Source: Pseudomonadota bacterium
Lineage (GTDB): Bacteria; Pseudomonadota; Gammaproteobacteria; Burkholderiales; JABEVD01
Assembly (NCBI GenBank): GCA_021802655.1
Contig: JAJZRP010000017.1
Location: 1-37,631 of the forward strand
Length of the DNA stretch: 37,631 nucleotides
Direction of reading: 5' to 3'
Program-made: the position numbers and the translations under genes
Part shown: in pieces, positions 1 to 37,631 of the stretch
Layout of the letters: every line of letters begins with the position of its first letter
How positions within the stretch are numbered: the first letter of the stretch is position 1
The notes under the pieces: generated by a model
Databases searched by the model: none
What the model was told of the DNA's origin: nothing
What the model saw: the letters and a program-made list of their open reading frames with translations, nothing else

Positions 1-104
1 TGCGCATATCCCTTTTCATCAGCCTTCCGATCCAGAAGCTCGATACCCTGTCTCTCAAGCGCGAGCTCGATGCTATCGGCAAGCTGCGCGACAAGGACCA
101 ATAA
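1..104 (+). CDS. 3' end of an unidentified gene (partial)
   Basis: An open frame enters from the left edge in the phase whose codons begin at base 3, and stops at TAA 102-104, leaving 33 readable codons. The visible tail is basic and probably helical, with the motif KRELDAIGKLRDKDQ at its end. I do not recognise the family. Its position just ahead of arsC would suit an arsenic-operon gene such as a regulator or permease, but the residues do not prove this. It ends 25 bp before arsC and probably shares its transcript. Confidence 0.5.
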   Translation, partial: RISLFISLPIQKLDTLSLKRELDAIGKLRDKDQ

Positions 105-129
105 TCCGCACTCTTCAGGAAAGCCTAAC

Positions 130-549
130 ATGAACAAAACAGTCCTGGTGCTCTGCACCGGAAACTCCTGCCGCTCCCAGATGGCGGAAGCCATCCTCAA
201 CCACGACCTCGCCGGGCAGATCCGTGCGATTTCGGCAGGGACAAGGCCGCAGCCCAGGGTGGCCGAAGGCGCCATCGAGGCTTTGAAGCTCGCGAACCTC
301 CCCGTGGAAGGACTCCATCCCAAGGATCTGGATGAAGTCATGAATGAAGCCATCGACCTCGTCGTGACCGTCTGCGACAACGCCAGGGAGGCCTGCCCGA
401 TATTCCCTCGGCAGGTAAAAAGCATTCATCTTCCCCTCCACGATCCCCACGGCGAACCCCTTGAAAGTTTTATCAGGGTTTTCGACGACATCCGCGCGAG
501 GCTGGTTCCGGCCGTTCGCGAAGCCCTGGAGCTTCAAGATGCCATGTAA
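130..549 (+). CDS. arsC: Arsenate reductase, thioredoxin-coupled (low-molecular-weight phosphatase fold)
   Basis: This 139-residue cytosolic enzyme should reduce arsenate to arsenite for export. The N-terminus carries the phosphatase-type P-loop CTGNSCR (C9 to R15). Two further cysteines, C82 and C89, sit exactly where the redox relay cysteines of staphylococcal-type ArsC lie (C10, C82, C89), which points to the thioredoxin-linked class and not the glutaredoxin class. I chose ATG 130 because it has an AGGAAAG ribosome site and gives the normal N-terminus. An upstream in-frame ATG at 70 would lie inside the preceding gene. The next gene encodes an arsenite efflux permease and starts 19 bp after the stop, so the two form an arsenic-resistance operon. 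No ArsR gene is visible in the window. Confidence 0.93.
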   Translation: MNKTVLVLCTGNSCRSQMAEAILNHDLAGQIRAISAGTRPQPRVAEGAIEALKLANLPVEGLHPKDLDEVMNEAIDLVVTVCDNAREACPIFPRQVKSIHLPLHDPHGEPLESFIRVFDDIRARLVPAVREALELQDAM

Positions 550-568
550 AGCCGAGCCTGAAGGCGGA

Positions 569-1594
569 ATGAGCTTTTTCGAGCGCTATCTGACGCTCTG
601 GGTATTCCTCTGCATCTTTGCCGGCATCTTTCTCGGGCAGGCCGCCCCCCGGGCTTTCCAGCTCATCGGCCGCCTGGAAATCGCGAAGGTCAATCTTCCC
701 GTGGGCCTGCTCATCTGGGTGATGATCATCCCCATGCTGGTCAAGGTGGATTTCGGCGCGTTGCATGAAGTGAGGCGCCATGTCAGGGGAATCGGCGTCA
801 CGCTTTTCGTCAACTGGCTGGTGAAGCCTTTTTCCATGGCTTTCCTGGGCTGGCTTTTCATCCGCCATCTATTCGCCCATTTGTTGCCTTCCGACCAGCT
901 GGACAGCTATATCGCGGGGCTCATCCTGCTTGCCGCAGCGCCCTGCACCGCCATGGTTTTCGTCTGGAGCCGGCTTTCGAACGGCGATCCGCTTTTCACC
1001 CTTTCCCAGGTGGCGCTCAACGACACCATCATGGTTTTCGCCTTCGCGCCGATAGTCGGCCTGCTGCTCGGCATCTCTTCGATTGCCGTTCCGTGGAACA
1101 CCCTGCTGACTTCGGTAGCGCTCTACATCGTCGTCCCAGTCGCCCTCGCGCAGCTCTGGCGCAGATCGCTTCTGGCCGGCGGGAACTTCGAGGCAGCCAT
1201 GAAAAAAACCGGCCCCTGGTCGATTTTCGCCCTGCTAGCCACCCTGGTGCTGCTCTTCGCCCTGCAGGGAGAAGCGATCCTGAAGCAGCCGCTGGTCATC
1301 GCGCTCCTTGCCGTACCCATCCTGATCCAGGTCCTGTTCAATTCGGCGCTCGCCTACTGGCTCAACCGGGTCGCCGGGGAGGGGCACAATGTCGCCTGCC
1401 CTTCAGCGCTCATCGGCGCATCGAATTTCTTCGAACTGGCCGTCGCCGCCGCAATCGGCCTGTTCGGCTTCAAGTCGGGGGCAGCCCTTGCGACCGTGGT
1501 CGGCGTGCTGATCGAAGTGCCGGTGATGCTTCTGGTGGTGAAAACGGTGAACCGCACCAGAACCTGGTACGAAGCCGGACTCGCACGCCCCTAA
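569..1594 (+). CDS. acr3: ACR3-family arsenite efflux permease
   Basis: This 341-residue inner-membrane protein has about ten hydrophobic segments and belongs to the ACR3 (BART superfamily) arsenite exporters, not the ArsB family. Typical features are the opening SFFERYLTLWVFLCIFAG and the APCTAMVFVWS segment, which holds the conserved membrane cysteine. It extrudes the arsenite made by ArsC. ATG 569 is chosen because AAGGCGG precedes it. The in-frame ATG at 539 would overlap the arsC end and add ten polar residues that are not typical of the family. The gene lies directly downstream of arsC and is followed by a long inverted repeat that may end the transcript. Confidence 0.92.
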   Translation: MSFFERYLTLWVFLCIFAGIFLGQAAPRAFQLIGRLEIAKVNLPVGLLIWVMIIPMLVKVDFGALHEVRRHVRGIGVTLFVNWLVKPFSMAFLGWLFIRHLFAHLLPSDQLDSYIAGLILLAAAPCTAMVFVWSRLSNGDPLFTLSQVALNDTIMVFAFAPIVGLLLGISSIAVPWNTLLTSVALYIVVPVALAQLWRRSLLAGGNFEAAMKKTGPWSIFALLATLVLLFALQGEAILKQPLVIALLAVPILIQVLFNSALAYWLNRVAGEGHNVACPSALIGASNFFELAVAAAIGLFGFKSGAALATVVGVLIEVPVMLLVVKTVNRTRTWYEAGLARP

Positions 1595-1606
1595 TCCTTC
1601 CCCATT

Positions 1607-1623
1607 TGCACGACAATAGTGCA
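1607..1623 (+). promoter_or_regulatory. NtrC-type enhancer binding site
   Basis: The sequence TGCAC-N7-GTGCA matches the dyad core of the NtrC consensus (TGCACC-N5-GGTGCA) in both half-sites and spacing. Its centre lies about 108 bp upstream of the start point expected from the sigma-54 promoter at 1696-1714, a typical enhancer distance. Binding by NtrC is inferred; the motif and spacing are seen directly. Confidence 0.72.
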
Positions 1624-1650
1624 CGAAAGTTCTGAAGAATCTTTCGCGCA
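1620..1650. repeat. Inverted repeat after acr3, possible terminator or operator
   Basis: TGCACGAAAG (1620-1629) and CTTTCGCGCA (1641-1650) pair at 9 of 10 positions across an 11-base spacer, and the spacer itself can extend the stem (TTC with GAA). An AT-rich stretch follows but no clean run of T, so termination of the arsenic transcript is only plausible. Its left arm overlaps the right half of the NtrC-like site, so it could also be a second regulator site. Confidence 0.45.
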
Positions 1651-1695
1651 TTAAATTAATATTTAAAATTCATAAGGATAGACATAAAATTCTTT

Positions 1696-1714
1696 TTGGC
1701 ACGCTAGTTGCTTT
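1696..1714 (+). promoter_or_regulatory. Sigma-54 (-24/-12) promoter
   Basis: TTGGCACG, CTAG, TTGCTTT reproduces the RpoN consensus (YTGGCACG-N4-TTGCW) with the obligatory GG-N10-GC spacing (GG 1698-1699, GC 1710-1711). Transcription should begin near 1723, giving a 5' leader of about 55 bases before the kinase/phosphatase gene. Together with the upstream NtrC-like dyad this predicts expression under nitrogen limitation. Confidence 0.85.
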
Positions 1715-1742
1715 CCTGAACAAAAACAGGAAAGGAACTGAA

Positions 1743-1787
1743 ATGAAGCCAGGACATCCCTTCGGGGGACACCCATCATGCCCCTGA
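1743..1787 (+). CDS. Possible 14-codon leader ORF overlapping the kinase/phosphatase start
   Basis: ATG 1743 follows a good ribosome site (GAAAGGAACTGAA) and reads MKPGHPFGGHPSCP before TGA 1785-1787. It runs past ATG 1778 of the next gene in another frame. Because the larger gene has only a weak GGGGGA site of its own, translation of this mini-ORF could deliver ribosomes to it by coupling. The peptide resembles nothing I know and may have no function. Confidence 0.35.
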   Translation: MKPGHPFGGHPSCP

Positions 1788-3487
1788 AAATCACATTTGG
1801 CGCAGTCAGCGAGGCCGGAAGAAAGGACAGGAACGAGGATTTCTTCGGACTGGTGACCCCGGACGGGGATCTACTTGCCAGCAAGGGCATCGTGGCCGCG
1901 ATTGCGGACGGCGTGGGGAGCGAAGCGGGCGGACGGGAAGCAGCGGAATATTCCGTGCTCAGCGTGCTGAGCGACTATTACGACACTCCCGAAACATGGG
2001 AAATTCCTCATGCCCTGGGCAAACTCCTGGCTTCGACGAACCGCTGGCTTCTGGCGCAGAGGGCTTCCCACCGCGAATTCTCGAGCATGGCGAGCACCCT
2101 GAGCCTTCTGGTACTGAGAGGGAACCGCTATACCATCGCGCATGTGGGAGACACGAGAATCTACAGGCTGCGCGGCGAAGAGCTCTCCCGCCTGACCCTC
2201 GATCATGTCTGGGAAGGAACCGAAGGCAGCCATGTTCTCAAGCGTGCCATGGGACTCGATCTGCAGCTTGTGGTGGATTACGCCGAGGGGGAGCTGAAAA
2301 AGGGAGACATCTTCCTGCTCGCATCCGACGGGGTATGGGAAACGCTGGGACAGAACAGACTCCAGGAACTTCTGGCGAAGCATCCCGAGCCGGAAGAGGC
2401 ATCCAGGGTCCTCGTCGAAAGCGCATTCGATATGGGCAGCGAAGGCAACCTCACCGCCCAGGTGCTACGCATTGACGACACAGCAGAAGGATCCCTGAAG
2501 GATCTGCTGCTGGAAGGAGCCGACCTTCCCTTGCCCCCCCACCTCTCGCAAAGACAAAGCATCGACGGTTATGAAGTGATCGACCTCCTGCACAGATCGG
2601 AACAAACGCTGCTTTACAAGGTTAGAGAAGCTTCGAGCGGACGCATGCTGGTACTCAAAACCCTCAAACAGGGCGCGAACAGTCATGCCAGAAACGATTT
2701 GCTGATGGAGGAATGGCTCGGGAAAAGGATTCTTTCCAAGCATTTCCCACAGGTCATCTCCCCGGAGAACCGCCATTTCCTGTATTTCCTCACGACCTGG
2801 CACGAGGGCAGCACGCTCGGCGAAATGCTCGATGACAGGCATCATTTCACCGTCACGGAAGTTGTCCATATCGGCACCAAACTGGCACAGGCGCTGGGCG
2901 CAATTCACCGTCTCGACATCATCCACAGGGATATCAGGCCGGAGAACGTGCACCTGGGAAAAGACGGGAAGCTGCGCATCCTCGATCTGGGTTCGGCTGT
3001 GAATCCGGCTCTTGGCAACGAGGCCGAACCTTTTTCCGGATCTCCCAACCATATGGCGCCCGAACTCCTTTCCGGACAGGCTGCCAGCATCCAGAGCGAC
3101 CTTTATGCGCTCGGAGTCACGCTTTACCAATTGCTGACCCGAAAATTCCCTTATGGCGAAATCGAGGCAGGAAAGATCCCGAGTTTCGCCGACCCTGTCC
3201 CCCCGACACGCTTTCGCCCCGACATTCCTTCCTGGCTTGAGAACATCCTTCTGAAATCCGTCTCGCGGGATCCGGAGCGGCGCTTCGAAATGCCGGAAGA
3301 GTTCCTGCTGGCGATGGAACGCGGCGAAAATTCGCGCATTCCGGCTCCCCGGAAAACGCCTCTGGCGAGCAGGAACCGGCTTCTCACCTGGAAGATCACC
3401 GCAGCCGTTTCGATCCTGGTGAACTTCTTCCTGCTGTACGTGGATGCGATAGAAACCCTGAGCTTCTCATCAGGCTCGCCCTGGTAG
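1778..3487 (+). CDS. PP2C-type protein phosphatase / Ser-Thr protein kinase fusion, membrane-anchored
   Basis: This 569-residue signalling protein has a PP2C phosphatase domain at about residues 5-240: acidic metal motifs NED near the start, the IADGVGSEAGG segment, HVGDTR and LASDGVW. A eukaryotic-type kinase domain follows at about 262-515, with the VLK lysine, the HRDIRPEN catalytic loop, and DLG in place of DFG. One transmembrane helix lies near the C-terminus (about 540-560), so both domains should face the cytoplasm. This fused architecture is known in proteobacteria, for example beside nasA/nirB in Pseudomonas aeruginosa (PA1782). Here there are no nitrate genes nearby, but the NtrC/sigma-54 promoter fits a nitrogen-assimilation role. 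Substrates are unknown. The gene ends 7 bp from radA, tail to tail. Confidence 0.9.
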   Translation: MPLKITFGAVSEAGRKDRNEDFFGLVTPDGDLLASKGIVAAIADGVGSEAGGREAAEYSVLSVLSDYYDTPETWEIPHALGKLLASTNRWLLAQRASHREFSSMASTLSLLVLRGNRYTIAHVGDTRIYRLRGEELSRLTLDHVWEGTEGSHVLKRAMGLDLQLVVDYAEGELKKGDIFLLASDGVWETLGQNRLQELLAKHPEPEEASRVLVESAFDMGSEGNLTAQVLRIDDTAEGSLKDLLLEGADLPLPPHLSQRQSIDGYEVIDLLHRSEQTLLYKVREASSGRMLVLKTLKQGANSHARNDLLMEEWLGKRILSKHFPQVISPENRHFLYFLTTWHEGSTLGEMLDDRHHFTVTEVVHIGTKLAQALGAIHRLDIIHRDIRPENVHLGKDGKLRILDLGSAVNPALGNEAEPFSGSPNHMAPELLSGQAASIQSDLYALGVTLYQLLTRKFPYGEIEAGKIPSFADPVPPTRFRPDIPSWLENILLKSVSRDPERRFEMPEEFLLAMERGENSRIPAPRKTPLASRNRLLTWKITAAVSILVNFFLLYVDAIETLSFSSGSPW

Positions 3488-3494
3488 CCAGCGC

Positions 3495-4844
3495 CTAGCG
3501 GCAATAGCCGATCGCATCGATGAGGCGATCGACGGCCATGATCTCCATGCCTTCGATTCCCCCCTTCGGCCTGTTGGCCCTGGGAATGATGGCATGGGAA
3601 AAGCCCAGTTTCGCCGCCTCCCTCAGGCGCTCCTGTCCGCGCTGCACAGGGCGTACTTCCCCTGCGAGCCCGATTTCGCCGAACACCACGAGCTTTTTCG
3701 GCAATGCCCTGTTTTTCAGGCTGGATACGATCGCAAGCAGCACGGCAAGATCGGATGCGGGCTCGTTGATCCTCACCCCGCCCACGGCATTGACGAAGAC
3801 ATCCTGATCGAAGCAGGCGATTCCCGCATGCCGGTGCAGCACCGCGAGCAGCATGGCAAGCCTGTTCTGGTCGAGCCCCACCGTGAGGCGCCTGGGGTTG
3901 GGCGCATGCGCTTCGTCGACCAGCGCCTGTACTTCGACGAGAAGCGGCCTCGTCCCTTCCTGCGTCACCATCACACAGGAGCCTGCAACGTCCGCCTCGT
4001 GATGGGAAAGGAAGAGCGCGGAAGGATTGCTCACCTCGCGCAGCCCCCTTTCCGTCATGGCGAACACACCGATCTCGTTGACTGCGCCGAAGCGATTCTT
4101 GAATGCCCGGACCAGCCTGAAGCTGGAATGGGTATCGCCTTCGAAATAAAGCACCGTGTCGACGATATGCTCGAGCACCCTCGGGCCTGCTATCGCCCCC
4201 TCCTTGGTGACATGCCCGACCAGGATCACGGTGATGCCCGACTGTTTGGCAAGCCGGGTGAGCTGGGCTGCGCACTCCCTCACCTGGGCGACCGAACCCG
4301 GGGCGGACGCCAGCGCATCGGAGTACAGGGTCTGAATCGAATCGACGACGGCGATTTTGGGATTATTGGAAAGCAGTGCATTTTGTATCCTGTCGAGTTG
4401 GATCTCCGCCAGGATTCCGACAGATCCCGCGTCGAGTTGCAGCCTTTTCGCCCTGAGCGCGATCTGCTGGGCGGATTCCTCTCCGCTCACGTAGAGCACG
4501 CGCATAGCCCCGCTCATGAGGCACAGCGCCTGCAGCAGCAGAGTGGATTTCCCGATTCCCGGATCCCCCCCTATCAGCACCACCCCGCCCTCGACCAGCC
4601 CCCCGCCGAGCACCCTGTCGAATTCCGCAATGCCGGTCGGATAGCGCGGAAAATCGGCCGCCTCGACATCCCCCAGGCGCCTGATCGAACTCGTTTTCGA
4701 AACGGCGGTGAAGCGGGATGGCGCGGATTCCAGGACGGTTTCGACCAGCGTGTTCCAGGCATTGCAATGCGGGCACTGGCCCTGCCATTTCGGGCTCTGT
4801 CCGCCGCATTCCGTACAGGAATAGATGGTTTTGGATTTGGCCAT
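3495..4844 (-). CDS. radA: DNA repair protein RadA (Sms)
   Basis: RadA is a RecA-like ATPase that promotes branch migration of recombination intermediates. The 449-residue protein has the N-terminal four-cysteine zinc finger (CTEC with CPHC), a Walker A motif GGDPGIGKST, the RadA-specific KNRFG motif, and a C-terminal Lon-like domain (SDLAVLLAIVSS region). I start it at ATG 4844, which gives the usual MAKSK-type N-terminus. A TTG six bases upstream overlaps the alr stop as TTGA but adds only two residues. No clear ribosome site precedes either, so translation is probably coupled to alr, which ends two bases upstream. Confidence 0.96.
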   Translation of the reverse strand: MAKSKTIYSCTECGGQSPKWQGQCPHCNAWNTLVETVLESAPSRFTAVSKTSSIRRLGDVEAADFPRYPTGIAEFDRVLGGGLVEGGVVLIGGDPGIGKSTLLLQALCLMSGAMRVLYVSGEESAQQIALRAKRLQLDAGSVGILAEIQLDRIQNALLSNNPKIAVVDSIQTLYSDALASAPGSVAQVRECAAQLTRLAKQSGITVILVGHVTKEGAIAGPRVLEHIVDTVLYFEGDTHSSFRLVRAFKNRFGAVNEIGVFAMTERGLREVSNPSALFLSHHEADVAGSCVMVTQEGTRPLLVEVQALVDEAHAPNPRRLTVGLDQNRLAMLLAVLHRHAGIACFDQDVFVNAVGGVRINEPASDLAVLLAIVSSLKNRALPKKLVVFGEIGLAGEVRPVQRGQERLREAAKLGFSHAIIPRANRPKGGIEGMEIMAVDRLIDAIGYCR

Positions 4845-4846
4845 GT

Positions 4847-5917
4847 TCAATAATAATAGCTGATCGGAACCCTGGGAGCGATGGCGCAGAGGAGCTCATA
4901 ACTGATGGTCCCGCAGGCAGTTGCCACCTCCTCGACCGGGAGCCCTTCCCCCCAAAGCACGACTTCGGTTCCGATTCCGGCATCGGGCATTTTCGAAACA
5001 TCGACATAGAGCATGTCCATGGATACGCGCCCCAGCGTTCCGGTCAGTCTGCCTCCGACCAGAACCGGAGTGCCGTTCGGGGCGTGCCGCGGATAGCCGT
5101 CGGCATAGCCGCAAGCGACTATGCCGATACGCATCGGTTTATCTGCGCGGAACATCGGGCCGTAACCTATTCCCTCTCCCGGGTTGATTTGCTGCACAGC
5201 GATGATTTTAGAGGAAAGCGTCATGGCGGGCACCAACCCGAGGCTCCCGGCATCCTCGTCAATAAACGGGGATGCGCCATAGAGCATGATGCCGGGACGC
5301 ACCCATTCCGTCCTGGTTTCGGGATACCGGATCAGGGCTGCGGAATTGGCAAGGCTCTTCGGATATTTCATGGCCGAGGTTGCCGCCCCGAAAACATCCA
5401 TCTGCGCCTTCACCCCTGCTGTCCCGTCGGCGCAACAGAAATGGGTCATCAGCACGATTTCTCCGATTGACTCCAGGCGTTCCAGTTTCGAAAGGGCTTC
5501 AGGATAAACCTCGGGCCTGAATCCGAGGCGGTTCATTCCGGTATTGCACTTCAGAAATACGCCGATTTTTCCCGGGAGATTGGCGGACTCGATCATGCCG
5601 ATCTGTTCCATGCAATGGACGACGACGTCGATGCCGTTTTCGGATGCAGCGCGAAGCTCGTCAACCGAAAAGCATCCCTCGAGCAGAACGATTTTCTGCC
5701 TGAAGCCCGCCTCCCTGAGTTTCAGCGCATCGGCAAGGTCGAGCAGCGCGAATCCATCGGAGCCGGAAAGCGCGCCTGCTGCCTCAAGAAAGCCGTGTCC
5801 GTAGGCATCCGCCTTGATCACCGACAGGATTCCGGAATGCGGGGCGAAATCGCGCACCCTGGAGAGATTTTCAGAAAGCGCCTTGAGGCTGATTTTGGCT
5901 TGAATGGGTCTGCTCAT
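4847..5917 (-). CDS. alr: Alanine racemase
   Basis: This 356-residue PLP enzyme interconverts L- and D-alanine for peptidoglycan synthesis. The PLP lysine is K35 in SVIKADAYGHG. The catalytic tyrosine from the partner subunit is Y252 in GIGYGPMF, and the GYADGYPR motif follows 19 residues later, as in characterised racemases. ATG 5917 is preferred because GAGAA lies just upstream; a TTG at 5947 would add ten atypical residues. It is the first gene of an alr-radA pair and is divergent from lplT, an arrangement common in betaproteobacteria. Confidence 0.95.
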   Translation of the reverse strand: MSRPIQAKISLKALSENLSRVRDFAPHSGILSVIKADAYGHGFLEAAGALSGSDGFALLDLADALKLREAGFRQKIVLLEGCFSVDELRAASENGIDVVVHCMEQIGMIESANLPGKIGVFLKCNTGMNRLGFRPEVYPEALSKLERLESIGEIVLMTHFCCADGTAGVKAQMDVFGAATSAMKYPKSLANSAALIRYPETRTEWVRPGIMLYGASPFIDEDAGSLGLVPAMTLSSKIIAVQQINPGEGIGYGPMFRADKPMRIGIVACGYADGYPRHAPNGTPVLVGGRLTGTLGRVSMDMLYVDVSKMPDAGIGTEVVLWGEGLPVEEVATACGTISYELLCAIAPRVPISYYY

Positions 5918-5987
5918 AAAGTTCTCGATGCGCAATGCGCCATTCAATCACAAATCGGGATGGCAGGGTAGGCTCGGGCAAAAGTTC

Positions 5988-6016
5988 TTCGCAGCCCAGC
6001 CCTTTCGTGGTATAAA
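5988..6016 (+). promoter_or_regulatory. Candidate sigma-70 promoter for lplT
   Basis: TTCGCA (5988-5993) and TATAAA (6011-6016) are separated by 17 bases and match the -35 and -10 consensus at 4 and 5 positions. They lie 44 bases ahead of lplT in the 142-base gap that separates it from alr. Confidence 0.5.
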
Positions 6017-6059
6017 TCCGAATCTTTCCTGCAAATCTTGAAGAACACAGCCTACCTGG

Positions 6060-7220
6060 ATGAATCGCAGTTTCTACCTCATTCTGATCGCCCAGTTTTT
6101 TTCCGCGCTCGCCGACAATGCCCTGCTCTTCGCAGCCATTGCCCTGCTCAAACTGCTGTCCGCGCCACAATGGCACGAACCGCTCCTGAGGGAATTTTTC
6201 GTCGTCGCCTATATCCTGCTCGCCCCCTTCGTCGGCGCGCTTGCAGATGCCTATCCCAAAGGGCGCGTCATGCTGCTCAGCAATACGATCAAGCTCGCAG
6301 GCTGCATGGCGATGCTACTCGGCATGCAGCCCCTCTATGCCTACGCCATAGTCGGAACGGGAGCTGCAGCCTATTCGCCGGCGAAATATGGCATCCTGAC
6401 GGAAATCCTTCCGCCCGGGCTGCTCGTGACAGCGAACGGCTGGATGGAGGGGTCGACGGTCGTGGCAATCATCCTCGGTTTCATCGCAGGAGGCGTGCTC
6501 TCCTCCGTCGATCCGTTTTTCGCGATCAAGATGATCGTCGGCTTCTACCTGATTGCAGCCTTCTTCAACCTGTTCATTCCGCGCGTCCCGATAGACCACA
6601 AACTGCCGAAGAGAAATCCGGCTTTCCTCCTGCACGATTTCTGGCATGTCTTCAAGCTACTGTGGAAAGATGAACAGGGGAAGGTGTCGCTCGCCGTCAC
6701 GACGCTTTTCTGGGGCGTCGGCGCGACCCTGCAGTTCGTGGTCATCGGCTGGTCGAGCCAGGTTCTCGATTTCACGGTCAAGGAATCGGGCTACCTGATG
6801 GCCATCGTCGCCTTCGGCATCGCCGTGGGGTCCCTGCTCGCTGCCCGCTTCATCAAGATCGAGCATGCCATCAAATCGCTTCCTGCGGGAATCATGATGG
6901 GCCTGCTCGTGGTTTCGATCAGCTTCATGGATGGCTGGAAAATCGCATCGATCGCGCTCTTCTTCATCGGCGCCCTGGGCGGCTTCTTCGTGGTTCCACT
7001 GAACGCCCTGCTGCAGCACAGGGGGCATGTCCTGATGGGAGCGGGACACTCCATCGCAGTGCAGAATTTCAACGAAAACATCGGAATACTGATACTTCTC
7101 GGCTGCTACGCCGGCATGCTCAGATCGGCCATGGACATCGACTGGATCATCGTGCTCTTCGGCCTCTTCATCAGTTCGACGATGGCCCTGATCTACGGGT
7201 ACTCCAAGAAGCGGATCTGA
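6060..7220 (+). CDS. lplT: Lysophospholipid transporter LplT (MFS)
   Basis: This 386-residue inner-membrane protein has about twelve hydrophobic helices and the LplT-type N-terminus (FYLILIAQFFSALADNALLF). The family flips lysophospholipids from the outer to the inner leaflet so that an acyltransferase can repair them. In enterobacteria lplT sits with aas; no aas gene is present here, so the acyltransferase must be elsewhere. The gene reads away from alr and ends two bases before the converging uracil-DNA glycosylase gene, with no room for a terminator between them. Confidence 0.9.
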   Translation: MNRSFYLILIAQFFSALADNALLFAAIALLKLLSAPQWHEPLLREFFVVAYILLAPFVGALADAYPKGRVMLLSNTIKLAGCMAMLLGMQPLYAYAIVGTGAAAYSPAKYGILTEILPPGLLVTANGWMEGSTVVAIILGFIAGGVLSSVDPFFAIKMIVGFYLIAAFFNLFIPRVPIDHKLPKRNPAFLLHDFWHVFKLLWKDEQGKVSLAVTTLFWGVGATLQFVVIGWSSQVLDFTVKESGYLMAIVAFGIAVGSLLAARFIKIEHAIKSLPAGIMMGLLVVSISFMDGWKIASIALFFIGALGGFFVVPLNALLQHRGHVLMGAGHSIAVQNFNENIGILILLGCYAGMLRSAMDIDWIIVLFGLFISSTMALIYGYSKKRI

Positions 7221-7222
7221 CT

Positions 7223-7873
7223 TCAGAGTCCCGTCATGACTTTCCTGGCGAAACAGAGATCTTCCCAGGCTTTCGATTTGTCCATTGGATTTCTCAAAAG
7301 ATAGGCGGGATGATAGGTCACGATTGCCGGGATGTTCCCGCAGGCATGCACCTTCCCCCTCAGGGACGAGATCGAGGCATCGGAGTCCAGCACGGACTGC
7401 GCCGCGATCCTGCCGAGCAGAACGATGAGTTTCGGTCCGACAAGCTCGATCTGCCGGGAAAGAAAGGGATGGCAGGCTGCCATCTCGGAAGGCTCGGGAT
7501 TTCTGTTCGCAGGCGGGCGGCACTTCACGGTATTGGCGATATAGACGTTGTTTTCCCTTGAGAGGCCGATGGATGCGAGCATGTTGTCGAGCAGCTTCCC
7601 CGCCTGCCCCACGAAAGGCTCTCCCTTCAGGTCTTCCTCTGCCCCCGGCGCCTCCCCGATGAAAAGCCAGTCCGCCTTCTCGCTCCCCACGCCGACCACC
7701 GTCCTGTTTCTCCCCTTGTGGAGGGGACAGGCCGTGCAGGATTCGATGGCCGATTTCATTTCCTCCCAGCCCATCGCCGCGGGCTCATCCGGAAATTCAT
7801 TTGCCTTCCCCGGCTTCAGCCGCCAGAGGGGATGGAGCCCCATTTCTTCCATGACAGCATCCATCCGGTTCAA
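7223..7873 (-). CDS. Uracil-DNA glycosylase, family 4 (iron-sulfur type)
   Basis: This 216-residue base-excision repair enzyme removes uracil from DNA. It shows the family 4 active-site motif GEAPGAEED (from G73), the second motif HPAYLLRNP (H188), and four cysteines spaced for a 4Fe-4S cluster: C46, C49, C118 and C134. I take TTG 7873 as the start because AGGAGG lies exactly five bases upstream and the resulting [17 protein letters not shown] resembles family N-termini. ATG 7864, three codons in, would be about 14 bases from that site. The start overlaps the rimI stop as TTGA, so it belongs to the tsaB-rimI-udg operon. Confidence 0.92.
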
Positions 7874-8322
7874 AGTTCCCTCCTCATCACGAGCGCATCC
7901 TCCCTGCCATTTTCCGCGGGATAATAGTTCGGCCTGACGCAGATTTCCCCAAAACCCGCGCTCCTGTAGAGATTGAGCGCAACGCTGTTCGAGAGCCTGA
8001 CTTCGAGATGGAAGCAGTTCGCCCCTTCCCGCCTTGCAGCCTTAACGAAATAGTCCAGCAATTTTCTGCCCATGCCCATGCCCTGCCAGTTTTTCGCCAC
8101 GCTCAGATTGAGCAGGCTTGCTTCCCCTGCCGCCAGCAGCATCACGCCGTATCCTGCCAGGAATCCTCCTCTTTCCATGACGGCGCAATGGTAGCCCGAT
8201 TCGATGGAGTCGCTGAAATTACCCCGTGTCCAGGGAAAATCGTAGATTTGCTTCTCGACTTCGATCACCCTGTCGAGATCTTCGAAGCTCATCTGGCGAA
8301 ATGAAAGGCTGTCCAGAGTCAA
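7870..8322 (-). CDS. rimI: Ribosomal protein S18 alanine N-acetyltransferase RimI
   Basis: This 150-residue GNAT acetyltransferase has the acetyl-CoA loop [10 protein letters not shown] and the RimI-type [18 protein letters not shown] segment; RimI acetylates the N-terminus of S18. The TTG start at 8322 has AAGGAG eight bases upstream and overlaps the tsaB stop as TTGA. The internal ATG 8292 (MSFEDLD) lacks a ribosome site. Pairing with tsaB is very common in bacteria and supports the name over other GNAT enzymes. Confidence 0.92.
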
Positions 8323-8990
8323 CGCTCCGACTCCTTGAGCGCGACCTTGTTGCGGATGTAAAGCGGAGCCGCAAGCGCCGCATCGATGCCGTTTCCTGCC
8401 TCGAATTCGGCAATCGCGAGCCTCGCCATTTCCCGCGCATGGGGCCTCCGTGCAGCATCCGCAACGTCGATTTGCCCGGCATAGCGCCGGAGAAGCGCAT
8501 CTCCATGGGCCGCGAAGCCGCTGCCGCAGCCCGCCCAGTTTGTGCCGGGCAATTGCGGGGCATCAAGCGGGGAATAGAGGCCGGGCTCCAGGAGAACGGC
8601 CAGTTTCCCGTTCACGCGCTCGAATGCGGCATGATAGATCTCGCCCATCCTCGCATCCAGGCAGGCCAGAATTCGCTCGCCCGGCATGGCCTCCGCAAGC
8701 GCGTGGAGCGTTCCCACGCCGACAACCGGAAGCCCCGCCCCCAAAGCCAGCCCCTGCGCGACTCCGCAGGCTATCCTGAGTCCCGTGAAGGAGCCGGGGC
8801 CCGAACCGAATGCGATGCCGTCCAGTTCGCTCTGCGAGATCCCCCCTTCATTGAGAACATCCGCTATCATGGAAAGGATCAGTTCGGAATGGCCCTGTCC
8901 CGCCAGCACTTCGCGCTCGACGAGATCCCCCCCCACGGAAAGGGCGAGGGAGCAGTATTCGTTGGATGTGTCGAAAGCGAGTATGTTCAA
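8319..8990 (-). CDS. tsaB: tRNA threonylcarbamoyladenosine biosynthesis protein TsaB
   Basis: TsaB is the scaffold partner of TsaD in making the t6A modification on tRNAs that read ANN codons. The 223-residue protein has the ASKHA-fold N-terminus NILAFDTS and the signature GSGPGSFTGLRIACGVAQGL at about residues 68-87. The only start compatible with the conserved N-terminus is TTG 8990; no ATG occurs nearby. It leads the tsaB-rimI-udg operon and diverges from the gene at 9077. Confidence 0.94.
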   Translation of the reverse strand: MNILAFDTSNEYCSLALSVGGDLVEREVLAGQGHSELILSMIADVLNEGGISQSELDGIAFGSGPGSFTGLRIACGVAQGLALGAGLPVVGVGTLHALAEAMPGERILACLDARMGEIYHAAFERVNGKLAVLLEPGLYSPLDAPQLPGTNWAGCGSGFAAHGDALLRRYAGQIDVADAARRPHAREMARLAIAEFEAGNGIDAALAAPLYIRNKVALKESER

Positions 8991-9076
8991 AGCCTGGCCC
9001 CAGTCAAGGCTGTATTATAATGGAATTGTGCGGTCAAGAATGCCTCGAAACCAGATTCCTAACAAGGGAGAAAATC
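8991..9076. promoter_or_regulatory. Divergent promoter region between tsaB and the host-attachment gene
   Basis: The gap holds TATTATAATA, which gives a perfect -10 hexamer TATAAT on the plus strand (9016-9021) and another on the minus strand (9019-9014). I see no good -35 at the right distance for either. A TTGACC on the minus strand (9037-9032) is only 12 bases from the minus -10. An activator could be needed. Confidence 0.45.
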
Positions 9077-9517
9077 ATGACCACGACGTGGATCCTCGTC
9101 GCCAACGCAAGTTCAGCCAGCCTTTACATGAACAGGGGACCGAAACAGGGTCTGGAGAAGCTCAGGGAATACGAGCATGCCGCGAGCCGGGAAAAAGCCT
9201 CCGACCTGGTCTCGGACAGGCCGGGGCACTACAAGAGTGCGGGAAACGGGCACGGCGCCTATGTCCCGCCGACAGATCCCAAGCAGAACGAAGCGCAGCA
9301 ATTCGCCATGAAACTGGCCAGGGATCTCGAACAGGGCAGGACCGGGAACGAATTCCAGAGGCTGATTCTGGTCGCCCCTCCCCAGTTCATGGGACTCATC
9401 AAGAGCAACGCCGGACCGGCACTGATAGGCATGGTTTCAGACCATTTCGAGAAGGATTACACCAAAATCGACGCCAAGACGTTGACCGGACACCTCGAGT
9501 CCTGCATCTATCTTTAG
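9077..9517 (+). CDS. Host attachment protein family (Host_attach domain)
   Basis: This 146-residue soluble protein begins TTTWILVANASSASLY and matches the family named for a plant-attachment phenotype in Agrobacterium. The same fold resembles archaeal and eukaryotic release factor eRF1 middle domains, and the family is widespread in free-living bacteria, so the name should not be read as evidence of a host. Family traits seen here are the ANxxxA motif at the start, the HAAS segment, and the RLILVAPPQFMGLI stretch at about 95-110. ATG 9077 has AGGGAG upstream; earlier in-frame starts fall in the promoter region. Its stop overlaps the converging thpR stop by two bases. Confidence 0.82.
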   Translation: MTTTWILVANASSASLYMNRGPKQGLEKLREYEHAASREKASDLVSDRPGHYKSAGNGHGAYVPPTDPKQNEAQQFAMKLARDLEQGRTGNEFQRLILVAPPQFMGLIKSNAGPALIGMVSDHFEKDYTKIDAKTLTGHLESCIYL

Positions 9518-10002
9518 AGCGGCCAGCGGCCGATAATGGAATAGCCGGAAGGCGCGGAGCCGACCAGGCAGAATTCGGCCACTTGCCAGGAGAACGGCTC
9601 GAAATCGGGAAGTGCCTTTGGTTCCCCCGCCTTCCTCACCAGGGTGACATGGGGAAAATGGTTTCTTTCGTCATATTCGAACCCGGCAGAACTCAAAGCC
9701 GCCTGCAGTGACGCCACCAGACCGGCAAGTTCCGGGCTTTCCGCCATGCCTGCCCAGGCGATGCGGTTGTGCTTCCAGTAGCCTGCGCGGTCCATTTTGA
9801 TTTCGAATGCGTTTGCCGACAGTTTGGAGGCAATTTCGAGCAGCGGATCGATCTTTTCGACTTCCCCGAGAAATACCAGAGTGAGATGGATGGATTCACC
9901 CCGTGTCTTTTTTCCGCCGCATTCCCTGTGCAGGAGCTTCGCGACCTCCTCCAGATGCGCCCTCACGGATTCGTCCGGCCAAAGGGCGAAAAAAACGCGC
10001 AT
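9514..10002 (-). CDS. thpR: RNA 2',3'-cyclic phosphodiesterase (2'-5' RNA ligase family)
   Basis: This 162-residue enzyme of the 2H phosphoesterase fold carries the two catalytic HxT motifs, H39-L-T and H118-V-T, separated by about 80 residues as the family requires. It opens 2',3'-cyclic phosphates on RNA. ATG 10002 shares one base with the ispF stop (TGATG), so it is translated as the last gene of the leftward c-di-GMP enzyme-ispD-ispF-thpR unit. Its stop meets that of the host-attachment gene. Confidence 0.93.
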   Translation of the reverse strand: MRVFFALWPDESVRAHLEEVAKLLHRECGGKKTRGESIHLTLVFLGEVEKIDPLLEIASKLSANAFEIKMDRAGYWKHNRIAWAGMAESPELAGLVASLQAALSSAGFEYDERNHFPHVTLVRKAGEPKALPDFEPFSWQVAEFCLVGSAPSGYSIIGRWPL

Positions 10003-10475
10003 CAGAGGCTTTCGATGAGGGCGACCGCTTCGGCCGCGATGCCCTCCCCCCTCCCTGCGAACCCGAGGTGCTCGGTGGTCTTGGCCTTGACGTTGACGGA
10101 CTGCCGACTCAGTCCGAGGTCGGATGCGATCCGCTCGACCATGAGCGGGATATGGGGCGCCATTTTCGGCGCCTGGGCCACGATCGTCGAGTCGATGTTC
10201 ACGATCCTGTAGCCCGATTCGGCGAGGAGGCTGCCGACTTTCCTCAGGATGACCCTGCTGTCGATGTTCTCGAAATTCTTGTCGGTGTCCGGAAAATGCC
10301 TGCCGATGTCGCCCAGTGCCGCCGCGCCGATCAGCGCGTCGCAAATCGCATGCAGCAGCACGTCCGCATCGGAGTGGCCCATGAGCCCCTTCCCGAAGGG
10401 AATCTCCACGCCGCCGATGATCAGCTTGCGCCCCGGAACGAGCGCATGCACGTCGAATCCCTGCCCTATTCTCAT
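10002..10475 (-). CDS. ispF: 2-C-methyl-D-erythritol 2,4-cyclodiphosphate synthase
   Basis: IspF makes the cyclic diphosphate intermediate of the MEP pathway of isoprenoid synthesis. The 157-residue protein shows the zinc ligands D8 and H10 in GQGFDVHAL, the [15 protein letters not shown] motif that includes the third ligand, and the C-terminal [17 protein letters not shown] signature. ATG 10475 overlaps the ispD stop as ATGA. Confidence 0.97.
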
Positions 10476-11161
10476 GTTTTGTTCCTGTCTGCCAAAATCA
10501 TTGCCGCCATCGCCATGTCCGCAGGATAAGTCACCTTGAAGTTGCGCGGGTCGCCCGGCACCAGCTTCGGGGAAAGGCCCAGCGCTTCGATTGCCCCTGC
10601 CTCGTCCGTCTGCGAGGCTGGCGCACGCCCCAATGCCTCCAGGAGCAGTCCATGGCGGAACATCTGGGGAGTCTGCGCCTGCCAAAGCCCTTCCCTTTGC
10701 ACCGTGACTTTTACCCGCCCCTTCCCGTCATCCTTTTTCAGGGTATCGGCGACAGGCAGGGCGAGCAGCCCTCCCGTTTCGTCGCATCCCACCTCGCCCA
10801 CCAGCCTTTTCAGGGATTCGGGATCGATGCAGGGTCTTGCCGCATCGTGCACCATCACCCAGTCGCCATCTTCGGCATCCATCGCCTGCAGGCCGTTCAT
10901 CACGCTCATGGCGCGCGTCTCGCCTCCGCAATAAAGAGGTATCAGCCTGTCGTCGAACTCCGACCAGTCGTATTTCCCCCAGTGGCTGTCGTTTTTTGCC
11001 AGAACCGCGTAAACCCTGGAAATACCCGGAAAATCGCAGAGCGCCTTGAGCGCATGATACAGCATGGGCTTGTCCGAGAGCATCGCATACTGCTTGGGGA
11101 GTGCTGCATTCATGCGGGAACCTGATCCTGCAGCGGGGACGAGCGCGAAATGCCTTGTCAT
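10472..11161 (-). CDS. ispD: 2-C-methyl-D-erythritol 4-phosphate cytidylyltransferase
   Basis: IspD transfers CMP to methylerythritol phosphate in the MEP pathway. The 229-residue protein has the nucleotide-binding start [18 protein letters not shown], the VHDAARPC motif and the TPQMFR segment, all typical of the family. ATG 11161 overlaps the stop of the large c-di-GMP enzyme gene as ATGA, so IspD is probably made from that transcript by coupled translation. I see no separate promoter for ispD. Confidence 0.96.
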
Positions 11162-14100
11162 GCGTTGTTCGCCCGGAGCATCGCCTCGAATTCGGAAGAT
11201 GGAAGCGGCCTGGAGAAGAGATAGCCTTGTCCATAATCGCAACCGGCTTCCTGAAGGAGGCGCTTCTGCTCCATCGTCTCCACGCCTTCGGCGATCACCT
11301 TGAGTCCCAGCTTGTGCGCCATCACGATGATCGCCTCCGAAAGCGCCATGTCGCTCTGGTCGGTCGCCAGATCACGAATGAAGGACTGGTCGATCTTCAG
11401 GTAATCGATGTCGAATTTCTTGAGGTAGGAAAGGGCGGAATAGCCCGTTCCGAAATCGTCTATCGCGACCTGTATGCCTGCATCCCTGAAATGGATCAGC
11501 TTGTCGGTGATTCCGGAATCCGCATTGAGCAGCAAGCCTTCCGTGATCTCGATGACCACGTTCTGCCCGGAAAGATCGAGCGCCTGAAGGTGATCCAGCC
11601 AGGGGGCTATGCCGCCCGCTTCGCTCTGGAACTGGACCGGAGACCCGTTTACGCTGACCTGAAAATCGCTGCATATGTCCACCCAGCGATTCGCCCAGCG
11701 GGAAGCTTCCCTGAACACCCAATCGCCGATATCGATGATCAGCCCCGTTTCTTCGGCAAGCGTGATGAATTCCATGGGGCTGACCATTCCCCGCTGGGGA
11801 TGCTGCCAGCGCAACAGGGCTTCCGCCTTGCGGATGTTCCCCGACGAAAGATCCACGATGGGCTGGAAATAGAGCACGAACTGGCCTGCAGCCAGCGCGC
11901 CGCGCAGGTCGTTGAGGAGTCTCAGCCTCGACTGCGCCTTCTCCTGCATGGCATTGGTGAAATAGCTCAAGCGGTTGCGCCCGGCATTCTTCGCCACGTA
12001 CATCGCCTGATCGGCATTTCTCAAAAGCTGTTCCACTTCGAGCGCATCGTTCGGATAGAAGGTGATCCCGACGCTGGCGGAAACGTAGGCCATTTCATCG
12101 CCCAGCACGAAAGGATCGGCGAGCTTCGCGATGATGTTCTGCGCGATCTTCTCCACATGGTTGGTATCCGGAAGCTCTGAAAGGATGACCGTGAATTCGT
12201 CGCCGCCCAGGCGCGCAACGGTGTCCGATTCACGCACGCAGGAAACAATGCGCCTTGCCGCCTCGACCAGCAGGATGTCCCCGGTCTGATGGCCCAATGT
12301 GTCATTGACTTCCTTGAAGCGATCGAGGTCGATGAACAGCAGCGCGAGCATCAAATTCCCGCGATGCGCCTTCTTGACCTCCCGTTCCAGCCTGTCGTAG
12401 AACATGCGTCTGTTGGGAAGCCCGGTGAGCAGATCGAAGTTCGCCTGCCGCCATATCAGTTCGTCGGTGCGCACCTTGTCGGTGATATCCGAAAACAGCG
12501 CGACATAACGGTGAGTGGAGCCGTTATCATCCAGGATGGTATTGATGGTCAGCCACTCGGGATAGATTTCGCCGTTCTTGCGCCGGTTCCATATCTCGCC
12601 CTGCCATATGCCTGTGGATTCGAGCTCGCGCCACAATACCTTGTAGAAATCGGCATCGTGCCGCCCGGAACTCAGCATGCCGGGATTTCGCCCGAGCGCT
12701 TCGTCCAGACCGTAGCCCGTGATCTGGGTGAATGCCGGGTTGATGGCGATGATGCGGTTCTCCTCGTCAGTCACCATCATCGCCTCGCTGGTGTTGCGGT
12801 AAACCATCGATGCGAGCCCCAGCTCCTCCTCGATGCGCTTGCGCTCGATGGCAATGCCGATCAGATTGGCCGTGCTTTCGATCATGGCGAGATCCGCTTC
12901 GCTCGGGGCACCCGGGCTGCGATGATAGATGGCGAAGGTGCCGAGCACCTTGCCGGAAGAGCCGATAATCGGCTCCGACCAGCAGGAAGCGAGTCCTGCT
13001 TGGAAGGCCAGCCCCTTATAGTCCCTCCAGTAAGGATGGCTCTGGATATCCTCGACGACGACGCGCTTGCCGAGATACGCTGCTGCGCCGCATGAGCCCA
13101 CGCCCGGGCCGATTTCCACGCCGCTGATGGCTGCGTTATAAAATTCCGGCAGGCTGGGTGCGGCTCCCGTCAAAAGATGCCTGCCCTGCTCGTCCAGCAG
13201 CAAAATGGAGCACAGCATGGCGGGATTTTCGGCTTCCACGCCATGCACCACGAGCTCCATGATTTCGCGAAGCGGCGCTCCTCTGGCGAGCAATTCCAGG
13301 GCGCGATTGCGCAATTTTTCCCTGCTTTCGACGCGCCTGCGCGCGGTGACGTTCTTGACAATCGCCACGGTGTACTCGAGCTCCCCGCCCGCCTTGCGCA
13401 CCGCGCGCACCGCCAAGTGGACGTAAACGACCTCTCCGCCCTTGCGGATGAAGCGCTTGTCCATTTCATACTCGTCGATCTCGCCGTTCAAAACTCGGCT
13501 GAAAAGCGCCTCATCCATCGCAAGATCGTCTTCGTGGGTGAGCTGCGCCCAGGTCATGACAACCAGCTCTTCGCGGGAATAGCCCAGCATGTCGCAAAGC
13601 GCATCGTTGACCTCGATCCAGCCCTTATCGGGGCTCGTCGCAGCCATCCCCACCATGGCGCGTTCGAAATAGGCCCTGAAATGACGTTCGCTCGCTGCGA
13701 GATCCTCCTGCGCCTGCCGCCTCTGCCTTTCCTGGTCGAAGCTGTCCAGCGCGAAAGAAATGTCCCGCGTCATCTCGTCCAGCAGATCGACCATTTCCTC
13801 GTCGAATGCATTGACGATTTCGTGGTAGACACTGAGGAGCGCAAAAGGCTTCCCTCCGCGAGGAATCGGGAAGCTTCCGCTGGAACGCCAGCCGAACCGG
13901 GCCGCCCGTTCGTGCCAGGGCAGGGTGATTTGGTCGTTGAGAAAATCATCGACGATCACGAAACGGTTTTCCCGGAAGGCGATGCCGGCTGGCCCCCTGC
14001 CCTCCGGCAGATTCTCGTCGATGGACATGACGATGCCTTCCAGGTATTCCTTTCCTTCACCGTACATCGCGACAGGGCGTATCCTACCTTCGCATTCATC

Positions 14101-15051
14101 CAACCGGCTGACCGCCGCGAATTTCATCCCGCCGAAATCCACCGCCATTTTGCAAACCATGGGGAAAAGCGAAGACTCTTCGTCCATGCGTACGATGGCC
14201 TGGTTGACTTCGCTGAGCGCCTTGTAAAGATTGGTCAGGCGCTCGATGCGCGCCTCGGCGGCCCTTCTTTCGGTGATATCGATCATGCTGGCCCGGATCA
14301 GCTGGCGGTCGACCGATGGCAGCCTGACCAGGCGAATTTCGCAGGGAATGAGGCGGCCATCGCGGTTTCTGATGATCCTCTCGAACACCACTTCCTCTCC
14401 AGCCAGCGCCTGTTCCTTGTGGGCAAGAATGCTCTTTTCGAGCGGCAATCCGTCGGGCTGCTCGGAGGGATAGAAATCGGAGGGAGAATGCTTCAGCAAT
14501 TCTTCCCTGTCGCACCCGTAAAGGCGTTCCGCATTGAGATTGGCATCGACGAAGCGGTCAAGATCGACATCCAGCACGGTAATCGCCTCCGGCGCCATCT
14601 CGACCAGCACCCGGTAGCGCGCTTCCGACGCATTGCGCTCGGAGATGTCGTACAGCACGACGAGGTGAACGCCTGCGAACCCCTCCCCCAGAAAAGCCGG
14701 GCTCATCAGAAAGGTCCGAACCGTGCCATCCTTGCAGGCAATTTTGACTTCCATCGGGGTAAAAGGCTGGCCGGACCTTTTGGCTTCCGCCATATTTTTT
14801 TGCCAGCTATCGGCCGCCCATTGCCGATATTGCGGATCGGGATAGGCGAGAATCCACCAGCTTGCCAGATCGGGAATGTCGGCAAGAGTGTAGCCGAGTG
14901 TCCGAATGAACTCACCGTTAAGATAGGTGATCTTCCCCTCGTCATCGATCAGGGCGAGCGGAACGGGAACAGCTTCGATGATGGCCCGGAAGAGCACCTC
15001 GCTATCCGACGATTCTTGCACCTCTTCGTGGATGTCGCTGAAGTCGGTCAT
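11158..15051 (-). CDS. Multi-sensor c-di-GMP enzyme: PAS-PAS-GAF-PAS-GAF-PAS-GGDEF-EAL
   Basis: This 1297-residue protein has no obvious membrane helix and is likely cytosolic. In rough order it has PAS domains at 20-140 and 145-265, a GAF domain at 275-435, PAS at 445-570, GAF at 575-735, PAS at 740-865, GGDEF at 865-1035, and EAL at 1045-1290. The cyclase site is intact (GGDEF), with an inhibitory RxxD (RESD) five residues ahead. The phosphodiesterase domain keeps EALLRW, DDFGTGYSAL, KIDQSF and EGVET, so both activities are possible. The sensors' ligands are not evident from sequence. A good promoter lies just upstream. The stop overlaps ispD, which is an unusual neighbour for such a protein. 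Confidence 0.93.
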   Translation of the reverse strand: MTDFSDIHEEVQESSDSEVLFRAIIEAVPVPLALIDDEGKITYLNGEFIRTLGYTLADIPDLASWWILAYPDPQYRQWAADSWQKNMAEAKRSGQPFTPMEVKIACKDGTVRTFLMSPAFLGEGFAGVHLVVLYDISERNASEARYRVLVEMAPEAITVLDVDLDRFVDANLNAERLYGCDREELLKHSPSDFYPSEQPDGLPLEKSILAHKEQALAGEEVVFERIIRNRDGRLIPCEIRLVRLPSVDRQLIRASMIDITERRAAEARIERLTNLYKALSEVNQAIVRMDEESSLFPMVCKMAVDFGGMKFAAVSRLDECEGRIRPVAMYGEGKEYLEGIVMSIDENLPEGRGPAGIAFRENRFVIVDDFLNDQITLPWHERAARFGWRSSGSFPIPRGGKPFALLSVYHEIVNAFDEEMVDLLDEMTRDISFALDSFDQERQRRQAQEDLAASERHFRAYFERAMVGMAATSPDKGWIEVNDALCDMLGYSREELVVMTWAQLTHEDDLAMDEALFSRVLNGEIDEYEMDKRFIRKGGEVVYVHLAVRAVRKAGGELEYTVAIVKNVTARRRVESREKLRNRALELLARGAPLREIMELVVHGVEAENPAMLCSILLLDEQGRHLLTGAAPSLPEFYNAAISGVEIGPGVGSCGAAAYLGKRVVVEDIQSHPYWRDYKGLAFQAGLASCWSEPIIGSSGKVLGTFAIYHRSPGAPSEADLAMIESTANLIGIAIERKRIEEELGLASMVYRNTSEAMMVTDEENRIIAINPAFTQITGYGLDEALGRNPGMLSSGRHDADFYKVLWRELESTGIWQGEIWNRRKNGEIYPEWLTINTILDDNGSTHRYVALFSDITDKVRTDELIWRQANFDLLTGLPNRRMFYDRLEREVKKAHRGNLMLALLFIDLDRFKEVNDTLGHQTGDILLVEAARRIVSCVRESDTVARLGGDEFTVILSELPDTNHVEKIAQNIIAKLADPFVLGDEMAYVSASVGITFYPNDALEVEQLLRNADQAMYVAKNAGRNRLSYFTNAMQEKAQSRLRLLNDLRGALAAGQFVLYFQPIVDLSSGNIRKAEALLRWQHPQRGMVSPMEFITLAEETGLIIDIGDWVFREASRWANRWVDICSDFQVSVNGSPVQFQSEAGGIAPWLDHLQALDLSGQNVVIEITEGLLLNADSGITDKLIHFRDAGIQVAIDDFGTGYSALSYLKKFDIDYLKIDQSFIRDLATDQSDMALSEAIIVMAHKLGLKVIAEGVETMEQKRLLQEAGCDYGQGYLFSRPLPSSEFEAMLRANNA

Positions 15052-15095
15052 ATGGATTTCTGCAGGGTTGGCAGCCTTGTGCCCAGAATTTTCGT

Positions 15096-15125
15096 ATCAT
15101 ACTTCAGTTCCAAGGAGGGTGTAAA
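15096..15125 (-). promoter_or_regulatory. Sigma-70 promoter for the c-di-GMP enzyme / ispDF / thpR unit
   Basis: On the minus strand TTTACA (15125-15120) and TATGAT (15101-15096) each match consensus at five of six positions and are 18 bases apart. The expected start near 15088 leaves a leader of about 37 bases before ATG 15051. All four downstream genes overlap, so this is the best candidate for their shared promoter. Confidence 0.62.
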
Positions 15126-15181
15126 TTTTGCAGGGAATCTATTCCGGAAACCCTTGTCCAATTCTGCATTTGGAGAAAACC

Positions 15182-15967
15182 ATGCAGAAAATACGGCCCG
15201 CCGCCTGTGCGGGGTCGTTTTATCCGGGAAACAGGCTGGAGCTGAAAGCTTCCCTCGATGCCTTTCTGGAAAATGCGGCAGGGGAAGCCGCTCCCTTTCC
15301 GAAAGCCATGATCGTCCCTCATGCAGGATACGCCTATTCGGGGGAAGTGGCAGCTCGCGCCTACGCGCGCTTAATTGGAAGCGGATACCGCCGCGTGGTT
15401 CTTCTGGGACCGGCGCACCGCCACAGGTTCAGGGGAATCGCCCTTCCCGTCGCCTCCATTTTCGAAACGCCCCTGGGGCCGATTCCCCTCGACCCCGTTT
15501 GCCGGGGACTCGCCTCCCTTCCAAATTTCCTCGGAAGCGAGGAAGCGCACCGGATGGAGCATGCTATCGAAGTCCAGCTTCCCTTCCTGCAGCGCGTTCT
15601 CGAAGAATTTTCCATCGTTCCCCTTCTGGTGGGGAACGTGAGCCCCGCAGCGGTTTCCGATATCATCGACAGGTTCATCAGGGAACCCGGAACCCTGGTA
15701 CTGGCAAGCTCAGATCTTTCGCACTTTCATGCCTACGACGAGGCCAGGGTACTGGATGCAGCCACTGCAGAATCGATCATGGCCCTCGATCCGGTTCTGG
15801 AGCAAGAACAGGCCTGCGGCGCAATGCCGGTCAACGCGCTTCTGCTCTCGGCAAAGCGTCATGGCCTGCGCCCCCGGCTCATCGACATCAGAAATTCCGG
15901 CGACACCTGTGGAAGCCGCGAACGAGTAGTGGGCTACGCCTCGTTCTCCTTCGGGTTCGCCCCGTGA
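15182..15967 (+). CDS. MEMO-family protein (AmmeMemoRadiSam system protein B)
   Basis: This 261-residue protein belongs to the MEMO family, a dioxygenase-like fold related to the extradiol enzyme LigB. Visible candidate metal ligands are H47 in VPHAGYAYSG and H79/H81 in GPAHRHRF. EHAIEVQLPFLQ and SSDLSHFH are also conserved blocks. Near the end, GDTCGSRERVVGYAS places a cysteine within one position of the catalytic cysteine of human MEMO1 by simple alignment; I would not press that equivalence. ATG 15182 has GGAGAA upstream. The stop overlaps the next gene as GTGA, and a radical SAM gene follows, which defines the AmmeMemoRadiSam set. The chemical reaction is unsettled to my knowledge. Confidence 0.9.
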   Translation: MQKIRPAACAGSFYPGNRLELKASLDAFLENAAGEAAPFPKAMIVPHAGYAYSGEVAARAYARLIGSGYRRVVLLGPAHRHRFRGIALPVASIFETPLGPIPLDPVCRGLASLPNFLGSEEAHRMEHAIEVQLPFLQRVLEEFSIVPLLVGNVSPAAVSDIIDRFIREPGTLVLASSDLSHFHAYDEARVLDAATAESIMALDPVLEQEQACGAMPVNALLLSAKRHGLRPRLIDIRNSGDTCGSRERVVGYASFSFGFAP

Positions 15968-16497
15968 GCGACATTCTTTTAAAAATCGCGCGGTCCTCGA
16001 TCTCGAACCGGCTGGGCCTCGATTTTCCGGAACCCGATTGCCCGCCTGAAATGAGCGAATTGGGCGCGACATTCGTCACGCTCACCCTGGGCGGGAATTT
16101 GCGCGGCTGCATCGGCACGCTGGAAGCTCATCGCCCCCTCCTTCTCGACATCAGGCAAAATGCCATTGCGGCAGCCTTTTCAGACCCGAGGTTCCCTCCC
16201 CTGAGCATGGCGGAGTATGCGCATATCAAAATCGAAGTCTCGCTGCTCTCGCAAGCTGCGCCGCTCGCCTTTTCCAGCGAACAGGATGCGCTGCTGCAAC
16301 TTGCCCCCGGCATCGACGGCGTCATTTTCGAGTGCGGTCATAGAAGAAGCACTTTCCTGCCCCAGGTCTGGGAAAGCCTTCCGGAACCTTCCTCCTTCCT
16401 CGCGCAACTCAAGCTGAAGGCGGGGTTTTCCGGCAGTTTCTGGTCTGACGAGATCAAACTTTCACGCTACACCGTATCCAAATGGAAGGAACAATGA
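15964..16497 (+). CDS. AMMECR1-domain protein (AmmeMemoRadiSam system protein A)
   Basis: This 177-residue protein contains the AMMECR1 domain, identified by LRGCIGTLE at about residues 43-51 and the downstream IEVSLLS and GVIFECGHRRSTFLPQVW blocks. GTG 15964 overlaps the MEMO stop as GTGA. The frame stays open far upstream, but that is only antisense read-through of the neighbouring gene, so the short GTG start is chosen. Its stop overlaps the radical SAM start as ATGA, so the three proteins are probably made together. Function is unknown; the conserved surface suggests a substrate or partner role alongside the radical SAM enzyme. Confidence 0.9.
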   Translation: MSDILLKIARSSISNRLGLDFPEPDCPPEMSELGATFVTLTLGGNLRGCIGTLEAHRPLLLDIRQNAIAAAFSDPRFPPLSMAEYAHIKIEVSLLSQAAPLAFSSEQDALLQLAPGIDGVIFECGHRRSTFLPQVWESLPEPSSFLAQLKLKAGFSGSFWSDEIKLSRYTVSKWKEQ

Positions 16498-17561
16498 CGA
16501 TCTATCCGGGACGCTACTGGCACGCAATCGAGGACGGGCGCATCCAGTGCGACCTGTGTCCGCGCGATTGCAGGCTGCGCGAAGGGCAGCGCGGCGCCTG
16601 CTTCGTCAGGCAAAGGCTGGACGATAAAATCGTTCTCACCACCTACGGACGCTCCTCGGGATTCTGCATCGATCCCATCGAGAAGAAACCGCTCCATCAT
16701 TTCCATCCGGGGTCCGGCGTGCTCTCTTTCGGAACCGCAGGATGCAACCTCGCCTGCAAATTCTGCCAGAACTGGGACATCAGCAAGGCAGCCGACATGG
16801 ATCGCCTGATGGACCGGGCTTCCCCCGAGGAAATCGCGCAGGCGGCCAGAAACAGCGGATGCGAGAGCGTGGCGTTCACCTACAACGACCCTGTCGTTTT
16901 CGCCGAATATGCGATGGACGTGGCCGATGCCTGCCATCAACTCGGGATCAAGACGGTCGCGGTGACTGCAGGCTACATGCACGATCAACCCAGGCGGGAT
17001 TTCTATGCCAAAATGGATGCCGCCAATGTCGATCTCAAGGCCTTCACCGACGAATTCTATTTCAAGCTGACAGGCGCGAATCTGGAGCCGGTACTCGACA
17101 CCCTGGTCTACCTGAGACACGAAACCGATGTCTGGTTCGAAATCACGACGCTCTTGATTCCCGGAATGAACGATTCCGACGGGGAAATTCTGGCCATGTC
17201 GGACTGGATTCTGGAAAAATTGGGAGACGACGTCCCGCTCCACCTCACGGCATTCCATCCCGACTACAAACTGAAAGACATCGCTTCCACGCCACAGGGC
17301 ACGCTGATCCGCGCAAGAAAGATCGCTCAAACAGCAGGCCTCAAATTCGTCTACACTGGAAACGTCCACGACACGGACGGTGGAACGACTGCCTGCCCTT
17401 CATGCAGGGCGCCGCTCATCGTGCGCGACTGGCATGAGCTTCTCGATTACAGGATTTCCGATGGGCATTGTCCGGATTGCGGAGCCAAGATTCCGGGCAA
17501 CTTCGGGAAAACCCGGGGCAAATTCGGCAGCAGGCGAATCCCGATCAGGATAGGAGCATGA
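16494..17561 (+). CDS. amrS: AmrS-type radical SAM enzyme (AmmeMemoRadiSam system)
   Basis: This 355-residue enzyme has the radical SAM cluster motif GCNLACKFC (CxxxCxxC) at about residues 84-92. A cysteine-rich segment precedes it (CDLCPRDC), and a C-terminal zinc-ribbon-like pair (CPSC and CPDC) follows. It is related to the activating-enzyme branch of radical SAM proteins. ATG 16494 follows GGAAGGA and overlaps the AMMECR1 stop; ATG 16482 is too early for that site. The substrate is not known; the fixed partnership with MEMO and AMMECR1 suggests a shared pathway or a modification of one of them. Confidence 0.92.
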   Translation: MTIYPGRYWHAIEDGRIQCDLCPRDCRLREGQRGACFVRQRLDDKIVLTTYGRSSGFCIDPIEKKPLHHFHPGSGVLSFGTAGCNLACKFCQNWDISKAADMDRLMDRASPEEIAQAARNSGCESVAFTYNDPVVFAEYAMDVADACHQLGIKTVAVTAGYMHDQPRRDFYAKMDAANVDLKAFTDEFYFKLTGANLEPVLDTLVYLRHETDVWFEITTLLIPGMNDSDGEILAMSDWILEKLGDDVPLHLTAFHPDYKLKDIASTPQGTLIRARKIAQTAGLKFVYTGNVHDTDGGTTACPSCRAPLIVRDWHELLDYRISDGHCPDCGAKIPGNFGKTRGKFGSRRIPIRIGA

Positions 17562-17562
17562 A

Positions 17563-18189
17563 ATGGAAGTCGTCATTGCCGCGAAAGAGGCAAACCTCGA
17601 AGGCACGCTGACTCTGCCAAAGAATGCGCATGGGATCGTTCTGTTCTCCCATGGCAGCGGCAGCAGCCGCTTCAGCCCGCGCAACAACTACGTTGCAAAA
17701 ATCCTCAACGATGCCGGATTCGCCACCCTGCTTCTCGATCTTCTGACGCGGCAGGAAGACCTCGATTACGAAATGCGCTTCGATATCGAACTCCTGACCG
17801 CAAGGCTTCTGGAGGCAACCGCCTGGCTGCAGCAGTCAAGCGCGACGAAACAGATGAAGATCGGCTATTTCGGCGCAAGCACCGGGGCTGCATCTGCGCT
17901 GAAGGCTGCCGCGAAACTCGGGAAAGCCGTATCGGCCGTGGTCAGCCGAGGGGGACGCCCCGACCTCGCAAGTCCGGAGGAGCTGGCTCTGGTCGCGGCC
18001 CCGACGCTGCTCATCGTCGGAGGCAGCGACGACATCGTCGTCGAACTCAACCAGGAGGCTTTCCTGAATCTCGCCTGCGAAAAAGAGATGAAGATCATCC
18101 CGGGAGCATCGCACCTCTTCGAGGAAGCCGGGAAGCTCGAACAGGTGGCGACGGCGGCAAGAGACTGGTTCAACCGTTATCTTGCCTGA
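17563..18189 (+). CDS. Alpha/beta hydrolase, dienelactone hydrolase-like
   Basis: This 208-residue soluble hydrolase has an oxyanion-loop region at FSHGSGSS, the nucleophile elbow GASTGA (about residues 104-109), an aspartate in GGSDD, and the histidine in GASHLFEE, making a full catalytic triad. The family includes proteins annotated as dienelactone hydrolases whose true substrates are mostly unknown. It starts one base after amrS with AGGAG upstream, so it is co-transcribed with the AmmeMemoRadiSam genes here. The 3' end overlaps the converging gene at 18170 by 20 bases. Confidence 0.82.
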   Translation: MEVVIAAKEANLEGTLTLPKNAHGIVLFSHGSGSSRFSPRNNYVAKILNDAGFATLLLDLLTRQEDLDYEMRFDIELLTARLLEATAWLQQSSATKQMKIGYFGASTGAASALKAAAKLGKAVSAVVSRGGRPDLASPEELALVAAPTLLIVGGSDDIVVELNQEAFLNLACEKEMKIIPGASHLFEEAGKLEQVATAARDWFNRYLA

Positions 18190-18655
18190 CTTCCCCGGCC
18201 CGCATCGCGCGCTCGTACTCCTCCCAGGAAACCTCACCGATGTCGTAGTGAGGATCTTCGGTCCTGGCTTTCGATACGGCATGAGCGGGACCCGCATGGG
18301 AGGCATCGGCCAGCTTGTCCACCATGGGAAAACGCCAGAAAACCTCCACCAGATGCCGTCCGGTAATGCGCCTGATCTGCTCCTTCAGGGTTTGCTCGAT
18401 GATATAGGAGCTTCTGAACCTGACCTGGGGATCCACCTCGACCAGCGCGACCAGCCCCTTGCCTTCCACGATAACGCAATCCACTTTCGCATCGACATCG
18501 CTCTCCCTGAAGTAGGCTGAAGTGACCTCGGCCACCCGCTTCAAATCTCCCGATCCTTCATGTTTCTTCCTGAGCAGCTTCGACCCCACGATATAGACGA
18601 TGCCTGCAATTGCGGCGCTTATGCCGAGAAACATGCTGATGATATTGATATCCAT
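18170..18655 (-). CDS. Membrane-anchored protein of unknown function
   Basis: This 161-residue protein has one N-terminal transmembrane helix (about residues 5-24), followed by a basic KLLRKKHEG stretch that predicts a cytoplasmic C-terminal domain. That domain is mixed alpha/beta with IIEQTLKEQIRRITGRHLVEVFWRFP near its middle, followed by a polar tail. I do not recognise a family. It is a single gene, divergent from mfd and tail to tail with the hydrolase gene. Codon use looks like that of its neighbours. Confidence 0.72.
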   Translation of the reverse strand: MDINIISMFLGISAAIAGIVYIVGSKLLRKKHEGSGDLKRVAEVTSAYFRESDVDAKVDCVIVEGKGLVALVEVDPQVRFRSSYIIEQTLKEQIRRITGRHLVEVFWRFPMVDKLADASHAGPAHAVSKARTEDPHYDIGEVSWEEYERAMRAGEVRQDNG

Positions 18656-18741
18656 GGCCGATACGCAAGGCTGCGAAATATTTTATAATAAACCAATTTA
18701 CGCGTGGATTGACGCTCGAATGCAAAAATCCACAATCAGAC
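18656..18741. promoter_or_regulatory. Divergent promoter region between mfd and the anchored protein gene
   Basis: An AT-rich block TTTTATAATAAA (18681-18692) supplies a perfect plus-strand -10 (TATAAT, 18684-18689) and a minus-strand TATAAA (18687-18682). Neither has a convincing -35. TTGACG at 18709-18714 with CACAAT 16 bases on is another weak plus-strand pair, but it would start mfd almost leaderless. Confidence 0.35.
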
Positions 18742-21700
18742 ATGCCATCAGCCGTTAAAGCCAAATATGCCGTCCCGAGCGGGTCGAGCGACTCGCTCCT
18801 GCTTTCGAGAATCGCCGCAAAATCCGAACCACTCGTCATCGTCACGGAAAAAGCGCTGGACGCCCAGCGCCTTCTCGACGAAATTCACTATTTTCGCCCC
18901 GAACTCGAAGTGGGCCTTTTCCCCGACTGGGAAACATTGCCCTACGACAATTTCTCGCCGCATCAGGACCTGATCTCGGAGCGCCTTTCCACCCTGTACA
19001 GGATCATGAAGCGGAGCCTGGATGTCGTCATCGTACCGACAAGCACAGCGCTTTACCAGCTTCCGCCCGTCGAATTCCTCGCAGCCTACACTTTCTTCCT
19101 GGAGCAGAAGACGAGCATCGATCCGAACCAGCTGAGGCATCAGCTCAACATCGCGGGCTATTCGAACGTGAGCCAGGTCGTGAGTCCGGGCGAATACAGT
19201 ATCAGGGGCGGCCTGATCGATCTCTTTCCCATGGGCAGCCCCCTTCCCTACCGGATCGATCTTTTCGACAACGAAATCGACAACATCCGGACATTCGACG
19301 TCGACACCCAGCGCAGCATCTATCCGGTAAAGGAAATCAGGCTGCTTCCCGCGCGGGAATTCCCCATGGACGAAGAGGGGAGAAGCCGGTTTCGCCGCAA
19401 CTTCAGGGAGAAATTCGAGGGCGACCCTTCGAAAACCCGCCTCTACAAGGATGTCAGCAACGGTCTCGCGCCTGCCGGAATAGAATATTACCTTCCCCTC
19501 TTTTTCGAAAAATCGGCGACGATTTTCGATTATCTTCCCGAAAATGCGACCCTTTGCCTGCATCGGGATGTGCGGGGAGCGATCGACGAGTTCTGGCGGG
19601 AAACAAAATCGCGCCATGCGCTTCTCCGCGGCAACAAGTCCAACCCCGTCCTTCCCCCCGAAGACATTTTCCTGACCTTCGACGCCTTTTTCTCCGCGAT
19701 TTCCCCCTATTCCAGGATCGAGATCCGGGCGGAAGAAGGCGATATCGGCATTGCCCGGCTTTCCGAAGTCCGGGTGGAGCGGCGGGCCGAAAATCCGCTT
19801 TTCAAGTTCGAAGCCTTTCTGAGCACATTCGACGGCAGGGTTCTGGTGCTCGCCGAGAGCCTGGGAAGGCGCGAAATCATGGCGGACTATTTCAGGGAAT
19901 ACGGCCTGAAACCGGCGCCCTGCGAAAGTTTTTCCGAATTTATCGAAGGCGGTGCACGCTTCATGCTGGGTCATGCCCCGGTTCTGAACGGCTTTCTGCT
20001 GCCAGATGAAAAAATCGCGGTAATCACCGAGACCGAGCTTTATGCCACCCATTCCCGCAGCAGGGCCGAAAGATCCAGAAAATCAATTTCCGACAATGTG
20101 CTGCGCGACCTCTCCGAAATCAGCCCGAACGACCCTGTCGTCCACGAGCAGCACGGCGTTGGGCGCTATCTCGGCCTCGTCACGCTCGACCTCGGGGAAG
20201 GAGAAACCGAATTTCTGATGCTGGGCTATGCGGACGACGACAAACTCTATGTCCCGGTTTCCCAGCTTCACCTCATCAGCCGCTACAGCGGCGCATCCAT
20301 CGAAAACGCTCCGCTTTTCAAGCTCGGCAGCGGCCAATGGGAAAAGGCGAAAAGACGCGCACTGGAGCAGGTCAGGGACACCGCAGCAGAACTCCTCAAC
20401 CTCTACGCCCAGCGCGCCATCCGCAAGGGTCACCGTTTCGACTTCAACCAGCACGACCTGGAAGCTTTCGCCGAAGGCTTCGGCTTCGACGAGACCCCCG
20501 ACCAGGCGGAAGCCATCCGCGCAGTCATCGACGACATGCGCTCCGGCAAACCCATGGACCGCCTCATCTGCGGAGACGTCGGCTTCGGCAAGACGGAAGT
20601 TGCGCTGCGCGCCGCCTTCGTCGCGGTATCGGGCGGAAAGCAGGTTGCCCTGCTCGTCCCGACGACGCTGCTCGCCGAACAGCATTACCAGAATTTTTCG
20701 GCAAGATTCGCGCAGTGGCCGATCAAGGTCGCCGAGCTTTCGCGCTTCCGCTCGGGCAAGGAACAGTCGGACGCACTCAAGGGACTGGCTGACGGCAGGA
20801 TCGACATCATCATCGGCACTCACAAGCTGCTGCAGAAAGAGGTTTCCTTCAAGAATCTCGGGCTCGTCATCATAGACGAGGAACACCGTTTCGGCGTTCG
20901 CCAGAAGGAGCAGATCAAATCCCTGCGCGCCGAAATTGACGTGCTGACCCTCACCGCGACCCCCATACCGAGGACGCTCGCCATGTCCCTGGAAGGCCTG
21001 AGGGATTTTTCGATGATCGCGACCGCCCCCGCCCGCAGGCTTGCGATCAAGACTTTCGTATGCAGCTACAGCGAAGGCATCGTCAGGGAGGCCTGTTCGC
21101 GGGAACTGAAACGCGGCGGGCAGATCTATTTCCTGCACAACCAGATCGAAACCATCGAGGCCATGCACGAGAAGCTCAAGAAGCTTCTGCCTGAAGCGCG
21201 CATCCAGGTCGCACACGGACAAATGCCGGAGCGGGAGCTGGAGCGGGTCATGCGCGACTTCTATCACCAGCGCTTCAACATCCTGCTGTGCACCACCATC
21301 ATCGAAACGGGAATCGACGTGCCCACCGCGAACACGATACTGATCAACCGGGCGGATCGCTTCGGCCTTGCGCAGCTGCACCAGTTGCGCGGCAGGATAG
21401 GTCGATCCCATCACCAGGCTTATGCCTATCTGCTGACTCCCGAGGAAGAAGCGCTGTCTGCGCAGGCGAAAAAAAGGCTGGATGCGATCAAGCAAATGGG
21501 CGCACTCGGCGCAGGATTCTTCCTCGCCATGCACGACCTGGAAATACGCGGGGCGGGAGAACTTTTGGGCGAATCGCAAAGCGGAGAAATGCAGAAAATC
21601 GGATTCCCCCTCTACAACGCGATGCTCGATGCCGCAGTCAAATCGCTGCAGCAGGGCATCGAGCCGGACGTGGCCAACCCTTTGGGGGTGGCGACCGAAA

Positions 21701-22128
21701 TCAACCTGCATACCCCTGCCCTGCTTCCCCGGGAGTACTGCGAAGGCATCCATGAGCGCCTCGTCCTGTACAAGCGCCTCGCAAGCTGCGAAAGCCTCGA
21801 TGAAATCGACGAACTTCATCGGGAACTGGTGGACCGCTTCGGCTTGCTGCCTCCCCCGGCAAGAACGCTGGTCGATTCGCACCGGCTGAGAATTCAGGGA
21901 AAATCCCTGGGCATTTCCAAGATCGACGCGAGCGAGGCATCGATCATCCTCCAGTTCGTGCCCAGGCCCCCCATAGACCCGGGGCGAATCATCAGTCTCG
22001 TCCAGGAGAGCCGCAACATCAAGCTGAGCGGACCGGACCGGCTTAAAGTCGAGGGCCGTTTCCAGGACATGGAAAGCAGGATCAACATGATCAAACAGTT
22101 ATTCAACTCTTTAAAGGGAAAACCATGA
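18742..22128 (+). CDS. mfd: Transcription-repair coupling factor Mfd
   Basis: Mfd pushes stalled RNA polymerase off lesions and recruits nucleotide-excision repair. The 1128-residue protein has the UvrB-like N-terminal modules, the CarD-like polymerase-interaction domain (HEQHGVGRYLGL region at about 475-530), and a RecG-like translocase with Walker A GDVGFGKTE, DEEH box and TATPIPRT. The TRCF C-terminal domain follows. Length fits the family (1148 in E. coli). ATG 18742 is chosen over an upstream TTG (18709); no strong ribosome site precedes either. Its stop overlaps the next gene as ATGA. Confidence 0.97.
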   Translation: MPSAVKAKYAVPSGSSDSLLLSRIAAKSEPLVIVTEKALDAQRLLDEIHYFRPELEVGLFPDWETLPYDNFSPHQDLISERLSTLYRIMKRSLDVVIVPTSTALYQLPPVEFLAAYTFFLEQKTSIDPNQLRHQLNIAGYSNVSQVVSPGEYSIRGGLIDLFPMGSPLPYRIDLFDNEIDNIRTFDVDTQRSIYPVKEIRLLPAREFPMDEEGRSRFRRNFREKFEGDPSKTRLYKDVSNGLAPAGIEYYLPLFFEKSATIFDYLPENATLCLHRDVRGAIDEFWRETKSRHALLRGNKSNPVLPPEDIFLTFDAFFSAISPYSRIEIRAEEGDIGIARLSEVRVERRAENPLFKFEAFLSTFDGRVLVLAESLGRREIMADYFREYGLKPAPCESFSEFIEGGARFMLGHAPVLNGFLLPDEKIAVITETELYATHSRSRAERSRKSISDNVLRDLSEISPNDPVVHEQHGVGRYLGLVTLDLGEGETEFLMLGYADDDKLYVPVSQLHLISRYSGASIENAPLFKLGSGQWEKAKRRALEQVRDTAAELLNLYAQRAIRKGHRFDFNQHDLEAFAEGFGFDETPDQAEAIRAVIDDMRSGKPMDRLICGDVGFGKTEVALRAAFVAVSGGKQVALLVPTTLLAEQHYQNFSARFAQWPIKVAELSRFRSGKEQSDALKGLADGRIDIIIGTHKLLQKEVSFKNLGLVIIDEEHRFGVRQKEQIKSLRAEIDVLTLTATPIPRTLAMSLEGLRDFSMIATAPARRLAIKTFVCSYSEGIVREACSRELKRGGQIYFLHNQIETIEAMHEKLKKLLPEARIQVAHGQMPERELERVMRDFYHQRFNILLCTTIIETGIDVPTANTILINRADRFGLAQLHQLRGRIGRSHHQAYAYLLTPEEEALSAQAKKRLDAIKQMGALGAGFFLAMHDLEIRGAGELLGESQSGEMQKIGFPLYNAMLDAAVKSLQQGIEPDVANPLGVATEINLHTPALLPREYCEGIHERLVLYKRLASCESLDEIDELHRELVDRFGLLPPPARTLVDSHRLRIQGKSLGISKIDASEASIILQFVPRPPIDPGRIISLVQESRNIKLSGPDRLKVEGRFQDMESRINMIKQLFNSLKGKP

Positions 22129-22880
22129 CCTTGTCGGCAATTCTTTTCGATGTGGACGGCACACTGGCAGACACCGAACGCGACGGACACAGGATCGCAT
22201 TCAACCGCACCTTCGACAAATTCGGCCTCGACTGGCACTGGGATGTCGAACTTTACGGCAGGCTCCTCGCCGTGACTGGCGGCAAGGAGCGCATCAGGCA
22301 TTATGTCGACCATTACAAAAGCGACTACCTGAAACCTTCGGATTTCGACGATCTGGTGGCCGAGCTTCACCGCGAGAAAACCAGAATCTACAACGAGATA
22401 CTGGAATCCGGAAAAATTCCGATGCGCCCCGGCGTCAAGCGCCTGCTGCAGGATGCCATGGAGCGCGGCCTGAAGCTTGCCGTCGTCACCACCACGACCC
22501 CGGAGAATGTAACCACGCTGCTCAAATGCAGCCTGGACCCCGATTCGGCGCAATGGTTCGACGTCATCGCAGCAGGTGACATCGTCCCCGCGAAAAAGCC
22601 TGCTCCCGACATCTATTTCTGGGCGATGGACAAGCTTGCCTTGCAGCCCCGGGACTGCATCGCGCTGGAAGACTCCGAAAACGGGATTCGCGCAAGCCTC
22701 TCGGCAGGAGTGAAAACCGTGATCACGGTCACCGACTACACGAAGGACCAGGATTTCTCGGGGGCAGCCGCAGTCCTTTCCGACCTCGGCGAACCCGAAT
22801 CCCCTTTCAGCCTCCTCCAGGGACAGGATTACGGCAAGACTTTCGCCGATGTCGATCTTTTCGAAAGATGGCACGCATGA
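22125..22880 (+). CDS. cbbY: CbbY-type HAD phosphatase
   Basis: This 251-residue HAD hydrolase has the catalytic aspartates D9 and D11 in LFDVDGTL and a cap domain that closely follows CbbY (AFNRTFDKFGLDWHWDVELY and VTGGKERI). KKPAPDIY and EDSENGI supply the later motifs. CbbY removes xylulose-1,5-bisphosphate, an inhibitor of RuBisCO. Its presence suggests, but does not prove, a Calvin cycle in this organism, because no cbb gene lies nearby. It overlaps mfd at the start and serB at the end, both as ATGA. Confidence 0.85.
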   Translation: MTLSAILFDVDGTLADTERDGHRIAFNRTFDKFGLDWHWDVELYGRLLAVTGGKERIRHYVDHYKSDYLKPSDFDDLVAELHREKTRIYNEILESGKIPMRPGVKRLLQDAMERGLKLAVVTTTTPENVTTLLKCSLDPDSAQWFDVIAAGDIVPAKKPAPDIYFWAMDKLALQPRDCIALEDSENGIRASLSAGVKTVITVTDYTKDQDFSGAAAVLSDLGEPESPFSLLQGQDYGKTFADVDLFERWHA

Positions 22881-23710
22881 ATCTGATCATACAGGGCAAC
22901 GAAATCAACCAGGCTGATCTCGAATCCATCGGGAAACTTGCCGGGTCGAGCGGCATCGAGCGCATCGGGGAAGGCGCCTGCCGCCTGAAAAATGCGGCAT
23001 TTTCAGAGGCCATTCCCCCTCTTTGCGAAAGCGCCCGTCTCGACTGGGCATTCGTTCCGGAATCCATGAGGCTCTCCGATTTCGGCCTCGTCGTGATGGA
23101 CATGGATTCGACCCTGATCACCATAGAATGCATCGACGAAATCGCAGACATGCTCGGGATCAAACCCCAGGTCGCAGCGATCACGGAAGCCGCCATGCGC
23201 GGCGAAATCGATTTCTCGGAAAGCTTGAGGCGCCGCGTCGCCCTGCTTTCCGGACTCGAAGAATCGGCGCTGGACAGGGTCTACGGCGAGCGCCTGAAAT
23301 TGAGCCCCGGCGCAGAGAAGATGCTGGAGAAGCTGAAAACGATGGGCATCAGAACGCTGCTGGTATCTGGAGGCTTCACCTTCTTCACGGACAGGCTGAA
23401 AACGCGCCTCGGGCTCGATTTCACCGCATCCAACACGCTGGAGGTCGTGAGCGGCAAGCTCACCGGAAGAGTGCTCGGGGACATCGTGGATGCCCGGGGG
23501 AAGGCTGACTGGCTGAACAGGGTCAGGAATGAACTGAATCTTTCAAGAGAGCAGGTAATTGCAATCGGAGACGGGGCGAACGATCTCAAAATGCTGGGGG
23601 AAGCAGGAATCGGCATCGCCTATCACGCGAAACCCGTGGTCAGGGAAAAAGCCACCTACGCCTTCAATCACGTCGGGCTGGATGGACTGCTCAACCTGTT
23701 CCCCGCTTGA
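22877..23710 (+). CDS. serB: Phosphoserine phosphatase
   Basis: SerB makes serine from phosphoserine. The 277-residue HAD enzyme has an N-terminal ACT-like region (1-70), the nucleophile motif DMDST with D75 and D77, the SerB block ITIECIDEIAD, VSGGFTFF, and the C-terminal GDGANDLKML. I start at ATG 22877, which overlaps the cbbY stop as ATGA and gives the normal MNLII opening; ATG 22868 would add three residues. Confidence 0.95.
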   Translation: MNLIIQGNEINQADLESIGKLAGSSGIERIGEGACRLKNAAFSEAIPPLCESARLDWAFVPESMRLSDFGLVVMDMDSTLITIECIDEIADMLGIKPQVAAITEAAMRGEIDFSESLRRRVALLSGLEESALDRVYGERLKLSPGAEKMLEKLKTMGIRTLLVSGGFTFFTDRLKTRLGLDFTASNTLEVVSGKLTGRVLGDIVDARGKADWLNRVRNELNLSREQVIAIGDGANDLKMLGEAGIGIAYHAKPVVREKATYAFNHVGLDGLLNLFPA

Positions 23711-23724
23711 CGGCGCGTTCGCGG

Positions 23725-23730
23725 TATAAT
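23725..23730 (+). promoter_or_regulatory. -10 hexamer ahead of the lipoprotein gene
   Basis: A perfect TATAAT lies 29 bases ahead of ATG 23760. The only -35-like sequence, TTGACG at 23707, overlaps the serB stop and is just 12 bases away, too close for normal spacing. The promoter is therefore weakly supported. Confidence 0.4.
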
Positions 23731-23759
23731 TGGCTTCGCCAACCAGGAACAAACTGCAC

Positions 23760-24086
23760 ATGAAAAACATCTTCCTCATCTCATTGCTTGCTGCAGCGCT
23801 GGCGCTCTCCGGCTGCGACCAATTCAGCAACACGGATGCCTCCGCCCCGAAAGTGCAGGCGCAGAAATTGTCCCGCGATGCATTCACCAGGCTCGTCATG
23901 GGCAAATCCGACAATTTCGTCATGGAAAAATTCGGGCAGCCCTATCTCAACAACAATTATGCCGGACAGTTCGGCATTCTGTGGACTTACAAGGACATCA
24001 CCTTCGACCCGGCATCCGGCAGGCCGGACCAGTACGCAACGGTGGTTTTCGAAAACGGCGTCGTCGCCAGGGTAGTGTTCAAGTAA
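23760..24086 (+). CDS. Small lipoprotein, SmpA/BamE-like
   Basis: This 108-residue protein has a signal peptide ending in the lipobox ALSGC, so the mature form should start at a lipid-modified cysteine (about residue 19). The D-to-Q region after the cysteine does not show an inner-membrane retention Asp at +2 alone (DQ follows), so its location is uncertain. The folded part (LSRDAFTRLVMGKSDNFVMEKFG, then FENGVVARVVF) resembles SmpA/OmlA (BamE-like) domains, which are small lipoprotein modules. ATG 23760 is preferred over ATG 23730 because it gives the signal peptide. The 3' end overlaps the converging glycosyltransferase gene by eight bases. Confidence 0.75.
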   Translation: MKNIFLISLLAAALALSGCDQFSNTDASAPKVQAQKLSRDAFTRLVMGKSDNFVMEKFGQPYLNNNYAGQFGILWTYKDITFDPASGRPDQYATVVFENGVVARVVFK

Positions 24087-25152
24087 GCAGGGATTTTAGA
24101 AAATTCGAAGCCTGTGTGACACCCGTTGCGGCAGGCCTCGCTTTTTCCGGCATGGCAAGAAGCTTCTCCAGCGCATCGGCGATTTCGCCTTTTTCAAGCA
24201 CTTCCCGGCCCACTTCCAGGCATCTCGCATGGCTTTTCAGCCAATCGGTCAGGAAAGGCTCTTCAGGCCAGTCTTTTCTCGAAACATACAAAACCGCAAC
24301 GCCGGATGCAGCGGCTTCGACAAAGCTGCCGTAGCCCGGCTTCGTGACCATGACATCGCTTGACGCGATCAAATCGCTGAAAGGGATGCCGAGCGATTCG
24401 AAACAAGTCATGTCGGGTCGAGCAATACTCTCCGGAACCAGCCAGTGCATTTTTTCGAATCGCGGCCAGTTCCCGAAAGGAATCGAATAGGGCATCCCGC
24501 CCATGGAAACCAGCCCGATTCTGCCCCCCTCCTTCAAACCGAGGCGATCCCCGATCTCCTCCGCCCTGTTCCTGCCTATCCCGGCTATTGGGCCGACGAG
24601 CCCGGCAATGCCTTCCAGGTCCGTCATCGGCATGCAGGGCTCGATCTTGAGAAAGGCTGCAGCGCTCGAATAGGCATCCAGGATCTCGCGATGGATGGCT
24701 TCGCTGCCCGGGAACCCGGGGCAATAATGGCGGTAAAGATCGGCCCAGTTGAGGGAGCAAAGGGCGACAGCGGGGATGCCCGCCAGGGATGCCGCCTTCA
24801 GGGGAAGGTAGGACACGTTGGATAGGACGAGATCGAAGGAAGCGGCCATGAGCCATGCAGCTTCAATTGCCACCCGGCTTTCCCATTCCCCGTGGAATGC
24901 CGCGTAGCTTGCAGCCGTGGCAGCGGCATCGGTTTCGATCGCATTTTTCATCCTGATCCCGAAATCGGATGATTCCGGGATCAGTTCGAAGGGGCGGTCG
25001 ATGCGGGTTTGCAGCAGTTTTGCAGGCACTTTGGAGCGGACCGTCAGCTCGATGCCGGAAAAGCTTCCGAGAAGCGCATTGATGACAGGGGCTGCCTGGG
25101 AAACATGGCCGAAGCCGTGGGACGAAATGTCGACCAAAATGCGCTTTTTCAT
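24079..25152 (-). CDS. MurG-like glycosyltransferase (GT28-type fold)
   Basis: This 357-residue protein opens with ILVDISSHGFGHVSQAAPVINAL, the glycine-rich acceptor-side loop of the MurG/GT28 fold. It has a C-terminal half with VSMGG and the SSDVMVTKPGYGSFVEAAASGVAVLY donor-site block (about 265-300). Similar proteins are found as the N-terminal part of L-arabinokinases and as stand-alone putative glycosyltransferases. Sugar and acceptor are unknown. ATG 25152 has GGAAAG upstream. It stands alone, divergent from the chemotaxis cluster. Confidence 0.75.
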   Translation of the reverse strand: MKKRILVDISSHGFGHVSQAAPVINALLGSFSGIELTVRSKVPAKLLQTRIDRPFELIPESSDFGIRMKNAIETDAAATAASYAAFHGEWESRVAIEAAWLMAASFDLVLSNVSYLPLKAASLAGIPAVALCSLNWADLYRHYCPGFPGSEAIHREILDAYSSAAAFLKIEPCMPMTDLEGIAGLVGPIAGIGRNRAEEIGDRLGLKEGGRIGLVSMGGMPYSIPFGNWPRFEKMHWLVPESIARPDMTCFESLGIPFSDLIASSDVMVTKPGYGSFVEAAASGVAVLYVSRKDWPEEPFLTDWLKSHARCLEVGREVLEKGEIADALEKLLAMPEKARPAATGVTQASNFLKSLLT

Positions 25153-25213
25153 TTCACTTTCCGGATCCGGGACGGCGAATTATAGCGCACCTTCATCCGC
25201 GCCCAAATTCCCC

Positions 25214-25240
25214 TAAACTTTTTTCTTTCCAGTCCGTTAT
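25214..25240 (+). promoter_or_regulatory. Sigma-28 (FliA)-like promoter ahead of the chemotaxis cluster
   Basis: TAAACTTT, an 11-base spacer, then TCCGTTAT matches the FliA consensus TAAAGTTT-N11-GCCGATAA at 7 of 8 and 5 of 8 positions with correct spacing. It lies 30 bases before the 58-codon gene that opens the cluster. FliA control of chemotaxis genes is standard, which raises the odds. A TATACT at 25238-25243 is a sigma-70 alternative without a good -35. Confidence 0.5.
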
Positions 25241-25270
25241 ACTGCTTACAATCCGTCAAGGGAGGCGATC

Positions 25271-25447
25271 ATGGTCAGGACAATGTGCATGGATTCGCTG
25301 GAATGGCAGCAGGAATCCTGCAGCGAGATGGAGCAACTCCATCGGAGCCCCCAACCCGCAAACCGGCAGGAGCATATTCCGCCGGATTTGGCCGATGCCG
25401 ATGTAGATGCATTTCTTCGCAGAATGTATGCGTTGCAGCAATGTTGA
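25271..25447 (+). CDS. 58-residue protein at the head of the chemotaxis cluster
   Basis: ATG 25271 is preceded by AAGGGAGG with a five-base spacer, the best ribosome site in the window, and the frame runs 58 codons to TGA 25445. The product is acidic and glutamine-rich in its first half (MDSLEWQQESCSEMEQL), followed by a Pro-rich stretch and a C-terminal helix (DADVDAFLRRMYALQQC). It carries three cysteines and has no signal peptide. I recognise no family. It sits 67 bases ahead of the first CheV gene and behind a sigma-28-like promoter, so a role linked to motility is a reasonable guess. Confidence 0.6.
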   Translation: MVRTMCMDSLEWQQESCSEMEQLHRSPQPANRQEHIPPDLADADVDAFLRRMYALQQC

Positions 25448-25514
25448 TGCAAGGTTAGAATTGGACTTGACGAGCATCGCAGATCCGTATTGAACTCAAA
25501 CAAAGGCGAGCGGC

Positions 25515-26453
25515 ATGTCCGAACTCTTAAAGAACATCGATGCACGCACCAAGCTGGCGGGCACGAACAAGCTTGAAATCCTGCTTTTTTCGCTGGGGAC
25601 GGACATCAAAAGCGGAAGGACAGAGTGTTTCGGCATCAACGTTTTCAAGGTGCGCGAAGTCATGCGAACACCTGAAGTCACGCGCGCCCCCGACATGCCT
25701 TCCGCCGTGGAGGGCATGGTGAGCCTGCGCGGCGTACTGGTTCCGGTCGTCGATATCGCAAAATATGCCGGAATCGAGACGGGGAAAAAACCCGAAATCC
25801 TGATCGTGACGGAATACAACGGGCATACTCAGGGATTTTTGGTCGAATCGGTGGACATCATCCTGCGCCTTGACTGGTCGGCCATGAAGGTTCCTCCCGA
25901 AATGCTGACAGCGAAAATGGGCGGACTTGTCACGGCAGTGACGGAACTGGACGACGGACGCCTCGTAATGCTGCTCGACGTGGAAAAGATTCTTTCCGAA
26001 ACCAGCCGGTTCGACGACAGCCACCTGTTCGTCGGAATCCGGCCGCTGGAAGCCAAACGCACGATCTTTTTCGCAGACGATTCCTCGGTCGCGAGAAAGC
26101 AGATCGAAAACACCCTCAATGCGATGAACATCGACTACATGAGCGCGGTGAACGGAAAGCAGGCCTGGGACGAACTCCAGATCCTTGCGGCCCGGGCGGA
26201 AGCGACCCATACCCCGTTGAAGGATGTCATCCAGCTGATCCTGACCGACGTGGAAATGCCGGAGATGGACGGCTATCTCCTGACCAAGAAGATCAAGAGC
26301 GACCCGAGATTCGCCGGAATTCCGGTCATCATGCACTCCTCCCTTTCCGGAATGTCCAACCAGCAGCTCGGGCAGTCGGTGGGCGTGGACGAATACGTAT
26401 CGAAATTCGAGCCGCACAAGCTCGCAGCGACGCTGACACGCCTGCTCGCATAG
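25515..26453 (+). CDS. cheV: CheV-type chemotaxis coupling protein (CheW + receiver), copy 1
   Basis: This 312-residue cytosolic protein has a CheW-like coupling domain (about 20-170, with FGINVFKVREVM and GMVSLRGVLVPVVDI) and a C-terminal response-regulator receiver (about 183-312, with FADDSS, the phospho-acceptor block LTDVEMPEMDGY and the later MHSSLS and SKFEP). CheV links receptors to CheA, and its phosphorylation tunes adaptation. It starts 67 bases after the 58-codon gene and is followed after nine bases by a second CheV. No cheW is present in the cluster. Confidence 0.93.
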   Translation: MSELLKNIDARTKLAGTNKLEILLFSLGTDIKSGRTECFGINVFKVREVMRTPEVTRAPDMPSAVEGMVSLRGVLVPVVDIAKYAGIETGKKPEILIVTEYNGHTQGFLVESVDIILRLDWSAMKVPPEMLTAKMGGLVTAVTELDDGRLVMLLDVEKILSETSRFDDSHLFVGIRPLEAKRTIFFADDSSVARKQIENTLNAMNIDYMSAVNGKQAWDELQILAARAEATHTPLKDVIQLILTDVEMPEMDGYLLTKKIKSDPRFAGIPVIMHSSLSGMSNQQLGQSVGVDEYVSKFEPHKLAATLTRLLA

Positions 26454-26462
26454 GAGAAACGG

Positions 26463-27398
26463 ATGGAATTGAACGCAGACAATAACAAGACTCTTCTGGC
26501 GAGCATAGACGCCCGCACCACGCTGGCCGGATCGAACAAAATGGAGATCCTGCTGTTTTCGCTCGGCACGAGCGAGATATTCGGCATCAATGTCTTCAAG
26601 ATCCGGGAAGTGACCAGAACTCCGCCCATCACCAAGACGCCCAACATGCACGCCGGCGTCGTCGGGATCATTTCGTTGCGCGGCAATATCATCCCCGTCC
26701 TCAATCTGGCGAGCTTCCTCAATATCGACAAGCACGGAACCATCGGGGAAACCATGATGGTGACCGAATACAGCCGCCAAACCCAGGGTTTTCTGGTGGA
26801 AAGCGTCGACCGAATCATTCGCGTCGATTGGGAAAAGATGAGATCCCCCGAGGTCATGCTGACCGGAAACGAAGGCCTGATCACGTCCGTCACCGAACTC
26901 GATGATGGCAGGCTGGTTTCCATCCTGGATGTCGAACAAATACTGGTTCAGGCTTTCGGTGAAATCGATATCCCCGGAATCGTCCCGGTCCAGGCTGAAG
27001 GAGAAACGACGGTATTCTTCGCCGACGACTCCATGGTCGCGCGAAAGGAAATCATGCAGGTGCTCGACGGACTCGGCGTCAAATACTTCCAGGCGAACAA
27101 CGGCAGGGAAGCCTGGGACAAGCTCCAGGGCATGGCTGCCCAGGAAACGGATGGAGCGCTGCACGACAAGCTCAAACTGATTCTGGTCGATGCCGAAATG
27201 CCCGAGATGGACGGATACGTCCTGACCCGGAACATCAAGTCGGATAACCGTTTCTCCGGAATTCCCGTGGTCATGCACTCCTCCCTCTCCTCCGAGGCCA
27301 ACAAAGCCATGGGCAAAACCGTTGGGGTTGACGACTATGTTTCGAAATTCAACCCCGCCATTCTCGCCGAAACCATGCGGCAGTATCTGGAAAGATAA
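26463..27398 (+). CDS. cheV: CheV-type chemotaxis coupling protein, copy 2
   Basis: This 311-residue paralogue of the preceding protein has the same CheW-like and receiver domains (FGINVFKIREV and GIISLRGNIIPVL, then FADDSM, LVDAEMPEMDGY and MHSSLS). The pair probably arose by tandem duplication, with divergence greatest in the linker and the receiver's middle. AGGAGAAACGG precedes ATG 26463. Having two CheVs side by side suggests that they serve different receptors or give graded adaptation. Confidence 0.93.
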   Translation: MELNADNNKTLLASIDARTTLAGSNKMEILLFSLGTSEIFGINVFKIREVTRTPPITKTPNMHAGVVGIISLRGNIIPVLNLASFLNIDKHGTIGETMMVTEYSRQTQGFLVESVDRIIRVDWEKMRSPEVMLTGNEGLITSVTELDDGRLVSILDVEQILVQAFGEIDIPGIVPVQAEGETTVFFADDSMVARKEIMQVLDGLGVKYFQANNGREAWDKLQGMAAQETDGALHDKLKLILVDAEMPEMDGYVLTRNIKSDNRFSGIPVVMHSSLSSEANKAMGKTVGVDDYVSKFNPAILAETMRQYLER

Positions 27399-27427
27399 TT
27401 GACCAAAGAGACCCTATTCGGAATAAT
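27399..27427 (+). promoter_or_regulatory. Sigma-70 promoter for cheY-cheZ-cheA-mcp
   Basis: TTGACC (27399-27404) and AATAAT (27422-27427) each match consensus at five of six positions with the ideal 17-base spacer. The -35 begins immediately after the stop of the second cheV. A small hairpin, GCAGC-TTTC-GCTGC (27439-27452), lies in the predicted 5' leader of cheY. The promoter would allow cheY and later genes to be expressed apart from the cheV pair. Confidence 0.6.
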
Positions 27428-27481
27428 CCCTGAGTTGCGCAGCTTTCGCTGCATTTGGACGGGTTGATTTATGGAGAAGTT

Positions 27482-27871
27482 ATGGCGAATGCCGATTTGA
27501 AAATTCTGGTGGTTGACGATTTCTCGACGATGCGCAGGATTATCCGCAACCTGCTCAAGGAGTTGGGCTTTCCCAATGTCACCGAAGCGGAAGACGGCGT
27601 CGATGCGCTGAAGAAACTGCAGGGCGGAAATTTCGAGTTTGTCGTATCCGACTGGAACATGCCCAACATGAGCGGAATAGACCTGCTGAGAGCAATCCGC
27701 AAGGATCCCACGCTCAAGCATCTTCCCGTGCTCATGGTGACAGCCGAAGCCAAGAAGGAAAACATCATCGAGGCAGCCCAGGCGGGAGCGAGCGGCTACG
27801 TCGTCAAGCCTTTCACTGCTGCCGTGCTGGACGAAAAGCTCAACAAGATATTCAAGACTATGGGGATTTGA
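27482..27871 (+). CDS. cheY: Chemotaxis response regulator CheY
   Basis: This 129-residue single receiver domain has the canonical residues in the same numbering as E. coli CheY: D12-D13, phospho-acceptor D57, T87, Y106 and K109. Phospho-CheY binds the flagellar motor switch. ATG 27482 has GGAG upstream; ATG 27455 would add a nine-residue extension not found in the family. The stop is followed almost at once by cheZ. Confidence 0.96.
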
Positions 27872-27873
27872 CC

Positions 27874-28599
27874 GTGGATGATTCCGAAGACCTGGAAGCG
27901 CTATTCGACTCCATCGTTCAGGCCGGCAGCGAGGAAAAGCCTGCCGAGCCCAAGATTAAGCCGTCCGCAACAACCGTGGCGGCGAAGCCTGCCGAGGGTG
28001 CTCCTCCCGTATTTTCCCAGATCGGCCAGCTGACGCGCAGCCTTTACGATGCGCTCCACGAACTGGGCTACGACAAGTCGATCGAGAAGGTAGTCAATTC
28101 CGTACCCGATGCGAATGATCGCCTCGCCTACATCGCCAACCTGACCCGGCAGGCAGCTGAGCGCGTGCTGAATGCGACCGAAGTCGCAAGGCCGATCCAG
28201 GACAGGATCGGGGATCGCGCCCAGCTGCTTTCCGGGCAGTGGCAGAAAGTGTTCGACAACCAGCTTTCGGTCGAAGAATTCAAGGAGCTCGCGATGCAGA
28301 CGCGGGATTATCTGAAGGACGTGCCCCACCAGGTGAAAGCCACCAATGACCAGCTCACGGAAATCATGATGGCGCAGGATTTCCAGGATCTGACCGGTCA
28401 GGTCATCAAGAAGGTGGTCGATATCGTGAGATCGGTGGAATCCCAGCTCGTTTGCCTGCTGATCGAAAATTCGCCCCAGGGTGAAGTGGCTGTTCCAGAA
28501 GGATTGATGAATGGCCCAGTGATCAGTGCAGATGGCAGAGTGGATGTCGTGACCAACCAGGCCCAGGTGGACGAACTTCTGGAAAGCCTAGGCTTTTGA
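27874..28599 (+). CDS. cheZ: CheY phosphatase CheZ
   Basis: CheZ speeds dephosphorylation of CheY. The 241-residue protein is mainly a long helical hairpin with the catalytic block AQDFQDLTGQVIKKV, in which D and Q are four residues apart, and the C-terminal CheY-binding helix QAQVDELLESLGF. The start is uncertain: GTG 27874 lies about nine bases from GGGG, whereas TTG 27868 overlaps the cheY stop as TTGA but sits too near that site. There is an acidic, poorly conserved N-terminal stretch. Confidence 0.93.
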   Translation: MDDSEDLEALFDSIVQAGSEEKPAEPKIKPSATTVAAKPAEGAPPVFSQIGQLTRSLYDALHELGYDKSIEKVVNSVPDANDRLAYIANLTRQAAERVLNATEVARPIQDRIGDRAQLLSGQWQKVFDNQLSVEEFKELAMQTRDYLKDVPHQVKATNDQLTEIMMAQDFQDLTGQVIKKVVDIVRSVESQLVCLLIENSPQGEVAVPEGLMNGPVISADGRVDVVTNQAQVDELLESLGF

Positions 28600-28610
28600 A
28601 AGGGGGCGAA

Positions 28611-30434
28611 ATGAACGACTTTGCTGGCAACGAGGAAATGCTGCAGGACTTCCTCCAGGAAGCTGGGGATCTGTTGTCGGATGTCGATAACAAGCTGGTC
28701 GATCTCGAGAAGGACCCGGGCGACAAGAAGCTGCTCAACGACATATTCAGGAATTTCCACACCATCAAGGGCGGCGCGGGATTTCTCAATGCCACCGAGA
28801 TGGTCAAGCTTTGCCATCTCACCGAAAATCTGTTCGACAAGCTCAGGAACGAAGAACTGACCATGAACCCCGTGATCATGGATGCGATTTTCGCAGCGAC
28901 AGGCGTGGTGCGCGACATGTTTGGCTCCCTTGCTCATTTCACCCAGCCCGCTCCCGCCGATGCCTCCCTGATCGCCACCCTGACTGCAGTGGTCAACGGA
29001 GAGGCCGCCTCCGCTGCGCCCGTTCCTCAACCGGCCTCGTCGTCGAACGGACCGGATTGGGCAGTACTCCACCAGAGCATCAGCGGCGCTCCCGCGCTTG
29101 AAGCGCCTGCCCCTGCCAACGCCCCGGCCGCGCCGAAGCGGGAACCGGCACATGAACCCGCCAGGGCGGCCCCCCGCCGCGATGGCGAAAAACCTCCTGT
29201 GGAAAAGGAAACCACGATCAGAATCGATACGGCAAGACTCGATCAGGTGCTCAATCTTTCCGGGGAAATCGGGCTGACGAAAAACCGCCTGAACTGCCTG
29301 AGGAACAACGTTCTTCAGGGGAAAACCGATCAGCATACCTTGCGCGATCTGGACGAAGCGGTCAACGAACTCGATCTCCTGGTCGGGGTGTTGCAGAACG
29401 CAGTCATGAAAACGCGCATGCAGCCCGTCGGGCGGCTTTTCCAGAAATACCCGCGCATGGCACGCGACCTCGCCCGTCAACTCGGCAAGGATCTGGAGCT
29501 CGAAATTACAGGTGAAGAAACCGAACTCGACAAAACCATGATCGAAGAGCTTTCCGATCCGCTCGTGCATCTGATCAGAAATGCGGTGGACCACGGCATC
29601 GAAACGCCCGAGGAGCGAATCGCTGCAGGAAAGCCGGAAAAAAGCATCGTCCGCCTCTCCGCCATACAGGCGGGGGACCACATCGTGATCGAAATTTCCG
29701 ACGACGGCCGCGGCATGAACGCTGCAGTGTTGAGGCGCAAAGCCCTCGAAAAGAAGATCGTCGACGAAGAAACGCTCAACAACATGGACGAGCAGCAGAG
29801 CCTGGGGATCATCTTCATGCCGGGCTTCTCGACCAAGGACCAGATTTCCAATGTTTCGGGCAGGGGCGTCGGCATGGATGTCGTCAAAACCAACATCCAG
29901 AAGCTCAACGGCAGGATAGAAATCTCTTCGGTGCAGGGCCAGGGATCGACCTTTTCGATCTACCTGCCGCTCACCCTCGCCATATTGCCTGTTCTGATCG
30001 TCCGGGTCGGCGAGCAGTCCTTCGCCGTGCCGCTTGCCATGGTGAGAGAAATCATCCCCATCAAACCGGAGGAAGTGCAGTCGGTTTCCGGCCGGGCGAC
30101 CATGGTGGTGCGCGACGAAGTACTTCCGATCCGGGCGCTCGCCGAGATGATAGGCTGGCCGCAGGAGGCACCCCCCAGCTACGGCGTACTCATGAAATCC
30201 GGCTCGAAATCCTTCATCCTCGCCGTGAGCAATTTCGTGGGAAGGGAGGATGTCGTCATCAAGCCCCTCAAGGGAATCAAGCCCAGGGGGGTGGCCGGAG
30301 CCACGCTTTCCGGCGACGGATCGATCGTGCTGATTCTGGACATGGCGGAATTGCTCTCCGGCGAATCAGCCACGAAATCCTCGCTATTCACTCAATCCAT
30401 AAAAAACCAGGAAGCCGGACTGGCGGCTGCCTGA
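28611..30434 (+). CDS. cheA: Chemotaxis histidine kinase CheA, short form without an evident P2 domain
   Basis: This 607-residue kinase takes receptor signals through CheW/CheV and phosphorylates CheY. The HPt (P1) domain spans about 1-105, with H50 in [12 protein letters not shown] Pro/Ala-rich linker of about 90 residues follows where the CheY-binding P2 domain would be. Then come the P3 dimerisation helices (from about 200), the P4 ATPase with [12 protein letters not shown] and SDDGRGM, and the P5 CheW-like domain. ATG 28611 is chosen because AGGGGG precedes it; TTG 28596 overlaps the cheZ stop. The absence of a folded P2 is inferred from composition and length. Confidence 0.94.
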
Positions 30435-30453
30435 CAGCAACAAAGGGGAAACA

Positions 30454-32082
30454 ATGAAAAAGATATGGAACTCGCTGAGTATCCAGGCCAAACTGCAAAT
30501 CCTGATTCAGGGTTTCCTGATCGTGGTGCTGGCCATTTCACAACGCTGGACCATGGACAACTTCGAGAAAAGAATGCTCGAAGAGGCGAAACATCGCGCT
30601 GCAATATCGGCCGACGGCCTGCTCAACGGCATGAACATGCTGATGATCACGGGAATGATCTCGGACCCTGCGAACAGAACGCTGATGGTCAGGAAAATGG
30701 GCGACTCCTCGGGGGTTGCCGAACTCAGGATCATCCGCGCGAAGCAGGTTTCAGACCAGTTCGGACCGGGGCTTCCTGAAGAACAGGCGAAAGACGATCT
30801 GGATCGCCAGGCGCTCGAAACCGAAAAACCCATCTTCAAAAAAACGACCCTGGCAGGCGGCAAGCCCGCCCTCAGAGCGGTAATCCCCTTCATCGAGAGC
30901 ACCAATTTCCGCGGAACGAACTGCCTGATGTGCCACCATGTCAAGGTTGGAAGCTCCAACGGAGCGGCCAATATCGTGCTCGACCTTTCCGACGATTACG
31001 ACGGCCTCAGAAGAGTCGACATGGGTCTCTGGATCGGCCAGCTGATCCTCCAGGTTCTGCTCTTTTTCGTCATAGGCTGGTTCATCCGCACCATCATCAA
31101 GCCCGTCAAGCATCTTCAGGCGGTGATCACGAACATGCAGCATGACAGCGACCTGACCAAACGGGTCGAAGTCGAAAGCAACGACGAAATCGGGCAGGCT
31201 GCAAAAGCCTTCAACGCGCTCGCGGAAAACTTCCAGAAGATCGTGCATCAGGTACATGGCTATGCCGACGAAGTGTCGCAATCCGCCACCCAGCTTGCCA
31301 GCACTTCCTCGAAAATATCCGAGGGGTCGCAGCAGCAAAGCTCCGCAGCTTTCTCGACTTCCGCAAGCGTGGAAGAAATCAGCACGAAAATCAGGGAAGT
31401 GGCGAAGAGCGCCGCCGAAACGGAAGGCATCGCCAATACCGCACAGGAACTGTCGAAAGCGGGACAGTCGGTCGCAATCAATGCGGCCCGGGAACTGACG
31501 AAGGTGGCAGGTTCGGTCAGCGAATCGGCCAAACTCATCTCGTCCCTGGAGCACCGATCCAACGAGATCGGGAAAATCGTCATGGTCATCAAGGAAATCG
31601 CCGACCAGACCAATCTTCTCGCGCTCAACGCGGCAATCGAGGCGGCGCGCGCCGGCGAGCAGGGAAGAGGTTTTGCGGTGGTGGCGGACGAAGTCAGAAA
31701 GCTTGCCGAGCGCACCGCCAATGCGACGACCGATATTGCCGTGATGATCGAAGAATTCTGCAAGGAGATCGAACAGGCCGTATCCATCATGGATCTGAGC
31801 AGCCGAGAAGTATCCACAGGCGTCAGTCTCACCAACGAAGCTGCGGAGTCGCTGGCCAAAATCAACGAAGGCGCACTCAACACGCTCGAAAAAATCCGCT
31901 CCATGGTCAGTGCAACCCAGGAGCAGAGCGCTGCCAGCCACGAGATTGCGCAAAGCGTCGAGAAAATCGCAGGATTCGCCCAGGAAAATTCATCTTCCAT
32001 CAGCGAAACTTCGCAGGCCCTGCACCATCTGGAATTGCTCGCCGCGAAATTGCAGGAATCGGTTGCGAGATTCAAGATCTGA
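30454..32082 (+). CDS. Methyl-accepting chemoreceptor with periplasmic c-type heme motif
   Basis: This 542-residue receptor has a transmembrane helix at about 13-33, a periplasmic region of about 160 residues, a second helix near 195-215, a HAMP domain, and a cytoplasmic signalling hairpin whose tip reads [40 protein letters not shown] (split here only by sense). The periplasmic part contains C157-LM-C160-H161, a CxxCH heme-attachment motif, as in the Tll0287/DUF3365-like heme sensor domains. A role in sensing redox state, oxygen or NO is inferred from that. No CheR/CheB docking pentapeptide is seen at the C-terminus. It ends the cheY-cheZ-cheA transcript. Confidence 0.92.
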
Positions 32083-32155
32083 CTGGCCTGTTTCATTTGG
32101 GGCAGATGTCCATTAACATGACGGATTTCGTTTGAATAGGCTATCGTTGTATTTT

Positions 32156-33400
32156 ATGCGCCCCGGATTTGGCTTGCTCGAATTGAAGAAAGGAAGCGTT
32201 TTGGCCCTGGTCATGCTGGCTTTCGCCGGCCAGGCCTCCGCTATTGGAATCGGCATATTGAAAGTCGATTCCCATCTCGGGGAAGCCTTCAGGGCTTCGG
32301 TGAAGATCGTTGCCTCTCCCGATGAAACCGTGGATGCTTCCTGCATTTCGCTGGATCAGTCTGCTTCGGATAACGGCATTTTCCAACTGGGAAGCGCGAG
32401 ACTCGGAGTCGGGGCCGCCAACGGAAGTCGAATCGTCAGAATAGCGACGGATCAGAAAATCAACGAGCCCATCGTCACACTCAGGCTCCGCATCCATTGC
32501 GGCGATCAGGGCGCAATCGAGAAATCCTTCACCGTGTTCCTCGATCCCCCATCGACCTCCCCCGAAGTTCCCGAAGCCGCCGAACCGATCGGGAAGCCCC
32601 TGAGTGAGAAAACACCAGCGGAAAAGGCCCACGCTGCAAGGGCGCCTGCGGAAGAATCCACGGGAAATCTTTTCAGGATCAAGCCCAACGATACGCTTTC
32701 CGGCATAGCGCACGATTTCTTCCCGAACAGCACGATGGCGCAAAGGCGTTTCATGGCTGCCGTGCTGAGGGAAAACCCCGAACTCTCGCCGAATCATCTC
32801 GAAGCAGGATCGCAAATCAGGATTCCCGATATCGGACCCAAAGGGCCGCTTGCCAAGCCGGCAAAACCGGAGCTTAAAGCTTCCGCAAGTAAAAAGGCTG
32901 TGGTGCCGGCAGCAAAAGCAGCAGCGAAGCCCGCATTCCATCTGGATATCGTCTCAAGCGCGCCCAAGCCGGAAGCCAGGCCCAACAACGCAGCCCAGGA
33001 CCTGAAGCGCACGGAAACGCAGCTGATTGCCAGGGCAGACGACCAGACTGTCCAGATGCTGCAGTTGCAGGGGCAGGTCAAAACGCTGGAAGCGAAACTC
33101 GCCGAGCTGCAGAGCCGGATTGCCGTTGCCGACAGGCTCCTCGCCAAGATCAATGCCGCGAAAATCCAGCCGCCGCCTCCGCCAGCCGCAACCTTCCCGA
33201 AATGGGCATGGATGGCAGCCGCCCTGCTCGCATTGCTGGCAGTGGCCGCCGGAATCTTCTGGTACCTGATGAAAAAAAGGAAAGCCGCGGAACAAAGCCT
33301 GCTTATGGATCGGTACCTTGATCCGAAACGGTCCAGTCCTTCCCTGATCGACCCTCTGGATTATTTCGAATCAGACTCGTCCGGCCAGCAGAAATGGTAG
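32156..33400 (+). CDS. FimV-like protein with LysM domain
   Basis: This 414-residue protein has a probable signal peptide (to about ASA at residue 30). A beta-rich domain follows that resembles the FimV N-terminus (IGILKVDSHLGEAFRASVKI). The LysM-type peptidoglycan-binding domain (about 173-225, FRIKPNDTLSGIAHDF through LEAGSQIRIP) comes next, then a Lys/Ala/Pro-rich stretch, a coiled coil (about 280-330), one transmembrane helix (about 345-367) and a short cytoplasmic tail. FimV proteins organise the cell pole, type IV pili and chemosensory machinery, so the position next to a chemotaxis operon fits. ATG 32156 is the most plausible start; upstream TTG and downstream TTG alternatives exist and no ribosome site is strong. 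Confidence 0.78.
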   Translation: MRPGFGLLELKKGSVLALVMLAFAGQASAIGIGILKVDSHLGEAFRASVKIVASPDETVDASCISLDQSASDNGIFQLGSARLGVGAANGSRIVRIATDQKINEPIVTLRLRIHCGDQGAIEKSFTVFLDPPSTSPEVPEAAEPIGKPLSEKTPAEKAHAARAPAEESTGNLFRIKPNDTLSGIAHDFFPNSTMAQRRFMAAVLRENPELSPNHLEAGSQIRIPDIGPKGPLAKPAKPELKASASKKAVVPAAKAAAKPAFHLDIVSSAPKPEARPNNAAQDLKRTETQLIARADDQTVQMLQLQGQVKTLEAKLAELQSRIAVADRLLAKINAAKIQPPPPPAATFPKWAWMAAALLALLAVAAGIFWYLMKKRKAAEQSLLMDRYLDPKRSSPSLIDPLDYFESDSSGQQKW

Positions 33401-33401
33401 C

Positions 33402-35255
33402 CTAGGGTTGTTTGCGCCTTTCGACGAAAAGGCTGCTACCCGGGGTCTTCTTCGCGTTCTTCTTCGCAACCGCAGCGGCCTCCGAAATCTCGTGATGCGA
33501 TCCGTAGGCGCCGGGAGAAACGGGCACTGCGCCGATGGAAAGACTGGTGAGCGGAGCGAACACCCTCTCCCCGCGTCTGTCCTGGGTCGTGACCCCCCCG
33601 TCCCTGCGGTGCTCCTCCGAGAAGAAGCCGCTGCTCATCGCATCGAAACGGGCCAGCGCTTCCTGGCAGCGAGTCTGCCAGTCCTGGCTCTGGAACAGAA
33701 TGATGAAATCGTCGCCTCCGATATGGCCGATGAAATCCCGCTCGATATCGCAGACATTTGACAGAATCTCGCCGCAAAGCTGGATCATGTCGTCACCCCT
33801 CCTGTAGCCGTAAACGTCGTTGAAGGGCTTGAAATTATCCAGATCGCAATAGCAGGCGCAAAATGGAACGTTGGCTTCGATCAGCATGTCCATATGCTCG
33901 TTGATTGGAACGTTCCCCGGAAGCAGCGTCAAAGGATTCGCGTATCTCGCGATATTGATCTGGATCTCGGTGATTTCCCGCATCAGGTCATGCGCGCTGC
34001 CCATTCCGGCATACTTGCCATGGCTGGTGATGATGAATCCGTCGAGAAGATGGTGCCTCCCGGATGAGACGATCAGATTGCTCAAATCGTGCAGGCTGAT
34101 GTTCTGGTCGACGGTCATGGGGGATGCGTCCATCATCATCGAGCAGTGCTTCTTGCCGAAAAGCTCGTGGACAAAAGGCCTCGCGAAATTCTCGATGACA
34201 TGGTGGCGCTTCAAGAGCCCAACCGGCCTCATGGCATCGACCACGGGTAGGGAATGCAATTCCGGATCGTCCGTGAATATCTGGAAAACCGTCTGGTTGG
34301 ATGTATCCGGCGAAACAGGCACGACCTTCCTGAGAATTTTTCTGGCTGTCGCATTCTTCTGGAGCTGGCCCCTTGCCGGAGCGGATTCAGTCAGCGCCTT
34401 GACGATAGCCGTTCCGACGGAAATCACGGGATTGGCATTCGGCCTGCCGATCAGATAGCCCTGCCCCAGGGCAATGCCCAAATTCTTGATGACGGCAAGC
34501 TCCGCGAAGGTTTCGATGCCTTCGGCGATCACGCGGGTTTCGGTTTTTTCGGCAATCTGCTGGATCGAGCTGACAAACTGGTGCTTGACCGAATCCTGGT
34601 TGATGCCCTGAACGAAGTGCATGTCGATCTTGACGAAATCCGGCCTGAGTTCCGACCACAGCCTGAGGTTGGAGAAGCCCTCTCCCAAATCGTCGATCGC
34701 CACCCTGAATCCCATTTCCCGGTAATGGTTCACGGCATCCCTGAGCAGGGGATAATCGTAGGTGGGCTGCGTCTCGGTGAGCTCGATGATTATCCTGTCA
34801 GGATTGATGCCCAGGCTGTTGATCAGCCTGAGGGTCTCGCCGTCCCTGAAAAGCGGTTCGATCAGGCATTCCGGACTGATGTTGAGAAAAAGCCTGCCGG
34901 AGAGATTCAGCTTCACGAAACTCTCGAGAGTCACCTTGCGGCAAGTCCGCTCTATCTCGAACAGCCTGCCGCAGGCTTCCGCGGCCCTAAGCAGCGCAAC
35001 CGGGGAATGCAAGGGGCTGTCGGAAGGCCCCCGGATCAATCCCTCGTAGCCCATGATGGCGCCGCTCTTCATCTCGATGATGGGCTGGAACACCGCGGTC
35101 AGCGAGCAGTTCTCGATGATGTCGTCGAGCAGTTCCAGCTTTCTGCCACGCTCGATTTCTCCGCTGCGCAATTTCATCCCCGGCCCCAGGAGCGACTTCA
35201 CGCCGTGAAAGGCCTGACGGCTCGCGTATTCCATTTCGATCTGCTGCTCGCTCAT
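33402..35255 (-). CDS. EAL-CBS-GGDEF c-di-GMP protein with variant motifs
   Basis: This 617-residue protein has no clear membrane helix. The EAL domain comes first (about 35-285) with EGL replacing EAL (YEGLIRG), DDLGEGFSNL and the EGIET block. A CBS-like pair follows (about 300-445, including the SLPVVDAMRPVGLLKR segment), then a GGDEF domain (about 450-610) whose signature reads HIGGDDF. EAL activity is plausible because the catalytic Glu of the first motif is kept. GGDDF is an uncommon variant whose cyclase activity cannot be judged from sequence. CBS pairs often bind nucleotides. ATG 35255 has GGAAAG upstream. It converges with the FimV-like gene with one base between stops. Confidence 0.9.
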   Translation of the reverse strand: MSEQQIEMEYASRQAFHGVKSLLGPGMKLRSGEIERGRKLELLDDIIENCSLTAVFQPIIEMKSGAIMGYEGLIRGPSDSPLHSPVALLRAAEACGRLFEIERTCRKVTLESFVKLNLSGRLFLNISPECLIEPLFRDGETLRLINSLGINPDRIIIELTETQPTYDYPLLRDAVNHYREMGFRVAIDDLGEGFSNLRLWSELRPDFVKIDMHFVQGINQDSVKHQFVSSIQQIAEKTETRVIAEGIETFAELAVIKNLGIALGQGYLIGRPNANPVISVGTAIVKALTESAPARGQLQKNATARKILRKVVPVSPDTSNQTVFQIFTDDPELHSLPVVDAMRPVGLLKRHHVIENFARPFVHELFGKKHCSMMMDASPMTVDQNISLHDLSNLIVSSGRHHLLDGFIITSHGKYAGMGSAHDLMREITEIQINIARYANPLTLLPGNVPINEHMDMLIEANVPFCACYCDLDNFKPFNDVYGYRRGDDMIQLCGEILSNVCDIERDFIGHIGGDDFIILFQSQDWQTRCQEALARFDAMSSGFFSEEHRRDGGVTTQDRRGERVFAPLTSLSIGAVPVSPGAYGSHHEISEAAAVAKKNAKKTPGSSLFVERRKQP

Positions 35256-35523
35256 GTTTTCTCTTTCCGGATTTCGGGCTTGAATTAGCCGTTCGCCTGA
35301 GCATACAAGACCATTGTTGCTCTTTTGTGAATGCCAATATCCTCATGGCATGATTCGCGTTATAGTCGGGAATCAGGCTATCCGTCAACATCGCGTAGGC
35401 TTCGCAAGGCTCAATCTGCAGGGCCACCGAACTGTCGACCTCGATGCTTGAACCGGAAAGGCTTGCGCTGACGACAGGCCCGGCAAGATCCCCCGCCATT
35501 CGTATTCTGGAATGTTCAGGATT
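35256..35523. other. Gap between the AI-2E permease and the EAL gene
   Basis: I see no convincing gene here. A minus-strand frame from ATG 35499 is open but has no ribosome site and would overlap the EAL gene by 270 bases. ATGCCA and TGGCAT form a six-base inverted repeat (35331-35351). The stretch must hold the promoter for the EAL gene, but no clear hexamers stand out. Confidence 0.4.
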
Positions 35524-36579
35524 TCACCGCAAATCCGGAGCACGTTTTTCAGCATGGTCAGCCCAATTCCGCGCCAGGCCGAATCCCACCGCAAGCAAGG
35601 TCGGCCCCAGGAATACGCCGACGAAACCGAAGGCGGCCAGCCCGCCCATCACGCCGAACAAAACCAGGATAAAAGGCAGATTGCTGCCGCGGCTGATCAG
35701 CATGGGCTTCACCACGTTGTCCACGCCGCTGATCAGGATTCCCCACAGCAGCATGAAAATCCCCCATCCCATGCTGCCCTGATAGAACAGCCAGATGGCT
35801 ACGCCTCCCCATATCAGGGGCGGCCCCACGGGGAGCAGGGAAAGGATCGCAGTCGCGACCCCGAGCAGCAGCGCTGCCGGAATGCCCGCGATGAGAAACC
35901 CGACTGCGGCAACGGAGCCCTGGGCCAGCGCGGTCCCCAACAGCCCGTACATGACGCCCCGTATCGTGTTGTCGACGGTGTCGAGAACAGTTGCGGCATG
36001 GCCGCCGACAGCGCGGGCCGCCGCCCTGTCGAGAAAGCGCACCAGGGCTTCGCCGTCCCGGTAGATGAAGAAGCTGATGAATGCGGCCAGGCTCATTTCC
36101 ATCACCCCCCGTCCGAGCATCATCCCCCCCACAAGCAGGAAATGCCTGGCGGGCTCCAGCAGACGCTTCACCAGGGCATCCATTTCCTCGCGGCTGGTGG
36201 CGACCCGATGCCAATACTCCGAAAGCGACTGGCCGAATATCGGCACATCCTTCAGCCAGAGCGGCGGCGCAGGCGGACCCGCCTCGACGGCCTGTTTGAT
36301 CTCGTTGTAAAATACGGTGATATTGTCGCCAAGATTATAGGCCGAGATCGCCAGCGGCAAAATCAGCACCAGCACCAGTGACAGCGTCATGGTGAGCGCG
36401 GCAACATTTTCCCTGCCCTTCATGCTGCTCAGCAGCCTGACATAAAGCGGCCATGTCGAGATGCACACCACGGCGGCGAGCAGCGCGGCGGCCAGAAAGG
36501 GCCTCAGCACCAGAAAGCAGCCTGCCACCAGAATGGAAACGGCTGCCAGTTGAGTCGCCTGTTCGAAGCGTTTTTCCAA
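35524..36579 (-). CDS. AI-2E family transporter (DUF20-type permease)
   Basis: This 351-residue inner-membrane protein has about eight hydrophobic segments and the pattern of the AI-2E exporter family, including the C-terminal half with LLPVGPPLIWGGVAIWL and MLLWGILISGVDNVVKPMLI. Members are putative transporters; only a few are tied to autoinducer-2 export, and others act as Na+/H+ antiporters, so the substrate is open. The start is TTG 36579, with AAGG about nine bases ahead; there is no early ATG. It lies downstream of the small gene at 36673-36984 on the same strand. Confidence 0.85.
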   Translation of the reverse strand: MEKRFEQATQLAAVSILVAGCFLVLRPFLAAALLAAVVCISTWPLYVRLLSSMKGRENVAALTMTLSLVLVLILPLAISAYNLGDNITVFYNEIKQAVEAGPPAPPLWLKDVPIFGQSLSEYWHRVATSREEMDALVKRLLEPARHFLLVGGMMLGRGVMEMSLAAFISFFIYRDGEALVRFLDRAAARAVGGHAATVLDTVDNTIRGVMYGLLGTALAQGSVAAVGFLIAGIPAALLLGVATAILSLLPVGPPLIWGGVAIWLFYQGSMGWGIFMLLWGILISGVDNVVKPMLISRGSNLPFILVLFGVMGGLAAFGFVGVFLGPTLLAVGFGLARNWADHAEKRAPDLR

Positions 36580-36634
36580 GGAATTGCGCCTTATTCCGAG
36601 TCATCGATTCCCATCCGGGATCACGGCCCTTCCC

Positions 36635-36652
36635 CATCATGGCACCCCTGTC
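36635..36652 (+). repeat. Direct repeat, left copy (18 bp)
   Basis: CATCATGGCACCCCTGTC matches 37141-37158 (CATCATAGCACCCCTGTC) at 17 of 18 positions. The two copies flank the 103-residue gene and its promoter region. This copy also overlaps a hairpin, GGCACC-N8-GGTGCC (36641-36660). Confidence 0.6.
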
Positions 36653-36672
36653 GCGGTGCCGGGAAAGCCCGG

Positions 36673-36984
36673 CTATTGGTTCCCGGATCCGGCCCCCATA
36701 ATTTCCTTCACCGCCGCGACGATGCGCGGCCCGGCGTTCCCGTAGGTCTGGAAAATGAAGGGGAGCTGCCCGTGATCCTTGTAATGGACGGTCACGTTGT
36801 CCGCGCCGAAGCGGTTCACGGTGAGCTCGATGCCGGCCATCTCTTCGTATGCGACGCTCTTCGTGACCATCGCCGGGCTGAAGAAGCCCTTCGGACCGTA
36901 GAAATTCATCCCGGTCGCGCAGACGTCCATTGCCGAATAGCCCACGATGTCGCCCTTGATGTTGAACGGGATGCTTTCCGCCAT
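36673..36984 (-). CDS. 103-residue protein of unknown function
   Basis: ATG 36984 has AGGA upstream and gives a soluble 103-residue product (MAESIPFNIKGDIVGYSAM at the start, VNRFGADNVTVHYKDHG in the middle). It has one cysteine (in DVCATG) and no signal peptide. A longer frame to 37101 exists, but a -10 hexamer at 37010-37015 would fall inside it, so the shorter start is preferred. I do not recognise the family. It is flanked by direct repeats and precedes the AI-2E permease gene. Confidence 0.55.
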   Translation of the reverse strand: MAESIPFNIKGDIVGYSAMDVCATGMNFYGPKGFFSPAMVTKSVAYEEMAGIELTVNRFGADNVTVHYKDHGQLPFIFQTYGNAGPRIVAAVKEIMGAGSGNQ

Positions 36985-37009
36985 TTCGTCATCCTGAAGT
37001 GAAAGGGCT

Positions 37010-37015
37010 ATTGTA
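37010..37015 (-). promoter_or_regulatory. -10 hexamer for the 103-residue gene
   Basis: TACAAT on the minus strand lies 26 bases ahead of ATG 36984 and matches consensus at five of six positions. I see no good -35 partner at 16-18 bases. Confidence 0.35.
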
Positions 37016-37110
37016 CCTCGCCCGGCATCCATCGCAGCGGGAATATCGGACAGGATGACAGGCGTCGGGATGCTGCCCGGAGAAAATGGGGTCCGTCTCA
37101 CTCTCCCGCA

Positions 37111-37413
37111 TCAGGTTCCCCACATGAAATTCCAAGAATACATCATAGCACCCCTGTCCAATGACTGGAAAAGCCCATCCGTTCGCCCCGGAGGCCTCGG
37201 GGAAATGGTGGTCGAGGCAACGCGCTGCTTTTCCATTAGCGCGAGTTGCGAGGCCGGCGATTCGGATTGCGCGCCTCGTGCAATAACCGCCAGAATATGC
37301 ACGATATCGCCGCTCACTGCGTAAAACAAACCATATGGAAATCGCGGAAAAAAAGCCCGGCGGATACCGGGAATGATTTCAGCATGGAGCAGTGCGCCAC
37401 GTCCCGTCTTCAA
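37111..37413 (-). pseudogene. Decayed ParE/RelE-family toxin
   Basis: The minus-strand frame contains a stretch typical of the C-terminal half of ParE/RelE toxins: IIPGIRRAFFPRFPYGLF followed by YAVSGDIVHILAVIARGA (about 37386-37273). In intact toxins this follows about 50 residues of helical N-terminus, which are missing. The frame instead runs straight out of the antitoxin's last codons, and after ARGA the sequence is unlike a toxin. There is no good start codon (TTG 37413 only). An internal deletion that joined the antitoxin end to the toxin's second half would explain both. Confidence 0.55.
37141..37158 (+). repeat. Direct repeat, right copy (18 bp)
   Basis: CATCATAGCACCCCTGTC is the partner of 36635-36652, differing at one base. 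It lies at the end of the toxin remnant. The 394-base stretch 36985-37378, which has no intact gene, otherwise holds that remnant and the promoter region of the 103-residue gene. Confidence 0.6.
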
Positions 37414-37618
37414 GACGCGATTTCACCTGTTCCCAGGAATAGCCCTCTTCCGGGTTCGCCTCGAATTCCCTCAGCCTCGCTTCGAGTTCGGCCCTCAACC
37501 CGGATGATACTTCGACAGCCTCCGGAACAGCCGCAACGCTATCCCATATCAATTCGACGAGGCGTATGCGTTCCTGAACCGGAAGCTCGAGAATATCGGC
37601 TATGGAAATTTGTTTCAT
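37379..37618 (-). CDS. Addiction-module antitoxin
   Basis: This 79-residue protein matches the addiction-module antidote family: LPVQERIRLVELIWDSVA near the start, then AELEARLREFEANPEEGYSWEQVKSRL. Such proteins neutralise ParE/RelE toxins encoded just downstream. Its last residues (LEDGTWRTAPC) are not typical and coincide with the presumed deletion that removed the toxin's N-terminus. ATG 37618 is the start; GTG 37624 would lie in the promoter. With no intact toxin the gene may be functionless or act against other toxins. Confidence 0.85.
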   Translation of the reverse strand: MKQISIADILELPVQERIRLVELIWDSVAAVPEAVEVSSGLRAELEARLREFEANPEEGYSWEQVKSRLEDGTWRTAPC

Positions 37619-37624
37619 GCCCAC

Positions 37625-37630
37625 ATTATA
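37625..37630 (-). promoter_or_regulatory. -10 hexamer for the antitoxin gene
   Basis: A perfect TATAAT on the minus strand ends six bases from ATG 37618, so the transcript would begin at or near the start codon and could be leaderless. The window ends before any -35. Confidence 0.45.
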
Positions 37631-37631
37631 C

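Follow-up and report, generated by a model that had tools for sequence, protein, structure and literature searches.

Features of the locus

The window analysed here, which is the whole stretch of 37,631 nt, contains a gene for a protein in which a PP2C phosphatase domain, a Ser/Thr kinase domain and a C-terminal hydrophobic helix follow one another, the arrangement that characterizes the fusion family of nitrate-assimilation (nas) operons (Table 1). The first-pass annotation had placed a PP2C/kinase fusion gene behind the promoter, and the PP2C and Pkinase domains bear it out. In an AlphaFold2 model of the protein (mean pLDDT 85.6, pTM 0.56), the C-terminal helix is recovered and would act as a membrane anchor, while the pTM value leaves the arrangement of the domains uncertain. 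Foldseek matched the first domain to PppA, tPphA and PstP and the second to PknB.

Table 1. Coordinates of the gene, its predicted promoter and associated features in the window (strand "." denotes no orientation)
Feature	Position	Strand	Remarks
NtrC-type enhancer dyad TGCACGACAATAGTGCA	1607..1623	.	exact TGCAC-N7-GTGCA; centre at about -108
Sigma-54 -24/-12 element TGGCACGCTAGTTGCT	1697..1712	+	exact; GG at 1698-1699, N10, GC at 1710-1711
Inverted repeat TTTCCTG/CAGGAAA	1712..1733	.	straddles the predicted start at ~1723; possibly chance
Possible 14-codon leader ORF (MKPGHPFGGHPSCP)	1743..1787	+	overlaps the main start codon
PP2C-kinase fusion gene	1778..3487	+	569 aa; probably a phosphatase-crippled paralogue of the nas-operon enzyme
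PP2C domain	1778..2482	+	residues 1-235
Gly223 codon	2444..2446	+	replaces the metal-ligand Asp (tPphA D231) of PP2C motif 11
Ser/Thr kinase domain	2546..3322	+	residues ~257-515; K294, D385 and D403 kept, Arg387 for the catalytic-loop Lys
C-terminal hydrophobic helix and orphan-only tail ending SSGSPW	3377..3484	+	helix at residues 534-564

Two short elements lie between the -12 region and the coding sequence. The inverted repeat (shuffle P 0.02) has counterparts of unrelated sequence behind the -12 element and across the predicted start in three orthologues (L093, L094 and L096); a 5' mRNA hairpin would fit such repeats, but the left arm lies 5' of the predicted start, and they occur in several orthologues, not in all. 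The possible leader ORF has a good ribosome site; it has the same length only in the two closest orthologues (~25/35 bases identical) and is absent in the other five. Elsewhere in the window, a chemosensory cluster (25515-33400) comprises two adjacent genes for CheW-response regulator (CheV-like) proteins together with CheZ, CheA, a methyl-accepting protein and a FimV-N protein, and an open frame of 1106 aa with an AMMECR1 domain at its C-terminus is followed by genes for a radical SAM protein and a dienelactone-hydrolase-like protein (13177-18189).

Fusions of PP2C with a kinase were first reported in a 2005 domain survey, from Pseudomonas (gi|9947763; PMC1262709), and a 2025 survey describes such fusions with a conserved DN or DD in motif 11 (PMC12088040). 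These two surveys were all that our searches on the fusion returned: neither a functional study of the nitrate-operon form nor a report of the clade described below was found in the literature searched, a body that leaves most subscription journals outside.

Probable origin from the nas-operon fusion

Relatives of the fusion had been expected beside nitrate-assimilation genes, and they do adjoin narK and nirB. Across the order, 399 genomes were sampled and 94 contain a homologue; the closest homologues mostly stand behind narK. The host carries such a copy as well: on its contig C40, where all gene names except nirB were assigned by inspecting translations, nasT-nasS is divergent from a porin gene followed by narK, a PP2C-kinase gene (L002), nirB and nasA, with a leader and a terminator-like sequence ahead of this operon. 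Because the nas operon thus has a fusion of its own, the window gene is a second copy in the host. The assertion that nitrate genes are absent here consequently holds for all 37,631 nt of the window and is wrong for the genome, and the picture of an organism without nitrate genes was rejected.

The genus was sampled through nine genomes, including the host (G000). These are mostly metagenome-assembled and 82-99% complete, and single absences of nirB, nifH or the orphan may be gaps. Eight of the nine have an orthologue of the window gene (hereafter the orphan); G002 is the genome without one. An operon copy adjoining nirB is present in G000, G006 and G008, and nirB scores above the cut-off in these three and in G003, which keeps nirB without a second fusion copy. 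The orphan is kept in G001, G004, G005 and G007, genomes of 82-95% completeness in which nirB was not found.

A maximum-likelihood analysis of 33 proteins placed the eight orphans in a single clade (support 100/100); its sisters are L098 and L099, operon copies from within the genus, and L002 follows after these. Since the orphans group in this way beside same-genus operon copies, their phylogeny fits a duplication inside the genus lineage. A common origin with L002, L098 and L099 is also reflected in the identical domain order, 54-61% sequence identity (54% for L002) and the C-terminal hydrophobic helix. The two forms nevertheless differ in several respects. L002 lies between narK and nirB and retains its catalytic residues, whereas the window gene is free-standing between an ACR3 transporter gene and radA, has its own predicted NtrC/sigma-54 promoter and no nas-type leader, and encodes a protein without the motif-11 Asp. 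The orphan protein further ends in a tail of the form SSG-x-PW in all eight cases, which is absent from the operon copies.

Catalytic residues of the two domains

The PP2C domain shares its fold (TM-score on target 0.83-0.87) and most motifs with the stand-alone bacterial enzymes tPphA, PstP and PppA, and the other metal-ligand positions, D21, D44, D125 and D184, are retained, but the full set of metal-coordinating Asp residues is broken in motif 11. When aligned with tPphA, Gly223 stands at D231; across a 92-protein alignment, the same position is Gly in 8/8 orphans and Asp in 84/84 others. PP2C enzymes require their metal-coordinating Asp residues for activity (PMC3375153). Phosphatase activity of the window protein has therefore likely been lost, to judge from its residues, although the loss of one metal ligand need not end every activity.

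The kinase domain is less uniform across the clade. The window protein keeps the beta3 Lys, HRD Asp and DFG Asp that mark an active Ser/Thr kinase, as do the two orthologues nearest to it, and canonical residues are missing in the remaining five (L093-L097): L093 has lost the beta3 Lys and L094-L097 the DFG Asp, and L096 and L097 further lack the HRD Asp and part of the activation segment. At the catalytic-loop Lys of the HRDxK motif, seven orphans have Arg and one has Ser, compared with Lys in each of the 84 other proteins aligned. Src-type active kinases carry Arg at this position. With all three canonical residues in place as well, the window kinase domain may still be active. Loss of any of these three residues is the usual criterion for a pseudokinase, as set out in a review of the bacterial Ser/Thr pseudokinases (PMC12599244). 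By it, five of the eight orphans are pseudokinases, while the window protein and the two orthologues nearest to it, keeping all three, are not; none of the families that a text search of this review turned up is linked to nitrogen.

All eight reading frames are open, and dN/dS values indicate that the protein is maintained by purifying selection: they range over 0.09-0.13 among the trio of close orthologues and 0.12-0.16 between the two most degenerate ones. For the kinase domain, dN/dS is ~0.12. With intact frames and a dN/dS near 0.1, the pattern is not one of simple decay, and pseudogene decay was rejected on the dN/dS values.

These residues bear on what the orphan could do as an enzyme. 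The constraint on the kinase domain, together with the three residues kept by the window protein and its closest relatives, would suit an orphan that in this species is an active kinase, freed from its built-in phosphatase, and that on induction by nitrogen shortage phosphorylates the nas-type target in one direction only. We regard this as a minority possibility, because canonical kinase residues are gone from five of the eight orthologues that share this promoter (several of them in L096 and L097), which argues that catalysis is not the shared function, and because the catalytic-loop Lys is replaced in all eight. The proposal in the first-pass annotation, an ordinary kinase-phosphatase that is fully active and controlled by NtrC, draws on the good prediction of both folds and the four aspartates that remain; it is improbable given that every orphan has Gly, and every one of the 84 relatives Asp, at the motif-11 position.

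A conserved, predicted NtrC- and sigma-54-type promoter

The promoter itself had been described as a TGCAC-N7-GTGCA dyad at an ideal enhancer distance, about -108, from a consensus -24/-12 element with exact GG-N10-GC spacing, and each part of this description was reproduced; the distance is counted from a predicted +1 set 12 nt past the -12 C. The dyad TGCACGACAATAGTGCA also matches the core GCAnnAnnnTnnTGC of the E. coli NtrC box, (T)GCA(CC)AnnnT(GG)TGC(A) (PMC8743547). Two sequence hallmarks of an NtrC/sigma-54 promoter are hence present, namely an NtrC-type dyad 80-200 bp 5' of the start and the GG-N10-GC element. In the host genome (2.0 Mb, 86 contigs), the exact sigma-54 pattern has 10 matches, against none for the reversed-pattern control, and the search pattern is supported by matches that fall just 5' of nifH (C19:17394; nifH at C19:16416-17237) and just 5' of a nifV-like gene. 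The exact dyad occurs in only two places in the whole genome (control 0). The second of these, on contig C11, was set aside, as it sits at the 3' end of a ppk2-like gene; an exact NtrC-box match at C41:1393 was likewise discarded, with no sigma-54 site close by.

Comparison of the upstream regions of the orthologues, the check that had been proposed for this promoter, found both motifs in 8/8: the dyad with 0-1 mismatch, centred 85 to 108 bp ahead of the predicted start, and a TGGCAY-R-N4-TTGC element. Downstream, radA is the neighbour in six orthologues. The upstream neighbours vary and include an ACR3 transporter gene, a cheZ-resembling gene (by inspection), a gene for an EAL protein, a phosphoglycerate-mutase-like gene and a mutL-side gene, so that the motifs are not mere passengers of a conserved neighbourhood. 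Comparison of the three closest species gave an identity of 100% for the -24/-12 element and 88% for the dyad, against only 41% for the spacer between them. In dinucleotide shuffles of the eight orthologous 200-bp upstream regions (6000 per species), the two motifs appeared together 0 times, and on this result, with the genome counts against controls, a chance origin of the pair was rejected.

NtrC (TIGR01818) and RpoN (TIGR02395) score above cut-off in 9/9 genomes. A strict combined pattern (dyad, 55-85 bp, -24/-12) gave 11 matches in the nine genomes and none for the reversed control. Five of these belong to the orphan; the other six lie 5' of an nrtA-like gene, which has a leader terminator, of nasT, and of a gene for a 488-aa dCache-like protein (four genomes). 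In the host, one-mismatch dyads with sigma-54 sites occur at the two divergent nas promoters and at the dCache gene. The window promoter resembles such NtrC-dependent sigma-54 promoters (those with the E. coli NtrC box and the nas and dCache promoters of the genus) in its 17-bp dyad 85-108 bp 5' of the predicted start and in its GG-N10-GC element; no structural difference sets it apart, and only the controlled gene is unusual. Control of the window promoter by NtrC and RpoN is thus predicted with high confidence, NtrC binding and induction by nitrogen limitation being what these motifs would imply.

Two further observations concern the other promoters. Between nasT and the nas operon of the host (contig C40; L076, 17500-17800), a single NtrC-like dyad is flanked by a sigma-54-like site on each side and may therefore serve both divergent promoters. 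In at least five genomes of this genus (L105 in G005, L109 in G004, L111 in G006, L112 in G003, and L143 on host contig C60 near 9613), the conserved gene of ~488 aa, whose match to dCache_1 is weak, carries an NtrC dyad together with a sigma-54 promoter, and it may represent another unstudied output of the nitrogen response.

A real sigma-54 promoter could also answer to a different enhancer-binding protein, such as NifA, NtrX or another member of the family, since these genomes encode many NtrC-family proteins and the genus fixes nitrogen (nifH in 7/9 genomes). This seems improbable: the dyad fits the NtrC box and is common to the nas genes, and NifA control in particular was rejected, with no TGT-N10-ACA site found 5' of any of the eight orthologues. 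A tie of the orphan to nitrogen fixation fails too, as nifH is missing in G008 and G004, where the orphan is present, and is present in G002, where the orphan is absent.

A possible nitrogen-induced pseudoenzyme

The claim that the promoter ties an orphan kinase-phosphatase to nitrogen stress can therefore be kept for its regulatory half, with NtrC/sigma-54 control supported by conservation in 8/8 orthologues and by the same motif pair at known nitrogen genes of the genus, and is not supported as regards a working kinase-phosphatase, given the Gly at the PP2C Asp in 8/8 and the kinase residues lost in 5/8. We favour the reading, at a probability of about 0.6, that the product of the window gene is a paralogue induced by nitrogen shortage, anchored in the membrane and devoid of phosphatase activity, which probably serves as a regulatory pseudoenzyme. 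A decaying duplicate with a leftover promoter, which the stepwise loss of catalytic residues across the clade and the absence of the gene from G002 might suggest, is very unlikely in view of open frames in eight genomes, dN/dS of 0.09-0.16, a conserved tail, and motifs conserved while the spacer diverged.

Under the favoured reading, nitrogen limitation would lead NtrC-phosphate to bind the dyad and activate RpoN polymerase at the -24/-12 element, with transcription from ~1723. The product would be a genus-specific paralogue of the PP2C-kinase fusion normally found between narK and nirB, which after duplication became free-standing and independent of the nas leader, carries a conserved C-terminal tail and lost a metal-ligand Asp of its phosphatase, and in several species kinase residues as well. 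Such a membrane-anchored, catalytically crippled protein would most likely act as a scaffold, decoy or competitor that regulates the target or partner of the nas-type enzyme. As the window protein could still be a kinase, a regulatory role without catalysis is favoured only slightly over even odds. The lack of a nas-type leader and the survival of the gene in genomes where nirB was not found suggest an output independent of nitrate, so that the protein would be made whenever nitrogen is short, nitrate present or not. More tentatively, at somewhat less than even odds, the genus may keep a nas-derived, nitrogen-starvation-induced pseudo-phosphatase (in several species also a pseudokinase) that controls a general nitrogen or membrane target non-catalytically; if true, this would add a new type of output to the Ntr response.

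The orphan clade appears to offer a natural experiment, in which a gene was duplicated, moved out of a nitrate operon, kept under a promoter of the NtrC type and deprived of catalytic residues, and is still under purifying selection. If confirmed, a largely non-catalytic protein would connect eukaryote-like folds of kinases and phosphatases with the Ntr response, and the binding partners of the ancestral enzyme would become apparent from a comparison of the two copies.
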